NCBI RefSeq assembly: GCF_001889045.1 | Contig: NZ_CP018155.1 | Span: 496,001-560,000, forward strand | Source of the DNA: Tenacibaculum todarodis | GTDB taxonomy: Bacteria > Bacteroidota > Bacteroidia > Flavobacteriales > Flavobacteriaceae | Length of the DNA stretch: 64,000 nucleotides | Reading direction: 5' to 3' | Shown here: positions 1-64,000 of the stretch, piece by piece | How positions within the stretch are numbered: position 1 is the stretch's first letter | Layout of the letters: the number at the start of each line of letters is the position of its first letter | Position numbers and translations under genes: made by a program | Notes under the pieces: generated by a model | Databases searched by the model: none | Told to the model about the DNA's origin: nothing | The model's input: only the letters and a program-made list of their open reading frames with translations

Positions 1-42
1 TTTACGTTGTAAACTACTTGTGTGTATTGCCTGAGTGTTCAT
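1..42 (-). CDS. 5' end of a truncated gene, product unknown
   Basis: An ATG on the minus strand at 42-40 opens 14 codons (MNTQAIHTSSLQRK) that run off the window edge without a stop. A Bacteroidota-type -7 box lies 20 nt upstream, which supports a real start. Too little is present to name the product. The residues show no signal peptide and look like a cytosolic N terminus. The neighbour at 116-661 reads in the same direction and would be upstream of it. Confidence 0.5.
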   Translation of the reverse strand, partial: MNTQAIHTSSLQRK

Positions 43-61
43 AATATGTATATTTATACTA

Positions 62-69
62 CAAATTTA
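62..69 (-). promoter_or_regulatory. -7 promoter box (TAAATTTG) for the truncated gene
   Basis: On the minus strand the octamer fits the Bacteroidota -7 consensus TAnnTTTG and lies 20 nt before the ATG at 42. No clear TTG -33 box is present at 19-21 nt, so this is a partial match. Confidence 0.4.
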
Positions 70-115
70 CACCCTATTTAAAAGTTCTTTTATGACTTAA
101 ATCATAAACTGAAAA

Positions 116-661
116 TTAGTTTCTTTGACGTTTTTCAATCAAATTTAAAATAAATTTTCCACGAGCTTTACAACCTTTACTTTCGTGAATTATTTTTGTG
201 CTAATTAAATTCGCTAATTCTGGATGAATCCAATCTTTCTCTAATCCAAAGAAGTACAAAGAATTCATTGTGTAGGCTCTTACGGCAATTTTTTGAGGCG
301 TAATTAACCAATCGAAACCCGTTTCAATAATTGCATCTTTATGTTCAGTAGTTAAGTGACTTTGAACTTCATTTTCTTTTTTGGAGTAGTATGCTGTTGC
401 TAAATGTTCGCAAATTTTTGCACAAGGTCTAATTGCGCTATCAAATTTTAGGTTAGCAATATTTGTAGTAAATTCATCTAAATGTGGTAAAATCCAATTT
501 AGATGATGATGTGTACAAATCCATTCTAAAATCCAAGCAGCTTTTATAGAAACTTTGTTTTCAACATCAAAAGTAATAGCAACCAAATCTTTAAATAAAT
601 CTTTATTTTCTAACACAATATCTGCAACCCTTTGGCGGTTTTCTCTCTTAGGATTCTCCAT
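116..661 (-). CDS. Conserved hypothetical protein, helical
   Basis: A 181-residue protein beginning MENPKRENRQRVADIV. It is rich in helices with regular hydrophobic spacing (AAWILEWICTHHHLNWILPHLDEF), resembling HEAT-like helical repeats, with no signal peptide or membrane segment. Similar short proteins in Flavobacteriaceae are often carried in databases under an adenylosuccinate-lyase-like label, but none of that enzyme's catalytic signature is visible here, so I do not transfer the name. I chose the internal ATG at 661 because the 12 codons before it overlap the leader of the divergent gene and look non-coding. Function unknown. Confidence 0.7.
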   Translation of the reverse strand: MENPKRENRQRVADIVLENKDLFKDLVAITFDVENKVSIKAAWILEWICTHHHLNWILPHLDEFTTNIANLKFDSAIRPCAKICEHLATAYYSKKENEVQSHLTTEHKDAIIETGFDWLITPQKIAVRAYTMNSLYFFGLEKDWIHPELANLISTKIIHESKGCKARGKFILNLIEKRQRN

Positions 662-739
662 GTTATTAAGTTGCGTTGTTAAAAAAATAATGCTCATTTT
701 TGGTATGGTTTGTGTATATTTACAAGTAAATTTTACAAT

Positions 740-1459
740 ATGATAAAGATAAAAAGTCTTTCTATTTTAAGTTTGTTTTTCTTGATTTTTTTTACAGCTG
801 AAGGGTTTTCACAAAAAGTTGGCGATAAAGTAAATGCGGTTGATGAAAATGGAAAACGTCATGGAAATTGGAAAAAGTACTATAAAAACGGTAGACTCCG
901 TTATACAGGAAACTTTAAAAATGGTAAAGAAGTAGGTATTTTCATGTATTTTGATATGACAAATTCCGATCAGCCAACCATAATTAAAATTTTTTCAGAA
1001 AATTCTACAATTGCTAAAGTAGAGCACCAAACATCTAAAGGTGTTTTAAAAAGTATGGGAAATATGGACGGAAGAAATAGAGTAGGGAAGTGGAAATATT
1101 TTTTCCCAAGTGGAAAAGTTTTATCTGAAGAAAACTATGTAAACGGAAAGTTAGAAGGTTTGTTGGTAAATTATTACCCAAATGGGAAAGTTACAGAAGA
1201 AACCTATTACAAAAATGGATTAAAAAATGGCATTTCAAAAAAATATACAGATGAAGGAAATTTACTTGAAGAAGTAAATTACACAGCTAATAAACCAAAC
1301 GGAATTGCTAAATTCTACGATTTAAAAGGGAACTTAAAAGAAACCGGAAACTATAAAGCAGGTAAAAGAGAAGGAAGATGGGAGTTTTTTGTTGATGGAG
1401 AAGCTGTTTCTAAAAAAGACAAACACAATAGAAAAACACATTCAATTCCAAAACAATAG
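740..1459 (+). CDS. Exported MORN-repeat protein (YwqK-like)
   Basis: A 239-residue protein with a signal peptide (hydrophobic residues 7-20, SFSQ-like cleavage near residue 25). It carries about seven repeats of the MORN_2 type, G-x-W/x-x-Y/F-x-x-G-K, for example GNWKKYYKNGRLRYTGNF and GKWKYFFPSGKVLSEENY. Family members are often called YwqK antitoxins, but that label comes from one Bacillus protein. No toxin gene is adjacent, and an exported protein is unlikely to be an antitoxin. The start is the ATG at 740, because translation from the upstream frame would put ten residues before the signal peptide. It probably acts in the periplasm or on the envelope; the partner is unknown. Confidence 0.8.
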   Translation: MIKIKSLSILSLFFLIFFTAEGFSQKVGDKVNAVDENGKRHGNWKKYYKNGRLRYTGNFKNGKEVGIFMYFDMTNSDQPTIIKIFSENSTIAKVEHQTSKGVLKSMGNMDGRNRVGKWKYFFPSGKVLSEENYVNGKLEGLLVNYYPNGKVTEETYYKNGLKNGISKKYTDEGNLLEEVNYTANKPNGIAKFYDLKGNLKETGNYKAGKREGRWEFFVDGEAVSKKDKHNRKTHSIPKQ

Positions 1460-1605
1460 TTTTTGTTGATTGATATATCAATTCTTTCCATAAAATAATA
1501 CATTACAAAGTTGTAAATTTGCCGGCTGAGCAAGATTAGAAAAATAGAAACAATTTTTTATTTAATCAATACATTTTTTTGTGTTCTTGTTTAAAAATTT
1601 TTAAA

Positions 1606-2793
1606 ATGAAAAGAGTTATTGTAGGTCTTTCAGGAGGCGTAGATAGTAGTGTTACTGCATATTTATTAAAAGAACAAGGTTACGAGGTTATTGGGTTGTT
1701 TATGAAAAATTGGCACGATGATTCTGTAACTATTTCAGATGAATGTCCGTGGTTAGAAGATAGCAACGATGCAATGTTAGTTGCAGAAAAATTAGGAATC
1801 CCTTTTCAAACAGTAGATTTAAGCGAACAATACAAAGAACGTATTGTAGACTATATGTTTAATGAATACGAAAAAGGACGCACACCAAATCCAGATATAC
1901 TTTGTAATAGAGAAATAAAATTCGATGTTTTTATGGACATCGCCTTAGATTTAGGTGCAGATTATGTGGCAACTGGTCATTATTGTAGAAAAGGTGAAGA
2001 AGAAATTGACGGAAAACCAGTTTATAAGTTATTGGCTGGAAAAGATGGTAATAAAGATCAGTCTTATTTTTTATGTCAATTATCTCAACAACAATTAGCA
2101 AAAGCCATGTTTCCTATTGGCGAACTTACAAAGCCAGAAGTTAGAGAAATTGCTAAAAAAGCCGATTTAATTACTGCCGAAAAGAAAGATTCTCAAGGTT
2201 TATGTTTTATCGGAAAAGTTAGATTACCCGATTTTTTACAGCAAAAACTACAACCTAAAAATGGTGTAATTGTACAAATTCCTTCAGATTTTGAACAATA
2301 TACAAAACCAGTTCCGAAGTTTGAAAACAAAGAAGCTGAATTAGCTTATTTTTCAACGAAGTTTTCTTACAAAAAAGAAGCTGGTAAAGTAGTTGGTAAA
2401 CACAACGGCGCTCATTATTTTACAAAAGGACAACGAAAAGGATTAAATGTAGGAGGAACAAAAGAAGCGTTGTATGTTATAGAAACGGATGTAAATGAAA
2501 ATGTAATTTATACAGGAGAAGGGAAAAAGCATCAAGGTTTATATAGAAACGTATTATTTGTTTCAAATGAAGAATTGCATTGGGTTCGTGAAGATTTAGC
2601 ATTAAAAACGGATGAGTCTATGCAAGTTGAAGGAAGAATTCGTTATCGTCAAGTATTAGAAAAAGCGACACTTTATAAAGTTGAGAGTGGATTGTTTGTA
2701 GAATTTGAAAATCCGCAATCTGCAATTCAAGAAGGACAATTTGTTGCTTGGTATAAAAATGAAGAGCTTTTAGGTTCGGGAGTTATTTCGTAG
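1606..2793 (+). CDS. mnmA: tRNA-specific 2-thiouridylase MnmA
   Basis: A 395-residue enzyme that thiolates U34 at the wobble position of Lys, Glu and Gln tRNAs. The N-terminal PP-loop SGGVDSS (residues 8-14) binds ATP. The catalytic cysteine is in [14 protein letters not shown], the tRNA- and ATP-contacting motifs ATGHY and KDQSYFL follow, and the second, persulfide-bearing cysteine is in SQGLCFIG. The C-terminal third is the beta-barrel tRNA-binding region. All catalytic residues are intact and the length is normal or slightly long. I chose the ATG at 1606 ([11 protein letters not shown]) over an upstream TTG because family members begin just before the PP-loop. Confidence 0.97.
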
Positions 2794-2814
2794 ATTTACA
2801 TTAATTAATAATAC

Positions 2815-2840
2815 TGTCTTTCCTGCGTAGGCAGGAATCT
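2815..2840. repeat. Short palindromic dispersed repeat, copy 1
   Basis: The core ATTCCTGC-GTAG-GCAGGAAT is an 8-bp stem with a 4-nt loop (this copy has TTTCCTGC in the left arm). It ends 7 nt before the ATG of the nitronate monooxygenase gene. Near-identical copies lie at 10789-10814 and 59461-59486. Confidence 0.85.
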
Positions 2841-2847
2841 ATTTTTT

Positions 2848-3783
2848 ATGAAAAACAACAAAATCACACAACTTTTCAATATAAAATACCCAATAATTCA
2901 AGGAGGAATGATTTGGGTTTCGGGTTACAAATTAGCATCAGCAGTTTCAAATGCTGGAGGTTTAGGTTTAATAGGAGCAGGTTCTATGTATCCAGATGTG
3001 CTACGTGAGCATATTCAGAAATGTAAGAAAGCAACCGATAAGCCTTTTGGTGTAAACGTACCAATGTTATATCCACAGATTGATAAAATAATGAATATTA
3101 TTGTGGAAGAAGGCGTGAAAATCGTTTTTACTTCCGCAGGAAATCCTAAAACATGGACAGCTTTTCTTAAGGAAAAAGGAATTACAGTTGTGCATGTTGT
3201 AAGCTCTGTTAAGTTTGCATTAAAAGCAGAAGCAGCTGGAGTAGATGCGGTTGTTTGTGAAGGATTTGAAGCTGGTGGACATAACGGTCGTGAGGAAACT
3301 ACTACGTTTACATTAATTCCTATGGTAAAAGAGCAGGTTAAAATTCCTGTTATTTCAGCAGGTGGAATTGGAACGGGGCGTGGAATGTTGGCAGCAATGG
3401 TTTTAGGAGCAGATGGTGTACAAATTGGTAGCCGTTTTGCAGCTACCTTAGAATCTTCTGCACACGATAATTTTAAGCAAACTATTGTGAATGTTAAAGA
3501 TGGAGGCACACAACTTACATTGAAAGAATTAGCGCCTGTTCGTTTGGTTAAAAATAAATTTTTTCAAGAAGTTCAAGAATTATACAAACAAAATCCAACT
3601 GTTGGACAAATTAAAGAACTCTTGGGGCGCGCACGTGCAAAACGTGGAATGTTTGAAGGTGATTTGGAAGATGGCGAATTAGAAATTGGGCAAATTGCTG
3701 GATTAATTCATGAGATAAAACCTGCAAAAGATGTTTTAGAAGAAATTATTGCTGAATATAATTTGGTGAAAGAAAATTTATAG
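2848..3783 (+). CDS. Nitronate monooxygenase-family flavoprotein
   Basis: A 311-residue FMN-binding TIM-barrel protein of the NPD/nitronate monooxygenase family, which also includes FabK-type enoyl reductases. Visible motifs are YPIIQGGM at the N terminus, ASAVSNAGGLGLIGAG, the active-site loop EGFEAGGHNG, and the phosphate-binding strand ISAGGIGTGRGMLAAMVLGADGVQIGSRF (split here as SAGGIGTGRGM and GADGVQIGSRF). The length is typical of class II family members. The His of AGGHNG is the usual catalytic base. Substrate cannot be read from sequence. It converges on the kinase gene at 3799. Confidence 0.85.
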   Translation: MKNNKITQLFNIKYPIIQGGMIWVSGYKLASAVSNAGGLGLIGAGSMYPDVLREHIQKCKKATDKPFGVNVPMLYPQIDKIMNIIVEEGVKIVFTSAGNPKTWTAFLKEKGITVVHVVSSVKFALKAEAAGVDAVVCEGFEAGGHNGREETTTFTLIPMVKEQVKIPVISAGGIGTGRGMLAAMVLGADGVQIGSRFAATLESSAHDNFKQTIVNVKDGGTQLTLKELAPVRLVKNKFFQEVQELYKQNPTVGQIKELLGRARAKRGMFEGDLEDGELEIGQIAGLIHEIKPAKDVLEEIIAEYNLVKENL

Positions 3784-3798
3784 GTTTAGTTCATTCAA

Positions 3799-4773
3799 CT
3801 AATCCATCACTAAAGAATAAGCTGTTTTTAATAGCTCTCCTTTTTCTTTTATAGTTAAGGAAATTGATAATTGTGCTAACCCAATTAGTCTACGCATTAT
3901 TTCAATACCTGCCACTTGATTTAAAAGTTTACTATCTATTTTTTGAGGGTAATTTTTCTCTATAGTTGATAAGACAGTTCTATTTTGTGAAATTAAAATA
4001 GCATGCGCTGCAAGAACTCCTAAATCAAATTCAGCAAAACCTAAAAAACTAAATTCTGGATCAATAATATAAATATCATTGCCTTTGCGCATCCAACTTC
4101 CTGGGTAATAATCTCCATGCAATAAGGTTTTTCCTTCAGATAAATATTTATTTCCTACTTCTTTAATTCTTTCTTTTAATAAGATGTCTTTTTTATATGG
4201 AATGGAAAGTTCTTCTAGTCCTGGTTGAATATCATTTAAAGAAAAACCATTGTTTTCTATAAAAGGAAGTTCAAAAATATGTTGATGATTTAATAAACGT
4301 AATCCTTTGTTTTCTGGGTAACTTTCAGGTGTTTTTGAGTTGTGAATATTAGCAATAACATTAATAAGTAATTCCAGTTGTTGTATTTCAATTTCATCTG
4401 AATTATACAAATTAGTCATGTCTTCACATTCTCCTAAATCTTCTAAAATTAATAAATGATTTTCAGAATTGTATTGTAATATTTTAGGAAGGTGTTTGTC
4501 TAGTAATGTATTATTAGCTATTGTTTTGTAAAATTGATATTCAACATCAATGCGTTCAATTGGAGCGTCAATGTTTTTATATTTTTGAACAAAAGGACGA
4601 GATTGCTTTAAAATAAATGAACGTAGGTTAGTTTTAATACGTAAAACCACATTCATGTTACCTTCTCCAGGTTTTGTTACTTTAATTATGTTTTCATTGT
4701 TGTCTGTTAAAAAATCAATTTTTTGTAATAATTTTTTAATTTCTTCTAAAGAAGTCTGTTGATCAATAAACAT
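3799..4773 (-). CDS. APH-fold small-molecule kinase, MtnK-like
   Basis: A 324-residue protein of the aminoglycoside phosphotransferase/choline kinase fold. The nucleotide-binding N lobe contains a Lys in SFILKQSRPF. The catalytic loop is LLHGDYYPGSW and the metal-binding segment is IIDPEFSFLGFAEFDLG. The DPEF...FD(L/I)G signature resembles 5-methylthioribose kinase MtnK (HGDLHTGS, DPEFAFYGPMGFDIG) more than antibiotic kinases. It is the last gene of a three-gene operon, 11 nt after a nucleoside hydrolase, which fits a ribose-type sugar substrate. That substrate is inferred. The ATG at 4773 is preferred to an upstream in-frame start that would overlap the preceding gene. Confidence 0.75.
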   Translation of the reverse strand: MFIDQQTSLEEIKKLLQKIDFLTDNNENIIKVTKPGEGNMNVVLRIKTNLRSFILKQSRPFVQKYKNIDAPIERIDVEYQFYKTIANNTLLDKHLPKILQYNSENHLLILEDLGECEDMTNLYNSDEIEIQQLELLINVIANIHNSKTPESYPENKGLRLLNHQHIFELPFIENNGFSLNDIQPGLEELSIPYKKDILLKERIKEVGNKYLSEGKTLLHGDYYPGSWMRKGNDIYIIDPEFSFLGFAEFDLGVLAAHAILISQNRTVLSTIEKNYPQKIDSKLLNQVAGIEIMRRLIGLAQLSISLTIKEKGELLKTAYSLVMD

Positions 4774-4784
4774 AAAATTAGGTG

Positions 4785-5735
4785 TTATAATTTTTCTAAA
4801 GCACTCCAAAAGTTATGCTTCATTTTATCAGTATTTATATTTGTATGAATACCAATTGTACGTTGTGTGTTTTCTGGTGGAGTTAAAAAACCTTTTACGG
4901 TAGACCATTCTGGTTGTGCCAATGCTTCAATAATTGCAACATCCCACATTGTCCATTTTTCTTTTTTAGGATCGTCTTTAGTCCACCAACGCTCATAAGT
5001 TTCCCAACGTTTTATCAAATAATTAGCAACACCTTTTTTGTTTTTTAGTTGACGATCTACTTCTTGTTTTGTAAACACTAATTTTTGACTAGTTGTAGCT
5101 GTCATTACATTAAGATCTAGAGTTTTTGTGTTCAACAAAACCTCTACCGCTATAGGGTCGTTTCCTGAATTAAATTCTTTTTTATTATAAGTATTTGTTG
5201 CTACTGTGTGCCAAAATCCAAGATAATGTACTTTTATTTTAGATATAATAGAAGGATCCTCTAAAATTGCTGAAGCCACATTTGTACAAGAACCTAAGAT
5301 TATTATATTTAGTTTTTCATCCTTTTTCATTCGATGAGCAGTTTCAATAATAAACTTTGATGCTTCAGATGTAACAGGTTTTCCGTATTCTGTTAAAGGA
5401 GAATTACTGCCCAATGGCAAGGAAATACCTTTAACGTTCATTAATTTTAGAATTTCTTCATTAATTTGCTGGCTTTCTTCAACGGTGTTTTCTGAAGCCA
5501 ATGGAGATGTATGAAACTGAGCTGAACTTATACCGATTAAATTAAAATTTGGTTCTAAAATAGCTCTAACAATCGCATATAAATCATCAACTTCATTAGC
5601 TGTATCAGCATCAATAATTAAAGGTAAAGGTTTAAGCGTTTCTTGTGATTTTGCTGATAAAGAGCAGAAAATAAATAAGCCGAAAAAAACGTGTAAACCT
5701 ATTATTTTGGAGGCTTTAGTTGTGTGAAATTTCAT
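4785..5735 (-). CDS. Exported nucleoside hydrolase-like protein
   Basis: A 316-residue member of the inosine-uridine nucleoside hydrolase fold. The metal-binding signature, usually DxDxxxDD, reads DADTANEVDD at about residues 43-52, followed by the family-typical GISSAQFHTSP. A signal peptide is clear (hydrophobic residues 12-28, then SAKSQE), without a lipobox, so the product is probably periplasmic. The gene lies 26 nt downstream of the PLP enzyme gene and 11 nt upstream of the kinase gene. Cleavage of a ribonucleoside to base and ribose is inferred from the family. The substrate is unknown and a sugar-nucleotide or glycoside is possible. Confidence 0.75.
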   Translation of the reverse strand: MKFHTTKASKIIGLHVFFGLFIFCSLSAKSQETLKPLPLIIDADTANEVDDLYAIVRAILEPNFNLIGISSAQFHTSPLASENTVEESQQINEEILKLMNVKGISLPLGSNSPLTEYGKPVTSEASKFIIETAHRMKKDEKLNIIILGSCTNVASAILEDPSIISKIKVHYLGFWHTVATNTYNKKEFNSGNDPIAVEVLLNTKTLDLNVMTATTSQKLVFTKQEVDRQLKNKKGVANYLIKRWETYERWWTKDDPKKEKWTMWDVAIIEALAQPEWSTVKGFLTPPENTQRTIGIHTNINTDKMKHNFWSALEKL

Positions 5736-5761
5736 AAAAATTATTTGTCCATTAATTGCTG

Positions 5762-7603
5762 TTAAATACTTTCAACAAACGTTGAAAATATTTTTTTATG
5801 AAGCTCTAAATCCATGTTTGCAGAGAGCGCCACACGAGCAATATAATCTTTGTCTCCTTCTTTAGTTGTTCCTTGCGTAGAAGTGGCAGGAATTGTCCAG
5901 TAACATCCTTTTAATTGTCCATAACTTACGCAATACTTGCTTTCAGTAGGGATTTCAGTAATCATTAAATTGATTAATTTATGATTCAAGGCTCTTTTAT
6001 ACGTTTCCTTTTCTTCAGTTGTATTTCCTTTTGTAGGAAGATCTAATGAAAAAACAGAAGGCGTAAAACCTTGTTGCGCTAACTCTTCAGAAACAAAATT
6101 AATTTTAGCTTCAGGTAAAGTTTCGTGGATAAAATTTACGAACTCGCGAGTGTTTTTATAAGCATCTACAATTCGTTTATTCATAGAAGGTAATTGTTCC
6201 GCTAATATTTCATATTGAAGATCTGTAGCTTCATTATCACAAAGAGTTAAGTGTAAAGCTATTTTTTCCATTAAAGCTGAAGTTTTTATGTTTCCCACAC
6301 AATAACCAGCAGTACATTTTCCGCCACTTGGAAATTTAGAGCCACTTGCAAAAGAAATAGTTCTAACAGTTGAAAGTATATCGTTTTCACCTAAAAAACG
6401 AACGTTAGGGCAGAAAGTTTGATCTAAAATAAATACAGGATCAATAGCAATATTTCCTTTTGAAGTAGTACGTTCTTTACTAAGAACGGTTCTTAAATCG
6501 ATAAGATTTGGAACTTCAACTCGGGGATTTGTAGGTATTTCTGCAATTATATATGGAATTGCATCTTGCGCTGCAATTTTAGTTAAAACCATGTCGATAC
6601 TTTTTACCATATCATTATCGCCATCAACAGGTAAATCAACTACTGCTACATTTTTTATGCATGCTGCAACTCTTCTTGCTTGGTCGTTTGTGCCTCCGTA
6701 ACAATTTGGAGGAACAATAATTTTTATGGCTTTACCAGGGTTTTTTTCTTGAGCATCATCAATTAAGCCCATTAAAATAGCATATTGAATAGATAATCCG
6801 CTTGAAGAAACTAAAGGTTTTGTATTTGTGTCTGTAATCTCTTTGATAGAATTTAAGACACTTTCTTTTTTAGCTTCGTCTATGTTTTTATGCTCAACTG
6901 TAGTTTCAGAAATTAAAGACTCTAGTGCAACAAGGCAATTTGCAGGTGTCATTGCAATAGTTTCTCTTCTTCTTACATGTTGAATGTCTGAAATATAATT
7001 TTCATTTTGCTTACCATTTACCAATAAAATACTCCCTAAATGAGCGTGTAAGCTGATAAAAAAATCAATATTAGAATTTAAATTTGAAACTTCAATTTTA
7101 TCGTTTTGAGAGATGAAGATTGTACTTCCGTTAAATTCAGAAACCTCTTTAATATTTTCAATAGACTTTAATTCAAATTGATAACCGTAAACAGTTCTTA
7201 GAATTTCGGCATTAAAGTTTTGAGGAAGTTCACCTGAATAAACTATTTGTGTGTTTTTATTTTCTAACAAATTCTTTCTTAAAATAGCCAAAACAGGTAT
7301 CGTTTTAGAATCAAAACTGATTACATTTTCTGATTTTAAGTTATTTAAATTTCCAATTGTCCATTCTAATATACAAGATAAAGGATGTCCTAATCTTATG
7401 TAATCATAAGCGGTTGGTAATTCATTTAAAGATAGTAATTCTGAATTATCGTTGTTGTATAGAAGTTCAAATTGTTCTAAGAACTCTGTTTTTGCTAGCG
7501 TTTCATTATAAATATCTAATCTGTGTGTAGTTAAACTCAACCAACTAGTTGGCATATTATTTAAAACGCTCTTAATATATTGTACTTTTTTGTTGTTTTT
7601 CAT
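5762..7603 (-). CDS. Large PLP-dependent Cys/Met-metabolism enzyme
   Basis: A 613-residue protein whose C-terminal 400 residues match the cystathionine gamma-synthase/methionine gamma-lyase superfamily. EIPTNPRVEVPN corresponds to the ESPTNP motif, FILDQTFCPNVRF supplies the pyridine-binding Asp, and SGSKFPSGGKC the Schiff-base Lys. The family is normally 380-430 residues, so about 200 N-terminal residues are extra. They include a partial PLP-fold segment (GHPLSCILEWTIGNL) rather than a recognised domain. Fungal cystathionine gamma-synthases have a comparably long N-terminal extension. It heads the operon with the nucleoside hydrolase and kinase. Reaction not determinable: gamma-synthase, gamma-lyase or a related elimination. 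Confidence 0.75.
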   Translation of the reverse strand: MKNNKKVQYIKSVLNNMPTSWLSLTTHRLDIYNETLAKTEFLEQFELLYNNDNSELLSLNELPTAYDYIRLGHPLSCILEWTIGNLNNLKSENVISFDSKTIPVLAILRKNLLENKNTQIVYSGELPQNFNAEILRTVYGYQFELKSIENIKEVSEFNGSTIFISQNDKIEVSNLNSNIDFFISLHAHLGSILLVNGKQNENYISDIQHVRRRETIAMTPANCLVALESLISETTVEHKNIDEAKKESVLNSIKEITDTNTKPLVSSSGLSIQYAILMGLIDDAQEKNPGKAIKIIVPPNCYGGTNDQARRVAACIKNVAVVDLPVDGDNDMVKSIDMVLTKIAAQDAIPYIIAEIPTNPRVEVPNLIDLRTVLSKERTTSKGNIAIDPVFILDQTFCPNVRFLGENDILSTVRTISFASGSKFPSGGKCTAGYCVGNIKTSALMEKIALHLTLCDNEATDLQYEILAEQLPSMNKRIVDAYKNTREFVNFIHETLPEAKINFVSEELAQQGFTPSVFSLDLPTKGNTTEEKETYKRALNHKLINLMITEIPTESKYCVSYGQLKGCYWTIPATSTQGTTKEGDKDYIARVALSANMDLELHKKIFSTFVESI

Positions 7604-7676
7604 GTTACTTAATGCTGGGTAATTAGACTTTAGTAGTCGTAAAAAAAATGTCCAAATTTCAATGGAGTAAGTTTAG

Positions 7677-7707
7677 CAAAATTACCCAAAAAGGAGTTTA
7701 CAAACAA
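7677..7707 (-). promoter_or_regulatory. Promoter of the PLP enzyme operon
   Basis: On the minus strand TTG (7707-7705), 20 nt, then TAATTTTG (7684-7677) matches the Bacteroidota sigma-70 consensus in both boxes and spacing. Transcription would start near 7672, giving a leader of about 70 nt before the ATG at 7603. I see no recognisable SAM or B12 riboswitch in that leader. Confidence 0.6.
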
Positions 7708-7729
7708 GCAAAAATAAGGCATAAAAAAA

Positions 7730-7753
7730 AAAGCTCAGTTAATACTGAGCTTT
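7730..7753 (-). terminator. Intrinsic terminator of the sigma operon
   Basis: A 10-bp stem AAAGCTCAGT/ACTGAGCTTT with a TAAT loop. Read on the minus strand it is followed by a run of T. It lies 24 nt past the stop of the gene at 7778-8506. Confidence 0.85.
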
Positions 7754-7777
7754 AGTAATTTATAAAGGCTATTTTTT

Positions 7778-8506
7778 TTAGTTTCTATCAATAACATCTC
7801 CAGAACCAACAGAGCTTGTGTTAATTTTAGAAGGTTTTCCTTTGTAATAAACACTTCCAGAACCAACAATACTCGCTTTAATTTTATTGCTAACATTTGT
7901 TTTTACACTACCAGAACCTGCAATACTTGCTTTTAAATCTTCAGTTTCTAACTCGTAAGCTTTAATACTTCCAGAACCTGCAATAGAACATTTTAAAGTA
8001 GTTGATTTACCAGATAATTTAATATCTCCAGAACCACCAATAGATGCGCTAAGAGTTGTTGCTTCTACTTCAGTTACAATATTTCCAGAACCACCAATTG
8101 CTACTGAAACACTGTTAGATTTAATCGGTTTTTTAACAAAAACATTACCAGAACCACCTAAAGATACTGCTTCAATAGTTTCAAAAGGAACTGTAGCTGT
8201 TAATTTTTTAGTGGTACGAACGTTGGTGTTATTTTTAAATTTAATTTCTAATTTACCATTATTTACTTCTGTAATAATGTATTCTAAAACGTTTTCTTCT
8301 CCTTCTAAAGTTACTTTTCCTTCTTTACCAGCAATAAGAATTACGTCAAAAGAACCACCAACGGTAACTTTATCAAAACCACCAACTTTTCTAACTTCAG
8401 TTGTTACTTTTCCGTTTCCTTTAATTTTTTCTGAATTTCCCCACCATTGGGCATTTGCAGTTAAACTTATTGTTAAAACTAGTAATGTTATATATGCTTT
8501 TTTCAT
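7778..8506 (-). CDS. Exported head-GIN (DUF2807) beta-repeat protein
   Basis: A 242-residue protein with a signal peptide (residues 1-19, TANAQ cleavage). After residue 110 it carries seven rungs of a short beta-helix repeat with the core x-GSG-x-(V/I): GGSGNVFV, GGSGNIVT, GGSGDIKL, AGSGSIKA, AGSGSVKT, VGSGSVYY and VGSGDVID. This is the putative autotransporter-adhesin head GIN domain. It is the last gene of an operon with a sigma factor, an anti-sigma factor and a DUF4097 protein, so it is probably an envelope-stress output. No C-terminal secretion signal is visible. Confidence 0.85.
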   Translation of the reverse strand: MKKAYITLLVLTISLTANAQWWGNSEKIKGNGKVTTEVRKVGGFDKVTVGGSFDVILIAGKEGKVTLEGEENVLEYIITEVNNGKLEIKFKNNTNVRTTKKLTATVPFETIEAVSLGGSGNVFVKKPIKSNSVSVAIGGSGNIVTEVEATTLSASIGGSGDIKLSGKSTTLKCSIAGSGSIKAYELETEDLKASIAGSGSVKTNVSNKIKASIVGSGSVYYKGKPSKINTSSVGSGDVIDRN

Positions 8507-8525
8507 GATAATAGGATTTAAATTT

Positions 8526-9614
8526 TTAGTCGTTTAGTTTTAAGGATACGCCACCGTAACCAGATTTTATATGTATTTTAGAAGAATTGCTTCCTTTTCC
8601 AAAAGAACCTTCGTAAAATTTTTTAGATGTTTTTTTAATGCTTTTTCGCATGTTTATTTTTTCATCTGGATAGCTAAAACTTGCATATCCTAAGTCAATT
8701 GTGAAATCGAAATTATTAGCGCTACTTGTTCCAATTTTTATACCTGCGTAGCTTCCGTCAATTGTAACATTTTCAAAACCTTTTGCAAGATTTTTTACGC
8801 GTAAACCACCATAATCTGTATCTATTGTTAGGTTCTTATTTACGGTTCCTAACTTCATGCTTGCATAATCTGAATTTCCATTAATATCATTAGCTTCATC
8901 AATAGTTACACTTCCATAATCGCTATTAAAATCTACAATATCTGCTTCTCCAATGTGTATGTTAGAGTAATCTGCATTTGTTTTAATTTTGTTAGTTTTT
9001 TCTATTAAAAGTTTAGAATAATCAATTGAAACATCTCCAGAATTCATATAGTTTATAGTAGATTGAGAACAGTAGTCTAAATCGATCATGTTATTTTTGT
9101 TGTGTAATTCTTCAATTAATATTTTACCATAATCGCAACTAATATTAGCTTCTCCTTCTAGTTCTCCAAGAATGATATTTCCATACTTATTGTTAAAATC
9201 TACATTGTTGGTTCTTGGCATTTTAATAACATAATTAATTTGATAACTCATGTTGTTGCTTTTTCCCCACCAAGAAGACCAACTAGATTTTTGGCTTCCT
9301 AAAATTGTTCTAGCTTCTACCAAACTTTTAGTAGCATCAAATTCAATTTTTATACTGTTTAGTTTATCTTCAACACTGTCTAAGTTATTTCCTTTTACAG
9401 TAATTTTCACATCAATTTCCACACGGTTTTCATTCCAAGTGGTAACCGTTATATTTCCATATTTGTTACTAATGTCTACTGTAGCATCGCTGTTAACATT
9501 AAACTCTTTTTTAATGGTTCTACTTTTTTCGTGCTTTTTCTTCGGATTAGTATTTGCAAATAAAATTGCGGGTATTAATAAAAAGAAAAATGTAATTTTA
9601 TATATAGGCTTCAT
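8526..9614 (-). CDS. Exported DUF4097-type beta-repeat protein
   Basis: A 362-residue protein with a signal peptide (residues 6-20). The body is a chain of about eleven rungs of a 20-25 residue beta-repeat centred on a Y-G or D-Y pair: NKYGNITV, NKYGNIIL, CDYGKILI, IDYSKLLI, ADYSNIHI, SDYGSVTI, SDYASMKL, TDYGGLRV, GSYAGIKI, LGYASFSY and SGYGGVSL. This matches the DUF4097 family, predicted beta-helix or adhesin-like. Its start overlaps the end of the anti-sigma gene by 17 nt, indicating translational coupling. Function inferred only as a surface or periplasmic protein controlled with the sigma factor. Confidence 0.8.
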   Translation of the reverse strand: MKPIYKITFFFLLIPAILFANTNPKKKHEKSRTIKKEFNVNSDATVDISNKYGNITVTTWNENRVEIDVKITVKGNNLDSVEDKLNSIKIEFDATKSLVEARTILGSQKSSWSSWWGKSNNMSYQINYVIKMPRTNNVDFNNKYGNIILGELEGEANISCDYGKILIEELHNKNNMIDLDYCSQSTINYMNSGDVSIDYSKLLIEKTNKIKTNADYSNIHIGEADIVDFNSDYGSVTIDEANDINGNSDYASMKLGTVNKNLTIDTDYGGLRVKNLAKGFENVTIDGSYAGIKIGTSSANNFDFTIDLGYASFSYPDEKINMRKSIKKTSKKFYEGSFGKGSNSSKIHIKSGYGGVSLKLND

Positions 9615-10125
9615 CTTTTTGAATTGTATTTGTATTCTTAATTTCTTCTATTTGCTGTATAACGTTGTTTAGAATTTCTAAACGCTGTTGGTAATTGTTA
9701 ATCATTTCGTAGACAATTCGTTTTTCGTAACCGTTTTCGTTTAATTCGTCTATAAAATACTTGTATCTATCTTCTAATTTTTCTAATTCTTCTAAAGCAT
9801 CTTCAATAATTACTTCAGTATCTAAGCTTCTGTGTTTTTCTAATTCTTTTAACTCGTGATGAATTGTAGCAACAAAGTAGTTTTGTGTTTCTTCCATTTT
9901 GGGAGATAAATCTGCCAAATCTAATTGTGTTGGTTGTTGGTTTGCGCCTAACCAAAAGCCTACAAGTAGAACAACTGAAGCGGCAACGCTTAGCCATTTC
10001 CAAGAAGTTTTATTTACTTTTCCTGGATTGTTTAATTTTCTTTTAAAACGTTCTGCATGACCAGAATGAGGTTCATGAAAATCGAATTTATTTTCTGAGA
10101 AGAAAGTATCTAAATTATCTTCCAT
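9598..10125 (-). CDS. Membrane-anchored anti-sigma factor
   Basis: A 175-residue protein with a cytosolic N terminus (MEDNLDTFFSENKFDFHEP), one transmembrane segment (WLSVAASVVLLVGFWLGA, about residues 43-60) and a coiled-coil C-terminal part (EDALEELEKLEDRYKYFIDEL). The layout fits a one-pass anti-sigma factor that holds the adjacent ECF sigma factor, although the N-terminal binding domain is not a recognised ZAS or FecR type. The ATG at 10125 overlaps the sigma gene's end by 11 nt. Assignment rests mainly on position and topology. Confidence 0.75.
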   Translation of the reverse strand: MEDNLDTFFSENKFDFHEPHSGHAERFKRKLNNPGKVNKTSWKWLSVAASVVLLVGFWLGANQQPTQLDLADLSPKMEETQNYFVATIHHELKELEKHRSLDTEVIIEDALEELEKLEDRYKYFIDELNENGYEKRIVYEMINNYQQRLEILNNVIQQIEEIKNTNTIQKDEAYI

Positions 10126-10681
10126 ATTCTTGAATTTTATTAGTGTTTGCAAGTGTAACTTGCTTTAATTTTTTCTTGGCACGAGAAACGGTGGTTCGTA
10201 CATTCTCGTTGCTGTAATTTAATATTTCTGCTATTTCTTCATAATCGTAACCTTCAATTAAATTTAGGGTTAAAACCAATCTGTAATTTTCTTTTAAAGC
10301 GTTTAAATATTTTAAAACCTCTTTTGGGTCAATTCCGGAATAATTTACTGGCTCTTCTTCGACATTGTTATCGCTAACAATTTCCATTTTAACATCTTCG
10401 TATCTGTTATTCTTTTTAAGTTGTGTTAAACTTTTATTGATAACAATTCTCTTTAACCAAGCTCCAAAAGTTACTTCACCTTTAAATGTGTGTAATTTTG
10501 TGAAAGCAGTTAAAAACGCTTCTTGCATTAGATCTTCGGCTTCAAATTCATCTTTCAAAATACGAAATGAAGTATTGTACATAGCTTTGTAATAGCCATT
10601 ATACACTTCCATTTGTGCAGTTTGATCTGAATTTTTACACCGCTCTATTAGTTTGGTTATATGTTGATTTTGAGCTTTCAA
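10115..10681 (-). CDS. ECF RNA polymerase sigma factor
   Basis: A 188-residue sigma-70 family protein. Region 2 contains YYKAMYNTSFRILKDEFEAE and DLMQEAFLTAF. Region 4 contains LTLNLIEGYDYEEIAEIL and the helix-turn-helix NENVRTTVSRAKKKL. The start is a TTG at 10681: an in-frame TAA lies directly upstream, and the next Met is inside region 2. It heads an operon with the anti-sigma factor and two exported beta-repeat proteins. This four-gene order occurs in other Flavobacteriaceae as I recall them. Autoregulation is likely but no matching promoter was identified. Confidence 0.92.
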   Translation of the reverse strand: MKAQNQHITKLIERCKNSDQTAQMEVYNGYYKAMYNTSFRILKDEFEAEDLMQEAFLTAFTKLHTFKGEVTFGAWLKRIVINKSLTQLKKNNRYEDVKMEIVSDNNVEEEPVNYSGIDPKEVLKYLNALKENYRLVLTLNLIEGYDYEEIAEILNYSNENVRTTVSRAKKKLKQVTLANTNKIQEYGR

Positions 10682-10788
10682 TTAATCAGTTCTATAGTAG
10701 AGACAAATCAATATTTAATTTGTGACACTTTTTGTAAAAATAAGTAAAATATGATTCCTTAATAGTTGTATTGAGGTTTCTTACTAAT

Positions 10789-10814
10789 TGTCATTCCTGC
10801 GTAGGCAGGAATCT
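10789..10814. repeat. Short palindromic dispersed repeat, copy 2
   Basis: A perfect 8-bp stem ATTCCTGC/GCAGGAAT with a GTAG loop, preceded by TGTC as in the copy at 59461. It lies between the divergent sigma factor and SDR genes. Confidence 0.85.
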
Positions 10815-10815
10815 T

Positions 10816-10843
10816 AATAAAGAATTAGCGTTAATTCTTTATT
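10816..10843. repeat. Inverted repeat in the SDR leader
   Basis: AATAAAGAATTA and TAATTCTTTATT form a perfect 12-bp stem with a GCGT loop, immediately after the palindromic repeat and 45 nt before the SDR start codon. There is no T-run after it, so it is not a typical terminator. It could be an operator or an RNA hairpin. Confidence 0.6.
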
Positions 10844-10887
10844 GTTCGTTCAAATTTTGTTTCTTCGTGTTTTAAAGAATTTTTACA

Positions 10888-11691
10888 ATGTCTAAAGTAG
10901 TTTTAATAACAGGAGCTTCCTCCGGAATAGGAAAAGCAATAGCAATTTATTTATTAAGTAAAGGATTTACTGTTTACGGAACAAGTAGAAGTGAAGCCAA
11001 TGCAGCTAAATTTCCTTTTAACTTGGTTGCCTTAGATGTTACAAAGCCTGCAACTATTACAAGTGCTGTTGAAAAAGTGATTGCTAAAGAAGGAAGATTA
11101 GATGTTCTTATAAATAATGCGGGAAAAGGAATTACAGGTGCAATTGAAGACACACCAACAGAAGAAATGAAAACTAATTTTGATACTAATTTCTTTGGTC
11201 CAATTGAAGTTATGAAAGCTGTTTTACCACAAATGCGAAAGCAGAAATCGGGCTTAATTTTAAACGTAACATCAATTGCGGGTTATATGGGTTTGCCATT
11301 TCGCGGAATTTATTCGGCAAGTAAAGGTGCTTTGGAATTAATTACGGAAGCTACAAATATGGAAGTAAATCAGTTTGGAATTAACGTTGTAAACGTTGCT
11401 CCAGGAGATTTTGCAACCAATATTGCTTCAGGACGTTATCATACGCCTGTTTTTGAAAACTCTGCGTACAAAGAAAAATATGCAGAAAACTTAGCTTTAA
11501 TGGATTCTCATGTTTCTGGCGGAATGGATCCAATAGTAATGGCGAAAAAAGTATTACAGATTATAAATACTAAGAATCCGAAAGTACATTACAAAGTAGG
11601 CGGATTTATGGAAAAGTTCTCTATAGTTCTTAAAAGGATTTTACCAGATAAATGGTACCAAAAATTATTAATGAATCATTATAAATTGTAA
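10888..11691 (+). CDS. Short-chain dehydrogenase/reductase
   Basis: A 267-residue classical SDR. The NAD(P)-binding glycine motif is TGASSGIGKA, followed by NNAGKG, the catalytic Ser in LNVTSIAG and YSASKGA with the catalytic Tyr and Lys. The residue after the second strand (YGTSRSE, with Arg) favours NADP. The Rossmann fold spans nearly the whole chain and the C terminus may be a membrane-associating helix. Substrate unknown; many flavobacterial relatives are annotated only as SDR oxidoreductases. Confidence 0.9.
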   Translation: MSKVVLITGASSGIGKAIAIYLLSKGFTVYGTSRSEANAAKFPFNLVALDVTKPATITSAVEKVIAKEGRLDVLINNAGKGITGAIEDTPTEEMKTNFDTNFFGPIEVMKAVLPQMRKQKSGLILNVTSIAGYMGLPFRGIYSASKGALELITEATNMEVNQFGINVVNVAPGDFATNIASGRYHTPVFENSAYKEKYAENLALMDSHVSGGMDPIVMAKKVLQIINTKNPKVHYKVGGFMEKFSIVLKRILPDKWYQKLLMNHYKL

Positions 11692-11693
11692 AT

Positions 11694-11792
11694 TAGCCCC
11701 GCGTTAGGGATTGCAGCATTTGTTTGAGCTCTTTTGTGAAGAATGAACAAAAAGCGAGTGCGAAAAGCCCGACCTTTTTAGGTAACGCTCAG
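11694..11792 (-). repeat. Two-stem dispersed element, copy A
   Basis: Read on the minus strand: GAGCGTTACC, hairpin ACCT-AAAA-AGGT, CGGGCTTTTCGC, hairpin CTTTTTGT...ACAAAAG, then CTGCAATCCCTAACGC and GGGGCTAA. It fills the SDR-fsa gap. It is the only one of seven copies whose orientation opposes that of its upstream gene. Confidence 0.8.
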
Positions 11793-11823
11793 AAAAATAA
11801 ACACAACTTTTAAATATATTTAG

Positions 11824-12477
11824 ATGAAATTTTTTATTGACACAGCAAATTTAGCCCAAATTGAAGAAGCGCAAGCAATGGGTATTTTAGATGGCGTAAC
11901 TACAAATCCGTCTTTAATGGCAAAAGAAGGAATTACCGGAGAAGCCAACATTATTAACCATTACAAAGCAATTTGTGAGTTGGTAGATGGAGATGTTTCT
12001 GCTGAGGTAATCTCTACAGATTTCGACGGAATGGTTAAAGAAGGTGAAGCTTTGGCTGCTTTAAACCCTCAGATTGTGGTAAAATTACCAATGATAAAAG
12101 ACGGTGTAAAAGCGTGTAAATATTTTTCTTCTAAAGGAATTAAAACAAACGTAACGTTAGTGTTTTCTGCGGGTCAAGCATTATTGGCAGCAAAAGCAGG
12201 AGCAACGTATGTGTCGCCATTTATTGGTCGTTTAGATGATATTTCTACAGATGGTTTAAACTTAATTGCAGAAATTCGTCATATTTATGATAATTATGGT
12301 TTCGAAACTGAAATTTTAGCAGCATCTGTGCGTCATACAATGCACATTATTGATTGTGCAAAATTAGGGTCAGACGTTATGACTGGGCCTTTAAGTGCCA
12401 TTGAAGGTTTACTAAGACATCCTTTAACAGATAGTGGTTTGGCTAAGTTTTTAGCAGATTATAAAAAAGGAAACTAG
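11824..12477 (+). CDS. fsa: Fructose-6-phosphate aldolase / small transaldolase
   Basis: A 217-residue TIM-barrel enzyme of the short transaldolase family (FSA/TalC). Motifs are FFIDTANLAQIEEA, GVTTNPSLMAKEG, the Schiff-base Lys in IVVKLPM, and LAASVRHTMHI. The length, about 215-220, is that of FSA or TalC rather than of the 315-residue TalB. Whether it acts as transaldolase in the pentose phosphate pathway or as fructose-6-phosphate aldolase cannot be settled from sequence. The TAG stop codon is the first three bases of a period-7 array. Confidence 0.9.
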   Translation: MKFFIDTANLAQIEEAQAMGILDGVTTNPSLMAKEGITGEANIINHYKAICELVDGDVSAEVISTDFDGMVKEGEALAALNPQIVVKLPMIKDGVKACKYFSSKGIKTNVTLVFSAGQALLAAKAGATYVSPFIGRLDDISTDGLNLIAEIRHIYDNYGFETEILAASVRHTMHIIDCAKLGSDVMTGPLSAIEGLLRHPLTDSGLAKFLADYKKGN

Positions 12478-12516
12478 AAAATAGTTTTTAGTTGTTGGTT
12501 TTTAGTTTTTAGTACT
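12475..12516. repeat. Period-7 array starting at the fsa stop codon
   Basis: Six consecutive heptads in exact phase: TAGAAAA, TAGTTTT, TAGTTGT, TGGTTTT, TAGTTTT and TAGTACT. The first TAG is the fsa stop codon. A 13-bp inverted repeat overlaps it (TTGTTGGTTTTTA at 12492-12504 with TAAAAACCAACAA at 12527-12539). Confidence 0.85.
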
Positions 12517-12558
12517 AACTTTAAATTAAAAACCAACAATTTATAATATTTAAATTAG

Positions 12559-12641
12559 AAGCTATTTCCTGCTTTCGCTACTCGCTTTTTTTACGAAAAT
12601 GCAAAAAAGAGCTCAAACAGACCGCTCAATCAGGGCTAAGC
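12559..12641 (+). repeat. Two-stem dispersed element, copy B (short form)
   Basis: Opens AAGCTATTTCCTGC, has the core CTTTCGCTACTCGC, a stem GCTTTTTT...AAAAAAGAGC and closes CAATCAGGGCTAAGC. It is downstream of fsa in the same orientation. Confidence 0.8.
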
Positions 12642-12671
12642 ATATTTACTTACAAATAGTAGAATTAAGAA

Positions 12672-12740
12672 TAGTTTTTAGTATTTAGTTTCTTTTAGTT
12701 TTTGGTGCTCACTAATAACTAACTACTAAACACTAATAAC
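12672..12740. repeat. Period-7 arrays upstream of menD
   Basis: The units TAGTTTT, TAGTATT, TAGTTTC, a 3-nt slip, TAGTTTT and TGGTGCT are followed by ACTAATA, ACTAACT, ACTAAAC and ACTAATA, each in 7-nt phase. The second block resembles the complementary strand of the first. Confidence 0.8.
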
Positions 12741-12741
12741 T

Positions 12742-12765
12742 TTTAAATCTTAAAAAAGATTTAAA
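12742..12765 (+). promoter_or_regulatory. Hairpin abutting the menD start codon
   Basis: TTTAAATCTT and AAGATTTAAA form a perfect 10-bp stem with an AAAA loop, ending 2 nt before the ATG. In the mRNA it would lie under the initiating ribosome, so it could control menD translation. There is no T-run, so it is not a terminator. Confidence 0.5.
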
Positions 12766-12767
12766 GA

Positions 12768-14453
12768 ATGTATCCAAAAAAAGAACTTGCTCAACTTGTA
12801 ATTTCAGCATGTAATCAATTTAATATTGATACCGTTGTTATTTCTCCAGGTTCGCGTAATGCGCCATTAACGGTTGGTTTTTCTAATCATCCAAAAATTG
12901 AAGCATTAAGCGTGGTAGATGAGCGTTGTGCTGCTTTTTTTGCTTTAGGAATTGCGCAACAAACTCAAAAACCTGTTGCAGTTGTTTGTACATCGGGTTC
13001 TGCGTTGTTAAATTATTATCCAGCAATTGCAGAGGCTTTTTATAGCAATATTCCGTTAGTAGTAATTTCGGCAGACAGACCAAAACATTTAATTGATATT
13101 GGCGACGGACAAACAATTCGCCAAGAAAATGTGTTTCAAAATCATATTTTATTTTCTGCAAATTTAGAAGAGAACTCAAAATTCAAAACTCAAAACTCAA
13201 AACTTATTTCAGAAGCTTTACAAACTTCAATAACTAAAAAAGGACCAGTTCATATTAATGTTCCGTTTGACGAACCTTTGTATGAAACAGTATCTGAGTT
13301 AAAAAGTTTTAAAGTTGAAAGTTTAAAAGTTGATGACGTCGTTGCGAGTAAAACTAAGCAATCTGTAGATTATGAAAAACTAACTAAAATCTGGAATTCA
13401 TCAACTAAAAAAATGATTTTGGTAGGAGTAAATTATCCGGATGAAGTAGTTCAGAATTTAATAAATCATTTTTCAGAAGATAATTCTGTTCTAATTTTAA
13501 CAGAAACAACCTCTAATTTATATCACAAAAATCATATCAATTCAATTGATAAACTTATTTTTTCATTAGATGAAAATGAATCTGAAAATTTACATCCAGA
13601 AGTTTTACTAACTTTTGGAGGAATGGTGGTTTCTAAGAAAATAAAACAATTTTTAAGAAAGTATCAACCAAAACATCATTGGCACATTGATGAACAAAAA
13701 GCGATGGACACTTATTTTTGTTTATCGGAATTTGTACAAGAAAAACCAGCTGTGTTTCTGCAAGTATTAATTGAAGAAACTAAAAAAAATAATTTTACGT
13801 TGAGCGCAGTCGAAACGTATCAACAAAAATGGCTTTCTAAAAGGGATGAGAAAGAAGAAAATCACAACGTGTTTTTAGCAGATTGTGGTTATTCAGACTT
13901 TAAAGCATTTGAGCAAGTTTTAGAAAGTATTCCTGATAATTGTCAACTTCAAATTAGTAATAGTTCTATTATAAGATACGCGCAATTATTCAACTTGAAT
14001 AAAACGTTGCAAGTTTTTTGTAATCGTGGAACAAGTGGAATTGACGGAAGTACCTCTACAGCAATTGGAGCTGCTTTTGCAAGCAACAAACAAACTGTTT
14101 TTATTACGGGCGATGTAAGTTTTTTCTATGACAGCAACGCACTTTGGAATAACAATATTCCGAAGAACTTTAGAATTATATTAATCAACAATTCTGGTGG
14201 CGGAATTTTTAAGATTATTCCTGGTCCAAAATCAACTAATGCATTAAACTATTTTGAAACTCCGCATGGCTTAACTGCTGAGCATTTGGCTAAAATGTAT
14301 GATTTTGAATATGAACAAGTAACAGACTTAAAAAGTTTAGAAAAAGGTTTGTCTGATTTCTATTTAGCGTCTAACCAACCAAAAATACTAGAAATTTGTA
14401 CGCCAAGTGAACTAAACGACGTAATTTTGCGTGACTATTTTAAAAGTATATAA
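12768..14453 (+). CDS. menD: SEPHCHC synthase MenD (menaquinone synthesis)
   Basis: A 561-residue thiamine-diphosphate enzyme that joins isochorismate and 2-oxoglutarate in menaquinone synthesis. Family motifs: VISPGSRNAPLTVGF near the N terminus, the ThDP glutamate region VVDERCAAFFALG, RGTSGIDGSTSTAIG, and the Mg/ThDP site from TGDVSFFYDSNALW to INNSGGGIF. The order of N-terminal, central and C-terminal ThDP domains is complete and the length normal. Oddity: the linker and central region contain heptad, octad and TGAGCG-type repeats in frame (residues about 136-147, 177-190 and 345-350). Its last base overlaps the next gene's ATG (TAATG). Confidence 0.96.
   Translation: MYPKKELAQLVISACNQFNIDTVVISPGSRNAPLTVGFSNHPKIEALSVVDERCAAFFALGIAQQTQKPVAVVCTSGSALLNYYPAIAEAFYSNIPLVVISADRPKHLIDIGDGQTIRQENVFQNHILFSANLEENSKFKTQNSKLISEALQTSITKKGPVHINVPFDEPLYETVSELKSFKVESLKVDDVVASKTKQSVDYEKLTKIWNSSTKKMILVGVNYPDEVVQNLINHFSEDNSVLILTETTSNLYHKNHINSIDKLIFSLDENESENLHPEVLLTFGGMVVSKKIKQFLRKYQPKHHWHIDEQKAMDTYFCLSEFVQEKPAVFLQVLIEETKKNNFTLSAVETYQQKWLSKRDEKEENHNVFLADCGYSDFKAFEQVLESIPDNCQLQISNSSIIRYAQLFNLNKTLQVFCNRGTSGIDGSTSTAIGAAFASNKQTVFITGDVSFFYDSNALWNNNIPKNFRIILINNSGGGIFKIIPGPKSTNALNYFETPHGLTAEHLAKMYDFEYEQVTDLKSLEKGLSDFYLASNQPKILEICTPSELNDVILRDYFKSI
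13174..13208. repeat. Period-7 array inside menD
   Basis: ACTCAAA, ATTCAAA, ACTCAAA, ACTCAAA and ACTTATT occur in exact 7-nt phase. Translated in the menD frame the array gives the low-complexity segment NSKFKTQNSKLIS. Seven is not a multiple of three, so the reading shifts through codons but stays open. Confidence 0.8.
13297..13335. repeat. Period-8 array inside menD
   Basis: AGTTAAAA, AGTTTTAA, AGTTGAA, AGTTTAAA and AGTTGATG, with starts at 13297, 13305, 13313, 13320 and 13328. Encodes ELKSFKVESLKVDD. It resembles the intergenic octad arrays at 44948 and 58354. Confidence 0.75.
13800..13815 (+). repeat. TGAGCGNAGTCGAA short repeat inside menD
   Basis: TTGAGCGCAGTCGAAA in the menD reading frame encodes LSAVE. 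The same word, with one or two changes, occurs between genes at 19834-19850, 30365-30382 and 43951-43970. Confidence 0.7.
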
Positions 14454-14869
14454 TGGATTTCGAAGAAGGAGATAAAGTAGATTTAATAATTGAACAACAA
14501 ACGCCAATGGGTTACATCGTTTTAATTAACGATGAATTTGAAGGTTTACTATATAGCAATGAAATTTTTTCTGATGTAGAAGAAGGAATGGAAACTGAAG
14601 GCTACATTAAGAAAATTAGAGAAGATAATAAAATTGATGTTTCTTTAAGACCACAAGGTTTTAGAGCAGTTATTGATTCTGATGTAGATAAGGTTTTAAC
14701 AAAACTAGAAGAAAAAGGTTTTATACTTTTAACAGATAAAAGTTCTCCTGAATCTATAAAGTTCCATTTGCAAATGAGTAAGAAAGCTTTTAAGAAAGCT
14801 GTTGGTAACTTATACAGACAGAAATTAATTGTAATTTCTGATGACAGAATTGAGTTAGTTGAGCAGTAA
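14453..14869 (+). CDS. Half-length CvfB-like S1/winged-helix RNA-binding protein
   Basis: A 138-residue protein. Residues 1-65 form an S1-like OB fold (GYIVLINDEFEGLLYSNEIF, then GYIKKIREDNKIDVSLRP). Residues 75-138 look like the C-terminal winged helix of CvfB (VLTKLEEKGFILLTDKSSPE, FKKAVGNLYRQKLI). CvfB and YitL proteins are about 280 residues with several S1 repeats, so this is a compact form. Its ATG overlaps the menD stop (TAATG), so the pair is translationally coupled. A period-7 array begins at its final Gln codon and stop (CAGTAAA). Confidence 0.8.
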   Translation: MDFEEGDKVDLIIEQQTPMGYIVLINDEFEGLLYSNEIFSDVEEGMETEGYIKKIREDNKIDVSLRPQGFRAVIDSDVDKVLTKLEEKGFILLTDKSSPESIKFHLQMSKKAFKKAVGNLYRQKLIVISDDRIELVEQ

Positions 14870-14898
14870 ACAGTATCCAGTTTTCAGTCGGCAGCACT
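14864..14898. repeat. Period-7 CAG array across a stop codon
   Basis: Five units in exact phase: CAGTAAA, CAGTATC, CAGTTTT, CAGTCGG and CAGCACT. The first holds the terminal Gln codon and TAA stop of the preceding gene. Confidence 0.85.
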
Positions 14899-14965
14899 AA
14901 CTAATTCTTGAAAATAAATATACAGTTATATTTTTTTAAAAGCAAATTTTTATTTTTGCAAACTG

Positions 14966-16123
14966 CTATCTTCCACTAACTCTTTCTATATTGGTATAAA
15001 AAAGACTTTTATTAGGGTCAGAGTTGCTCATTTTGTCGTAACCACTTCTGTAGCTTTCTAAAGCTAAAGACATTTTACCTTTTTTTTCAAAATATAAACC
15101 AACATAGTAATCTCCTATATGAGATCTAGGATAAACGTTTAAAATCATCTCGCCAAAATTACGTAAGTAATCGCCATCTTCTTTATCAATAATTACATCT
15201 TCAATAATGAAAATGTCTTTTTCTCTAATTCCTAAGTTAGAGCCAAATAGAAAATCGATGTCTAAATATTTATTTTCTAGATAAGCAATAGCATCTGATG
15301 GCTCTAAGGCTTTAATTTTTTCTTCAAACTCTTTTGTAGTAATGCTTCCGTAAGTTTCAAATATTTTGTCCATGGCTCTAGGAATAGCTTCCCCTAAAGA
15401 AGAAATATAGCTTTCAGAGTTCATTTCATCATATTTAAAATGAAAGTTTTTAGCACTTATAGAACTTAGATATGTTTTTAACTCTGGTAGTGGTTTCTTT
15501 TTTTCTTTACTGAAAAATGGTGCATCATTTATATATAGGTAAAACGTATTGTCCTCTTTTTCAAATTTATCTACTTGAAAAGACATTGTTTTTGCGGTAA
15601 TATTTGGAGCAAATAAAGGGTTTATTGCTATGTAAGCATTAAATATTGGTGGCTTTTCATTTAAAAACTGAGTAACTAGATTTACAGATGAACCTTGACC
15701 AATAATTGATATAAAAGGAGAAGTTCTGTAGCTGCCTTCCATAAACGGTAAGATTTCATTTTTAATAAAACGTAAAAATTTAACATTACCACCAGTTAAT
15801 TGATAGGTGTTTTCATCAAAATAAGTGTCTTCTTCTCTCGTTTTATTTATCTGTATACCAACAACAATTTGTTTTGGGGCTTTATCAGTCATAGAAAAAA
15901 GCTTAGAACTAGCAACATAGGTGTCAAAAAGATGTTCGCCATCTATTATAATTGCTAATGGATAATTATTTATTGAGTCTTTTTGATAACCTTCAGGTAA
16001 ATAGATTTTTAAATCTCTAGTAGACCTTAACTCCTTAGATTCAAATTTTTTATTGATAAATTCTTGTGAAAATGATGATAAACTCACCAATAAAAGTATT
16101 AAAATTCCCCAATTGTTTTTCAT
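14966..16123 (-). CDS. Exported esterase-fold protein, nucleophile apparently lost
   Basis: A 385-residue protein with a signal peptide (about residues 7-20, SSFSQ cleavage). Residues 25-260 match the putative esterase (esterase D/Fes-like) alpha/beta hydrolase family: RDLKIYLPEGYQKD, YPLAIIIDGEHLF, VVGIQINKTRE. The nucleophile elbow, normally GHSxGG, reads IIGQGSSVNLV, with Gly at the Ser position, although an adjacent Ser could substitute. The C-terminal 100 residues look TPR-like (GDYYVGLYFEKKGKMSLALES). Probably periplasmic. It stands alone on the minus strand between men genes. Confidence 0.75.
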   Translation of the reverse strand: MKNNWGILILLLVSLSSFSQEFINKKFESKELRSTRDLKIYLPEGYQKDSINNYPLAIIIDGEHLFDTYVASSKLFSMTDKAPKQIVVGIQINKTREEDTYFDENTYQLTGGNVKFLRFIKNEILPFMEGSYRTSPFISIIGQGSSVNLVTQFLNEKPPIFNAYIAINPLFAPNITAKTMSFQVDKFEKEDNTFYLYINDAPFFSKEKKKPLPELKTYLSSISAKNFHFKYDEMNSESYISSLGEAIPRAMDKIFETYGSITTKEFEEKIKALEPSDAIAYLENKYLDIDFLFGSNLGIREKDIFIIEDVIIDKEDGDYLRNFGEMILNVYPRSHIGDYYVGLYFEKKGKMSLALESYRSGYDKMSNSDPNKSLFYTNIERVSGR

Positions 16124-16203
16124 AATGTATTATAGTTTACTTTAAAAACGTTGCATTTTAATTTTTATTTCGGGGGAAATTAGCTTACAAAAATCGAATG
16201 CGC

Positions 16204-16211
16204 TATTTTTG
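16204..16211 (+). promoter_or_regulatory. -7 promoter box (TATTTTTG) of menB
   Basis: The octamer fits TAnnTTTG and lies 34 nt before the menB ATG. No TTG is present 19-21 nt upstream, so the -33 box is poor. Confidence 0.45.
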
Positions 16212-16245
16212 TGCAATGACAAATTAACGAAAAAACTTACAAATT

Positions 16246-17085
16246 ATGATAAAACCAGATTGGAAAACTGCTAAAGTTTACGAAGATATTACTTATAAAA
16301 AATCTCACAATGTTGCAAGAATAGCATTTAATAGACCAAATGTACGTAATGCATTTCGCCCACATACAACATCAGAATTGTTAGATGCGTTTAATGATGC
16401 ACATGAAGATACAAATATTGGAGTAGTTTTATTGTCTGCAGAAGGGCCAAGTACAAAAGATGGTATTTGGAGTTTCTGTTCTGGTGGAGATCAAAATGCA
16501 CGTGGACATCAAGGTTATGTTGGTAAAGATGGTTATCATCGTTTAAATATTTTAGAAGTACAACGTTTAATAAGGTTTATGCCAAAGGCAGTTATATGTG
16601 TTGTTCCAGGTTGGGCTGTTGGTGGCGGACATAGCTTACATGTAACCTGCGATTTAACTTTGGCTTCTAAAGAACACGCTATTTTTAAACAAACTGATGC
16701 TGATGTAACGTCGTTTGACGCTGGTTATGGTTCTGCTTATTTAGCAAAAATGGTAGGGCAGAAGAGAGCAAGAGAAATTTTCTTTTTAGGAAGAAATTAC
16801 TCTGCCCAAGAAGCGTATGAAATGGGAATGGTAAATGCCGTAATTCCGCATGATGAATTAGAACAAACGGCTTTTGATTGGGCACAAGAAATATTAGAAA
16901 AATCCCCAACGTCTATAAAAATGCTGAAATTTGCAATGAATTTAACAGATGATGGAATGGTTGGGCAACAAGTATTTGCTGGTGAAGTTACTCGTTTAGC
17001 ATATATGACAGATGAAGCAAAAGAAGGAAGAGATGCCTTTCTTGAAAAAAGAAAACCTAACTTTCCTAAAACGTGGATACCATAA
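16246..17085 (+). CDS. menB: 1,4-dihydroxy-2-naphthoyl-CoA synthase MenB
   Basis: A 279-residue crotonase-fold enzyme that closes the naphthoquinone ring in menaquinone synthesis. Oxyanion-hole residues are in FCSGGDQNARG and VPGWAVGGGHSLHVTCDLTLAS. The family-specific ADVTSFDAGYGSAYLAKMVG and the C-terminal KRKPNFPKTW are present. Length and motifs identify MenB rather than a general enoyl-CoA hydratase. It is followed after 9 nt by a fumarylacetoacetate hydrolase-family gene, probably in one transcript. Confidence 0.97.
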   Translation: MIKPDWKTAKVYEDITYKKSHNVARIAFNRPNVRNAFRPHTTSELLDAFNDAHEDTNIGVVLLSAEGPSTKDGIWSFCSGGDQNARGHQGYVGKDGYHRLNILEVQRLIRFMPKAVICVVPGWAVGGGHSLHVTCDLTLASKEHAIFKQTDADVTSFDAGYGSAYLAKMVGQKRAREIFFLGRNYSAQEAYEMGMVNAVIPHDELEQTAFDWAQEILEKSPTSIKMLKFAMNLTDDGMVGQQVFAGEVTRLAYMTDEAKEGRDAFLEKRKPNFPKTWIP

Positions 17086-17094
17086 AAACCAACA

Positions 17095-17703
17095 ATGAAA
17101 ATAATTTGTATTGGGCGCAATTACGCAAAACATATAGAAGAGTTAGCAAATGAAAGACCAGACAATCCTGTTGTTTTTCTAAAGCCAGATTCGGCAATTT
17201 TACCAAGAAAGAACCCGTTTTTTATTCCGCCATTTTCTAATGATGTGCATTATGAAGTTGAGGTTTTAGTGAAGATAAATAAAGTTGGTAAACACATTCA
17301 ACCTAAATTTGCGCATAAATATTATGATGAAGTTGGTTTAGGAATCGATTTAACAGCAAGAGACGTTCAGGCAAAATGTAAAGAAAAAGGTTTGCCTTGG
17401 GAAAAAGCAAAAGCTTTTGATGGAAGTGCCGTTGTAGGTGAATTTTATCCGAAGGAAGAATTCGATTTAGATAATTTAAAGTTTCAACTATATAAGAATG
17501 ATGAAATTGTTCAAGATGGAAACACAAATGCAATGTTGTGGAAAACGGACGAATTAATTTCATATGTTTCTCAATATTTCACCTTAAAAAAAGGAGATAT
17601 TATTTTTACAGGAACTCCAGCTGGTGTTGGTAGAGTTGTAGAAAATGATACTTTAAAAGGAGTTATTGAAGGGAAAGAAGCTTTTAATATTAGAGTGAAA
17701 TAA
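17095..17703 (+). CDS. Fumarylacetoacetate hydrolase-family protein
   Basis: A 202-residue protein of the FAH fold. The metal ligands are in HYEVEVLVKI and LGIDLTARDVQ, and the closing motif is FTGTPAGVG. The length matches the single-domain YcgM/FAHD1 subgroup, which contains acylpyruvases and oxaloacetate decarboxylases. Substrate not determinable. It lies 9 nt after menB, but no FAH-type enzyme is needed for menaquinone, so the link may be only transcriptional. Confidence 0.88.
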   Translation: MKIICIGRNYAKHIEELANERPDNPVVFLKPDSAILPRKNPFFIPPFSNDVHYEVEVLVKINKVGKHIQPKFAHKYYDEVGLGIDLTARDVQAKCKEKGLPWEKAKAFDGSAVVGEFYPKEEFDLDNLKFQLYKNDEIVQDGNTNAMLWKTDELISYVSQYFTLKKGDIIFTGTPAGVGRVVENDTLKGVIEGKEAFNIRVK

Positions 17704-17705
17704 AT

Positions 17706-17790
17706 CAGTAAAAAGTATTTAAAGTTAAAAAGTAGAAAGTTTCATACTCAACTTTTAAACTTTATAAACGTTACAACTTTGTAACTTATA
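17706..17790. repeat. Degenerate period 7-8 tract after the FAH gene
   Basis: AGT-centred words (AGTAAAA, AGTATTTA, AAGTTAAAA, AGTAGAA, AGTTTCAT) are followed by the complementary style (ACTTTTAA, ACTTTATA, ACTTTGTA, ACTTATAA). Spacing is 7-9 nt, less regular than at 44948 and 58354. It begins just after the TAA stop and runs up to cinA. Confidence 0.55.
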
Positions 17791-17794
17791 AAAT

Positions 17795-19042
17795 ATGAAT
17801 GCAGAAATAATAACAATTGGAGACGAGATTCTTATTGGGCAAATTGTTGATACAAATTCGCAATTTATTGGAAAAGAATTAAATAAAATAGGAGTTTCTG
17901 TGTATCAGATAACTTCAATACAAGATGATGAACAGCACATTTTAAATGCGTTAAAAGAAGCGCAAGAACGTGCAGATATTGTTATTTTAACTGGAGGATT
18001 AGGGCCAACAAAAGACGATATCACCAAAAAAACAATTGCTAAGTATTTTAACGATGCTGAGTTTATTGAATATCCAGAAGTTATAGCACACATAAAAGAG
18101 TTATTTAGTAAGATAAACCATCCGTTTAAGGAAATTCAACGTTATCAAGCGCAGTTGCCTTCAAAAGCAACCTTATTAATGAATAATTTTGGAACAGCAC
18201 CAGGAATGTGGTTTTATGAAAACAATACAGTTTTTGTTTCACTTCCAGGCGTTCCTTATGAAATGAAAGGATTAATAACCAATCAAGTTTTACCAAGAAT
18301 TCAAAAACAATTTAAACTACCCTTTATCATTCATAAAACAATTATGACTTATGGAGCGGGAGAAAGTACAATTGCAGAAATAATTGAAGATTTCGAAAAC
18401 AATTTGCCAAGCTTTATAAAGTTAGCATATTTACCATCATTTGGTAAAGTTAGATTGCGTTTATCCGCCAAAGGCGAAAATAAAGAAGTTTTAGAAGCTG
18501 CCTTAGAAAAGCAACTGCAAGAACTGCAAGAGTTAATCCCTGATATTATAACTGGTTTTGATGAAGGAGAAACTATTGAAAAGAGAATAGGAACACTTTT
18601 AAAACAACAAGGTAAAACACTTTCAACAGCAGAAAGTTTAACAGGAGGTAAAATAGCATCAACTATTGTTTCAGTAGCAGGTTCTTCAGCTTATTATAAA
18701 GGAAGTTTTGTAACCTATTCAGCAGCTTTAAAACAACAATTATTAAGTGTGTCATCTAAATTAATAGAAACACATTCTGTAGTTAGTGCACAAGTAGCTG
18801 AGGTTATGGCAAAAAATGCTAGAAAAATTACAGAAACAGATTATGCAATTGCAGTAACAGGAAATGCAGGGCCAACAGCAGATATAACAGATAAAAGTGT
18901 AGGAGTAGTTTTTATTGCAATTGCAGATAAAAATGGGGTAGAAGCACATCAATTTAATTTTGGACAGCCAAGAGAAAAAGTAATTAATAGAACTGTAACT
19001 AAGGCATTTGAATTATTACAGCAAAAAATTTCAAAAAAATAG
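17795..19042 (+). CDS. cinA: CinA: competence-damage protein / NMN deamidase
   Basis: A 415-residue protein with two domains. Residues 1-170 are the MoaB/MogA-like COG1058 domain (GDEILIGQIVDTNSQFIG and LTGGLGPTKDDITK), proposed to act on ADP-ribose. Residues 255-415 are the NMN amidohydrolase domain (TAESLTGGKIAS, YKGSFVTYS, AVTGNAGP). In the family the enzyme recycles nicotinamide mononucleotide formed by DNA ligase. The full-length two-domain form is intact. Confidence 0.95.
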   Translation: MNAEIITIGDEILIGQIVDTNSQFIGKELNKIGVSVYQITSIQDDEQHILNALKEAQERADIVILTGGLGPTKDDITKKTIAKYFNDAEFIEYPEVIAHIKELFSKINHPFKEIQRYQAQLPSKATLLMNNFGTAPGMWFYENNTVFVSLPGVPYEMKGLITNQVLPRIQKQFKLPFIIHKTIMTYGAGESTIAEIIEDFENNLPSFIKLAYLPSFGKVRLRLSAKGENKEVLEAALEKQLQELQELIPDIITGFDEGETIEKRIGTLLKQQGKTLSTAESLTGGKIASTIVSVAGSSAYYKGSFVTYSAALKQQLLSVSSKLIETHSVVSAQVAEVMAKNARKITETDYAIAVTGNAGPTADITDKSVGVVFIAIADKNGVEAHQFNFGQPREKVINRTVTKAFELLQQKISKK

Positions 19043-19051
19043 TTAAAATAG

Positions 19052-19084
19052 TTTTGTTGTTATTTAAAAATTGACGTATTTTTG
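19052..19084 (+). promoter_or_regulatory. Promoter of rpmB-rpmG-DUF4295
   Basis: TTTTG (19052-19056), a 20-nt spacer and TATTTTTG (19077-19084) match the Bacteroidota promoter consensus. The leader is about 30 nt before the ATG at 19124. Confidence 0.65.
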
Positions 19085-19123
19085 CACCTCGTTTAGAGAT
19101 AACAAAATAAAACTGTCAAGAAG

Positions 19124-19363
19124 ATGTCTAGAGTTTGTGAACTTACAGGTAAAAAAGCAATGGTAGGAAACAATGTTTCCCATGCAATGAATAGAACAAA
19201 AAGAAGATTTAACGCTAATCTTATGACTAAGCGTTTCTTTATTCCAGAAGAAGATAAATGGGTAACCTTAAAAGTATCTGCTTCTGCATTAAAAAACATA
19301 AATAAAAAAGGAATTGCTGCTGTTATTAAAGAAGCAAGAGCAAAAGGATTCTTAACAAAATAA
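19124..19363 (+). CDS. rpmB: 50S ribosomal protein bL28
   Basis: A 79-residue protein beginning MSRVCELTGKKAMVGNNVSH, followed by NRTKRRFNANL. These are the bL28 signatures. It lacks the four-Cys zinc form, having only Cys5. First gene of a three-gene ribosomal cluster, 29 nt before rpmG. Confidence 0.97.
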   Translation: MSRVCELTGKKAMVGNNVSHAMNRTKRRFNANLMTKRFFIPEEDKWVTLKVSASALKNINKKGIAAVIKEARAKGFLTK

Positions 19364-19392
19364 TTCCTTTTTAGGATTAAAATTTTAGCACA

Positions 19393-19575
19393 ATGGCAAA
19401 AAAAGGAAACAGAGTACAAGTTATTTTAGAATGTACTGAGCACAAAGCAACAGGGCAACCAGGAACTTCTCGTTATATTACAACAAAAAACAAGAAGAAT
19501 ACCCCAGATAGAGTTGAGTTAAAGAAATTTAACCCAATTTTAAAGAAAATGACAGTTCATAAAGAAATTAAATAA
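19393..19575 (+). CDS. rpmG: 50S ribosomal protein bL33
   Basis: A 60-residue protein: [38 protein letters not shown]. Only one of the four zinc-ligand cysteines of the C+ form is present, so this is the zinc-free form. It lies between rpmB and the DUF4295 gene on one transcript. Confidence 0.97.
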
Positions 19576-19602
19576 TTAGCTACGGCTTTAAATTTATACA
19601 AG

Positions 19603-19755
19603 ATGGCAAAGAAATCAGTAGCATCGTTACAAACAGGAGCAAAAAGATTAAGTAAAGCAATTAAAATGGTAAAATCTCCAAAAACAGGAGCTTACACATT
19701 TGTTGAAGCTATTATGGATCCTTCTGCTGTAGATGCCTTTTTAGCAAAAAAGTAA
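19603..19755 (+). CDS. DUF4295 small basic protein, ribosome-associated
   Basis: A 50-residue lysine-rich protein (MAKKSVASLQTGAKRLSKAI, then TGAYTFVEAIMDPSAVDAFL). DUF4295 is specific to Bacteroidota and regularly sits next to rpmB-rpmG. From memory, structural work on a Flavobacterium ribosome described this protein as an extra large-subunit component, but I cannot verify that here. It lies 27 nt after rpmG and ends before a strong terminator, so it is the last gene of the cluster. It is easily missed because of its size. Confidence 0.92.
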   Translation: MAKKSVASLQTGAKRLSKAIKMVKSPKTGAYTFVEAIMDPSAVDAFLAKK

Positions 19756-19777
19756 ACATTTTACTTACATAAAATAT

Positions 19778-19813
19778 AAAGCTACTTTCTTAAATAGAGA
19801 GTAGCTTTTTTTT
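19778..19813 (+). terminator. Terminator of the rpmB-rpmG-DUF4295 operon
   Basis: AAAGCTACT pairs with AGTAGCTTT. The stem extends inward by TTCT/AGAG, one of these being a wobble pair, with a TAAAT loop, and a run of eight T follows. Confidence 0.9.
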
Positions 19814-19833
19814 ATATATTGCATTTTGTTATC

Positions 19834-19850
19834 CTGAGCGTAGTCGAAGG
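19834..19850 (+). repeat. TGAGCGNAGTCGAA short repeat
   Basis: CTGAGCGTAGTCGAAGG lies 4 nt before copy C of the two-stem element. Confidence 0.7.
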
Positions 19851-19853
19851 GTT

Positions 19854-19944
19854 GGGCGTTACCACGCAAAAAAAGCGTGGTCGGGCTTTTCGCTATATCT
19901 TTTTTCAGAAAAAGAAAAAAGGATGCCGCTACAATCCCTAACGC
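19854..19944 (+). repeat. Two-stem dispersed element, copy C (long form)
   Basis: GGGCGTTA, stem CCACGC-A7-GCGTGG, TCGGGCTTTTCGCTATAT, stem CTTTTTTC...GAAAAAAG, then GATGCCGCTACAATCCC and TAACGC. It is downstream of the ribosomal cluster in the same orientation, after its terminator. Confidence 0.85.
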
Positions 19945-20025
19945 AGGCCTCTTTATAATGACAAGATGTCAAGTTTAACTCTTGGCATAATTTTTAAGGT
20001 ATAAAAAAGTATACAAACCAAACAG

Positions 20026-20979
20026 ATGAGTTTTTTTAAAAATATATTTTCAAAAGAAAAAAAGGAAACCTTAGATAAAGGTTTAGAGAAATCTAAAACT
20101 AATTTCCTAAATAAAATGTCTAAAGCCGTAGCAGGTAAATCTAAAGTAGATGATGATGTTTTAGATAATTTAGAAGAGGTTTTAGTAGCATCAGACGTTG
20201 GTGTAAATACTACTTTAAAAATTATTGATAGAATAGAAGCAAGAGTTGCTAAAGACAAATATTTAGGAACCGACGAGTTAAATAACATTCTACGAGAAGA
20301 AATAGCAGGTTTATTATCTGAAACCAATTCAGGAAACGATACCGATTTTACAATTCCAGAAAACAAAAAACCTTATGTATTAATGGTTGTTGGAGTAAAC
20401 GGAGTTGGTAAAACTACAACAATAGGTAAGTTGGCAGCTCAATTTAAAAAGAAAGGCTTAAAAGTTGTTTTAGGAGCAGCAGATACATTTAGAGCAGCAG
20501 CAATAGATCAGTTACAAGTTTGGGCAGATAGAACGGATGTGCCAATTGTACGTCAAGAAATGGGGTCAGATCCAGCATCTGTGGCTTTTGATACCCTACA
20601 ATCTGCTGTTACACAAAATGCCGATGTTGTAATTATAGACACAGCAGGTCGTTTACACAATAAAGTAAACTTAATGAATGAGCTTACAAAGATAAAACGT
20701 GTAATGCAAAAAGTGGTAGCAGATGCTCCGCACGATGTATTATTAGTTTTAGACGGCTCAACAGGACAAAATGCATTTGAACAAGCAAAACAATTTACAT
20801 TAGCAACAGAAGTTACTTCTTTAGCGGTAACAAAATTAGACGGAACTGCAAAAGGAGGAGTTGTAATTGGTATTTCAGACCAATTTCAAATACCCGTAAA
20901 ATATATTGGAGTAGGAGAAGGAATAGACGATTTGCAAGTATTTAACAAACATGAGTTTGTAGATTCGTTTTTTAAGTAA
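20026..20979 (+). CDS. ftsY: Signal recognition particle receptor FtsY
   Basis: A 317-residue SRP GTPase. The short acidic/basic N-terminal region and helical N domain occupy residues 1-115. The G domain contains G1 VVGVNGVGKTTTIGKLA, the insertion-box motif AADTFRAAAIDQL, DTAGRLHNKVNLM (G3), TKLDGTAKGGV (G4) and the closing GVGEGIDDL. It docks ribosome-SRP complexes at the inner membrane. The long acidic A domain of E. coli FtsY is absent, as is common in this phylum. Confidence 0.97.
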   Translation: MSFFKNIFSKEKKETLDKGLEKSKTNFLNKMSKAVAGKSKVDDDVLDNLEEVLVASDVGVNTTLKIIDRIEARVAKDKYLGTDELNNILREEIAGLLSETNSGNDTDFTIPENKKPYVLMVVGVNGVGKTTTIGKLAAQFKKKGLKVVLGAADTFRAAAIDQLQVWADRTDVPIVRQEMGSDPASVAFDTLQSAVTQNADVVIIDTAGRLHNKVNLMNELTKIKRVMQKVVADAPHDVLLVLDGSTGQNAFEQAKQFTLATEVTSLAVTKLDGTAKGGVVIGISDQFQIPVKYIGVGEGIDDLQVFNKHEFVDSFFK

Positions 20980-21000
20980 ACTAATTTTACAATAAAAATT

Positions 21001-21033
21001 AAAACTCCTTTCTAAGTAATAGAAAGGAGTTTT
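21001..21033 (+). terminator. Terminator of ftsY
   Basis: A 13-bp perfect stem AAAACTCCTTTCT/AGAAAGGAGTTTT with a 7-nt loop, followed by GTTTTTT. Confidence 0.9.
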
Positions 21034-21068
21034 GTTTTTTATATATTTGAAAATCAAATTCTTAAATA

Positions 21069-22712
21069 ATGAGAAAACTACTTCTAATTACTTTATCAAT
21101 TATATTATTTACTGCTTGTAAGCAAAAGGATAACAATATCTTTTTTAAAAAATATGATGAAACTGATCAGTTACAGGAACAAGAAAGTCATGAAAGTAAA
21201 AGAATGCAGTTTAAGTTAATTCAGTCTAAATATTTAGATATGAATCAAGTTTTTAAACCTTTTCAAGAAGATTTAGCTCATTTTTCAGAAGAAAATTATC
21301 AAGAATTAAAACCATTAGTTTTAGAACAAAATATTCCAACAATTCAAAACAGTATAAAAGAAGGAAATCTATCTTATGAAAAACTGACCTTATTTTATTT
21401 ATATAGAATCAGAAAATTTGAAAGTGATAGTACAAAGTCTTTAAATGCAATAATTGCTTTAAATCCTAATGTAGTTAAAGAAGCAAGAGCAAGAGATAAA
21501 AATAAAAATAATGTTTCAGAGAATTCAATTTTTGGAATGCCAATCTTGTTAAAAGACAATATAAATACTTATAATATGCCAACTACAGCTGGAGCAATTG
21601 CTTTAGCTGAGAACAAAAATACTACTGATGCTTTTATAGTTGATAAACTAAAAGAAAATGGCGCGTTAATTTTAGGGAAAGTAAATTTAAGTGAATGGGC
21701 TTATTTTTTCTGTTCGGGTTGTCCGTTAGGATATTCTGCAATTGGTGGACAAACCTTAAATCCGTATGGAAGAAAAATATTTGAAACTGGTGGAAGTTCT
21801 GCAGGAAGTGGAGTAGCAGTTGCCGCAAATTATGGAGTTGCAGCGGTTGGTACAGAAACTTCAGGTTCTATTACTTCACCGTCAAGTCAAAATTCTGTGG
21901 TTGGATTAAAACCAACAATTGGAGTTTTGAGTAGAACAGGTATTGTACCAATTTCAAGTACTTTAGATACGCCAGGACCTATGACTAAAAATATTGTTGA
22001 TAATGCAATTTTTTTAGAAGCTATGTTAGGTCTTGATAAAGATGATTCTGAATCAATAAAAAATGATTATAAATTTAATCTAATTGATAAGGATAAATTT
22101 AATTTTTCTAAAACTAAAATTGGAGTTTTAAAACCCTTATTAACTGATTCTATCTATGCTTTAACAATAGAAAAAATAAAAAAAGCTGGAGCTGAAATTG
22201 TAGAGTTAAACCCAGAGAACCCTAAATTCGATGGTTTTTTAACGCTTCTTAATATTGATATGAAACATGATTTACCATTATATTTAAAAAATAATTCAGA
22301 TAAAAATGTAGAGATAAAGTCAGTAAAAGATGTTACGATTTTTAATTTGAAAGATTCAATTTTAAGAGCACCTTATGGACAACAGTTATTTGATGGAATA
22401 GTAAAAGATTCAACAACTTTAAAGCAATTAGAAATTGTAAAGAATAATTTAAATTCGGAAGGTAAAAAGTTTTTACAAGCATTAAAGGATGAAAACTTAG
22501 ATGTAATTTTATCAATAAATAATTATCATTCAGGAATTGCAGCTGTTGCTAAACACCCAACATTAACAGTTCCAATGGGATATAAAGATTCTGGAGAACC
22601 AATTAGTTTAACATTTATCGGTGTTCCATTCTCTGAAAGTAGATTGTTAGAGATTGGTTATGCTTTTGAACAATTAACTAAAGTTAGAAAATTACCAAAA
22701 AACTATCAATAA
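21069..22712 (+). CDS. Amidase-signature lipoprotein
   Basis: A 547-residue amidase-signature (AS) enzyme. An N-terminal lipoprotein signal ends in LFTAC (Cys17). The Ser-cisSer-Lys triad is visible: Lys in LLKDNINT, cis-Ser in [14 protein letters not shown] and the nucleophile in [13 protein letters not shown]. Flavobacterial relatives are secreted amidases of unknown substrate. An envelope substrate such as a peptide amide is possible. It is not GatA, because of the lipobox, the length and the lone setting. Confidence 0.9.
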
Positions 22713-22740
22713 GAAAGAATTTTAATAGTTTTAAAAGCAC

Positions 22741-22748
22741 TATTTTTG
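22741..22748 (+). promoter_or_regulatory. -7 promoter box (TATTTTTG) of rimO
   Basis: The octamer fits TAnnTTTG and lies 22 nt before the rimO ATG. The -33 region lacks TTG. Confidence 0.45.
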
Positions 22749-22770
22749 CATTCGCTTAAACTTAATAAAG

Positions 22771-24126
22771 ATGCGTACAAAAACTATCAAGAAAAATAAG
22801 ATTAATGTTGTTACTTTAGGTTGCTCTAAAAACGTTTACGACAGTGAAGTTTTAATGGGACAATTAAAAGCAAACGGCAAAAATGTTGTGCATGAAGATC
22901 CAGAAGATGATGGAAACATTGTTGTAATTAATACTTGCGGATTTATTGGTAAAGCCAAAGAAGAAAGTATTGATACAATTTTACATTATGCACAAAGAAA
23001 AGAAGCAGGTGAAATTGATAAAGTTTTTGTTTCTGGTTGTTTAAGTGAACGTTACAAGCCAGATTTAGAAAGAGAAATTAAAAATGTAGACCAATATTTT
23101 GGAACACACGATTTGCCGAATCTTTTAAAGGTTTTAGAAGCAGATTATAAACATGAATTGATTGGTGAGCGTTTAACAACTACACCAAAACACTATGCAT
23201 ATTTAAAAATTGCTGAAGGATGTGATAGACCTTGTTCGTTTTGTGCAATTCCTTTAATGAGAGGAAAACACAAATCTACTCCAATTGAAGATATTGTTAT
23301 TGAAGCTACAAAGCTAGCTGAAAAAGGTATTAAGGAAATAATGCTTATAGCGCAAGATTTAACTTATTACGGATTAGATATCTACAAAAAGCGTGCGTTA
23401 GCAGAATTGTTAGAAGCTTTAGTAAAAGTAGATGGAATTGAATGGATTCGTTTGCATTATGCTTTTCCAACTGGTTTTCCAATGGATGTTTTAGAAGTGA
23501 TGAAACGTGAACCAAAAGTGTGTAATTATTTAGATATTCCTTTACAGCATATTAATACAGAAATTTTAAAGTCGATGAAACGTGGTACAACGCACGAAAA
23601 AACGACTTCATTAATTCATAAGTTTAGAGAGGCGGTTCCTAACATGGGAATTAGAACCACCTTAATTGTTGGTTATCCTGGAGAAACGGAAGAGCAATTT
23701 CAAGAATTAAAAGATTGGGTAGAGGAGATGCGTTTTGAGCGTTTAGGTGCTTTTCAATATTCTCATGAAGAAAATACTGGAGCGTATGTTTTAGAAGATA
23801 ATGTTCCGGAAGATGTAAAGTTTAGACGTGTAAACGAGATTATGGAAATTCAAGGTCAGATTTCTTGGGAGTTGAATCAACAGAAAATCGGAAAAACGTT
23901 TAGATGTTTATTTGATAGAAAAGATGGAGAATTTTTCTATGGAAGAACAGAATTTGATTCGCCAGATGTAGATAATGATGTTATTGTTGATGCTAAAGAA
24001 CACTATATTAAAATAGGTGAATTCATAGATATTAAAATTCATGAAGCAGGAGATTTTGATTTACACGGAACTCCAGTTGTTAAACAAGAGAGACCAATTC
24101 CTTTAAATCAACAGAAGAAAAAATAA
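22771..24126 (+). CDS. rimO: Ribosomal protein uS12 methylthiotransferase RimO
   Basis: A 451-residue radical-SAM enzyme that adds a methylthio group to an Asp of uS12. The UPF0004 N-terminal cluster cysteines are in TLGCSKNVYDSEVL, NTCGFI and SGCLSERY. The radical SAM motif CDRPCSFCAIPLMRG and a C-terminal TRAM domain (residues about 380-445) follow. TLGCSKN separates RimO from MiaB. Complete and normal in length. Confidence 0.97.
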   Translation: MRTKTIKKNKINVVTLGCSKNVYDSEVLMGQLKANGKNVVHEDPEDDGNIVVINTCGFIGKAKEESIDTILHYAQRKEAGEIDKVFVSGCLSERYKPDLEREIKNVDQYFGTHDLPNLLKVLEADYKHELIGERLTTTPKHYAYLKIAEGCDRPCSFCAIPLMRGKHKSTPIEDIVIEATKLAEKGIKEIMLIAQDLTYYGLDIYKKRALAELLEALVKVDGIEWIRLHYAFPTGFPMDVLEVMKREPKVCNYLDIPLQHINTEILKSMKRGTTHEKTTSLIHKFREAVPNMGIRTTLIVGYPGETEEQFQELKDWVEEMRFERLGAFQYSHEENTGAYVLEDNVPEDVKFRRVNEIMEIQGQISWELNQQKIGKTFRCLFDRKDGEFFYGRTEFDSPDVDNDVIVDAKEHYIKIGEFIDIKIHEAGDFDLHGTPVVKQERPIPLNQQKKK

Positions 24127-24143
24127 ATAAAACTTATAAATAG

Positions 24144-24168
24144 AAAATCCTGCTTTTAAGCAGGATTT
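24144..24168. terminator. Bidirectional terminator between rimO and TIGR02757 gene
   Basis: AAAATCCTGC and GCAGGATTTT form a 10-bp stem, extendable inward by TT/AA, with T-runs available on both strands. It serves the two converging genes. Confidence 0.9.
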
Positions 24169-24175
24169 TTTTTGT

Positions 24176-24940
24176 TTAAAATTGTTCAAAAACACCCAAT
24201 CCAAATAAAGCAAAATCGTATTTTGAAGGATCTTTTTTATCTAACTTTCTTAGCGCTGCATCCATTTCTCTAACCGCTTTCCAATCGTTTTGTTTACGAG
24301 TTAAAACGTTTAGTTTTCTGGCAACATTTCCAGAATGTACATCTAACGGACAATGTAAATTAGCAGCACTATGATTTTTCCAAATGCCAAAATCTACACC
24401 CGTTTTATTATCTCTAACCATCCAACGTAAATACATGTTTATACGTTTTGATGCTGAGTTTTTTAAAGGATCAGAAACGTGTTTTGTGGTTCTGCTTTGA
24501 TGTGGGATTTCAAAAAACACTTTTTTAAAATTATGAATTGCAGTTTTGTAATTATCTGATTTGTCAGTAATTAAAAGTGTATTTTCTAATCCGTTGTGGT
24601 TTTTATAAATGTTTTTTAACGATTTTATAAAGAACTGAAAATCAATTTCATTAAAAGTTCTATGCACAAAATTTGTTAGCTTACTAAGCTCTTTTTCTGT
24701 GTGATTAATAACAAAATCGTGTGGAGAATTATCTAATAATTCCATCATCTTATTAGAATTATTGATAATCATTTGTCTTTTTCCCCAAGCAATTGTTGCT
24801 GTTAAAAAACCAGCAATTTCAATGTCTTCTTTTTTAGAAAATAAATGTGGAATTTGTATTGGGTCGCTTTCAATAAACTTTGGATTGTTGTATTGAATAA
24901 CCTTTTCATCTAAAAACTCTTGAAGCTCTTTATTTATCAT
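24176..24940 (-). CDS. TIGR02757 / DUF2400 family protein
   Basis: A 254-residue protein matching the Bacteroidota-typical TIGR02757 family: ESDPIQIPHLFSKKEDIEIAG (split as DPIQIPHLF and DIEIAGFL), ATIAWGKRQMI, MYLRWMVRDNKTGVDFG and CPLDVHSGNVARKLNVL. The C-terminal motifs resemble helix-hairpin-helix DNA glycosylases in layout (LDVHSGNVARKL), but no function is established. The gene overlaps the CPBP gene (TAATG) at the end of a three-gene operon. Confidence 0.88.
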   Translation of the reverse strand: MINKELQEFLDEKVIQYNNPKFIESDPIQIPHLFSKKEDIEIAGFLTATIAWGKRQMIINNSNKMMELLDNSPHDFVINHTEKELSKLTNFVHRTFNEIDFQFFIKSLKNIYKNHNGLENTLLITDKSDNYKTAIHNFKKVFFEIPHQSRTTKHVSDPLKNSASKRINMYLRWMVRDNKTGVDFGIWKNHSAANLHCPLDVHSGNVARKLNVLTRKQNDWKAVREMDAALRKLDKKDPSKYDFALFGLGVFEQF

Positions 24941-25491
24941 TATTCAAAACCAAATATTAACGCTCCGCCCATTAAAATACCGTTATAAGCTGCGTGTAAT
25001 AAAATAGACCAAAGTAAACCAAAACGTACACGGATAAAACCTAAATAACCACCTAAAAGTAATTGTGGCAACACTAATATTGGTGCAAATAATAGCACAT
25101 TTGTGGTTAAATTATAGTTTGTAATATGAACTAAACCAAATAAAATTGCCAAAGTGTAAAAAGCTATTCTAAATTGTTTTCCTTTTTTAAAAGCGGTTAA
25201 TGGAGCTCTAAAAATAACTTCTTCTAAAAGTGGAGCAATTACAACAGCCATAACAAAAATCATTGTTTTAGATAAGCTTTTCATCATTTCTTCCATCTGA
25301 TGATCGTCCATGTTTACCAAACCAAACTCATCTAAAGCACCTATTAAAACTGAAGTTGCTAAACCTGTTAAAAGACTAATTATTAAAAGATGACCAAATT
25401 TTGTAATTCTATAATTAATATTTGTATTTGTGTCTTCTTCTAAAACTGGATTCTTTAAATAGGCTACTAACTCGTTAAATGTTTCTTTCAT
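24940..25491 (-). CDS. CPBP-family intramembrane protease
   Basis: A 183-residue multipass protein with about four to five hydrophobic segments. The CPBP/Abi glutamic-protease motifs are present: EEVIFRAPL (residues about 94-102), the His of LVHITNYN and HAAYNGI near the C terminus. It is the middle gene between a LolD-like ATPase and TIGR02757. The substrate is unknown; family members process prenylated or other membrane proteins or serve in bacteriocin immunity. Confidence 0.88.
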   Translation of the reverse strand: MKETFNELVAYLKNPVLEEDTNTNINYRITKFGHLLIISLLTGLATSVLIGALDEFGLVNMDDHQMEEMMKSLSKTMIFVMAVVIAPLLEEVIFRAPLTAFKKGKQFRIAFYTLAILFGLVHITNYNLTTNVLLFAPILVLPQLLLGGYLGFIRVRFGLLWSILLHAAYNGILMGGALIFGFE

Positions 25492-25533
25492 GTTGTTTTG
25501 ATTTATTAATTAGTAGCCAAAAATTTAGTTTTG

Positions 25534-26193
25534 TTACACTATAACGCCATCTTTCATTGTCAAAGTTCTGTCTGCCATTGCAGCAAGTTCTTTGTTATGC
25601 GTAACAAGAACAAAGGTTTGTCCTAATTTATCACGCAATTCAAAAAATAGTTTGTGTAGGTTTTCTGCGGAAGTAGAATCTAGATTTCCAGAAGGTTCAT
25701 CGGCAAAAATTACTGAAGGCTCATTAATTAATGCTCTTGCAACTGCAACGCGTTGTTGTTCTCCTCCAGAAAGTTGATTAGGTTTGTGATTTTCTCGATG
25801 CGATAAACCTAAGAATTCTAATAACTCTTTAGCTCTTTTTTCTGTTGCTGCTTTTGGTTTATTGCCAATAAATGCAGGAATACAAACGTTTTCTAAGGCC
25901 GTAAATTCTGGTAATAACTGATGAAATTGAAATATAAAACCAATGTGTTTATTTCTGAATTTAGATATCTCTTTATCGGATAAATCTTTAATTGATATTC
26001 CGTCTACAAAGAGTTGAAATTCTTCTTCTTTCAGCGGTTTATCTAAAGTTCCTAAAATTTGTAAGAGTGTTGTTTTACCTGCTCCAGATGGACCAACAAT
26101 GGCAACTATTTCGCCTTTTTTAATATGAAGGTTTACGCCTTTTAAAACTTCGACTTCTCCGTAATATTTATGAATATTTTTTGCTACAATCAT
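25534..26193 (-). CDS. ABC transporter ATPase, LolD/MacB-like
   Basis: A 219-residue ATPase with Walker [10 protein letters not shown], the signature [15 protein letters not shown], Walker [14 protein letters not shown] and a His switch VTHNKELA. Spacing and the SGGEQQR signature place it in the LolD/MacB/FtsE group that works with MacB-type permeases on lipoproteins or efflux. No permease gene is adjacent, so the partner lies elsewhere. First gene of an operon with CPBP and TIGR02757. Confidence 0.9.
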
Positions 26194-26237
26194 GCTTTAA
26201 TTTCAATAAAACGAATGTACTAAGAATTATCGGTTTT

Positions 26238-26327
26238 GCGTGAGGGATTGAAGTAGAAATCCTTTTGTGAAGAATGAACAAAAGATTGTAACGGAAAGCC
26301 CGACCACGCCTAAGCGTGGGCACGCCC
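26238..26327 (-). repeat. Two-stem dispersed element, copy D (long form)
   Basis: On the minus strand: GGGCGTG, stem CCACGC-TTAG-GCGTGG, TCGGGCTTTCCG, stem CTTTTGT...ACAAAAG, CTTCAATCCCTCACGC. Its first base is the last base of the DUF5916 gene's TAG stop codon. It shares the 13-nt loop GTTCATTCTTCAC with copy A. Confidence 0.85.
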
Positions 26328-28861
26328 TAAAAGATGTTTTTAATGTTGTTGTAATCTATAAAATAGACAAAACGTAAAGAAAATATATGTTGGTTTGGTT
26401 CTTGAAATAACTCATCTAAGTTTTCTGTAAAAGTGTGGTTTGCGTTATCACTGTCATTAAAAATAGAGTTCCTGTAGAATGCTATTAATTGACTTCCTGG
26501 TGCAAATTGCCAAAGGTAATTTAGGTCTAAATTCCAGCTATTAAAGTTAACATCATAATTGTCTTGGTAAATAGTTTTAGCTAAAGTTCCATCGTTTTCT
26601 AAGGTGAAAAATTGTTCTTTATAAGGTACTTTACTCCAGTTATGTCTAAATGATAACGATAGTGAAGATTTTGTGCTAAAGCTATATTTTCCTGTAAGTG
26701 AATTGTTATATGAAGTTCTGTCTCTTTGCCCAAAGATAATTTTGTCTTGGTATGGAGCTAGTGAAGCGTCATCTGCCACATCATCTGCCGTTATTTCATT
26801 TACAAAGCCTTGATCGTTATTGGTTTTGTTATAGTTTAAACGATACACTAAAGAAAATTGATTTGTAAATCGATATCTAGGTGAGATTCCAAAGCCGTAA
26901 GATTCTTTTGCGTTGTTTTTATTATGTGTGAAATACAAATCATAATCATACGCAAATTTCTTTCTATAATCTGAAGAACCCCAATGATTAACATTTAAAC
27001 TTTGTGGCCTTAAAAAGAAAACACCACTTGTAGATCCTTGTCTTGGTTCAAAGAAATCTTTTCTTTCAGAATTAAAGTTTATGTTACCTCCATAACCAAA
27101 ACGTTTTTTGGTTTGTACTTGAAAATTGTATCCTAAATAAGTTCCTGTATAAACTCCAGATTCATGCAAGAAATTTACATTGTAAGAAAAGTTATGGTAT
27201 AATTCATTAATTTTTCCTTTTGGTTTAAGGTATCTATATCCTAAATAACCATATAAGGTTTGCTCATTATTGCTGAACAAAATTCCCATATCATTTGGGT
27301 TGTAGTCTTTGTTTTCAAAATTATACCCAATTTCTCCACGCCATTTACCAGAATGTTTTCCAATACTTGTGTCAAATGCATAACCTGTGTTTGGGTTGTC
27401 TATGTCATCAGAAATACTAGTCATTTTAAAACCTCCATCAATATTATAATTACTTCCATTGTCTTCTAAGTGCCATAATAAACCTGTTGCATTTGCATCT
27501 CTAAATTTACCATTACGCGTAACATTTGTATTAATTAAAGTTACTGCCGAGTTTTGATTAAACTGTTGATCTAAAACTAAAATATTATAGTTAGAAAACG
27601 GATTTGTAGTTTCTTTTCTAGTTGTAGTAGTAGTTTGTATTTGTCCACCACCAAGATCTTCTTCTTCAGTTTTTTCTATGGTTATCTCTGTTTTGTCTGT
27701 AATTGCGTTGAAAAAACCAATTCCTAAGCCGCCTTTTGTTCTACCAGAAATTTTAATTGCGTTTAACATTTGAACTTTTCCAGGTTCATCAGTAATTTCT
27801 TCATTGGTTCTTTTTCCGTTTGTAAAAACATCTTCTTCTATTAAATTTCTATCACCAGAAAATTGATCTATTGGGTGTGCTCCAATTCTTCTTGAATAAA
27901 ATAACCTTCCTTTCGAAAATAATTCTGTTCCTTCTGTAAAAAATTGACGTTGTTCAGAAAATTGTTGTTCAAATGGTCCTAGATTTAATTCCACATTATC
28001 AAAACCAGCTTGGCTAAAATCTGGAATTAAGGTTGCATCTAGTGTAAAGTTTTCTGTTAAACCATATTTTACGTCCATACCAACATTCCAATCAGCAATT
28101 GTATGTCCGTCATACGTTTCAGAAATAACCGATGCATAAGGATAAAATGCTAGACGAGTTGGTGGTTTTATATTTTTAAAATTTTGGTACAAACCATCGT
28201 ATTGTGTCCATCTTCCTTGCGTGTTATCAATATGATTCCACGTAAAACGAGCGTTTAAATTTCTTACTTCTCTATGAAAGTTAATTCCCCAAGACTGTAC
28301 ATCTTCATTAGCAAAACGTAAAGCTCTGTAAGGTATTTTCATTTCTATAACCCAGCCAGTATCTGTAATTTTATGAGCACTTTCCCAAACAGCATTCCAA
28401 TTATAATCTTCGTTACCGTTAGATACTTTAGAATCTACCTGAACACCAGAAGCAGTAACAATAAACATAGTTGGGTTTTGACCATCATCATTTGGATTTA
28501 CCATTAACATAAAAAAATCTGCATTTCCAATATTGTCTCTATTGTTAAATTCTGCAGGAATTTTAGAAGGATTTGGAGCCAACATTTTTGCACTTACATA
28601 AATTGCATTGTCATCATAAATCAACTTTACTTCCGTTTTATGCGAAGCAGGTTCAGCATCTCCATTTGTAGGACGCATCATTATAAAATCATTAGCTAAA
28701 GGAGCATTTTTCCAAGCAGAATCATTTAAATCCCCATCAATTTTAGGAGATTTACTAATTCTTGTAGCTTCAATTTTTTTTCGATTTGTATTAATTTCTT
28801 GAGCGTAATTTTCTTCAGAAAAGAAGAAGATTACCAATAAAAATAAGGCAATTCTATACAT
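26327..28861 (-). CDS. DUF5916 outer-membrane protein with CBM9-like domain
   Basis: An 844-residue exported protein (signal peptide about residues 4-20). Residues 30-240 match the carbohydrate-binding family 9-like domain (SPKIDGDLNDSAWKNAPLAN, AIYVSAKML, IEMKIPYRALRF). The remainder is the DUF5916 beta-barrel with alternating aromatic strands (YGYLGYRYL, FAYDYDLYFTH) and a C-terminal strand ending FSLRFVYFIDY, as in outer-membrane barrels. Ligand unknown. No SusC/SusD or glycosidase gene is nearby, so I would not call it a polysaccharide-utilisation component. Confidence 0.88.
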   Translation of the reverse strand: MYRIALFLLVIFFFSEENYAQEINTNRKKIEATRISKSPKIDGDLNDSAWKNAPLANDFIMMRPTNGDAEPASHKTEVKLIYDDNAIYVSAKMLAPNPSKIPAEFNNRDNIGNADFFMLMVNPNDDGQNPTMFIVTASGVQVDSKVSNGNEDYNWNAVWESAHKITDTGWVIEMKIPYRALRFANEDVQSWGINFHREVRNLNARFTWNHIDNTQGRWTQYDGLYQNFKNIKPPTRLAFYPYASVISETYDGHTIADWNVGMDVKYGLTENFTLDATLIPDFSQAGFDNVELNLGPFEQQFSEQRQFFTEGTELFSKGRLFYSRRIGAHPIDQFSGDRNLIEEDVFTNGKRTNEEITDEPGKVQMLNAIKISGRTKGGLGIGFFNAITDKTEITIEKTEEEDLGGGQIQTTTTTRKETTNPFSNYNILVLDQQFNQNSAVTLINTNVTRNGKFRDANATGLLWHLEDNGSNYNIDGGFKMTSISDDIDNPNTGYAFDTSIGKHSGKWRGEIGYNFENKDYNPNDMGILFSNNEQTLYGYLGYRYLKPKGKINELYHNFSYNVNFLHESGVYTGTYLGYNFQVQTKKRFGYGGNINFNSERKDFFEPRQGSTSGVFFLRPQSLNVNHWGSSDYRKKFAYDYDLYFTHNKNNAKESYGFGISPRYRFTNQFSLVYRLNYNKTNNDQGFVNEITADDVADDASLAPYQDKIIFGQRDRTSYNNSLTGKYSFSTKSSLSLSFRHNWSKVPYKEQFFTLENDGTLAKTIYQDNYDVNFNSWNLDLNYLWQFAPGSQLIAFYRNSIFNDSDNANHTFTENLDELFQEPNQHIFSLRFVYFIDYNNIKNIF

Positions 28862-29033
28862 AGTTGATTAGCATTGTAAATTGATAGTACGAAAGTATTT
28901 ATCCTTTGTACTAACAAGTCTTAAATTAGTGTTAATTATTGTAAAGACTACTTAAAATTATAAACGTTACATAATTTTTACAATTTTATAGTAATTAATC
29001 TTAAGAGTTAGCCTAATTTGTAATTTGAATTTG

Positions 29034-29041
29034 TACTTTTG
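29034..29041 (+). promoter_or_regulatory. -7 promoter box (TACTTTTG) of sucC
   Basis: Matches TAnnTTTG, 25 nt before the sucC ATG. The -33 position holds only a weak TTAG. Confidence 0.45.
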
Positions 29042-29066
29042 CTTTACTATAAAACATTTTAATAGA

Positions 29067-30263
29067 ATGAACTTACACGAATACCAAGGTAAAGAAATAT
29101 TAAACAGTTTTGGCGTTAGAATACAACGCGGAATTGTAGCTAGTACTCCAGAAGAAGCTGTTAACGCAGCAAAAAAGTTAACTGAAGAAACCGGAACAGG
29201 TTGGCACGTTATTAAAGCACAGGTTCACGCAGGTGGTCGTGGTAAAGGTGGTGGTGTTAAGTTGGCTAAAAACTTAGACGAGGTAAAAAGCATTTCTAAT
29301 GATATTTTAGGAATGATGTTAATTACACCTCAAACTTCTGCAGAAGGAAAGTTAGTAAATCAAGTTTTAATTTGTGAGGACGTATATTATCCTGGAGATT
29401 CTGAGCCGGATGAATATTATATTTCTGTTTTATTAAATAGAGCTACTGGTAAAAATATGATTATGTATTCTACTGAAGGTGGAATGGATATTGAAACTGT
29501 TGCAGAGGAAACTCCACATTTAATTTTTACAGAAGAAATAGATCCTTTATTAGGGATTATGCCTTTTCAAGCACGTAAAGTTGCTTTTAACTTAGGTTTA
29601 TCTGGTGTTGCTTTTAAGGAAATGACAAAGTTTGTTACTAATTTATATAAAGCATACATTGGTTCTGATTCTTCAATGTTTGAAATTAACCCAGTATTAA
29701 AAACATCGGATTCTAAAATTATGGCAGTAGATGCTAAAGTTTCTTTAGATGAAAATGCATTATATAGACATAAAGATTATGCAGAAATGCGTGATTTACG
29801 TGAAGAAAACCCAATTGAAGTTGAAGCTAAAGCTGCAGGTTTAAACTATGTAGATTTAGATGGAAACGTTGGATGTATGGTAAACGGAGCTGGTTTAGCA
29901 ATGGGAACTATGGACTTAATTAAAGAGTCTGGTGGAGAACCAGCTAACTTTTTAGATGTTGGTGGAACTGCTGATGCTGCAAGAGTAGAAACTGCTTTTG
30001 GTATTATTTTAAAAGACACAAACGTAAAAGCAATTTTAGTAAATATCTTTGGTGGTATTGTACGTTGTGATAGAGTAGCACAAGGTGTTGTAGATGCTTA
30101 CAAAAGTATGGGAGACAGAATTAATGTACCTATTATTTGTAGATTACAAGGAACAAATGCTGTTGAGGCAAAAGAGTTAATTGACAATTCTGGAATGGAA
30201 ATTATTTCTGCTACAGAATTCCAAGAAGCTGCAGATAAAGTTGCTGAAGTATTAGGAGCTTAA
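29067..30263 (+). CDS. sucC: Succinate-CoA ligase beta subunit
   Basis: A 398-residue ATP-grasp enzyme of the TCA cycle. MNLHEYQGKEIL is the family start, which fixes the ATG at 29067 rather than an earlier in-frame ATG. Motifs: KAQVHAGGRGKGGGVKLA, SMFEINPV, NGAGLAMGTMD, the ligase domain GGTADAARVETAF and NIFGGIVRCDRVAQG. The alpha subunit sucD is not in the window, so the pair is split in this organism. Confidence 0.97.
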   Translation: MNLHEYQGKEILNSFGVRIQRGIVASTPEEAVNAAKKLTEETGTGWHVIKAQVHAGGRGKGGGVKLAKNLDEVKSISNDILGMMLITPQTSAEGKLVNQVLICEDVYYPGDSEPDEYYISVLLNRATGKNMIMYSTEGGMDIETVAEETPHLIFTEEIDPLLGIMPFQARKVAFNLGLSGVAFKEMTKFVTNLYKAYIGSDSSMFEINPVLKTSDSKIMAVDAKVSLDENALYRHKDYAEMRDLREENPIEVEAKAAGLNYVDLDGNVGCMVNGAGLAMGTMDLIKESGGEPANFLDVGGTADAARVETAFGIILKDTNVKAILVNIFGGIVRCDRVAQGVVDAYKSMGDRINVPIICRLQGTNAVEAKELIDNSGMEIISATEFQEAADKVAEVLGA

Positions 30264-30286
30264 AAAGTTTCTTAATTTATATATAT

Positions 30287-30314
30287 AAAAGCCTCACATT
30301 TTGTGAGGCTTTTT
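30287..30314 (+). terminator. Terminator of sucC
   Basis: AAAAGCCTCACA pairs with TGTGAGGCTTTT around a short TTT-centred loop, followed by further T. Confidence 0.9.
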
Positions 30315-30339
30315 TAGTTAAGAAATGTTCTTTTTAAGT

Positions 30340-30432
30340 AGCTATTTCCTGCTCGGAGTTTATCTTGAGCGAAGACGAAAGGTTATATCTTTTGCATAAA
30401 AAGCAAAAAGATGTCACTTCAATCAGGGCTAA
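30340..30432 (+). repeat. Two-stem dispersed element, copy E (short form with insert)
   Basis: GCTATTTCCTGC, then an extra segment containing TTGAGCGAAGACGAAAGG, then TTATATCTTTTGC, stem CTTTTGC...GCAAAA, GATGTCACTTCAATCAGG and GCTAA. Downstream of sucC in its orientation. Confidence 0.8.
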
Positions 30433-30491
30433 ACTTGTTTGCTGTTTTTAAGCAAAACTATAAGTATTATTTAATCTTTATTAGATGATTC

Positions 30492-30624
30492 GCTAACGTT
30501 GTTGTGTTATGGAAAGTTGCGTTTAAAGTGAACGGCTATTTTCCGCAGGAAAATTGATGTTCACAAAAAAGCAACTACTTTTGGTTAGGATAAAAATAAG
30601 CAATTTTTTATACACGGTGTTAGC
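30492..30624 (+). repeat. attC-like hairpin, left end of LysR/LysE cassette
   Basis: Nested inverted repeats: GCTAAC (30492-30497) with GTTAGC (30619-30624); GTGT...ACAC just inside; AGTTGC (30515-30520) with GCAACT (30571-30576); GTGAAC (30528-30533) with GTTCAC (30559-30564); ATTTTCC (30538-30544) with GGAAAAT (30548-30554). The whole 133 nt could fold as one bulged hairpin, the architecture of an integron attC site, but the outer words only approximate the attC consensus. Together with the terminator and copy E it accounts for most of the 373-bp gap after sucC. Confidence 0.65.
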
Positions 30625-30635
30625 ATCAGTTTTTT

Positions 30636-31502
30636 TTATTTTTTTCCTATAAATTTGGAATATTCAACTACTTTTTTAATTGTGTTGTTCAGTTCCTTTT
30701 TTCGCCAGTTTATGTATAAATCTATTTTTTCTTCTAATTCTATAAACTCAACATTTTCTGCTTGAGCCGATTTAAACGACAATGGCAAAATAGAGATTCC
30801 AAGTCCTTTGGAAACGAGATTTATTATCATTCCTCCAAAATCCGATTCAATTATGGTTTTGGGTTCAATTCCATTTTTTGAAAACCACGACCTTAATAAC
30901 GAAGCAAAAAAAGTGGTTTGGTGTAAACCCGAAATAATAAACTTTTCGTTCTCTAATCCAGTCAAATTCTTTTTGTTTAACCTATGGTTTTTAGGGACAA
31001 CCAAACAAATTGGTTCAGAATAAAGTTTTTGAGAGTCGATATTTACATTTTTAATTTTATCTCTACTAAATGCTATATCAGTTTGAAAGTTTAATAAAAG
31101 CTTTTCGTGATTTTCGTCTATAGGTTCAGTTAATTCTATTTTTAAATCAGGTAGATTATTGCTTAAAACCTCCAAGAATTTTGGTAAAAATTCATAAGCG
31201 ATAGAACCCGGATACGTTATAGAAATAGTTCCCGCTTTTCCTTCGTCAATTTTTTTTGCCTGTCTTATTATTTGGTCAAACTCTTTAATTTCCTCTCTCC
31301 ATTGTTCTTGAAGAAATTTACCCGCATTTGTAAGCTTGACATTTCTCTTGTCCCGTTCAAAAAGTTGTATTTGTAGTTCATCTTCCAAAGCTTGGATTTG
31401 TCTGCTTAATGAAGATTGTGATATAAAAACTTTCTCTGCCGTATTCCAGAAATGAAGTTCCTTGGCAAGAACTAAAAAATATTTTATTTGTTGAATTGTC
31501 AT
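30636..31502 (-). CDS. LysR-family transcriptional regulator
   Basis: A 288-residue LTTR. The N-terminal winged HTH (QIKYFLVLAKELHFWNTAEK, SQSSLSRQIQALEDEL, LFERDKR) is followed by the two-lobed effector domain from about residue 90. It is divergent from a LysE-type exporter with 108 nt between, the classical layout in which the LTTR activates the exporter (LysG/ArgP-LysE). The effector is unknown, probably an amino acid or related metabolite. The pair sits inside a segment bounded by inverted repeats, suggesting acquisition. Confidence 0.93.
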   Translation of the reverse strand: MTIQQIKYFLVLAKELHFWNTAEKVFISQSSLSRQIQALEDELQIQLFERDKRNVKLTNAGKFLQEQWREEIKEFDQIIRQAKKIDEGKAGTISITYPGSIAYEFLPKFLEVLSNNLPDLKIELTEPIDENHEKLLLNFQTDIAFSRDKIKNVNIDSQKLYSEPICLVVPKNHRLNKKNLTGLENEKFIISGLHQTTFFASLLRSWFSKNGIEPKTIIESDFGGMIINLVSKGLGISILPLSFKSAQAENVEFIELEEKIDLYINWRKKELNNTIKKVVEYSKFIGKK

Positions 31503-31506
31503 AATT

Positions 31507-31523
31507 AATGCTGTTTTTGCATT
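31507..31523. promoter_or_regulatory. Candidate LysR operator (T-N11-A)
   Basis: AATGC and GCATT flank 7 nt, with T31509 and A31521 giving the T-N11-A pattern of LTTR boxes. It lies 5 nt before the regulator's start and within the divergent promoter region, fitting autoregulation and LysE control. Confidence 0.5.
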
Positions 31524-31610
31524 AGTTGGTCAAAAATATGTATTTTTTGAAGTATATCAAAACTGTTTCTTTGTTGAAAATATTTTATTAATTTTAAAAG
31601 ATAGAACACA

Positions 31611-32237
31611 ATGGGAATTGAAAATTTAATGACATTTATAGTGACGGCTTTGTTTTTTATTATGACGCCAGGAATTGACACAGTTTTTGTTTTAAATAAA
31701 TCTATAGGTCAAGGAAGAAAGTCAGGCATTTATGCTACATTTGGTATAAATACAGGTGTTTTGGTGCATACATTTTTTGCTGCATTAGGATTGTCTGTTC
31801 TTATTGCGAAATCTACTATTGCATTTAGTTTAATCAAATTTCTTGGTGCAGGATATCTGATTTATTTAGGTTTTTTAAAGTTGAAGAACAAAGAAGGATT
31901 TTTTCCAGCTGATAATAAAAAGTTTAGCAAGAATTCAAAAAATGATTTCTGGACTGGATTTTTAACTAATACTTTAAATCCGAAAGTTGCATTATTCTTT
32001 TTAGCATTTTTCCCTCAATTTATTAATGTAAATCAAATGGACAATCCTATTCCGTTTCTATTATTGGGAATAACTTATGCCTTAATCGGGATTGTATGGT
32101 TTTTGATTTTGACATTATTCGCTAGTGTTTTCAGTCAAAAGTTAAAAAGTAATCTTAAATCAGGATGTTGGTTAAATAAATTGAGTGGTTTGGTCTTTAT
32201 AGTTATGGGAATAAAAATAGCATTAGCTAAAATTTAA
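31611..32237 (+). CDS. LysE/RhtB-family exporter
   Basis: A 208-residue inner-membrane protein with about five to six hydrophobic segments. Family motifs: FFIMTPGIDTVFVLNKSIGQGRKSG (the TPG and G-x-x-x-G region), FLGAGYLIYLGFLKLK and TNTLNPKVALFFLAFFPQF. This is the RhtB/LysE amino-acid efflux family. It is probably controlled by the divergent LysR gene. Substrate unknown. Confidence 0.92.
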   Translation: MGIENLMTFIVTALFFIMTPGIDTVFVLNKSIGQGRKSGIYATFGINTGVLVHTFFAALGLSVLIAKSTIAFSLIKFLGAGYLIYLGFLKLKNKEGFFPADNKKFSKNSKNDFWTGFLTNTLNPKVALFFLAFFPQFINVNQMDNPIPFLLLGITYALIGIVWFLILTLFASVFSQKLKSNLKSGCWLNKLSGLVFIVMGIKIALAKI

Positions 32238-32242
32238 GTTTT

Positions 32243-32276
32243 CGCCCGATTTCATTATTCATCGGGCGTTTTTTTT
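32243..32276 (+). terminator. Terminator of the LysE gene
   Basis: An 8-bp GC-rich stem CGCCCGAT/ATCGGGCG with a 10-nt loop and a run of eight T. Its composition is notably GC-richer than other terminators in the window. Confidence 0.9.
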
Positions 32277-32285
32277 AAAATTGGT

Positions 32286-32339
32286 GCTAATGGGTTTCTG
32301 AATATGCGTCGTTTTAATGATTTATATTCAACGTTAGCG
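32286..32339 (-). repeat. attC-like element, right end of LysR/LysE cassette
   Basis: GCTAATG (32286-32292) partly pairs with CAACGTTAGC (32329-32338). The outer word CAACGTTAGCG (32329-32339) is the exact reverse complement of CGCTAACGTTG at 30491-30501, so the 1849-bp segment has 11-bp perfect terminal inverted repeats. Confidence 0.6.
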
Positions 32340-32447
32340 AAGTTACCTAATTTTTGTTTTAGAAACAACCTAAATTATTTTCAATTCCTTTCGTGTAAAT
32401 TTTAAAATCATGTTATATTGTGCTGTACTTTATTTAAGAGAGATATT

Positions 32448-33011
32448 ATGAAAAAAGCACTTATTTTATTTTTACTTCCACTACAATTAATTGCACAAGA
32501 ATTACCAAGTTCTTCAGTGTTTTGGAATACATTAAAACAACACTGCGGTAAAGCTTATGAAGGAGAAATAGTTGCTGGAGGAAAAGAAGGAGATGGTTTT
32601 ACTGGAAATAAGTTAGTGATGCATATTCGCTCCTGTGAAGAGAATACACTTAGAGTTCCGTTTTTTGTTGGTGAAGATAAATCTAGAACTTGGGTTTTTA
32701 CAAAAAGTTCAGATAATTTAATTACTTTAAAACACGATCATAGACACAAAGATGGTTCTGAAGATAAAATAACACAATATGGAGGTTCTAATCCTAATGT
32801 GGGGTTGAAGAATATTCAGTTTTTTCCAGCAGATAAACATACAAGTAAATTAATTCCTGCTGCTTCAACCAATCTTTGGTGGGTTACAGTTGATAAAACT
32901 AGTTTCACTTACAATTTACGTAGGATAGGATCTGATAGATTCTTTTCTGTAAAATTTGATTTAACAAAAGAAGTAGAAACGCCAAGTGCTCCTTGGGGAA
33001 GTGAGGATTGA
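32448..33011 (+). CDS. Exported protein of unknown function
   Basis: A 187-residue protein with a signal peptide (KKALILFLLPLQLIAQ, cleavage near residue 17). The mature part begins FWNTLKQHCGKAYEGEI and contains two Cys (HCGKAYEG and RSCEEN) that could form a disulfide, a DHRHKDGSEDK segment and a WWVTVDKTSFTYNLRR strand. I do not recognise a named domain. The ATG at 32448 is chosen because it starts the signal peptide. It converges on the next gene with 1 nt between stops. Confidence 0.75.
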   Translation: MKKALILFLLPLQLIAQELPSSSVFWNTLKQHCGKAYEGEIVAGGKEGDGFTGNKLVMHIRSCEENTLRVPFFVGEDKSRTWVFTKSSDNLITLKHDHRHKDGSEDKITQYGGSNPNVGLKNIQFFPADKHTSKLIPAASTNLWWVTVDKTSFTYNLRRIGSDRFFSVKFDLTKEVETPSAPWGSED

Positions 33012-33012
33012 T

Positions 33013-33624
33013 TTATATCTTCTCTAAAATTTCTGTAATCCTATATTCACCTCTTTTGGTATAGTAGTTTCCATTTGGTTTTATAATGACGTAACTAAAA
33101 CATGGGTAATGAAATTTAAAAAAAGTTTTTTCTATTAATTGGCTGTTATCTTTATACCACTGAAATTCTTTGGAAAAATTCTTAACAATTTTATCATCTT
33201 TAAAAATAAAAAATTGTTTTATGTTTTTCTTTTCTTTTAAAACAGTTGTATATGTTTTAGTTAACTTTAAAAATGAATTATTCCATCCGGTATTACCTAA
33301 GCATTTGTCTTTTTTAGGAAAATAGTTAATAATAATTGTTTGATTAGAATTTATCTTAGAGTTAGAAACAGTAATCAAGTTGTTTTTAATTTTTTCATGA
33401 ATTTCTTTAGAAATGCGACCAAACTTTTCTTTTACAGCTTTTATGTAGAAAATTACACTATCTTTTTCTACTCTAAATTCGTAATGTCTTTTATTTAAAG
33501 GGTTGCTCTTGTATTGCTCTATTGTAAGAATTTTTAAATCTTCATCAACATACATTATTTTTTTACTTTGAGAATAAGTATTGAAATGAGTGAGTAGTAT
33601 TAAAATTAAAAATATCTTTTTCAT
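33013..33624 (-). CDS. Exported protein of unknown function downstream of uvrB
   Basis: A 203-residue protein with a signal peptide (residues 4-18, TYSQS cleavage). It is basic, rich in Lys and Asn, with no recognised motif. The last part (FHYPCFSYVIIKPNGNYYTKR) contains one of two Cys. It starts 10 nt after the uvrB stop on the same strand and may ride on the uvrB transcript. Function unknown. Confidence 0.7.
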   Translation of the reverse strand: MKKIFLILILLTHFNTYSQSKKIMYVDEDLKILTIEQYKSNPLNKRHYEFRVEKDSVIFYIKAVKEKFGRISKEIHEKIKNNLITVSNSKINSNQTIIINYFPKKDKCLGNTGWNNSFLKLTKTYTTVLKEKKNIKQFFIFKDDKIVKNFSKEFQWYKDNSQLIEKTFFKFHYPCFSYVIIKPNGNYYTKRGEYRITEILEKI

Positions 33625-33634
33625 AAAAGTAAAT

Positions 33635-35623
33635 CTACAAATTTTCTTTTAAAACTTTAATTTCATCACGTAATTGTGCAGCAACAATAAAATCTAATTC
33701 TTTTGCAGCAGCTTCCATTTGTTTGCGTTTTTCTCTAATACGTTTTTCAATAGTTTCTTTTGGTAAGTATTCCAATTCTTGTTCTGCAGCTTTTTGCGCG
33801 GCATTGTCATAGTGATAAGAAGTAACAGTTCCTTTGGTTAAAGCATCATCTATCTTTTTATTAATTTGAGTTGGTGTAATATTATGTTTTGTATTGTATG
33901 CAATCTGCTTTTCGCGCCTTCTATCGGTTTCGTCAATAGTTTTTTGCATGCTTTTGGTCATTTTATCAGCATATAAAATTGCGATTCCGTTTACGTTTCT
34001 GGCAGCTCTACCAATAGTTTGAGTCAGTGAACGATGCGAACGTAAAAAACCTTCTTTATCAGCATCTAAAATGGCAACTAAAGAAACTTCAGGTAAATCT
34101 AAACCTTCACGTAATAAGTTTACACCAATCAAGACATCGAACAAACCTTTACGTAAATCTTGCATTATTTCTACACGTTCTAAAGTATCTACATCAGAAT
34201 GTATATAACGGCAACGCACTTGAATTCGGCTTAAATATTTTGCTAATTCTTCTGCCATTCGTTTAGTTAGTGTTGTAACTAAGGTACGTTCGTCTTTTTC
34301 TACACGGATTTGTATTTCTTCAATTAAATCATCAATCTGATTTAAACTTGGTCTAATTTCTATAACTGGATCTAATAAACCAGTTGGTCTAATTACTTGT
34401 TCTACAAAAACACCTTCGGTTTTTTGCAGCTCATAATCGGCAGGAGTTGCAGAAACATAAATTGTTTGATTCTGAATTTCTTCAAACTCTTCAAACTTTA
34501 ATGGTCTATTATCCATTGCAGCTGGTAATCTAAAACCAAATTCAACTAAATTTTCTTTTCTACTTCTATCGCCACCATACATTGCGTGCGTTTGCGGAAT
34601 GGTTACGTGGCTTTCATCAATAACCATTAAATAATCGTCAGGAAAATAATCTAATAAACAGAAAGGTCTTGTTCCTGGTTCTCTACCATCTAAATAACGA
34701 GAATAGTTTTCAATTCCAGAACAATAACCCAATTCGCGTATCATTTCTAAATCGAATTCGGTACGTTCTTTTAAGCGTTTAGCTTCTAAATGTTTCCCAA
34801 TTTCTTTAAAATAATCTACTTGTTTTACCATATCATCTTGAATTAAATGAATGGCGTTTTGTAATACATCAGGTGAAGTAACGAATAAATTTGCAGGATA
34901 AATTGTTAGGTTTTCAAAACGTTCTACAATTGTGTTACTTTCTATATCTATACTTTCAATTTCTTCAATTTCATCTCCAAAAAAGTGAACACGATATCCA
35001 TTATCTCCATAAGATGGATAAATGGTAACCACATCTCCTTTTACTTTAAAAGTTCCGCTTTTTACTTCAATTTCTGTTCTGGAATATAAACTGGTTACTA
35101 AAAGGTGTAAAAATTTTGTTCTTGGAATTTGTTGGTCAACCTCAATATTTATAACATTTTTCTTAAATTCTACAGGATTTCCAATACCATATAAACAGGA
35201 AACAGATGCTACAACTAAAACATCTCTACGACCAGAAAGTAGGGAAGAGGTTGTACTTAAACGTAAGCGTTCTATATCTTCATTAATAGATAAATCTTTC
35301 TCTATATAAGTTCCAGTTACTGGAATATATGCTTCTGGTTGATAGTAATCATAATAAGAAACAAAATACTCTACAGCGTTTTCTGGAAAAAACTGTTTAA
35401 ATTCTGAATATAATTGCGCCGCCAATGTTTTATTATGTGCTAAAACCAATGTTGGACGATTGATTTTTTCTACAACATTTGCTACAGTAAACGTTTTACC
35501 AGAACCAGTAACACCTAATAAAGTTTGGTGTTTTTCTTCGGAAAATATTCCGTTAGTAAGTTGTTTAATTGCTTCTGGTTGATCTCCAGTAGGAGAGAAG
35601 TTAGATACAAGTTTAAAATCCAT
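33635..35623 (-). CDS. uvrB: Excinuclease ABC subunit UvrB
   Basis: A 662-residue damage-recognition helicase of nucleotide excision repair. Walker A GVTGSGKTFTVANV, the beta-hairpin YYDYYQPEAYIPVTGTYIEK (damage wedge), DESH in VIDESHVTIPQ, helicase motif VI QTIGRAARN and the C-terminal UVR domain (AAKELDFIVAAQLRDEI) are all present. The -7 promoter box lies only 4 nt upstream of the ATG, suggesting a leaderless mRNA. Confidence 0.98.
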   Translation of the reverse strand: MDFKLVSNFSPTGDQPEAIKQLTNGIFSEEKHQTLLGVTGSGKTFTVANVVEKINRPTLVLAHNKTLAAQLYSEFKQFFPENAVEYFVSYYDYYQPEAYIPVTGTYIEKDLSINEDIERLRLSTTSSLLSGRRDVLVVASVSCLYGIGNPVEFKKNVINIEVDQQIPRTKFLHLLVTSLYSRTEIEVKSGTFKVKGDVVTIYPSYGDNGYRVHFFGDEIEEIESIDIESNTIVERFENLTIYPANLFVTSPDVLQNAIHLIQDDMVKQVDYFKEIGKHLEAKRLKERTEFDLEMIRELGYCSGIENYSRYLDGREPGTRPFCLLDYFPDDYLMVIDESHVTIPQTHAMYGGDRSRKENLVEFGFRLPAAMDNRPLKFEEFEEIQNQTIYVSATPADYELQKTEGVFVEQVIRPTGLLDPVIEIRPSLNQIDDLIEEIQIRVEKDERTLVTTLTKRMAEELAKYLSRIQVRCRYIHSDVDTLERVEIMQDLRKGLFDVLIGVNLLREGLDLPEVSLVAILDADKEGFLRSHRSLTQTIGRAARNVNGIAILYADKMTKSMQKTIDETDRRREKQIAYNTKHNITPTQINKKIDDALTKGTVTSYHYDNAAQKAAEQELEYLPKETIEKRIREKRKQMEAAAKELDFIVAAQLRDEIKVLKENL

Positions 35624-35627
35624 TTAA

Positions 35628-35635
35628 CAAAAATA
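35628..35635 (-). promoter_or_regulatory. -7 box (TATTTTTG) 4 nt from the uvrB start
   Basis: On the minus strand TATTTTTG ends 4 nt before the ATG at 35623. If transcription starts at the usual distance, the mRNA begins at or next to the start codon. The -33 box is not at the ideal spacing (a TTG lies 13 nt upstream). Confidence 0.45.
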
Positions 35636-35670
35636 CGGATTACTTTTACAATGGGTAGGAATGTGTTTTC

Positions 35671-38466
35671 TTAATTTCGAATTAAAGAAATGCTGCCTTT
35701 TGTTTCTGTAAAATTTCCATTTACATCTTCTAGTTTTAAAGTATACCAGTAAGTTTTAGGCGGTAAATCTTGACCGTTGAATGTTCCGTCCCATTCATCG
35801 TTTTTTAATGTTTTTAGTATTTTTCCAAATCTGTCAAAAATTGTTATGTATACATTTGAGTAGTTCGGATTTTTAGAAATGTCTACTTTCCATGTGTCAT
35901 TAATTCCGTCATTATTTGGTGTTATAAAATTTTGAACCTTAAATACAGATATCTCTTGCGAAACTGTATTTATACAACCATTTATCCTTTTTACATAAAC
36001 AGTATGTAAACCATTTTCAACATTATTAAATGTAAAGGAATTTCCATAAGAATTGTAAAAATTAATATTGTCTAAAGAATATTCATAGTCATCACTCTCT
36101 TCAACTATAACAGTAATGTTATTTTCATCATTATTGTATTTAAGTGAGGTTATTTTAATGTTTTGAGAATTTTCTACAATAAATGTATTAAAGCCAGCTA
36201 CTTGTTGGTTTAATTGAGGGTAATTTCTATAAGTTATTACTTTGTAGGTTCCAGCTTCACTAGGTATATAAGAAGGATCTGTTGCATTTTCTATAAGTTC
36301 ATTATTAAGATACCATTTATAAGTGTCGTTTAAAATATCTGTGTTTGCATCTAGCAATAAGGTGTTGTTCTCTTTTGAGCATAAACTTAAAGGAGTTTCA
36401 ATACCTAAAGGTTCAGGTAATTTTAATACAGTAATCTTAAATTTTCCTATTGAATTTTCACAGTTTAAACCGTTATAATTTAGTTTTACAAATACTTCTG
36501 AATTATCTGTAAAATAATTGTTTTCTGAGGTTTGAGTAATTTCATTTACTTCATTTTTAGCATCGCTAAAAGTTTTGTAAAGCTCAATGTCAAGATTATA
36601 TAAAGAGTATAAATTTTTTATCTGTTCAATTTTAATTGTAAAATCAATATTTGCATCTCCAGAACCTAAACTAAATTGAGGGTTAACTTCATTAGCATTT
36701 AAATCTTCTTCAATAGTATATAAGATTGAAAAATCTTCTATAACAGTAGGAAGAACTTGTAGTTTTAAAGTTTCTAAATTTTCTTGGTTAGTAGTGTTAT
36801 TTGTTATTTTGGCGATAATTTCATGCTCTATAGGACTCTCTTCATTTCTATATTCATTAGGTAAAGGGTTGGAGAATGAAGTATCGTTTTTTTCAAAAAA
36901 AGTTACTGTATAATCATTAATGTTTCTTGCTAATGCTTCTCTTTTAGTTTGTAAATGAAATGTAGTAATACCATCTGTTACGTTTTCATCAGTATCACAG
37001 TTCTCATAAATAATAATTGTTTTTTCTAGAAAACTAATAGTTACGCTTGCTGTAACTTTTTTACATGAAGAAAGTACTACTTCTAGTTCGTAAAGTCCAC
37101 TTCCGTAAATTCCTTCAGAAATATTTAAAGTAGCTTCATTTCCTATTATTTCACCATCTTTTTTCCAAATATAAGTTGTATTAGTTTCAATAGTTCCTGA
37201 CCTAAGAATATGGTTTTCATCTAGAAAGTAAGTTTGTGGTTCATTGTTAATAATTTCTTCAGTTGCATCATCTAAAATAGTAGTTGAAGAGAAAAATGAT
37301 TGAATAAATGGAGGTAAGCCTTGGGTTGCTTTATTACCATTTAAGTAAACAGCATCTTTTGTGAAAAGAACTTCTTGCGCATTTTCATCTGGATTATCTA
37401 TCACACTTAAATATTCAACTCCACCATTTAAATAAGCTTTGGTAATAGAAGCGTAAATTTTTCCGTTAGATGCTAATTGTAACGCTCCTCTAAAACCATT
37501 ATTGTTAGTATAAATAGTTTCTTTAGATTCTTTTACATTGCTGGAAAGTACGTCAAATTGAAATAATTTATAGGTTGAAGTAATTGGATCAGTGGTAGAA
37601 TTTCTAAAATAACTATACGTAGAAACGTATAATTTGTTTGATGTTTTGGAGAATTCTATTCCGTAAGGTGTTCCGTCTTCTATTTTAGTTGAAATCAATT
37701 CTCCATTTTCAGAAACTTTACCTGTTTCATCATTAAAATCAAATAAAACTACACCATAATTGTCTTCATAATGTTGTGCATCAGCAATCGCTAATTTGGT
37801 TCCATCTGGAGAAATTTTTAAATAACCACTTTTAGACTCTGGTGTATAGGAAGTTGAAGATGTAATTGGATTAGTGTTTAGCCCATTCTCATCAATTTTA
37901 TAAGAAATAAATGTATTTCCTGACTGAGATACTAACCAAAACGAATTACAGTTGCTCGTTTGAACTGCAGTTAACCTTTCTGACCAATTGTTTCTGTAGT
38001 TTTCATTTATTGATAAATTTATTGGTCCTGAAACAACTTCTCCTAATCCATTATTTTTAATGCTATCAATTGTATACACATTTAAACCATTGTTATTGGT
38101 TAAATCTCCTATAGTAAAAAGATAAAAAAGCGAATTATTTGTTGGATGTGGTATTGTTAATGCAGATTGTGTGCTAGAAGGGTTTCCTAATAGATCAGTT
38201 GCATTTGAACCGTTGGAATATTGCATTATCTGATGCTCTTTATTCCAAAGAGTAACTCCGTCTGTATAAAAAAATAAATTTCCGTTTGCGTCAGAGAAAG
38301 TAGAACATCCTTCTAAAGTATTGATGTTTCCGTTGTTTAAACTTGTGGGAGTTTGATTCTCAAAACTAATACCAGCATTTTCTCCAAAATACCAAACATT
38401 TGTTTGGTTTTGGGAATGTGACATAACAGCAAAGAAAAATAGTATCAGGGGGAATACTTTCTTCAT
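35671..38466 (-). CDS. T9SS type B cargo protein (gliding-associated CTD)
   Basis: A 931-residue secreted protein. After a signal peptide (residues 1-18), residues 20-390 form a beta-propeller-like region (NVWYFGENAGISF, LEGCSTFSDANGNLFFYTDG, GYLKISPDGTKLAIAD). Several Ig-like segments follow, and the C-terminal about 85 residues are the gliding motility-associated/T9SS type B sorting domain (FITPNNDGINDTWKV, IFDRFGKILKTL, WDGTFNGQDLPPKTYWY). It is a paralogue of the next gene, sharing the N-terminal region and CTD but lacking the CDDDADG modules. Probably exported through the outer membrane and surface-bound. Confidence 0.92.
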   Translation of the reverse strand: MKKVFPLILFFFAVMSHSQNQTNVWYFGENAGISFENQTPTSLNNGNINTLEGCSTFSDANGNLFFYTDGVTLWNKEHQIMQYSNGSNATDLLGNPSSTQSALTIPHPTNNSLFYLFTIGDLTNNNGLNVYTIDSIKNNGLGEVVSGPINLSINENYRNNWSERLTAVQTSNCNSFWLVSQSGNTFISYKIDENGLNTNPITSSTSYTPESKSGYLKISPDGTKLAIADAQHYEDNYGVVLFDFNDETGKVSENGELISTKIEDGTPYGIEFSKTSNKLYVSTYSYFRNSTTDPITSTYKLFQFDVLSSNVKESKETIYTNNNGFRGALQLASNGKIYASITKAYLNGGVEYLSVIDNPDENAQEVLFTKDAVYLNGNKATQGLPPFIQSFFSSTTILDDATEEIINNEPQTYFLDENHILRSGTIETNTTYIWKKDGEIIGNEATLNISEGIYGSGLYELEVVLSSCKKVTASVTISFLEKTIIIYENCDTDENVTDGITTFHLQTKREALARNINDYTVTFFEKNDTSFSNPLPNEYRNEESPIEHEIIAKITNNTTNQENLETLKLQVLPTVIEDFSILYTIEEDLNANEVNPQFSLGSGDANIDFTIKIEQIKNLYSLYNLDIELYKTFSDAKNEVNEITQTSENNYFTDNSEVFVKLNYNGLNCENSIGKFKITVLKLPEPLGIETPLSLCSKENNTLLLDANTDILNDTYKWYLNNELIENATDPSYIPSEAGTYKVITYRNYPQLNQQVAGFNTFIVENSQNIKITSLKYNNDENNITVIVEESDDYEYSLDNINFYNSYGNSFTFNNVENGLHTVYVKRINGCINTVSQEISVFKVQNFITPNNDGINDTWKVDISKNPNYSNVYITIFDRFGKILKTLKNDEWDGTFNGQDLPPKTYWYTLKLEDVNGNFTETKGSISLIRN

Positions 38467-38491
38467 TATAATTCAGGGGATTTTAACTCTG

Positions 38492-38499
38492 CAAAATTA
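38492..38499 (-). promoter_or_regulatory. -7 box (TAATTTTG) of the 931-aa cargo gene
   Basis: Fits TAnnTTTG, about 25 nt before the ATG at 38466. Separate promoters here and at 43062 suggest the two paralogues are not one operon. Confidence 0.45.
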
Positions 38500-38557
38500 A
38501 TAAAAATCTATTAAATAGTGTTTTACATATTTAAAAAAGGGTGTTTTTCCTGATTTT

Positions 38558-41500
38558 TTATCTTCTAATCAAAGAGAAGTATCCAGAACGCGTTCTGGTA
38601 ATTCCTTTAGCATCTACAAGTGTTGCTTTAAACCAGTAATTATTGGATGGCATTGCTTTGTCTTTATAATGACCGTCCCAACCATAAGCGTTAATATTAA
38701 ACTGATTTATAATTTTCCCCTGTCTATTAAAAATAACAACTGTATTGATTGGGAAAAATGTAGCATTAGTTCCTTTAATTGTCCAAACATCTTTAATTCC
38801 ATCGTTATTTGGAGTAAAGAATTTAGGAAATTCTATAACAGGAACTGTATGTGTGGTAACTCCACAACCATTTTTATCACGAATATGAATTGTGTAAATT
38901 CCACCATTTAGACCATCAAAAAATGCTTCATCTTGATAATTAACAATGGTAAATCCGTTTTCATCAATTAAAGCAAATTCATAATCACCTTCGCCTAAAT
39001 TACTATCGTTTATTGTTATTGAGTTGTTTTCAGAATCATCAACAATAGTAATATCATCATCAGTTATTGTTGCTATATTAGATTCGTTAACAGTAATAGT
39101 TCTTGTTCTAGGACACATTGTTCCATTGGTAGTTGTAGCAGTAACACTATAATCTCCACCAACAGTTACATCTTGTGTAATAGCTGTTCCTAAGGGATTT
39201 CCACTAGCATCAAACCATTGATACGTATAAACATCGTTTGGATTTTCTACGGTTAATGTTAATGGAGGATTGTTTAAACAAACAATTTGAGGAGATGTTA
39301 CAACAAAATCAGGTAAAGAATTTACAATAACATCAAAAGTTAAATCGTCATTAACACAACCAGTAGCTTTGTTTTCAATACGAACAAATATTGTTTGTTG
39401 ATTTATATCAGTATTGGTAAACGGAGAGCTTTGTGGAGCACTTCCATCGGTTGCGTCTGCCTGCGTTAGGTGAAAGGTTACATTAAAATCGTCTTCATCT
39501 TGTACTGTTGGATCACCTAAGATATCTGGTATTTGACTTTCCAAATCAAAACTTTGTACAAAACCATTAGCATCATCACCGTCAGCATCGTTATCACATT
39601 CAGATAAGTTAGAAACTAAATTATCTGGATTAGCAAGCGGTTCTGCATTTATTAGAACTTGAAAATTAAAAGTATCATTAACACAGGTTGTAGTATTGTT
39701 TACAATACGCACATATACAGTATCGCCACCTTGTGTTGTATTAGAATACATGCCAGTAATTGGAATAGCACCCGTTTGTGCAAGTGCATAAGAAGTATGA
39801 TAAGTAACCGTAAAATTAGTTGGGTCTTGAGTTCCTAAAATTGTTGTTGTTAGCGTTTCTAAATCTATATTTTGAACAAAACCGTTTGTAGCTGAGCCAT
39901 CTGCATCATCATCACAAACTTCAAGAGTATTTGCCATATTTAATTGATTGGCAATTGGAAGAGAATTTACAACAATATCAAAACTATATCTATCAAAATA
40001 ACAACCATTACCAGATACACGTGCATAAATAGTTTGTCTATCTCTAGTAATATTTGTGTAAGGAGATGCTAAAGGATTAGCTCCAGAAGTTGCATCTGCT
40101 GCGGATTCATGATAGGTTATTGTATAAGCTAAAGGATCTTGAGAACCTAAAATAGCTGCAGTTTGGCTTTCTAGATCGAAAGATTGAATAATTCCGTTTG
40201 AGCCATCTGCATCTACAAAATCATCACATAATTCATATTCATTATCAGGATTAATAGCATTTGCTACTGGAACCGGAGTTGTTTGTAAAGTAAGTTCAGC
40301 AAGACCAGTACAATCGTTATTAACCGTATTTATAATTTTAGCATAAATGGTTTGTAAATTAGCATAAGCAGGATCGTTATTATTTCTATGATTAGAAATG
40401 TCAGAGATTTCGTTTATTTCTGAAGCTCTATCTGCAATAGTTTCAAAATATTTTACATCTAAATTTAAAGCGCCTGCTAAAGAAGGATGTCCAAGTATTT
40501 CTGAAGTGGCAGCAGAAAAATCAAAGGTAGCAATGCCATCAGTATCATCGTTTGCTCCTGGAGTATCATTTCCATCTAAATCTAAGAAATCATCACATTC
40601 TATAAAGTTTCTGTTATAAGGAACATCTGAAGCAAAAGAAATAATAATGTCTATTGTTGTAATTCTATAACAATTTTCAGTAGATATTGTTCTTACCCAA
40701 ACTTGGTCTCCATTACTTGCGTTATATGCAATAGGATTTGCAATAACTGGCGTTCCTGCAATTGCTTCTGCTTGTGTAGTAAAATATTCAAATGTTTCGT
40801 TTGTATGGTTTGTAGATATGTTTTCTTGCTCTAATGTTAAGTTAATGTCTGCTACTAAATCTGCATCGTCATCACATTGCAAAATTGTAACATCTACAGG
40901 CGTAGGTAAAGGATTTACAATTAACTCAAAAGATTGAGAAGTGTCATTACAATTAACGTTGTCTACGTTTTCAACTCTAACAAAGATAATATCATTTCCA
41001 CTTTGGTAATTTGTGTTTTTATCAATAGCATTTGTTGTTGCGCTAGTTTGTGCATCAGCTAAAGAAGTGTGATATGAAACTGTATATTGGGTTTCACTTA
41101 AAGCTCCTAAAATTTGTGCATCTCTTGTGTTCAAAATAAAGTTATCATATAAACCATCATTGTCTACACTATCAGTTCCATCTCCATCACAAGCAACAAT
41201 ATCATCTGGAGTTTGCGCAACAGGTTCTCCGGTAATTTGTAAGTTGAAAGAATAAACTTCATTACAAGCGTTTGGAGCTCTTTGATTATGTACTCTAACC
41301 CAAATAGGACCATCATAAAAAGCAGTAGGTGTAAATGGGTTTGTTATAGGAGCAGTATTGTTTAAAGCATCATTTTCGGTAGGATAATAAACAACTTCAA
41401 CAAGTGTTGGATCTTGACCATTTAAAATTGTTGGTGTAAGATCTGTTTGAAAGTCAAAAGCTTGTAAGCCATCTCCATCATCATCACAAAAATTAATGTC

Positions 41501-43033
41501 AGTTGGAGCTACAGGAGTAAGATTATTATAAACTTCAATCGTAAAAGTACCTTCAAGTTTCGTTGGGTTTCCACATTCATCTGTAAGTGTAACTGTTAAG
41601 GTATACTCTCCAGCATTATTAAACTGAATATTATTTAGCGTTAAATCTCTAGTTGTTGAAATTATAGAAGTTGTTGTTCCATCGTCAAAAGTCCATTCAT
41701 AATCTACAGTTGTACCTGTTTGTGGAGTAACCGCTTCTGGTTGTATTAAAATATTTTCTGTCAAACAATATTGCACAATCTCATCACTAATTATTTGGTT
41801 GTTTGTAGTGTCTGTAAGCTCTATTCCTAACAATAAAGAAGAAATAAAAGGAGGAAGTCCTTGAGTTGCAGTTCTACCCCCTAGATCTATAGCGTTTTGT
41901 GTGAAAATAATATCAGTTGCATTAGCAGTAGGGTTTTCAATAACGCTCAAAAACCTTGCATCTCCATTTGGGTCATCATATGCTTGTGGAATTGTAGCAT
42001 AAATTCTACCATCTGGCCCTAATTGTAATGCGCCTCTAAATCCATTATTATTTCTGTAAATTTCGCTTTTTGATCCAGGAATATCAGTTGCTATTAAATC
42101 AAACTGAAAAAGTCTATAGGTTACTTCTGGTTCACTTAAATCTTGTCTAAATGAAGAAACTGTAGAGAAATAAAGTTTTTTAGAATCAATTGAGAATTCT
42201 ACTCCATAGGGTTGTCCATCTCCACCTGTATTTAATAAAATAATACCATCATTAGAGACTCTACCTGTACTATTATCAAAACTATATACCATTGCATTAC
42301 TATCTTGATTTGCAATTGCTAATTTTGAGCCATCTGGAGATAACTTTAAATAACCTCTACGTTGAGCTGGAGTTGAAACAGGTGAAGTAACTGGTGTTAA
42401 ATTTACCCCACTTGATGTTACTTGGTAAGAAAAAAAAGTATTGTTTACTACTGATACAACCCAAAATTCATTACAATTCGCACCCCTGACTGCTGCTACT
42501 TTTTCAGTCCAATCATTTTTTCTGATGTCCGATAAATCTTCAAAAAAATCGCCATCACCATCTTCGTCAATTAATTGCCCTAGACCACCGTTTAAAGACA
42601 TGTCTATTGTGTATAAATTCATTCCTTCTGCACCACCACTGCCTGGTCCATCATCAACAGTAAATAAGTAAAAGATTGTTGTTGATTCTGGTTTAGGAAT
42701 AATCATTGCTGATTGGGTACTTGAAGTATGACCTAATAAATTGTTACCAATGTTTCCATTAGTATAATTCATTATATTATGGTTTTTATCCCAAACAGTT
42801 AACCTATTATCTGCTGAGTTAGGAGCTCCTACATAAAATAATAAATTTCCGTTACTATCAGAAAAAGAAGAACAACCTTCTAGAGTGTTAAGTTGTCCAT
42901 CTGTTAATGCTGTTGGAGGTGTTGTACTGAAATCTATACCTGCATTTCTTCCAAAATACCAAATATTGGCTTCTTTTTGAGCAAATAAATTAAACGTTAA
43001 AAATAAAAATATAAGAGGTAGTAGTTTCTTCAT
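38558..43033 (-). CDS. Giant modular T9SS type B cargo protein
   Basis: A 1491-residue secreted protein. Signal peptide residues 1-18; beta-propeller-like region about 20-400 (SPDGSKLAIANQ, GYLKLSP); PKD-like domain about 410-500; then seven modules of about 100 residues (about 505-1215), each opening with a Cys-Asp-rich word (FCDDDGDG, ACDGDG, QCDDDAD, ECDDFLDLDG, LCDDFVDADG, VCDDDADG, ECDNDADG) and containing DIL...Y/FH(L/T)S..(D/A)A and VR(I/V). An Ig-like segment and the T9SS type B CTD (FFTPNNDGIKDVW, IFNRQGKII, WDGHYKDK) close it. The Asp-rich openings suggest calcium binding. Likely an adhesin or matrix protein. Confidence 0.93.
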   Translation of the reverse strand: MKKLLPLIFLFLTFNLFAQKEANIWYFGRNAGIDFSTTPPTALTDGQLNTLEGCSSFSDSNGNLLFYVGAPNSADNRLTVWDKNHNIMNYTNGNIGNNLLGHTSSTQSAMIIPKPESTTIFYLFTVDDGPGSGGAEGMNLYTIDMSLNGGLGQLIDEDGDGDFFEDLSDIRKNDWTEKVAAVRGANCNEFWVVSVVNNTFFSYQVTSSGVNLTPVTSPVSTPAQRRGYLKLSPDGSKLAIANQDSNAMVYSFDNSTGRVSNDGIILLNTGGDGQPYGVEFSIDSKKLYFSTVSSFRQDLSEPEVTYRLFQFDLIATDIPGSKSEIYRNNNGFRGALQLGPDGRIYATIPQAYDDPNGDARFLSVIENPTANATDIIFTQNAIDLGGRTATQGLPPFISSLLLGIELTDTTNNQIISDEIVQYCLTENILIQPEAVTPQTGTTVDYEWTFDDGTTTSIISTTRDLTLNNIQFNNAGEYTLTVTLTDECGNPTKLEGTFTIEVYNNLTPVAPTDINFCDDDGDGLQAFDFQTDLTPTILNGQDPTLVEVVYYPTENDALNNTAPITNPFTPTAFYDGPIWVRVHNQRAPNACNEVYSFNLQITGEPVAQTPDDIVACDGDGTDSVDNDGLYDNFILNTRDAQILGALSETQYTVSYHTSLADAQTSATTNAIDKNTNYQSGNDIIFVRVENVDNVNCNDTSQSFELIVNPLPTPVDVTILQCDDDADLVADINLTLEQENISTNHTNETFEYFTTQAEAIAGTPVIANPIAYNASNGDQVWVRTISTENCYRITTIDIIISFASDVPYNRNFIECDDFLDLDGNDTPGANDDTDGIATFDFSAATSEILGHPSLAGALNLDVKYFETIADRASEINEISDISNHRNNNDPAYANLQTIYAKIINTVNNDCTGLAELTLQTTPVPVANAINPDNEYELCDDFVDADGSNGIIQSFDLESQTAAILGSQDPLAYTITYHESAADATSGANPLASPYTNITRDRQTIYARVSGNGCYFDRYSFDIVVNSLPIANQLNMANTLEVCDDDADGSATNGFVQNIDLETLTTTILGTQDPTNFTVTYHTSYALAQTGAIPITGMYSNTTQGGDTVYVRIVNNTTTCVNDTFNFQVLINAEPLANPDNLVSNLSECDNDADGDDANGFVQSFDLESQIPDILGDPTVQDEDDFNVTFHLTQADATDGSAPQSSPFTNTDINQQTIFVRIENKATGCVNDDLTFDVIVNSLPDFVVTSPQIVCLNNPPLTLTVENPNDVYTYQWFDASGNPLGTAITQDVTVGGDYSVTATTTNGTMCPRTRTITVNESNIATITDDDITIVDDSENNSITINDSNLGEGDYEFALIDENGFTIVNYQDEAFFDGLNGGIYTIHIRDKNGCGVTTHTVPVIEFPKFFTPNNDGIKDVWTIKGTNATFFPINTVVIFNRQGKIINQFNINAYGWDGHYKDKAMPSNNYWFKATLVDAKGITRTRSGYFSLIRR

Positions 43034-43061
43034 TCTATGAGGTAGTTTCTTGTGTAAACCT

Positions 43062-43069
43062 CAAATTTA
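43062..43069 (-). promoter_or_regulatory. -7 box (TAAATTTG) of the 1491-aa cargo gene
   Basis: Fits TAnnTTTG on the minus strand, 28 nt before the ATG at 43033. Confidence 0.45.
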
Positions 43070-43080
43070 GGAAAAAAGTA

Positions 43081-43926
43081 TTACAAATCTCTCTTTTTTA
43101 ACAATGCATATGAGAGGTAAATAAAGATAAATGTCCACGTGCAAACTATAACAATGTCTAAAAATTGTACTGAATAATCCTTACTAAAACCACTTCCAAC
43201 TTTTTCGGCCATAGTTCTTACAGCACCTAATCTACTACCTGGTTCTTTTATTAAATTAGTCATAGATTCTAATGGAAGAAATTGCATAATTGGATCTATA
43301 CTTTCTGATGCGTTTTTTATTCCTCTAAATGAGTAGTATAAAAAGCCTCTAAACATGTTTTCTATAATTAACCAAATAAACATGGCTCCAACGGCAAAAG
43401 CAGATCTTTTTACTAAAATTCCTAAAAATAATCCGAAAGAGAAAAAACCAACTAGTTTTACAAAAAAGGCTAAAATATAATCTAAATCAGAAAAAATGAT
43501 TCCGATTTCGTTATAATCAGAGTAAATTAAACCTAAAATCAATGAAACTACAAAAACAAAAATTGTAGAAATTAGAGCAAAAGCAATAACTGTATAGAAT
43601 TTTGATAAGATGAATTCCTTTTTACTTAAACCATCAATAAGGTTTTGTTTCAATGTTTTATTACTGTATTCATTTGCCATCATTGACACAATAACTAGCA
43701 ATAAAAAGAATTTCATTGTTGCTGCAACGTACGTGTTGAAATGCCAGATATACGGAAAATTAAAAATTCCTTGGTCAGCTAAATGAATGGTTTCTCCAAA
43801 AATGTTAAAGCGTATTGCAGCAATTAATGCTATGGAAGTTAGCAATCCGAAATAGATAATAGACAAAACTCTACTTGCTCTGTTGTGTTTTAATTTATGA
43901 AATTCTATAGTAAGTAATCGAAACAT
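43081..43926 (-). CDS. ABC-2 type transporter permease
   Basis: A 281-residue protein with about six hydrophobic segments (for example FFLLLVIVSMMANEY, ALISTIFVFVVSLILGLIY, GFFSFGLFLGILV). MMANEYSNKTLKQNLIDGLS is the typical ABC-2 cytoplasmic segment after the second membrane helix. It lies 69 nt downstream of its ATPase gene. The substrate is unknown. Confidence 0.88.
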   Translation of the reverse strand: MFRLLTIEFHKLKHNRASRVLSIIYFGLLTSIALIAAIRFNIFGETIHLADQGIFNFPYIWHFNTYVAATMKFFLLLVIVSMMANEYSNKTLKQNLIDGLSKKEFILSKFYTVIAFALISTIFVFVVSLILGLIYSDYNEIGIIFSDLDYILAFFVKLVGFFSFGLFLGILVKRSAFAVGAMFIWLIIENMFRGFLYYSFRGIKNASESIDPIMQFLPLESMTNLIKEPGSRLGAVRTMAEKVGSGFSKDYSVQFLDIVIVCTWTFIFIYLSYALLKKRDL

Positions 43927-43950
43927 GTGTTTAGTTTTAGGTTGAATTGG

Positions 43951-43970
43951 TTCGTGACTGCGCTCGAACT
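43951..43970 (-). repeat. TGAGCGNAGTCGAA-like short repeat
   Basis: The minus strand reads TTCGAGCGCAGTCACGAA, a diverged copy of the word at 13800, 19834 and 30365. It lies in the gap between ATPase and permease genes. Confidence 0.5.
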
Positions 43971-43995
43971 GATATTCAGTTTTTTTGATTTAAAT

Positions 43996-44889
43996 TTAGC
44001 TTGTTAAGTCTAGGAACTGTTGTTCTAAACTTGGCTTACGCTTCACTAAATGCGAAACTGAAATTCCTTTTTGGAATAAGAAGCTGTTTAGTTCTGATGC
44101 AGAAATTTCTGTTTTTAAATTGGCTATAATTAAATCGTGGTCTTTTTTAACGCTTCCTATTGCAGGATGATTGGCAAGAATGTCATTTAAAGCAGTTTCA
44201 TCTCCATCTACTTTTAGTTCAAATAAACCGTTTGAAGCAGTCATTTCATCAACTCTTCCGCTATATAATTTTACTCCGTTTCTAATAACAACAACGTGGC
44301 TACAAACTTTTTCAACTTCATCAAGTAGGTGAGAAGCTAGTAAAATGGTAGTTCCGTTACCTGCAATTTCTTGTATTATTTGTCTAATTTCATGGATTCC
44401 TTGTGGGTCTAAGCCGTTTGTTGGTTCGTCTAAAATTAAAATTTCTGGATCGTTTAATAATGCAGATGCTATTGCTAAACGTTGTTTCATACCTAAAGAA
44501 TAGGTTTTAAACTTGCTGTTTTTACGTTCAAAGAGGTTTACAATTTTTAGTTTTTCATCAATTTTATCATAAGAAACACCTTTAATTTTGCAGATTAATT
44601 GCAAGTTTTGAGTTGCAGTCATGTATGGATAAAAGTTTGGTCGCTCTATAATTGCACCCACTTTTTTTAAGGCTTCATGTGTAGATAACGTTCCGTCGAA
44701 CCAAGAAAAATCTCCTGAAGTTCTGTTAACAACATTTAAAATAATACCTAAAGTTGTAGATTTTCCACTTCCGTTAGGCCCTAAGATTCCGTAAACATTT
44801 CCTTTCTGAATATCAAAAGAAAGATTGTTTACTGCGTGAACCTGTCCAAATTTTTTGTCGAGGTTTTTTAAAGATAAGATTGTTTCCAA
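43996..44889 (-). CDS. ABC-2 transporter ATPase
   Basis: A 297-residue ATPase: Walker A GPNGSGKST, Q-loop region AIIERPNFYPYMTA, signature YSLGMKQRLAIA, Walker B ILILDEPTNGLDP and His-loop LLASHLLDEVEKV. The C-terminal 80 residues are the family's accessory domain (VKRKPSLEQQFLDLT). It is the CcmA/YhaQ-like ABC-2 class, paired with the permease gene that follows. Confidence 0.93.
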   Translation of the reverse strand: METILSLKNLDKKFGQVHAVNNLSFDIQKGNVYGILGPNGSGKSTTLGIILNVVNRTSGDFSWFDGTLSTHEALKKVGAIIERPNFYPYMTATQNLQLICKIKGVSYDKIDEKLKIVNLFERKNSKFKTYSLGMKQRLAIASALLNDPEILILDEPTNGLDPQGIHEIRQIIQEIAGNGTTILLASHLLDEVEKVCSHVVVIRNGVKLYSGRVDEMTASNGLFELKVDGDETALNDILANHPAIGSVKKDHDLIIANLKTEISASELNSFLFQKGISVSHLVKRKPSLEQQFLDLTS

Positions 44890-44947
44890 AGAAATTGTTT
44901 TAGTCGATTGTTAATACGACGAACAATTTACAAATTTGTTACAAAAG

Positions 44948-44987
44948 AGTTTGAAAGTTGTAAAGATTAAAAGTAACAAAGTTGAAT
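44948..44987. repeat. Period-8 array, five units
   Basis: AGTTTGAA, AGTTGTAA, AGATTAAA, AGTAACAA and AGTTGAAT in exact 8-nt phase. It lies between the ABC ATPase start and the period-7 array downstream of the pRiA4b-like gene. Confidence 0.85.
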
Positions 44988-45009
44988 TAGCTAATGTTTT
45001 TCATTTTTA

Positions 45010-45033
45010 CTAAAAACTAAAAACTAAAAACTA
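45010..45033 (-). repeat. Period-7 TAG array starting at a stop codon
   Basis: On the minus strand the pRiA4b-like gene ends TAG and is followed by three exact copies of TTTTTAG, so TAG recurs every 7 nt in all three frames. Confidence 0.9.
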
Positions 45034-45522
45034 ATTCTGATAAAAATCATAATCGTCAATATCATCAAATGGATCTTCAAAATCATCATCCGAATTGGCA
45101 TTTAAGTCTTCGGCTTTAAATTCTTTTTCTGGTGCTTCTGAAGGAATTTCTCCAACAGTTAATATAAGTTTTGTTTCAGAAATTATTTCATCAGAAATCT
45201 CAATAACTTCAACATAAAAAGTCCACATGTTTAAGAAATCGTACACATAAATTAGCTTATCACTTTCTTGAGTAAGAGTTTCGTGTAAAATTTCTGTAGC
45301 CATAGAAATACCTTCTCCAATTTCATCCATATTAAATAACGGAATTTCTTCGCCTTGGTTCCATTCGTTATCTGTTCTGTAAAAAGACGCCATTTCTTGA
45401 CCGCCAAAACCAAAGGCTTTAGCAATTGTTGTGTGTAATTTTTCTAGGGTTACACTTTTATCAATTAAAAAAGTACGAATTACGTCTTCTTTAGTATCTA
45501 AAATTACGCGGATTTTATACAT
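45031..45522 (-). CDS. pRiA4b ORF-3-like protein
   Basis: A 163-residue protein of the plasmid pRiA4b ORF-3 family: YKIRVILDTKEDVIRTF, LEKLHTTIAKAFGFGGQEMA, SFYRTDNEW and LIYVYDFLNMWTFYVEV. The C-terminal tail is a very acidic low-complexity stretch (ANSDDDFEDPFDDIDDYDF). The family is sometimes labelled IS1096 TnpR passenger protein, but no insertion sequence is present. Function unknown. Confidence 0.85.
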   Translation of the reverse strand: MYKIRVILDTKEDVIRTFLIDKSVTLEKLHTTIAKAFGFGGQEMASFYRTDNEWNQGEEIPLFNMDEIGEGISMATEILHETLTQESDKLIYVYDFLNMWTFYVEVIEISDEIISETKLILTVGEIPSEAPEKEFKAEDLNANSDDDFEDPFDDIDDYDFYQN

Positions 45523-45544
45523 TATTTATGTTTGAAATTCTATG

Positions 45545-45552
45545 CAAAAGTA
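45545..45552 (-). promoter_or_regulatory. -7 box (TACTTTTG) of the pRiA4b-like gene
   Basis: Matches TAnnTTTG on the minus strand, 22 nt before the ATG at 45522. Confidence 0.45.
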
Positions 45553-45592
45553 CGCAATTATTACGTATTTTTACTTCTCAAACTTTCAAAAA

Positions 45593-46009
45593 ATGGATAC
45601 AGAAAAAAATCTTCAGAAATTAAATTCATTAAATAAAAATACACTAATGGAAACACTTGATATTGAGTTTGTAGCCGTTGGTAAAGATTTTTTAACTGCA
45701 AAAATGCCTGTTACATCTAAAGTGCATCAACCTTACGGAATAATGCATGGTGGCGCAACAGCTGCAATTGCAGAAACTGTTGGAAGTTGTGCTTCTGCTT
45801 TCTTCTTAAATGATCCTAGTAAACTTATTAATGGAATTGAACTAAGTATCAATCACATAAAAAGCATACGTGAAGGAACCGTTTTTGCAACGGCAAAAGC
45901 AATACACAAAGGTAGAACTACACATCTTTGGGAAATTAGAGTAGAGGATGAGGAAGGAAATCTTATTTCAATTTGTAAGTTGACTAATATTATTTTAGAT
46001 AAAAAATAA
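45593..46009 (+). CDS. Hotdog-fold thioesterase, candidate DHNA-CoA thioesterase
   Basis: A 138-residue PaaI/YbgC-type hotdog protein with the family motif GIMHGGATAAIAETVGS, whose Glu acts as the catalytic base, and INHIKSIREGTVFATA. The ATG at 45593 (MDTEKNLQKL) gives the usual length. An earlier in-frame start would add 17 aromatic residues. It stands two genes upstream of menF on one transcript, so hydrolysis of 1,4-dihydroxy-2-naphthoyl-CoA (the MenI step) is the likely role. This is inferred from context. Confidence 0.85.
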   Translation: MDTEKNLQKLNSLNKNTLMETLDIEFVAVGKDFLTAKMPVTSKVHQPYGIMHGGATAAIAETVGSCASAFFLNDPSKLINGIELSINHIKSIREGTVFATAKAIHKGRTTHLWEIRVEDEEGNLISICKLTNIILDKK

Positions 46010-46010
46010 A

Positions 46011-46856
46011 ATGTTAAAGAAGATTCTTAAAATAACAGGTGTACTGTTTTTGTTCTTATTTATTGGAGCATATTGGGCATTTGTAAGTTTTACTTCTCCT
46101 AATTCTGATGAAAAAGTTCTTCAAGATTTTACAGCTAGTAGAATTAAACCTATTCTCTCAATAGAGAAATTTAAAAATTTTGAATACAGAAAACTTACTT
46201 TACAGAAAGACACTGTTTTACCAACTTTGGTTTTTGTGCATGGAACTATAGGTTCTTGTTTGGACTTTAGTAGCTATATGAAGGATAGTTTGTTGCAAAC
46301 TAAAGTAAATATGATTTCTTATGATAGAGTTGGTTATAATTTTGAGGATAAAAATAATGTCCAAGAAAATATAGCTTTTGAACGAGATCTGTTAGAAGAT
46401 TTAGTGAGTAATTTAAAACCAGAAAAAACTATTTTGGTTGGTTATTCTTACGGTGGCCCAATAACATTAGCCACTAAAAAAAGGTTTAAAAAAATAATTT
46501 TATTAGCGCCAGCAGTTTACAGTAAAGTAGAACCAATGCCTTGGGCGTTAAATTTATACAATTGGAAGTTAACGCGTTGGTTGGTGCCGAGCATTTGGCA
46601 ACAAGCCTCTAAAGAAAAACTCTCTCATAAAGCAGATTTAGAAAATTTTGAAAGTGATTGGAAATCAAATCCAAATAAAATTGTAAGTATACATGGAACT
46701 GGAGACTGGATTGTTCCGTATTCTAATTCAGAGTTTTTAGAAAAACAGTTTCCTGCTCAACAGTTTGAATTAATTACCATAAAAGATGCAAGTCATGCAT
46801 TAGTTTGGACTAATTTTGAATTTATTAAAGAACAACTTTTAACCCATATAGATTGA
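46011..46856 (+). CDS. Membrane-anchored alpha/beta hydrolase
   Basis: A 281-residue protein with an N-terminal membrane helix (ITGVLFLFLFIGAYWAFVSF, residues 9-28). The hydrolase fold shows oxyanion region FVHGTIGSCLDF, nucleophile elbow VGYSYGGP, a late Asp in HGTGDWIVPY and His in ASHALVW. It starts 1 nt after the thioesterase stop and its own stop overlaps the menF start. The position suggests a menaquinone role such as MenH, but MenH is soluble and has other conserved residues, so the function is open. Confidence 0.85.
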   Translation: MLKKILKITGVLFLFLFIGAYWAFVSFTSPNSDEKVLQDFTASRIKPILSIEKFKNFEYRKLTLQKDTVLPTLVFVHGTIGSCLDFSSYMKDSLLQTKVNMISYDRVGYNFEDKNNVQENIAFERDLLEDLVSNLKPEKTILVGYSYGGPITLATKKRFKKIILLAPAVYSKVEPMPWALNLYNWKLTRWLVPSIWQQASKEKLSHKADLENFESDWKSNPNKIVSIHGTGDWIVPYSNSEFLEKQFPAQQFELITIKDASHALVWTNFEFIKEQLLTHID

Positions 46857-47881
46857 ATATTTTTGATAAAATAGCTGAGCAATATCAACAAAACTTGCCT
46901 TTTGTAGCTTATAGAAAACCTAACGAAACTATTATTTCTTCATATTTACAAGAAACAGAAGAGTTATTTTTTGCTGATAAACTTACTGAAAATGGCTTTG
47001 TTTTTGCTCCGTTTGAAGGAAAAGAAAAGGCTGTTTTAATTCCAGGGAAGTCTTCTAAATTTCAAAAAGAAGAGTTTTGTATAGATGAAGAATTAACTTT
47101 TAGAACTCAATTTTTAGACGATTCTTCTTCAAAAGAAAACCATATTAAACTAGTTGAAAAGGCTATAAATGCTATTGAAAATAACGATTTTAAAAAAGTA
47201 GTTGTATCAAGAAAAGAGTTGGTTCCACTATCCGATTTTGATTTGATTACTGTTTTTAAAAAGTTACTAAGTTTATACGAAAATGCAATGGTGTATGTTT
47301 GGTTTCATCCCAAGGTTGGTTTATGGTTTGGAGCTACTCCAGAAACGTTGTTAAAAGTTAAAGGCAATCAGTTTGAAACAATGTCTTTAGCAGGAACACA
47401 AACTTATAAAGGAAATGTAGCTGTTACTTGGCAACAAAAAGAAATTGAAGAACAGCAATTTGTTACAGATTATATTGCTGATAACTTAAAGCCAGTTGTA
47501 AATAGATTGAAAGTTGCTGAAGTTGAAACGATAAAGGCTGGAAACTTACTGCATTTAAAAACCAAAATTTCGGGAGAACTTAAAACGAATAGTTTAGAAC
47601 TGATTTCTAAATTACATCCAACTCCTGCAGTTTGTGGCTTACCTTTAGAAGTATCAAGAGATTTTATTTTAGAAAACGAAAATTATAAACGTAGTTTTTA
47701 CACTGGTTTTCTTGGTGAAATTAATACAAATTCTAATTTCTATGTAAACCTTCGTTGTATGGAAATTGTAGCTAATAATGCATGCATTTATATTGGAGGT
47801 GGAATCACAAAAAATAGTAATCCTTTAAAAGAGTGGGAGGAAACCGTTGCTAAAACAAGGGTTATGAAAAAAGTTTTGTAA
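46853..47881 (+). CDS. menF: Isochorismate synthase MenF
   Basis: A 342-residue chorismate-binding enzyme for the first committed menaquinone step. Motifs: KVVVSRKELVPL, VYVWFHPKVGLWFGATPETL, MSLAGTQTY, KLHPTPAVCGLP and YTGFLGEIN. The start is TTG at 46853, overlapping the previous TGA as TTGA. No in-frame ATG occurs until the middle of the enzyme, and the N terminus NIFDKIAEQYQQNLPFVAYR is family-typical. MenF is usually 380-430 residues in enterobacteria; Bacteroidota forms are shorter. Confidence 0.95.
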   Translation: MNIFDKIAEQYQQNLPFVAYRKPNETIISSYLQETEELFFADKLTENGFVFAPFEGKEKAVLIPGKSSKFQKEEFCIDEELTFRTQFLDDSSSKENHIKLVEKAINAIENNDFKKVVVSRKELVPLSDFDLITVFKKLLSLYENAMVYVWFHPKVGLWFGATPETLLKVKGNQFETMSLAGTQTYKGNVAVTWQQKEIEEQQFVTDYIADNLKPVVNRLKVAEVETIKAGNLLHLKTKISGELKTNSLELISKLHPTPAVCGLPLEVSRDFILENENYKRSFYTGFLGEINTNSNFYVNLRCMEIVANNACIYIGGGITKNSNPLKEWEETVAKTRVMKKVL

Positions 47882-47891
47882 ATTAAAAAAA

Positions 47892-47917
47892 CCACTAACA
47901 AATTGCTAGTGGCCTTT
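47892..47917 (+). terminator. Weak terminator after menF
   Basis: CCACTA and TAGTGG pair around a 9-nt loop, followed by CCTTTT. The stem is short and the T-run modest. Confidence 0.5.
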
Positions 47918-47958
47918 TCTGTGTAAAATAAACTTGAATTAAAAGTTTCTTAAATATT

Positions 47959-48141
47959 TTAATGAGATATGTTGTAAAGAAATGTTCCAATTATTTCTCC
48001 TCCGCTGTAGAAACTCCCAATAACAGAAGTAACTAGAAAAAGAGTTATACCTAAATTAATAATAGATTTCTCTTTAGTTGATAATAACTGATACTTGTTA
48101 ATCGCTAAATCAATAATAAAATTTTCTTTTTTTGTGTTCAT
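47959..48141 (-). CDS. Small single-pass membrane protein
   Basis: A 60-residue protein with a charged N-terminal half (TKKENFIIDLAINKYQLL) and one hydrophobic segment (IINLGITLFLVTSVIGSFYS). It begins 11 nt after the DUF3276 gene's stop on the same strand, which fits an operon partner. It could also be a chance frame: AT-rich DNA produces open frames of this length. Function unknown. Confidence 0.5.
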   Translation of the reverse strand: MNTKKENFIIDLAINKYQLLSTKEKSIINLGITLFLVTSVIGSFYSGGEIIGTFLYNISH

Positions 48142-48152
48142 CTTAGCTGGTT

Positions 48153-48527
48153 TTAAATATCATCAAAAGAAACATCAGTAAAACTCTCTGTAGAAGCAGT
48201 AGTTTCTTCGGTAGTTTCTACAGTTTCTTCTTCTTTCTTAAAGTCTTTTTGGTGACGTTCGCTAATTACTTCGCTACCTTTTTCATTTACAATAAAGTCA
48301 GTTGCTTTTTGTAGCATTTCTGTAAAATCAGAAAAATCTTCTTTATATAAATAAATTTTATGTTTTTGATAATGGAAAGATCCATCATCATGTGTAAACT
48401 TTTTACTTTCTGTTACTGTTAAATAATAGTCGTCTGCTTTTGTTGCTCTAACATCAAAAAAATACGTTCTACGTCCTGCTCTTAATACTTGTGAAAAGAT
48501 TTCTTCTTGTTCAACTCTCTCGCTCAT
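48153..48527 (-). CDS. PUR-domain nucleic-acid-binding protein (DUF3276)
   Basis: A 124-residue protein. Residues 8-85 match DUF3276, a bacterial PUR-alpha-like single-stranded nucleic acid binding fold found in Bacteroidota and Borrelia: VLRAGRRTYFFDVRATKADD, YYLTVTESKK, KHKIYLYKEDFSDFTEML. The C-terminal tail is acidic and Thr/Glu-rich (EEETVETTEETTASTE), probably disordered. Confidence 0.92.
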   Translation of the reverse strand: MSERVEQEEIFSQVLRAGRRTYFFDVRATKADDYYLTVTESKKFTHDDGSFHYQKHKIYLYKEDFSDFTEMLQKATDFIVNEKGSEVISERHQKDFKKEEETVETTEETTASTESFTDVSFDDI

Positions 48528-48570
48528 AATTCTCTTATTAATAGTAGTTATTTATTGTAATTTTCTGAAA

Positions 48571-48599
48571 CAAATCTAATAAAATATTTTATTTAGCAA
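48571..48599 (-). promoter_or_regulatory. Promoter of the DUF3276 gene
   Basis: On the minus strand TTG (48599-48597), 18 nt and TAGATTTG (48578-48571) fit the Bacteroidota consensus with slightly short spacing. It occupies the gap after the ABC exporter stop. Confidence 0.5.
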
Positions 48600-48608
48600 T
48601 GTTAAAGA

Positions 48609-50363
48609 TTAATTTTCTTTTTCTAAAAGTTGTTGTTCGTATAGTTCTTTATAGTAACCTTCTGTTGTTATTAGTTGATTATGAGTTCCTTGTTGAACAA
48701 TTTTTCCTTCATCTAAAACTATAATTTTATCGGCATTTTTTGCTGAAGAAACTCTGTGGCTAATAATAAAAGTGGTTTTGTTTTTTGATACTTTTTCTAA
48801 GTTAGATAAGATTTTTTCTTCTGTTTCAGTATCTACAGCAGATAAACAATCGTCAAAAACTAAAATTTTAGGATTCTTAATAATAGCTCTGGCAATAGAA
48901 GTTCTTTGCTTTTGTCCGCCAGAAAGTGTAACACCACGTTCCCCTAAAATGGTTTTATATCCGTCTTTAAATTCAATAATATTGTTATGAATTACAGCAT
49001 TTTTTGCAGCTTCAATTATCTCTTCTTCAGTAGCGTCTTCTTTTCCGAATTTAATATTGTTCTCAATTGTATCTGAAAACAGAAAAGGATCTTGAGGTAC
49101 AAATCCAATTTGATTACGAACATCATCTAAGTTACAATCTTGTATTGGAGTATTGTCTAATAAAATACTTCCATTAGTTGTATCATATAAACGAGAAACT
49201 AAATTTACTATTGAAGATTTTCCGCTTCCTGTATTACCAAGAATGGCAACGGTTTCTCCAGATTTCACAGTAAAACTTACATCTTTTAATGCTGTAATAT
49301 TTGTGTCATCATACGTTAATGATACATTTTTAAATTCAATATTTCCTTTAACTTCGGTTCTTTGTGTAGTGTTATTTTTAATTTCTGGAACTTGTTCTAA
49401 GAACTCATTTATTCTTTGTTGAGAAGCTTCAGCTTGCTGTACCATTGAAGTTACCCAACCAACAATAGCAACTGGCCACGTTAAAATATTTACATATAAA
49501 ACAAAGGCAGCAATTACTCCAATTTGTATTTCGCCTTCAATATATTGTTTCCCTCCAATATAAATTACAATTAAATTACTAACACCAATTAATAAAACCA
49601 TTAAAGGGAAAAATAGTGCTTGTACTTTATATAAGGAAATGTTTTTCTCTTTACTTTGGTCTGCTAAAGCATCAAAATTTTTAATAACGGCAGTTTCTAT
49701 TCCGTAAGATTTTACCACATTTATTCCAGAGAAAAACTCTTGATTAAATGTTGTTAATTTTGATAAATACTGTTGTACAACCGTACTTCTTATATTGATA
49801 ACTTTACTTATTAAAAATACTGAAACAGATAATAACGGAAACGGAATTAACGTATACATTGTAAGCGTTGGTGCCATTGCATACATTTGCTGAAAACCTA
49901 CAATAAATAAAATAATCATATTTAACGTGTACATAATTGCAGGTCCAAAATACATACGTACTTTAGAAACATCTTCGCTAATTCTGTTCATTAAATCTCC
50001 TGTTCTATTTTTCTTGTAGAAGTTTATAGATAACCTTTGGTATTGTTGATAGATTTCGTTTTTTAAATCGAATTCAATTAAACGAGACATAACAATTATG
50101 GTTTGTCTCATTAAAAACGTGAAAAAACCAGATAATAAAGCAATACCAATAATTAAGAGAACATTATTAAGTAGTTCAGTCTTTACAATTTCCAAATCAG
50201 TTATTTTTCCAGATTGGTAATCTTCAACAGCATTTAAAGAGTTGCTAATTATTCTTGGTATTTCTAAGGCTAGTATTTTTGATAAAAAGGTTATTATTAT
50301 TCCTAATAATAAGCGCCATTTGTATTTTAAAAAGTATTTATTTAAGTATTGAAGTGCTTTCAA
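48609..50363 (-). CDS. ABC exporter, fused permease-ATPase
   Basis: A 584-residue half-transporter. Residues 1-310 hold six membrane helices of the type I exporter fold (LLGIIITFLSKILALEIPRI, then LNNVLLIIGIALLSGFFTFL). The ATPase domain has Walker A GNTGSGKSS, Q-loop IGFVPQDPFLF, signature LSGGQKQRTSIARA, Walker B ILVFDDCLSAVD and a His switch IISHRVSSA. It resembles MdlB/LmrA-type multidrug or lipid exporters. Substrate unknown. Divergent from the dehydrogenase gene. Confidence 0.93.
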   Translation of the reverse strand: MKALQYLNKYFLKYKWRLLLGIIITFLSKILALEIPRIISNSLNAVEDYQSGKITDLEIVKTELLNNVLLIIGIALLSGFFTFLMRQTIIVMSRLIEFDLKNEIYQQYQRLSINFYKKNRTGDLMNRISEDVSKVRMYFGPAIMYTLNMIILFIVGFQQMYAMAPTLTMYTLIPFPLLSVSVFLISKVINIRSTVVQQYLSKLTTFNQEFFSGINVVKSYGIETAVIKNFDALADQSKEKNISLYKVQALFFPLMVLLIGVSNLIVIYIGGKQYIEGEIQIGVIAAFVLYVNILTWPVAIVGWVTSMVQQAEASQQRINEFLEQVPEIKNNTTQRTEVKGNIEFKNVSLTYDDTNITALKDVSFTVKSGETVAILGNTGSGKSSIVNLVSRLYDTTNGSILLDNTPIQDCNLDDVRNQIGFVPQDPFLFSDTIENNIKFGKEDATEEEIIEAAKNAVIHNNIIEFKDGYKTILGERGVTLSGGQKQRTSIARAIIKNPKILVFDDCLSAVDTETEEKILSNLEKVSKNKTTFIISHRVSSAKNADKIIVLDEGKIVQQGTHNQLITTEGYYKELYEQQLLEKEN

Positions 50364-50405
50364 CTAGTAGAATGTTTAATTTATTATATAACGTATATCA
50401 GTTTA

Positions 50406-50413
50406 CAAAAATA
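50406..50413 (-). promoter_or_regulatory. -7 box (TATTTTTG) of the ABC exporter gene
   Basis: Fits TAnnTTTG on the minus strand, 42 nt before the ATG at 50363. No TTG at -33. Confidence 0.4.
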
Positions 50414-50506
50414 GTATATTAAACCTTATTATTTATGTTAAATATGTGTGTTTAAAATTGCGTTTTAAAATGTGTTCTTGTTAAATATACAATAAATGTG
50501 AAGTCT

Positions 50507-50541
50507 TTTTTTGCGTGTGTTTTATTAATATCATATTTTTG
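50507..50541 (+). promoter_or_regulatory. Promoter of the amino-acid dehydrogenase gene
   Basis: TTTTTTG ending at 50513, 20 nt, and TATTTTTG (50534-50541) match the Bacteroidota promoter in boxes and spacing. The start site near 50547 gives a leader of about 50 nt. Confidence 0.65.
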
Positions 50542-50595
50542 TTGATGATATTTTATGAATATCAGAATTTAGACTATAAAATTAAATTTATAAAA

Positions 50596-51690
50596 ATGAC
50601 ATCAGAAATTATTGATACAAAAGACTTAAAAAACGACCCGGTTTTTGGTCAATTTTCATTTAACAATCACGAGCAAATTGTTTTTTGCAATGACGAAGAT
50701 ACAGGATTAAAAGCAATAATTGGTATACATAATACTGTTTTAGGACCTGCTTTAGGAGGAACTAGAATGTGGCAATATAATAGTGAATGGGATGCATTAA
50801 ATGATGTGTTACGTTTGTCTAGAGGAATGACTTATAAAGCTGCAATTACTGGATTAAACCTTGGTGGAGGAAAAGCAGTAATTATTGGAGATGCTAAAAC
50901 GCAGAAAAATGATAAATTAATGCGTCGTTTTGGCGAGTTTGTGCACTCTTTAAGTGGTAAATATATTACTGCGGAAGACATGGGAATGGAAACAAGCGAC
51001 ATGGATGTTATTAGAGAAGTAACTCCTCACGTAACAGGTGTTTCTGAAAGTCTTGGAGGTGCAGGAAATCCTTCTCCAGTAACTGCTTATGGTGTTTATA
51101 TGGGAATGAAAGCTGCTGCTAAATATAAATTTGGTACGGAAAACCTAGACGGTAAAAAAGTACTTGTTCAAGGAGTTGGACATGTTGGAGAAACGTTAGT
51201 AAAACATATTACTGATGAAGGTGCTCAAGTAATAATTAATGATATAAACGAAGCTCGTTTAGAAGAATTAAGTAAAAAATACGGAGCTAATGTTGTTTTA
51301 GGAAACGATATTTATGGTTTAGATGTAGATATTTATGCGCCTTGTGCTATGGGAGCAACAATTAATGATGCAACTATAAATCAAATTAAAGCAAAAGTAA
51401 TTGCTGGTGCAGCAAACAATCAATTAGCAGATGAGTTAAAACACGGAAGATTATTAAAAGAAAAGGGAATTGCCTATGCTCCAGACTTTTTAATTAATGC
51501 AGGAGGAATTATAAATGTTTATGCAGAATTAGAGGGTTACGGAAGAGATGAAATCAATAAAAAAACTGAAAATATTTACAATACAACGTTAGAAATCTTC
51601 AACTTATCAGAAAAAGAAAATATAACAACACATGGTGCAGCTTTTAATATTGCACAGAAAAGAATTGATACTAGAAAAGAATCGAAATAA
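50596..51690 (+). CDS. Glu/Leu/Phe/Val dehydrogenase, leucine dehydrogenase-like
   Basis: A 364-residue NAD(P)-dependent amino-acid dehydrogenase. LGPALGGTRMW, the catalytic-Lys motif GGGKAVIIGD, AEDMGMETSDMDVI, the Rossmann motif VQGVGHVGETLVKH and AGAANNQLA are visible. The 364-residue length and motif forms are those of leucine/branched-chain amino-acid dehydrogenases rather than the 410-450 residue glutamate enzyme. The ATG at 50596 is chosen because the promoter's start site lies inside the upstream extension. It oxidatively deaminates branched-chain amino acids (inferred). Confidence 0.9.
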   Translation: MTSEIIDTKDLKNDPVFGQFSFNNHEQIVFCNDEDTGLKAIIGIHNTVLGPALGGTRMWQYNSEWDALNDVLRLSRGMTYKAAITGLNLGGGKAVIIGDAKTQKNDKLMRRFGEFVHSLSGKYITAEDMGMETSDMDVIREVTPHVTGVSESLGGAGNPSPVTAYGVYMGMKAAAKYKFGTENLDGKKVLVQGVGHVGETLVKHITDEGAQVIINDINEARLEELSKKYGANVVLGNDIYGLDVDIYAPCAMGATINDATINQIKAKVIAGAANNQLADELKHGRLLKEKGIAYAPDFLINAGGIINVYAELEGYGRDEINKKTENIYNTTLEIFNLSEKENITTHGAAFNIAQKRIDTRKESK

Positions 51691-51728
51691 ATTATCGATT
51701 TCTTTATAATTCAATCATAAAAAACCCA

Positions 51729-51736
51729 TATTTTTG
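51729..51736 (+). promoter_or_regulatory. -7 box (TATTTTTG) before the nusB leader hairpin
   Basis: Matches TAnnTTTG. It ends 2 nt before a terminator-like hairpin, so a transcript from here would open with that hairpin. The -33 region lacks TTG. Confidence 0.4.
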
Positions 51737-51738
51737 TA

Positions 51739-51771
51739 GCGCATTAGAAATAATTCTAATGCGCTTTTTTT
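51739..51771 (+). terminator. Terminator between dehydrogenase and nusB genes
   Basis: An 11-bp perfect stem GCGCATTAGAA/TTCTAATGCGC with an ATAA loop, followed by seven T. It ends the dehydrogenase transcript but also lies inside the putative nusB leader. Confidence 0.9.
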
Positions 51772-51793
51772 AAACCTAGTTCAGTTCTTTATA

Positions 51794-52732
51794 ATGATTA
51801 ATAGAAGACATATTCGCGTTAAAGTTATGCAATCGATGTATGCGATGCAACAATCTAATAGCGACGATTTAATTAAGGAAGAGAAATTCTTAAAATTTAG
51901 CATTCAAAAAATGTTTGATTTATATGTGTTACAAATTCAACTTATGGTTGAAGTACAAAAACTAGCACATAAAAAAATTGAACTTGCAAAAAAGAAAATC
52001 TTAGCAACTAAGGAAGATTTAAACCCAAACACAAAATTTATAAACAACAGGGTAATTAATTCAATTACTGAAAGTGTATCTTTTGATGGTTATAAAGAAC
52101 TTAACGGTCTTAATAACTGGGAATTAGATGATGAGTATGTAAAGATTATTTGGGAAGAGTTACAAAACTCCGATTTATATGCTAAGTACATTAATACTGT
52201 TGAAGATTCATTTAATGTGGATAGAAGTTTTGCAATCGATTTTTATAGAGAGATTATTGCTCCAAATGAAAAATTAGCAGATTATTACGAAGATACCATG
52301 ATTTCTTGGGTAGATGATATTCCGTTTGTAAACACTTGGGTTCTTAAATCTCTAAACAAACAAAAAGAAGGAAGAGCTTTTCAGTTAGGTAAGTTATATA
52401 AAGACCAAGATGATGAAGATTTTGTTTCTCAATTATTTAAAAAAGCAATTTTAAATCATCACAAATATCAAGATGATATAAAAGATAAAACACCAAACTG
52501 GGAAAGCGATCGAATTGCAGGAATCGATATGATTTTAATAAAAATGGCAATAACAGAGTTTTTGCATTTTCCATCAATACCAAGTAGAGTTTCCATAAAC
52601 GAGTATATAGAATTAGCCAAAGATTATTCAACCGAAAAAAGCGGTTATTTTATAAATGGCGTTTTAGACAAATTATCTAAAGACTATTTAGCAACCAAAA
52701 AAATGGTTAAAATGGGAAGAGGATTAATGTAG
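51794..52732 (+). CDS. nusB: Transcription antitermination factor NusB
   Basis: A 312-residue protein. The N-terminal RRHIRVKVMQSMYAM is the NusB start motif. The C-terminal 130 residues hold the conserved helical core (VNTWVLKSL, WESDRIAGIDMILIKMAITE, SINEYIELAKDYSTEKSG, FINGVLDKL). Typical NusB is about 140 residues; the Bacteroidota form carries a central insertion of about 150 residues, as here. It acts with NusE in rRNA transcription antitermination. Confidence 0.93.
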   Translation: MINRRHIRVKVMQSMYAMQQSNSDDLIKEEKFLKFSIQKMFDLYVLQIQLMVEVQKLAHKKIELAKKKILATKEDLNPNTKFINNRVINSITESVSFDGYKELNGLNNWELDDEYVKIIWEELQNSDLYAKYINTVEDSFNVDRSFAIDFYREIIAPNEKLADYYEDTMISWVDDIPFVNTWVLKSLNKQKEGRAFQLGKLYKDQDDEDFVSQLFKKAILNHHKYQDDIKDKTPNWESDRIAGIDMILIKMAITEFLHFPSIPSRVSINEYIELAKDYSTEKSGYFINGVLDKLSKDYLATKKMVKMGRGLM

Positions 52733-52781
52733 TTCAAAATAATTTAGTAATTTTATCACCATAAAATAAATATTTTAAAAA

Positions 52782-53258
52782 ATGAAAAAAGCAATAGTAG
52801 CAATAGCATTTGTATTAACAGCAGGAGTTTTTGTTTCATGTAAAGAAACAAATGCAGCATCTAAAGTAAAACAAGAAAATGTTGTAAACGCTCAAAAAAG
52901 AGATAACGATATTAGTAAAGGTGCACCAGTTGTAGCTTTTGATAGATTAGAGCACGATTTTGGAACTGTAAATGAAGGAGATGTTGTAGAAACTTCATTT
53001 GTAGTAACTAACACAGGTAAATCTGATTTGGTAATAACTAATGCAACAGCAACTTGCGGTTGTACAGTTCCAACTTGGCCAAGAAATACACCAATAGCTC
53101 CAGGAGAATCTGCGGAAATTAAAGTTAGTTTTAATACTAATGGAAAACCTAACAGACAATCTAAAGCGGTAACATTATTTACAAATACCGCAACTGGTAG
53201 AGAAGTTGTAAAAGTTGTAGGAATGGTTACACCTAAAGCTAAAACACCAAGCGTATAA
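52782..53258 (+). CDS. DUF1573 lipoprotein
   Basis: A 158-residue protein with a lipobox (FVLTAGVFVSC, Cys20) and a DUF1573 Ig-like domain: FDRLEHDFGTVNEGDVVETSF, VVTNTGKSDLVITNATATCG, CTVPTWPRNTPIAPGES. The CGCT pair sits on the typical loop. Its stop overlaps the yajC ATG (TAATG). Function unknown; a periplasmic ASH/MSP-like scaffold fits. Confidence 0.9.
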   Translation: MKKAIVAIAFVLTAGVFVSCKETNAASKVKQENVVNAQKRDNDISKGAPVVAFDRLEHDFGTVNEGDVVETSFVVTNTGKSDLVITNATATCGCTVPTWPRNTPIAPGESAEIKVSFNTNGKPNRQSKAVTLFTNTATGREVVKVVGMVTPKAKTPSV

Positions 53259-53572
53259 TGATAGCAAGTATATTTTTACAAGCAAATGGTGGTTTAATGA
53301 GTATGCTGCCATTTGTAGCAATGATTGGTGTTTTATATTTCTTTATGATTCGTCCACAGATGAATAAAGCAAAAAAAGAAAAAACATTTCAAGCAGAAAT
53401 AAGAAGAGGCGCTAAAGTTGTAACTTCTAGTGGAATTCATGGAAAAATAGTGGATTTAAACGACGCAGAAGGTACAGTAACTATAGAAACTGGAGCAGGA
53501 AAAATTAAGTTTGAACGCTCAGCTATTTCTATGGAATTAAGCAAACGCTTTTCAGGAGCTGTTAAAAAATAA
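53258..53572 (+). CDS. yajC: Sec translocase accessory subunit YajC
   Basis: A 104-residue protein with one membrane helix (LPFVAMIGVLYFFMIRPQMN, residues 17-36) and the cytosolic YajC domain (GAKVVTSSGIHGKIVDLND). RPQ after the helix is the family hallmark. It forms part of the SecDF-YajC accessory complex. Translationally coupled to the DUF1573 gene. Confidence 0.95.
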   Translation: MIASIFLQANGGLMSMLPFVAMIGVLYFFMIRPQMNKAKKEKTFQAEIRRGAKVVTSSGIHGKIVDLNDAEGTVTIETGAGKIKFERSAISMELSKRFSGAVKK

Positions 53573-53590
53573 ATCAATTTTTAAATTGAT

Positions 53591-53617
53591 AAAAAGTGAG
53601 CTTTTTGCTCACTTTTT
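53591..53617 (+). terminator. Terminator after yajC
   Basis: An 11-bp stem AAAAAGTGAGC/GCTCACTTTTT with a TTTTT loop. A smaller hairpin (ATCAATTT/AAATTGAT, 53573-53590) precedes it. Confidence 0.9.
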
Positions 53618-53642
53618 TGTTTTTATGTAGATTGCACTATAA

Positions 53643-54581
53643 ATGGAAAATTTAAGAAACATACCAAAAGCATTTTTTGGATTTTTAGTAGCTTCATTAT
53701 TAATTTGGCTACTTATTAATATGTCTAAAGAATACAGTTCTTCGGTTTCTTATAGTGTGGATTATCAAGAGTTGCCTCAAAATAAATTACTGGAAGAAAA
53801 ACCACAAGAAAATATAAGTTTAGCTATTAAAGCAACAGGATTTAAATTGTTTTCAGCAAATATCTCTTCAAAAAAGATACTACTAAATACCGACAAGTTG
53901 CGTCAAAAAAATGCAACAGATTTTTATCTTTTACCAGAGAGCCAAAAGTTAGCAATACAAAAACAATTAGCTTCTGGTCTTACTTTAGAAGGTATTTTAC
54001 AAGACACACTGTTTTTAAAAATAGGAAGTTTAGCAACAAAGAAAGTTCCAGTTGTAGCAAATTTAGATTTGCAATTTCAACCAGGTTATAATTTGTCTGA
54101 AAAAGTAACAATTAAACCCGATAGTATTACTATTTCTGGACCAGAATTTCAGTTAAAAAGTATTCAGAATATTGCAATAAGTTCATTTAAAATGGAAGGT
54201 TTAAATAGAGATTTCTCTAAAAACGTGTCGTTAAAATTACCTGAAAGCATTGTAAATACTAAGTTTAGTGCTACGGAAGTTAGTGTATCTGGAAAAGTAG
54301 ATAAATTTACTGAAGGTAATTTTGAAGTTCCTTTTAAAGTTGAAAATGTTCCGTTTGGAATTACTCTAAATACCTTTCCTAAAACAGTTAAAGTAACTTA
54401 TATTGTTGGACTTAAAAACTTTGGAAATGTAACCGCAGACTCCTTTGAAGTTGTATGTGATTATAAACAAGCAGTAGAAAATGAGTTGTCTTATTTAATT
54501 CCTAAGGTACATATAAAATCTAGTGAAGTTTCTTCAGTAAAAGTTACGCCAGATAAAATTGAATATCTAATACATAAATAA
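53643..54581 (+). CDS. YbbR-like domain protein (CdaR-like)
   Basis: A 312-residue protein with one N-terminal membrane helix (FFGFLVASLLIWLLINM) and YbbR beta-domains outside: VVANLDLQFQPGYNLSEKVT and KPDSITISGPEFQLKSI are the repeat motif V..(L/I)...PGY...... PD.V.V.GP. In Firmicutes CdaR modulates the c-di-AMP cyclase CdaA. No cdaA gene is in the window, so the role is not transferred. Its stop overlaps coaE (TAATG). Confidence 0.88.
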   Translation: MENLRNIPKAFFGFLVASLLIWLLINMSKEYSSSVSYSVDYQELPQNKLLEEKPQENISLAIKATGFKLFSANISSKKILLNTDKLRQKNATDFYLLPESQKLAIQKQLASGLTLEGILQDTLFLKIGSLATKKVPVVANLDLQFQPGYNLSEKVTIKPDSITISGPEFQLKSIQNIAISSFKMEGLNRDFSKNVSLKLPESIVNTKFSATEVSVSGKVDKFTEGNFEVPFKVENVPFGITLNTFPKTVKVTYIVGLKNFGNVTADSFEVVCDYKQAVENELSYLIPKVHIKSSEVSSVKVTPDKIEYLIHK

Positions 54582-55171
54582 TGGTAGTTGGCATAACAGG
54601 CGGAATTGGAAGCGGTAAGTCTACTGTTTTAAAACTCTTTAAGGGGTTAGGTAGTATAGCAACTTATATAGCAGATGAAGAGGCTAAAAAGTTAATGAAT
54701 AGTTCTAAAGTTATACAAGAAAAACTTGTTTTAGAATTTGGAGAAGAAGTGTATCTAGACAATAAATTAAACAGACCGTTCTTAGCCAATATTGTTTTTA
54801 AGAACAAAGAAAAATTGGCAACTTTAAATGCAATTGTACATCCTGTTGTGTATAATCACTTAGAAAGTTTTATTAAAAATAATACAGATAAAGATTATAT
54901 TTTATATGAAAATGCAATTCTTTTTGAAAACGGAAGCGATGTTTTTTGCGATAAAATAATTACAGTTACTGCACCAGAAAAAGTAAAAATAGATCGTGTT
55001 ATTTCTAGAGATAAAACTTCGGAAAAAGAAGTGAGAAATAGGATGAAAAATCAATGGAAAGACAGTAAGAAAACACTACAATCAAACTACATTATTTGTA
55101 ATGTTTCTTTAACTAAAACAAAAGAGCAAGTCTTAAAAATCCATAATAAATTAACACAAAACCTGCTTTAG
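54581..55171 (+). CDS. coaE: Dephospho-CoA kinase
   Basis: A 196-residue P-loop kinase for the last step of CoA synthesis. P-loop GITGGIGSGKSTV, DEEAKKLM (substrate Asp), FKNKEKLATLNAIVHPVVY and RDKTSEKEVRNRMKNQW (lid) are all present. ATG overlaps the stop of the YbbR-like gene. Confidence 0.96.
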   Translation: MVVGITGGIGSGKSTVLKLFKGLGSIATYIADEEAKKLMNSSKVIQEKLVLEFGEEVYLDNKLNRPFLANIVFKNKEKLATLNAIVHPVVYNHLESFIKNNTDKDYILYENAILFENGSDVFCDKIITVTAPEKVKIDRVISRDKTSEKEVRNRMKNQWKDSKKTLQSNYIICNVSLTKTKEQVLKIHNKLTQNLL

Positions 55172-55189
55172 GTTAGAAAATATGTACTG

Positions 55190-55256
55190 TTTTTGTTAAA
55201 ATACTCTTAAAACTACAGTATTTTTGTTAATCAACGTTAAAAACCATTTTTGTTAA
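55190..55256 (+). promoter_or_regulatory. Three direct repeats upstream of the histidine kinase
   Basis: TTTTTGTTAA occurs at 55190-55199, 55221-55230 and 55247-55256, spaced by 31 and 26 nt. The second copy overlaps a TATTTTTG box (55219-55226). They may be binding sites for the response regulator or merely stacked -33 boxes. Confidence 0.45.
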
Positions 55257-55268
55257 TTTTTAATGCGC

Positions 55269-55276
55269 TAATTTTG
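55269..55276 (+). promoter_or_regulatory. -7 box (TAATTTTG) 4 nt from the histidine kinase start
   Basis: Fits TAnnTTTG and ends 4 nt before the ATG at 55281. A TTTTTG word lies 16 nt upstream, short of the ideal spacing. The geometry would give a leaderless mRNA. Confidence 0.45.
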
Positions 55277-55280
55277 AATA

Positions 55281-56852
55281 ATGAGTAAGAAAATCTTCAT
55301 TCTTATTGTTGCTTTAATGAGCATATCTTTAATTGGTATTATAGCTGTTCAGGTCTATTGGATTAATGACGCAATTGCTAGTAAGCAAAAACAATTTAAG
55401 AGTGATGTTACAGTTGCTTTAGCAGGTGTTTCTGAGGCAATTAAAGAAAAAGAAGAATCCCAGTTTACAATAAAGTATAGTAAGTTCTTTGAAAATAATA
55501 GATATAGAACAGATGCTGAAATGAAAAGCTTTTTGTGGGAGCAAATAGATACTACAGGAAGAGAGAAGTTTACATTTGGAGCAACAATATTAGAAGAAAA
55601 TTTTAAAATCCCAGCCGGATTTTTAAATGATGATGAAGTAATTTTAAAAAAATATTCTGGTAGAGAAGATACTTTTCATTCTAGAATGATAAAAAGTTCC
55701 AATCCTAAAGAGTTTGAACCAGTTTTTGATGAAAAAAGGTTTTCAGTTTTTAAAGACTATTCAAATTTAGAAAGACAACAGTTTGTAAGCTTATTTAATC
55801 AAAGTAAAAGAATTAAACCAATTAATCAGAGAGTTAGAAATCGTGAGTTAAACTTAATTATTAAAGAAGAATTAGCAAAACGTAATATAGTTCAAGGGTT
55901 TAAATATGGTGTTTACGATGATGGTTTGGCAACATCTTTAAAATCTGGATATTTTAAAATTCAACCTAATGAAGGTTTTTATTACCCGCTTTTTGAAGAC
56001 GAAAATGGAAATAGTAATTATAAGTTGTACATAACCTTTCCAGAAGGAAAAAAAGAGTTGTTATCTGGATTGATGTCAATTTTATTGCTTTCAATATTTT
56101 TTATATTTATTATTATAGTAGCATTTTCAAGTTCATTATATCAATTAATACGTCAAAAGAAAATATCAGAAATAAAAACTGATTTTATAAATAACATGAC
56201 GCATGAGTTTAAAACGCCAATTGCAACCATAAATTTAGCGTTAGACGCCATTAAAAATCCAAAGATTATTAATGATGAAGACAAGGTTAAAAGGTATGTA
56301 AATATGATTCGTGAAGAGAACAAAAGAATGCACGGTCAAGTAGAAAGTGTTTTAAGAATATCTAGATTAGAAAAAAATCAACTAGATATTAGTAAGGAAG
56401 CAGTAGATGGAACAGACATAATAGAAGAAGCTATAGAACATGTAAGTTTATTAGTTGAAGATAAAAAAGGTTCAATTAAAACAACATTTAAAGCAATATC
56501 AACAGAAGTGTTAGGTAATGAGTTTCATTTAACAAATGTTGTGGTAAATATGTTAGAGAATGCTTTAAAATACTCCGAAGATAAACCAAGAATTGAGGTA
56601 ATAACAGAAAGCACAAATAAATTCTTTATCTTTAAAATAAAAGATGAAGGTATAGGAATGAGTAAACAAGCACAAAAAAATGTGTTTAATAAATTTTATA
56701 GAGAACAAAAAGGTAATATACACGACGTAAAAGGTCATGGTTTAGGTTTAGCATACGTAAAAGAAATAGTAGAAAACCATCACGGAACAGTTTTTGTAGA
56801 GAGTGAGAAAGGAAAAGGAAGCACGTTTACAGTAAAATTACCATTAATTTAA
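55281..56852 (+). CDS. Two-component sensor histidine kinase
   Basis: A 523-residue membrane kinase. Helix 1 at residues 4-26, an extracytoplasmic sensor of about 230 residues, helix 2 at about 262-285 (SGLMSILLLSIFFIFIIIVA). The HisKA His is in NNMTHEFKTPIAT. ATP-binding boxes are NVVVNMLENALKYSED (N), KDEGIGMS (G1), FNKFYREQ (F) and GHGLGLAYVKEIV (G2). It resembles Bacteroides RprX in layout. Paired with the response regulator 9 nt downstream. Signal unknown. Confidence 0.93.
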   Translation: MSKKIFILIVALMSISLIGIIAVQVYWINDAIASKQKQFKSDVTVALAGVSEAIKEKEESQFTIKYSKFFENNRYRTDAEMKSFLWEQIDTTGREKFTFGATILEENFKIPAGFLNDDEVILKKYSGREDTFHSRMIKSSNPKEFEPVFDEKRFSVFKDYSNLERQQFVSLFNQSKRIKPINQRVRNRELNLIIKEELAKRNIVQGFKYGVYDDGLATSLKSGYFKIQPNEGFYYPLFEDENGNSNYKLYITFPEGKKELLSGLMSILLLSIFFIFIIIVAFSSSLYQLIRQKKISEIKTDFINNMTHEFKTPIATINLALDAIKNPKIINDEDKVKRYVNMIREENKRMHGQVESVLRISRLEKNQLDISKEAVDGTDIIEEAIEHVSLLVEDKKGSIKTTFKAISTEVLGNEFHLTNVVVNMLENALKYSEDKPRIEVITESTNKFFIFKIKDEGIGMSKQAQKNVFNKFYREQKGNIHDVKGHGLGLAYVKEIVENHHGTVFVESEKGKGSTFTVKLPLI

Positions 56853-56861
56853 ACAAATATT

Positions 56862-57563
56862 ATGGGCATTAAAAAAATATTATTAGTAGAAGACGATCCA
56901 AATTTTGGAACAGTTTTAAAAGATTATTTAGCATTAAATGATTATAATGTAACACATGCTAAAGATGGTATTGAAGGTTTAATTATGTTTAAAAACTCAG
57001 ATTATGATTTGTGTATTTTAGATGTAATGATGCCTCGTAAAGACGGTTTTTCATTAGCAAAAGACATTAGAGTAACCAACAAAGAAGTGCCAATTATTTT
57101 CTTAACAGCAAAAACGTTAAAAGAAGATGTACTAAAAGGTTACCAAGCAGGAGCAGACGATTATTTAAATAAACCGTTCGATTCTGAAGTTTTATTACAC
57201 AAAATAAAAGCAATTTTACAACGTAAAGAAAACGAAACAACTACAGATACGGAGCAATTTGAGTTTAATATCGGTAAATTTTTCTTCAATTCTAAGTTAC
57301 GTCACTTGTCTATTGGAGAAACTGCAGAACCGCAAAAATTATCTCCAAAAGAAAGTAAATTGTTACGCATGTTAGCAATTCACAAAAACGATTTAATGCC
57401 AAGAGAATTAGCATTAACAAAGATCTGGAGAGACGATAACTACTTCACTTCTAGAAGTATGGATGTTTATATTGCAAAACTACGTAAGTATTTAAAACTA
57501 GACGAAAATGTTGAAATTTTAAATATTCACGGAGAAGGATTTAGATTGGTAGAAAAAGTTTAA
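56862..57563 (+). CDS. OmpR-family response regulator
   Basis: A 233-residue regulator. The receiver has the acidic pair in LLVEDDPNF, the phospho-acceptor Asp in DLCILDVMMPRKDGF, Thr in IIFLTAKT and Lys in DDYLNKPFD. The C-terminal OmpR winged helix follows (LSPKESKLLRMLA, TSRSMDVYIAKLRKYL, NIHGEGFRLVE). Cotranscribed with the kinase; RprY-like. Confidence 0.95.
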   Translation: MGIKKILLVEDDPNFGTVLKDYLALNDYNVTHAKDGIEGLIMFKNSDYDLCILDVMMPRKDGFSLAKDIRVTNKEVPIIFLTAKTLKEDVLKGYQAGADDYLNKPFDSEVLLHKIKAILQRKENETTTDTEQFEFNIGKFFFNSKLRHLSIGETAEPQKLSPKESKLLRMLAIHKNDLMPRELALTKIWRDDNYFTSRSMDVYIAKLRKYLKLDENVEILNIHGEGFRLVEKV

Positions 57564-57577
57564 AACATTTTTTTTAG

Positions 57578-57648
57578 AAGCTGTTTCCCGCTTTTCGTTA
57601 TATCTTTTGCAAAAAAGCAAAAGGATGTCACTACAATCGGGGCTAAGC
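57578..57648 (+). repeat. Two-stem dispersed element, copy F (short form)
   Basis: AAGCTGTTTCCCGC, TTTTCGTTATAT, perfect stem CTTTTGC-A6-GCAAAAG, GATGTCACTACAATCG and GGGCTAAGC. It lies between the response regulator and its terminator, so it is probably transcribed as 3' UTR. Confidence 0.85.
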
Positions 57649-57675
57649 AATTTTACTGGCAACAATAATAAAAAG

Positions 57676-57708
57676 AAACTTTCAGCTTGTTTATCAGGCT
57701 GAAAGTTT
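57676..57708 (+). terminator. Terminator of the kinase-regulator operon
   Basis: An 11-bp stem AAACTTTCAGC/GCTGAAAGTTT with an 11-nt loop, followed by TTACTTTT. Confidence 0.85.
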
Positions 57709-57732
57709 TTACTTTTAACTAAAACCTAGAAC

Positions 57733-58353
57733 TTGGCAGAATTTATAAAAATATACAACGAGAATCCTAATCCTAAAGAAATAGAAAAAGTAGTAAAAGT
57801 GCTACAAAAAGGCGGATTAGTAATTTATCCAACCGATACGGTTTACGGTTTAGGTTGCGATATTACAAGCACAAAAGCCTTAGAAAAGATTGCTAAAATT
57901 AAAGGAGTAAAGCTAGAAAAAGCAAACTTTTCATTTATTTGTAACGATTTAAGTCATCTTTCAGACTATGTAAAGCAAATAGATACAGCAACGTACAAAA
58001 TATTAAAACGTGCCTTGCCAGGACCTTATACTTTTATTTTACCGGGAAGTAATTCATTACCAAAAGTATTCAAAAAAAGAAAAACGGTAGGAATTAGAAT
58101 TCCAGATAATAACATTGCACGTGCAATTGTAGAAGCATTAGGAAATCCAATTGTATCAACATCTATACATGATGAAGATACCGTTTTAGAATACACTACA
58201 GATCCAGAATTAATTTTCGAGAAGTGGCAAAACCAAGTAGATTTAGTAGTTGATGGTGGTTTTGGAGATAATTACGCATCTACAGTTATAGATTTAACTA
58301 CAGATGAACCAGAAGTTATAAGAGAAGGAAAAGGAAGTTTAGATATTCTTTAG
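57733..58353 (+). CDS. Sua5/YciO/YrdC-family protein (threonylcarbamoyl-AMP synthase)
   Basis: A 206-residue protein with the YrdC fold: GGLVIYPTDTVYGLGCDI, KGVKLEKANFSFICNDLSHL, ALPGPYTFILP, KTVGIRIPDN, PIVSTSIHDED. It makes the threonylcarbamoyl-AMP used for t6A in ANN-decoding tRNAs. The SxxR-type residues are weaker than in TsaC, and YciO-type relatives exist, so the exact paralogue is uncertain. The start is TTG at 57733. A period-8 array begins right after its TAG stop. Confidence 0.85.
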   Translation: MAEFIKIYNENPNPKEIEKVVKVLQKGGLVIYPTDTVYGLGCDITSTKALEKIAKIKGVKLEKANFSFICNDLSHLSDYVKQIDTATYKILKRALPGPYTFILPGSNSLPKVFKKRKTVGIRIPDNNIARAIVEALGNPIVSTSIHDEDTVLEYTTDPELIFEKWQNQVDLVVDGGFGDNYASTVIDLTTDEPEVIREGKGSLDIL

Positions 58354-58385
58354 AGTTACAAAGTTGCAAAGTAATAAAGTTGATA
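58354..58385. repeat. Period-8 array after the Sua5-type gene
   Basis: AGTTACAA, AGTTGCAA, AGTAATAA and AGTTGATA in exact 8-nt phase, starting on the base after the TAG stop codon and ending near the converging glycosyltransferase gene's stop. Confidence 0.85.
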
Positions 58386-58387
58386 AC

Positions 58388-59386
58388 TTACTTCAAATCT
58401 TTATACTCTTTTCTTCCCAATCCAAAATATTGCCAAACTACTGAAGTGTGTAAGTTATATTCGTAACGACGTTGTAGTTTTCTACGCTTGTTAAAGAATT
58501 TAAAAAAGTTTTTATAAAAACTAAAATGCGCTTTTATAATTGCCCAAGTGTGTATTGGTCTTAGTTCAAATAAGAACTTTATTCCTGCAATTCCATCTAA
58601 AATTAAACGAGAAAAAACCACAAATAAAAACCATTGTGTTGGCACATTTTTTACAACAGTAAGCAGGCTATTTCTAAAATTTAAATATGTTTTATGCGGA
58701 TTACTTTCTTGTAACGTTGCGCCACCAACATGATAAACAGTTGAAGTACCAACATATTTAACTTTAAAACCTTCGTTTTGTGTACGCCAACATAAATCAA
58801 TTTCTTCTTGATGCGCAAAATAATCTTCATCAAAACCACCTAATTGATGGTACACTTTAGAGCGAATAAAAAAACAAGCTCCAGAAGCCCAAAAAATTTC
58901 TGAAGTATCATTGAATTGTCCGTTATCGGTTTCTAAATCATTAAAAACACGTCCTCTGCAATATGGATAACCATATAAATCTACAAAGCCGCCACCAGCA
59001 CCAGCGTATTCAAATTTAGATTTGTCTTTAAAATCTAATAATTTTGGTTGAATAATAGCCGTATTTTCTTCTTCCTTAAAAACCTGTAGAATAGGAGAGA
59101 GCCAGTTTTTGGTAACTTCTACATCTGAGTTTATTAAACAATAAATATCTGCTTCAATATGTTGTAAAGCGTCGTTATATCCTTTTGCATAACCTCCGTT
59201 TTCTGTGTTTTCAATAATTTTTACTGAAGGAAAGTTAGTTTTTACAAAATTAATTGAATTGTCTGAAGAAGCATTATCGGCAACATAAATAGTAGCATCT
59301 GGCGAATTAAAATTCACAATTGAAGGTAAAAACTGTTCTAGTAGTTTTTCTCCATTCCAATTTAATATGACTATTGCTGTTTTCAA
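58388..59386 (-). CDS. Family 2 glycosyltransferase
   Basis: A 332-residue GT-A enzyme: VILNWNGEKLLEQFL, VADNASSDNS, CLINSDVEV (the DxD-like site), ASGACFFIRSKV and GGFDEDYFAHQEEIDLCWR (ED catalytic region). The C-terminal hydrophobic segment WFLFVVFSRLILDGIAGIKF suggests membrane association. It resembles rhamnosyl- or galactofuranosyl-type GT2 proteins. The start is TTG at 59386, 5 nt after a -7 box. Confidence 0.92.
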   Translation of the reverse strand: MKTAIVILNWNGEKLLEQFLPSIVNFNSPDATIYVADNASSDNSINFVKTNFPSVKIIENTENGGYAKGYNDALQHIEADIYCLINSDVEVTKNWLSPILQVFKEEENTAIIQPKLLDFKDKSKFEYAGAGGGFVDLYGYPYCRGRVFNDLETDNGQFNDTSEIFWASGACFFIRSKVYHQLGGFDEDYFAHQEEIDLCWRTQNEGFKVKYVGTSTVYHVGGATLQESNPHKTYLNFRNSLLTVVKNVPTQWFLFVVFSRLILDGIAGIKFLFELRPIHTWAIIKAHFSFYKNFFKFFNKRRKLQRRYEYNLHTSVVWQYFGLGRKEYKDLK

Positions 59387-59391
59387 GGTCG

Positions 59392-59399
59392 CAAAATTA
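59392..59399 (-). promoter_or_regulatory. -7 box (TAATTTTG) 5 nt from the glycosyltransferase start
   Basis: Fits TAnnTTTG on the minus strand and ends 5 nt before the TTG start at 59386. Suggests a leaderless transcript. Confidence 0.45.
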
Positions 59400-59460
59400 A
59401 GCTTTTAAGTCGGTTTAAAAGTTTAAATTTTTCATAATAATTGTACAGCTTTTTTATGTT

Positions 59461-59486
59461 TGTCATTCCTGCGTAGGCAGGAATCT
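59461..59486. repeat. Short palindromic dispersed repeat, copy 3
   Basis: TGTC followed by the 8-bp stem ATTCCTGC/GCAGGAAT with a GTAG loop, then CT. Identical to copy 2 over its full length. With copy G it fills most of the 320-bp gap. Confidence 0.85.
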
Positions 59487-59547
59487 ATGCTGACTTTTGT
59501 GAGAATTTATTAACTAAAAGGGTTATAAAAAAGCAATAGCAAGTACG

Positions 59548-59698
59548 CGCGTTAGCGATTGAAACGGCATCCTTTTTATGGTAAACTCGTTTCAGTGTTT
59601 ATCATAAAAAATAAAAACACCTATAAATAAGAACAGATGCTGAAATAAAATCAGCATAAAAAGATATAGTGGAAAGCGCGACCCTTGTGGTAACGCCC
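59548..59698 (-). repeat. Two-stem dispersed element, copy G (long form, expanded loop)
   Basis: On the minus strand: GGGCGTTACC, ACAAG, GGTCGCGCTTTCC, ACTATAT, stem CTTTTTATG...CATAAAAAG enclosing about 75 nt, GATGCCGTTTCAATCGC and TAACGC. The enlarged loop has its own hairpin TGCTGA...TCAGCA. It lies 3' of the HsdR-N-like gene, in its orientation. Confidence 0.8.
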
Positions 59699-59706
59699 AA
59701 AAAGAA

Positions 59707-60150
59707 TTACTTGTAATTAGGGACTTCCTTTAGAAAGATATAAGTTTCATTTTCAAAATCCATTTTGCAGTAAAAATGTTCCAATCCGTTGGTTACAATT
59801 AAGTAATTTGCATTTAATTTTAAGTTGTAACGTGCAATTTGATCAAAAGTATCTTGTGTTATCTTAATTTTTGGCGCTTTGCATTCTACAATAATATCTG
59901 GTTTTCCTTCCGCATTAAAAATTAAAATATCAGTTCTTTTTTTACGATTGTTGATAGTTAACTGTTTTTCAATGGCAATTAAAGAAACTGGATATTTCTT
60001 TTCTTCAATTAAATACATAACAAAATGTTGACGTACCCATTCTTCTGGAGTTAAAACCACATTTTTTTTTCTCAATTTATCAAAAATAAGCGTCTTATTT
60101 TCGTTACTTTTGAGCTTAAACGGATATGTAGGAAGATTGAGTTTTTGCAT
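59707..60150 (-). CDS. HsdR N-terminal-like PD-(D/E)XK nuclease-fold protein
   Basis: A 147-residue protein matching the type I restriction HsdR N-terminal domain: PEEWVRQHFVMYLIEEKKYP, then the nuclease-like core with Asp in TDILIFNAEGKPDIIVECKAP and the ECK catalytic pair. The helicase part of HsdR is absent and no hsdM or hsdS gene is near, so it is not a restriction system. Stand-alone forms are common in Flavobacteriaceae, often beside holA as here. The start at the ATG 60150 is 4 nt after a -7 box. Confidence 0.85.
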   Translation of the reverse strand: MQKLNLPTYPFKLKSNENKTLIFDKLRKKNVVLTPEEWVRQHFVMYLIEEKKYPVSLIAIEKQLTINNRKKRTDILIFNAEGKPDIIVECKAPKIKITQDTFDQIARYNLKLNANYLIVTNGLEHFYCKMDFENETYIFLKEVPNYK

Positions 60151-60154
60151 CAAT

Positions 60155-60162
60155 CAAAAGTA
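60155..60162 (-). promoter_or_regulatory. -7 box (TACTTTTG) 4 nt from the HsdR-N-like start
   Basis: Fits TAnnTTTG on the minus strand and ends 4 nt before the ATG at 60150, the fourth case of this geometry in the window. It lies in the 26-nt gap to the divergent kinase gene. Confidence 0.45.
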
Positions 60163-60176
60163 ATTAAAAATCAGAT

Positions 60177-60665
60177 ATGATACATTTATTAGTTGGCAAT
60201 ACTGGCGCAGGGAAATCTACGTATGCTAATAGGTTAAAACTTGAAATAAATGGCGTGGTTTTTACCTTAGATAAATGGAATAAAATATTGTTTTTTCCTG
60301 ATAAAACCGACCAAGATGGTTTAGAATGGTTTTTAGAAAGAATAGATAGAGCAGAGCTTTTAATGCAAGATTTAATTTTACAATTAGAAAGAACTGGTGT
60401 AGATGCTATTTTAGATGTTGGTCTTTCTAAATTTAAACATAGAGAAAAATATAGGCAATTTGCTAAAGAAAATAATATTGAAGTTAAAACTCATTTTTTA
60501 GACATTCCGAAAGAGATAAGAAAAGAGCGTGTTGTAAAACGTAACTTAGAAAAAGGAGCAACTTTTGAGTTTGAGGTAAGTGAGGATAATTTTGAATTTA
60601 TGGAGAATTGGTTTGAAACTCTAACGGAAACAGAGTTGTTAAATGCAGTAATTATAGAAGAATAA
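60177..60665 (+). CDS. P-loop kinase, zeta-toxin/AAA-like fold
   Basis: A 162-residue P-loop protein: Walker A LVGNTGAGKSTYA at residues 4-16, an Asp in FTLDKWNK, a possible Walker B AILDVGLSKF, and Arg-rich lid KERVVKRNLEKG. It resembles small nucleotide/polynucleotide kinases and zeta-toxin folds annotated AAA_33. No antitoxin is visible. Its stop overlaps the holA ATG (TAATG), so expression is coupled to replication genes. Substrate unknown. Confidence 0.85.
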   Translation: MIHLLVGNTGAGKSTYANRLKLEINGVVFTLDKWNKILFFPDKTDQDGLEWFLERIDRAELLMQDLILQLERTGVDAILDVGLSKFKHREKYRQFAKENNIEVKTHFLDIPKEIRKERVVKRNLEKGATFEFEVSEDNFEFMENWFETLTETELLNAVIIEE

Positions 60666-61666
60666 TGAACGACGTAAAACATATTATATCAGACATTAAT
60701 AATGGGAACCTTAAACCTATTTATTTTTTAATGGGAGAAGAGTCTTATTATATTGATAAGATTTCTGAATATATAGAAAAAAACGTGTTAGATGAAGCTG
60801 AAAAAGGCTTTAATCAGGTAGTTATGTACGGAAGAGATGTTTCTATAGAAGAGATAGTTTCTTCTGCTAAACGCTACCCAATGATGGCAGAACGACAAGT
60901 TTTAATTGTAAAGGAAGCACAAGATTTAGCGCGTACAATTGATAAGTTAGAGAGTTATGCTGCCAATCCGCAACCTACAACGGTTTTAGTTTTAAACTAC
61001 AAATACAAGAAATTAGACAAACGTAAAAAAGCCTACAAAGCGATTGCTAAAAATGGATTGATTTATGAAAGTAAGAAGTTGTATGAGAATCAGGTTTCTG
61101 ATTGGATTCGTAGAGTTTTAAGCGGAAAAAAATATCAGATTGAGCCAAAAGCGTCGCACATGTTGGTGGAGTTTTTAGGAAACGATTTAAGTAAGATTTC
61201 TAATGAATTGGATAAATTAACCTCAGTTTTACCTGTTGAAACTATAATTACACCAAATCATATTGAAGAAAATATTGGAATTTCTAAAGATTTTAACAAC
61301 TTTGAGTTGCTAAAAGCAATTGGAGATAAAAATGTGGTAAAAGTGAACAGAATAATTAATTATTTCTGTGAAAATCCAAAGAAAAACCCAACTATTGTTA
61401 CTGTTTCTACATTGAATGGTTTCTTTACCAAACTACTTTTATATCATGGTTTAAAGGATAAGTCGAAAGCAAATATTGCACGAAATTTAGGTGTAAATCC
61501 TTATTTTGTGGGAGATTATACAACAGCTGCTAAAAGCTTTCCTATGCGAAAAGTTGCACAAGTAATTGCATTGCTTCGAGATGCAGATGTTAAAAGTAAA
61601 GGTGTTGGCGCAAACCAAAGCCAAAGTGATATTTTAAAAGAGTTATTATTCAAAATTTTGCATTAA
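60665..61666 (+). CDS. holA: DNA polymerase III delta subunit
   Basis: A 333-residue clamp-loader wrench subunit. N-terminal domain IYFLMGEESYYIDKISEYIE, the degenerate P-loop region, YKKLDKRKKAYKAI, FLGNDLSKISNELDKL and the C-terminal collar (LNGFFTKLLLYHGL, NPYFVGDYTTAAKSF, ADVKSKG). It opens the beta clamp within the polymerase III holoenzyme. Complete; starts at the overlap with the kinase gene. Confidence 0.95.
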   Translation: MNDVKHIISDINNGNLKPIYFLMGEESYYIDKISEYIEKNVLDEAEKGFNQVVMYGRDVSIEEIVSSAKRYPMMAERQVLIVKEAQDLARTIDKLESYAANPQPTTVLVLNYKYKKLDKRKKAYKAIAKNGLIYESKKLYENQVSDWIRRVLSGKKYQIEPKASHMLVEFLGNDLSKISNELDKLTSVLPVETIITPNHIEENIGISKDFNNFELLKAIGDKNVVKVNRIINYFCENPKKNPTIVTVSTLNGFFTKLLLYHGLKDKSKANIARNLGVNPYFVGDYTTAAKSFPMRKVAQVIALLRDADVKSKGVGANQSQSDILKELLFKILH

Positions 61667-61667
61667 A

Positions 61668-62120
61668 ATGAAAAATATTTTTAAGAAAGAAGTTACTAAC
61701 GAAGTAATTGAGAGAATTAACAAGTTAACACCGCAAACTCAAGCAAATTGGGGTAAGATGTCTGTTTCACAAATGTTAGCACATTGTTGTGTTATTTATG
61801 AAATGGTTTATACAGACAAACACCCAAAACCAAATGCTTTTGTAAAATTGATGTTAAAGTTATTTGTGAAAAAAGCTGTAGTTTCAGAAAAACCATATTC
61901 AAAAAATAGTAAAACGGCTCCACAGTTTATAATTTCTGATGAACGAGAATTTGAAGCAGAAAAGAAGCGTTTAATAGGTTTTATAACTAAAACACAAGAA
62001 TTAGGTGAGCAATATTTTGAAGGCAAAGAATCTCATTCTTTTGGTAAATTATCTGCTACAGAATGGAATAATTCTTTTTATAAACATTTAGAGCATCACT
62101 TAACGCAATTTGGGGTTTAA
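61668..62120 (+). CDS. DUF1569 (DinB-like) protein
   Basis: A 150-residue helical protein: WGKMSVSQMLAHCCVIYEMV and the C-terminal LSATEWNNSFYKHLEHHLTQFGV are the DUF1569 motifs with spaced His residues (HCC, KHLEHH) able to bind metal as in DinB-type four-helix bundles. It starts 1 nt after the holA stop, so it is in the same operon. Function unknown; thiol-transferase-like roles are known for the wider fold. Confidence 0.88.
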   Translation: MKNIFKKEVTNEVIERINKLTPQTQANWGKMSVSQMLAHCCVIYEMVYTDKHPKPNAFVKLMLKLFVKKAVVSEKPYSKNSKTAPQFIISDEREFEAEKKRLIGFITKTQELGEQYFEGKESHSFGKLSATEWNNSFYKHLEHHLTQFGV

Positions 62121-62127
62121 ATATTTA

Positions 62128-62664
62128 TTAAGCTCCTCCGGCTAAATTATAAGTTACTTCATGTTCTTGCCCGTTATTAATGTATTTAATAGTGATTTTT
62201 TCAAAACTTAAAGAAACAATTTCTTGACGATTAGAACTGGCATCTAATTGATGTTTATTTATTGTAGTTTTTTTGAGAGTTAAGATTAAATAAGGTTCTT
62301 TCGATTCATTTTTAATTAAACTTATTATTGCTTCTTTAAAAGATTTTCCTTGAAGATTAGCTAACATTATATATGGTGTTGCTGCATCAATTTTTTTTAC
62401 TAGAGAAATTGGAGACATTTCAGCTCTATATTGACTTCTCCCTCTACCTGGTACAATTTTACCAGCTTTTTCAATTAATGAAGCTAAACCAAAAATTTCT
62501 ATTTCATTTTTATATTCTGAAGACTTAGATTCTCCTTCTATATTAGGAATTTTTAGATATCCTATTACGGTTCTAGAAGTGATTGGGTTTTCTTGTTTGC
62601 TTTGAGAATTAACTGTAATTGAGAATAAAAATAAACTTATAAATAATAACTGTATTGTTTTCAT
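62128..62664 (-). CDS. Exported Hcp-like protein
   Basis: A 178-residue protein with a signal peptide (residues 4-19, TVNSQS cleavage). The mature part resembles the Hcp (type VI tube) fold: GYLKIPNIEGESKSSEYKNE, IEIFGLASLIE, RGRSQYRAEMSPISLVKKID, ATPYIMLANLQGKSFKEAII, LILTLKKTTINKHQLD, EIVSLSFEKITIKY. True Hcp proteins are cytosolic and have no Sec signal, so this is a secreted relative. No other type VI gene is in the window. It converges on the DUF1569 gene. Confidence 0.75.
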   Translation of the reverse strand: MKTIQLLFISLFLFSITVNSQSKQENPITSRTVIGYLKIPNIEGESKSSEYKNEIEIFGLASLIEKAGKIVPGRGRSQYRAEMSPISLVKKIDAATPYIMLANLQGKSFKEAIISLIKNESKEPYLILTLKKTTINKHQLDASSNRQEIVSLSFEKITIKYINNGQEHEVTYNLAGGA

Positions 62665-62682
62665 GATATTTCTGATTTACAA

Positions 62683-62690
62683 CAAAAATA
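62683..62690 (-). promoter_or_regulatory. -7 box (TATTTTTG) of the Hcp-like gene
   Basis: Fits TAnnTTTG on the minus strand, 18 nt before the ATG at 62664. No TTG at -33. Confidence 0.4.
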
Positions 62691-62738
62691 TTATTATTTA
62701 TATTGAAAATCAAGAGGTTAAAAACCCTATTTTACATA

Positions 62739-62775
62739 AAAAGCCTCGCTTCCGATATTCGAAAGCGAGGCTTTT
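62739..62775 (-). terminator. Terminator of the M28 peptidase gene
   Basis: A 13-bp stem AAAAGCCTCGCTT/AAGCGAGGCTTTT with an 11-nt inner loop. On the minus strand it follows the stop at 62813 and ends in a T-run. Confidence 0.9.
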
Positions 62776-62812
62776 ATTTCTATAAATCTAATATTCTAAA
62801 TTCCTAAAAATA

Positions 62813-63853
62813 CTATCTATTTTCAACTCCATCAACAACAATACGAGCTTCTCTATTAGCAACTTCCCAAGCAGTATGGAAAACCAAACGCGTACGTTTT
62901 TCTAACATTTCGTAGTTAATTTTATCTGGTGTATCACTTGGTTTGTGGTAATCTGCATGCGTTCCATTAAAGTAAAATATAATTGGAATACCGTGTTTTG
63001 CAAAGTTATAATGATCAGAACGGTAATAGAATCTATTTGGTTCGTCTTCAGCATTATATCTGTAATCTAAATCTACATTTGTATATTTTTTATTTACTGC
63101 TTCAGAGATGTTGTGTAAGTCTGTACTTAATTTATCTGAACCAATTAAATATACATAATTTGGATTTCCTTTGTGAGCTGCATCAACTCTACCAATCATA
63201 TCAATATTTAAATCGGTAACTGTGTTTGCTAAAGGAAAAAGTGGGTTTTCAGAATAGTATTTAGAACCTAATAATCCTTTTTCTTCACCAGTTACGTGTA
63301 AAAATAACATTGAACGTTTTGGGCCTTTTCCTGCATCAGCAGCTTTTTTAAATGCTTCAGCAATTTCTAACATTGCAACTGTTCCAGAACCATCATCATC
63401 GGCTCCGTTATAGATTTCTCCATTTTTTATACCTTCATGATCTAAATGTGCAGAAATAACTACAATTTCATCAGGCTTTTCAGTTCCTTTAATAAAAGCA
63501 ACTACATTTTCGGAAGCTTTTAATTTTCCTCTTCTTGCGTTTTTGTTTAACCATTCTGCAGGAACTTCTTGAAAATAATCATCACCACCAATTGGAGATT
63601 TAATTCCTTGGTTTACATAGAAGTTTTTTAAATACTCAACAGCTTTTTTCTGTCCAGGTTCACCTGTATTTCTTCCTTCAAATTCATCTGAAGCATATAC
63701 AAATAGGTGATTTCCTAAATCTTTAGCTGTAATTGTAGCTGCGTATTTTTGTGCTTGATCTACGTTTGCATCGTTGTCTGATTTTGATGCTTCTTTACCA
63801 GATCCACATGCCATAAAAGCCAATGCGCAAGCTGAGTATAATAATTTTTTCAT
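62813..63853 (-). CDS. M28-family metallopeptidase lipoprotein
   Basis: A 346-residue zinc peptidase. The lipobox ends at Cys16 (LAFMAC) after the signal. Zinc ligands of the M28 fold: His in VISAHLDHEG, the bridging Asp in NGADDDGSGTVAMLE, catalytic Glu pair in VTGEEKGLLGS, Asp in NIDMIGRVD and a late His in HADYHKPSDT. EGRNTGEPGQKKAVEYL is the usual N-terminal motif. It probably trims peptides as an aminopeptidase anchored in the envelope. Confidence 0.94.
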   Translation of the reverse strand: MKKLLYSACALAFMACGSGKEASKSDNDANVDQAQKYAATITAKDLGNHLFVYASDEFEGRNTGEPGQKKAVEYLKNFYVNQGIKSPIGGDDYFQEVPAEWLNKNARRGKLKASENVVAFIKGTEKPDEIVVISAHLDHEGIKNGEIYNGADDDGSGTVAMLEIAEAFKKAADAGKGPKRSMLFLHVTGEEKGLLGSKYYSENPLFPLANTVTDLNIDMIGRVDAAHKGNPNYVYLIGSDKLSTDLHNISEAVNKKYTNVDLDYRYNAEDEPNRFYYRSDHYNFAKHGIPIIFYFNGTHADYHKPSDTPDKINYEMLEKRTRLVFHTAWEVANREARIVVDGVENR

Positions 63854-63910
63854 GTTGTTTTGTTGCGTTTAATTTACTTGGTTAAATGTAACTTTTAGTT
63901 ACTTAAGTGT

Positions 63911-63918
63911 CAAATTTA
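63911..63918 (-). promoter_or_regulatory. -7 box (TAAATTTG) of the M28 peptidase gene
   Basis: Fits TAnnTTTG on the minus strand, 57 nt before the ATG at 63853. I see nothing else in the remaining 82 nt of the window. Confidence 0.4.
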
Positions 63919-64000
63919 ATTCTTCTTAATGACGAATTGTTCTAAATTTTTGTTAAAATGAATTAATTTTTTAGGGAATAATGTATCAAATGCATTTTTA

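Follow-up and report, generated by a model that had tools for sequence, protein, structure and literature searches.

Several described systems bear on the repeat analyzed here. ERIC and MITE repeats are non-coding, vary in presence among relatives at a given site, and carry other repeats in their loops; attC is a recombination site formed by a folded bottom strand, with a consensus R box. The GTAG and CGTC families of REP elements have been described together with RAYT, in the available sections of one paper (PMC3733652). Closest of all is Flavo-1, a Bacteroidetes motif from a 2010 computational screen (Weinberg et al.), the accessible part of which rates it as probably RNA and not cis-regulatory (PMC2864571); according to the excerpted text of a 2022 review, it is among the most abundant small-RNA families (PMC9029176). 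Within the portions of the literature searched, we found no description of Flavo-1 as a mobile repeat, and none of its mosaic anatomy, site turnover or orientation bias.

The window analyzed here is a 64,000-nucleotide stretch of Tenacibaculum todarodis DNA, in which a first-pass annotation had proposed seven copies of a two-stem element. An RF01705 match covers each of the seven places, and the copies are Flavo-1 (Rfam RF01705, a family filed as probable RNA); the motif itself, named in 2010, is not new, and the first-pass annotation had missed the catalogued family. Four of the seven exceed the RF01705 gathering score (42 bits) and three, from a looser-threshold scan, fall under it; the 30340 and 11694 copies were accepted because, by eye, their arms resemble those of other copies in the own genome. 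Three copies (11694, 26238 and 59548) are reversed relative to the other four (Table 1).

Table 1. Flavo-1 copies in the window, with parts of the copy beside ftsY
Position	Strand	Feature	Basis
11691..11778	+	Flavo-1 copy, long outer type B, inner module II (GAGCTC/GCGAGT)	RF01705 24.8 bits, E 0.7, under cut-off
12561..12641	-	Flavo-1 copy, short outer type A, inner module II	RF01705 32.2 bits, E 0.0064, under cut-off
19856..19944	-	Flavo-1 copy, full three-way junction, outer type B, inner module I	RF01705 57.6 bits at 19875-19953
19856..19861		Outer stem arm GCGTTA, partner TAACGC at 19939-19944	Sequence; pair unpaired in RF01705 model
19862..19880		Second hairpin CCACGC..GCGTGG, long form	Sequence and predicted folds
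19900..19921		Apical hairpin TTTTTTC..GAAAAAAG	Sequence
26233..26309	+	Flavo-1 copy, outer type B, inner module I	RF01705 55.9 bits
30341..30434	-	Flavo-1 copy, outer type A, inner module I	RF01705 27.7 bits, E 0.11, under cut-off
57580..57648	-	Flavo-1 copy, outer type A, inner module I	RF01705 67.6 bits
59534..59687	+	Flavo-1 copy, outer type B, inner module I	RF01705 47.9 bits

The stem pairs quoted in the first-pass annotation are all present in the sequence, and CCACGC/GCGTGG and ACCT/AGGT prove to form the second hairpin in a three-way junction that has GCGTTA/TAACGC as its closing stem. The linker words that it took to be shared fared less well: both are exact at 19854, but no other copy has both exactly, and they are not common to all copies, since 11694 and 12559 have a different inner module (GAGCTC..GCGAGT) there. 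Allowing up to three mismatches, GGGCTTTTCGCTATATC matches three times in the window (0.11 expected) and GATGCCGCTACAATC five times (0.59 expected), counts that make chance unlikely; four of the five GATGCCGCTACAATC matches are in the named copies and one, at 12312, is outside them. As judged from the Pfam families of its neighbors, the first copy lies immediately 3′ of a short-chain dehydrogenase stop codon and is followed by a transaldolase-family gene; the third is flanked by the L28–L33–DUF4295 genes on one side and ftsY on the other. The copy at 26233 carries, by alignment, a longer-loop subtype of inner module I (GGAAATC/GATTGTA) like the Rfam consensus. One arm of the copy at 30341 contains a REP-like TTATCTTGAGCGAAGACGAAAGG segment, with a similar segment at two congener loci (L036, L041); the copy at 57580 has a stop codon on one side and a terminator-like hairpin with a T-run on the other, and the apical loop of the copy at 59534 holds another nested palindrome. 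A distinct REP-like repeat, TGTCATTCCTGCGTAGGCAGGAATCTAT, occurs three times in the window (2815, 10789 and 59461), and palindromes resembling it are nested in Flavo-1 apical loops elsewhere in the genome (e.g. at 2667516, 2215127 and 1207800).

Flavo-1 is a mosaic of two outer types, two inner modules and exchangeable apical hairpins. On the Rfam strand, outer type A reads AGCCCxGATT..AAAGCyGGAAATAGCT, and outer type B reads GCGTTAxxGATTG..AAAGCyyGACC, continuing into a second hairpin and then TAACGCCCAAA. The inner modules are I (..CATCC / GATATA..) and II (..GAGCTC / GCGAGT..), and the apical hairpins vary, at times enclosing other palindromes. The combinations among 96 own-genome copies (the best 95 of the genome search plus the 11694 copy) are A-I in 26, A-II in 19, B-I in 48 and B-II in one, with two unclassified. 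Sequence and inner stem are the same as in the Rfam family, whereas the RF01705 model omits the closing stem GCGTTA/TAACGC and the long-form second hairpin, and scores 18 of the 20 listed module II copies below 42 bits. Four further long-form module II copies, outside the 96-copy set and unlisted by the Rfam search, were recovered by pattern in ~3-kb loci around other copies (362073, 757762, 1166951 and 1761130 on contig C1 of the own genome); RF01705 thus misses a module II subtype, and with these finds the true own-genome copy number must be higher.

Even so, the genome (3.02 Mb, one contig) has 100 RF01705 places at E ≤10, of which 74 are over the family cut-off, and at least 100 Flavo-1 copies were located; that many mosaic copies make the filing as a small-RNA gene unfitting. 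Two copies, at 25726 and 3015281, are identical including the displayed 45-nt flanks, which points either to duplication of a segment or to overlap in the assembly near the contig ends. Congeners have 3 (G175), 6 (G106), 38, 48, 51, 59, 64 and 79 matches at E ≤0.01. The impression that similar strings occur in other Flavobacteriaceae, the family of T. todarodis, was correct: 100 of the 149 genomes sampled at that level have a Flavo-1 match, as do 43 of 296 genomes of a phylum sample at E ≤1e-4. In viral sequence, one pattern run against IMG/VR picked out 42 stretches, including 10 elements with both arms; on three viral contigs (L275, L277 and L287), Flavo-1 arms surround long apical inserts, which resemble one another and include a GCGAAGC or related GCGNAGC hairpin.

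Flavo-1 both resembles and differs from the other known systems. Like ERIC and MITE repeats it is non-coding, present or absent at given sites among relatives, and hosts nested repeats in its loops; unlike them, its inner modules are interchangeable. The likeness to integron attC lies in one folding strand, an imperfect stem with unpaired bases and a variable apex, but Flavo-1 is dispersed rather than arrayed, and judged by the R-box consensus the long-form ends, GTTA..TAAC, are the reverse of R boxes. Membership of attC was rejected for this reversed box order; in the short form, no R boxes were seen by eye. As a separate observation, the window contains, by the same consensus, an attC-like stretch at 30493-30624 (GCTAACG ... 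GTGTTAGC), many relatives of which lie on one strand at 1549-1580 kb of contig C1 in the congener G187; that region looks like an integron cassette array. With REP/BIME elements, as characterized in the sections available, Flavo-1 shares palindromy, extragenic location, tens of copies and mosaic groupings (PMC3733652). It differs in being longer, in its mismatched inner stem, in having no fixed GTAG/CGTC foot that we could see, and in being abundant without RAYT.

We consider it somewhat more probable than the alternatives taken together, at roughly 55%, that Flavo-1 is a non-coding, non-autonomous interspersed repeat of the REP/ERIC/MITE kind, one strand of which is kept foldable. It would multiply within genomes and be retained mainly between genes, often just 3′ of stop codons; its foldable strand would comprise the outer stem, a purine-rich mismatched inner stem and the variable apical hairpin, joined in the long form by the second hairpin. 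A mosaic, spreading repeat whose single-strand fold is conserved explains the nature of Flavo-1 better than does the catalogued RNA motif, as set out below. The main competing explanation is that Flavo-1 is a functional RNA, acting as a 3′ UTR, a 5′ UTR or an antisense transcript, whose usefulness drives its spread and in which selection on the RNA keeps the pairing; we regard this as unlikely, yet serious enough to be weighed against each line of evidence.

Six window sites could be compared by eye with eight complete congeners (30340 was excluded). The 19854 site was occupied in 8/8; the 12559 site was occupied in four and empty in four; the 11694 site was occupied in two, empty in three and split by ~1.2 kb of other sequence in three; and the 26238, 57578 and 59548 sites were each empty in all seven testable congeners. 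Three sites are thus occupied only in the own genome, two are variable and one is occupied in every tested congener, so that five of six vary, over up to nine genomes, between empty and occupied orthologous states as for a MITE/ERIC-like repeat. Empty sites alone do not tell gain from loss. The occupants of the 12559 site agree in outer type and differ in inner module, and so do those of the 11694 site. Comparable behavior was seen in 36 congener copies, comprising all six of G106 and 30 loci from seven genomes chosen with a bias to the best scores, such that high scorers are over-represented: 13 have both flanks as in an own copy (11 different own sites, two matched twice), and among these the outer type is kept in 12 (one, L317, by eye) and changed in one, and the inner module differs in four. 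Together, the occupancy and shared-flank comparisons indicate turnover, persistence and in-place module change. An outer inverted stem is present, and the flanks of relatives are too diverged for fixing ends or a target duplication. The most persistent copy is that between DUF4295 and ftsY; in the 30 best-scoring loci from 58 genus genomes (own included, read by eye), it is present in 23, decayed-looking in 2 and absent in 5. That retention would be expected of a functional RNA, and the 13 shared-site congener copies also fit a retained cis function.

Pairing was assessed in 247 distinct elements (88 own) from the own genome, congeners, named genomes and viral contigs; only elements fitting the arm patterns were counted and strongly altered copies excluded, which biases the set toward paired cells. 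In module I, two inner pairs are Watson-Crick in 413/428 cells, against a mean of 226.7 and a maximum of 260 over 2000 shuffles with relatedness not removed; in type B, two outer pairs are Watson-Crick in 242/246 cells (shuffle mean 145.3, maximum 165, relatedness likewise not removed). Inner and outer pairs each show four common pair states, and in the own genome the outer states combine freely with the inner ones. Pair-preserving double changes also occur at congener-shared sites (own 117156 versus L322, 1388410 versus L313, and 1256958 versus L347). The proposal that pairing is preserved despite sequence change therefore stands, and a structure so kept argues that Flavo-1 is not debris. Wobble pairs are asymmetric on the Rfam strand, with 36 G.T against 10 A.C (p 1.6e-4), or 15 against 2 when the apical hairpin is left out (p 0.002), and tRNA stems used as a control gave 16 against 0. 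The G.T excess indicates that one strand folds and argues against a two-strand cruciform; it does not tell RNA from DNA. Strong covariation, including the compensatory changes at shared sites, and a wobble bias of the tRNA kind are accordingly counted in favor of a functional RNA, as is the probable-RNA rating in the accessible part of the 2010 screen (PMC2864571).

Gene context and replication orientation weigh differently. Greedy ORF calls with short genes dropped placed 94 of the 96 copies (one within an ORF call and one flankless were excluded) in 57 tandem, 24 convergent and 13 divergent gaps, the 19854 copy being tallied as divergent because the 50-aa DUF4295 gene was dropped. Flavo-1 is intergenic and often right behind stop codons: in tandem gaps it lies closer to the upstream 3′ end in 44/57 and to the next start in 12/57, at median distances of 32 and 94 nt. 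Although the position behind stop codons suits an RNA of the 3′ UTR, the wobble-marked fold strand is opposite to the tandem genes in 37/57 and the same in 20/57, and for that reason the 3′ UTR RNA suggested by the first-pass annotation is disfavored. The fold strand follows the fork instead. Using replichores from sampled GC skew, picked by best contrast, it runs against the fork in 67:29 copies of the own genome (63:33 with 20 evenly spaced 20-kb skew blocks), and in 18:12, 13:10 and 27:9 copies of congeners G149, G168 and G187, respectively (together 58:31, p 0.0055). Correlations of skew with orientation over all splits were –0.93 in the own genome (G000), –0.94 in G187, –0.71 in G149 and –0.23 in G168, and the opposition to the fork is clear in two of the four genomes. 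With replichores drawn from ORF direction, the own genome gave 63:33, and the other three genomes together 44 against and 45 with the fork, i.e. no bias. Splitting the own-genome copies by gap type yields 39:18 in tandem gaps, 6:7 in divergent gaps and 20:4 in convergent ones, in which gene direction cancels out; the fold strand opposes genes that follow the fork 28:9, and genes that run against the fork 9:11. Both splits indicate that orientation tracks the fork more than the gene.

TAnnTTTG is the consensus promoter, and within ~50 nt upstream it occurs at 4/96 copies for the fold strand and 3/96 for the other strand, which is no enrichment for this promoter type and counts against a functional RNA. 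As side observations, the ftsY-side copy directly follows a TAnnTTTG promoter-like box in many congeners (window 19780-19856 and orthologues), and in G168 and G187 the copy on the transaldolase side is placed likewise. In F. psychrophilum, the consulted part of a transcript survey has several 5′ transcribed regions overlapping Flavo-1 matches, but those matches are sense or antisense alike and many lie outside transcribed regions (PMC9723704).

Predicted folding energies were used to compare RNA with single-stranded DNA. With DNA parameters the covarying pairs favor the Rfam strand in 63/67 own and 91/101 outside copies, and with RNA parameters in 31/67 and 29/101, the other strand being favored in 72/101 outside copies, contrary to what a functional RNA would predict. 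On the fold strand, DNA parameters exceed RNA parameters in 40/67 own (not significant) and 74/101 outside copies. The tRNA control was similar, its sense strand being favored in 17/23 with DNA and 15/23 with RNA parameters, and the effect weakens at 15 °C, where the DNA fold is rarely predicted to be dominant; this test therefore carries little weight. At the apex, tandem GA with a GNA triloop occurs in 32/247 elements and GCGNAGC in 15, against 0.06 (mean) and 0.3, respectively, in base shuffles, and GNA loops form very stable DNA mini-hairpins, according to the available text of one study (PMC4686876). RNA-type tetraloops, a point in favor of RNA, number 15 against 5 in shuffles. For the folded form we lean, at low weight, toward DNA over RNA.

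Insofar as Flavo-1 is an interspersed repeat, its folded form may be single-stranded DNA that is exposed or incorporated at the replication fork. A trans-acting enzyme, or host replication together with recombination, would copy the folded strands, which might arrive both at new sites and in old copies; a fold strand running against fork movement fits incorporation as lagging-strand DNA. In its fullest form, Flavo-1 would be a mosaic single-stranded DNA element, and not primarily RNA, whose folded strands are incorporated at the fork with nascent lagging-strand polarity, seeding new copies and overwriting inner modules in place. We offer this specific mechanism tentatively and think it rather doubtful as a whole.

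An obvious candidate for a mover is the Y1/RAYT transposase, which would make Flavo-1 a REP element whose copies are moved in trans. The first-pass annotation had raised a distant Y1 transposase, and the REP-like part of that suggestion survives, as Flavo-1 is high in copy number, intergenic, and gained or lost at sites. A search for the gene did reveal one intact RAYT in the own genome, at 216-217 kb, preceded by its own palindrome, which is unlike Flavo-1; a Flavo-1 copy lies 59 nt downstream of this ORF. The same region (L034 3020-4349) has two tandem RAYT-like ORFs, of which the second is the intact one; both are preceded by this palindrome, and the first is truncated immediately ahead of one palindrome copy. 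Abundance of the REP kind, the proximity of this one copy, and the co-occurrence of Flavo-1 with Y1 speak for such a mover: among 149 family genomes, 48 have both, 52 Flavo-1 only, 11 Y1 only and 38 neither (Fisher p 0.004, ignoring kinship and genome size). Atypical structures flanking Bacteroidetes subclass 2.6 RAYTs, reported in the accessible part of one survey (PMC6006769), point the same way. However, Y1 (PF01797) is found in 59/149 family genomes and is absent from 14 of the 31 with at least 12 Flavo-1 matches, 13 of these 14 also being without the RAYT model NF047646, and congener G168 combines 59 Flavo-1 matches with no RAYT match. Nor, within the genomes that have Flavo-1, are counts higher in those with Y1, the medians among the matches listed being 6 with Y1 and 5.5 without. 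No fixed foot with a terminal GTAG or CGTC tag was seen by eye in the 96 copies; the GTAG-like stretch that Flavo-1 does contain, GATTGNAG, is internal and variable. We therefore rejected Y1/RAYT as a general mover; it seems not to be required for Flavo-1 abundance, and we judge movement by it improbable. The Y1 and RAYT searches in family genomes and congeners yielded no mover, which may have been lost after Flavo-1 spread.

Alternatively, mutation itself could keep the pairing, if one arm is copied onto the other when replication switches templates, so that compensatory changes arise with no need for selection. Paired double changes in place, as found at the shared sites, are expected of such a process, and the free assortment of outer and inner pair states also agrees with it. 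In the copies read, however, the GA-rich mismatched internal loops remain imperfect and have not been corrected to a perfect palindrome, and whole inner modules switch type at fixed sites, so that we hold this explanation to be highly improbable.

Finally, that the copies are decaying insertion-sequence remnants is barely credible, in that dispersal and a few decayed-looking copies (L055, L058) are offset by intact stems in the pattern-matched elements, by phage and plasmid collections with no match to one 121-base Flavo-1 query, and by left arms without a near right arm having, in the loci examined, no matching arm seen up to 5 kb away. In that arm-distance check, many left arms had an ordinary near right arm outside the pattern, and one distant right arm (L217) had a non-matching outer part. 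No version with a gene between Flavo-1 arms was seen in the loci examined, nor, with arms up to 5 kb apart, any of the full-length insertion-sequence relatives whose existence would have spoken against a selected structure.

With its orientation against the fork and its modules changing in place, Flavo-1 offers a way to separate the RNA and DNA readings by experiment. If Flavo-1 is mainly a spreading DNA element, small-RNA counts in Bacteroidota are inflated, and a mobile repeat is common in the family (100/149 genomes). Should incorporation of folded strands at the fork be correct as well, it would mean RAYT-independent spread and concerted evolution of palindromic repeats across Bacteroidota.
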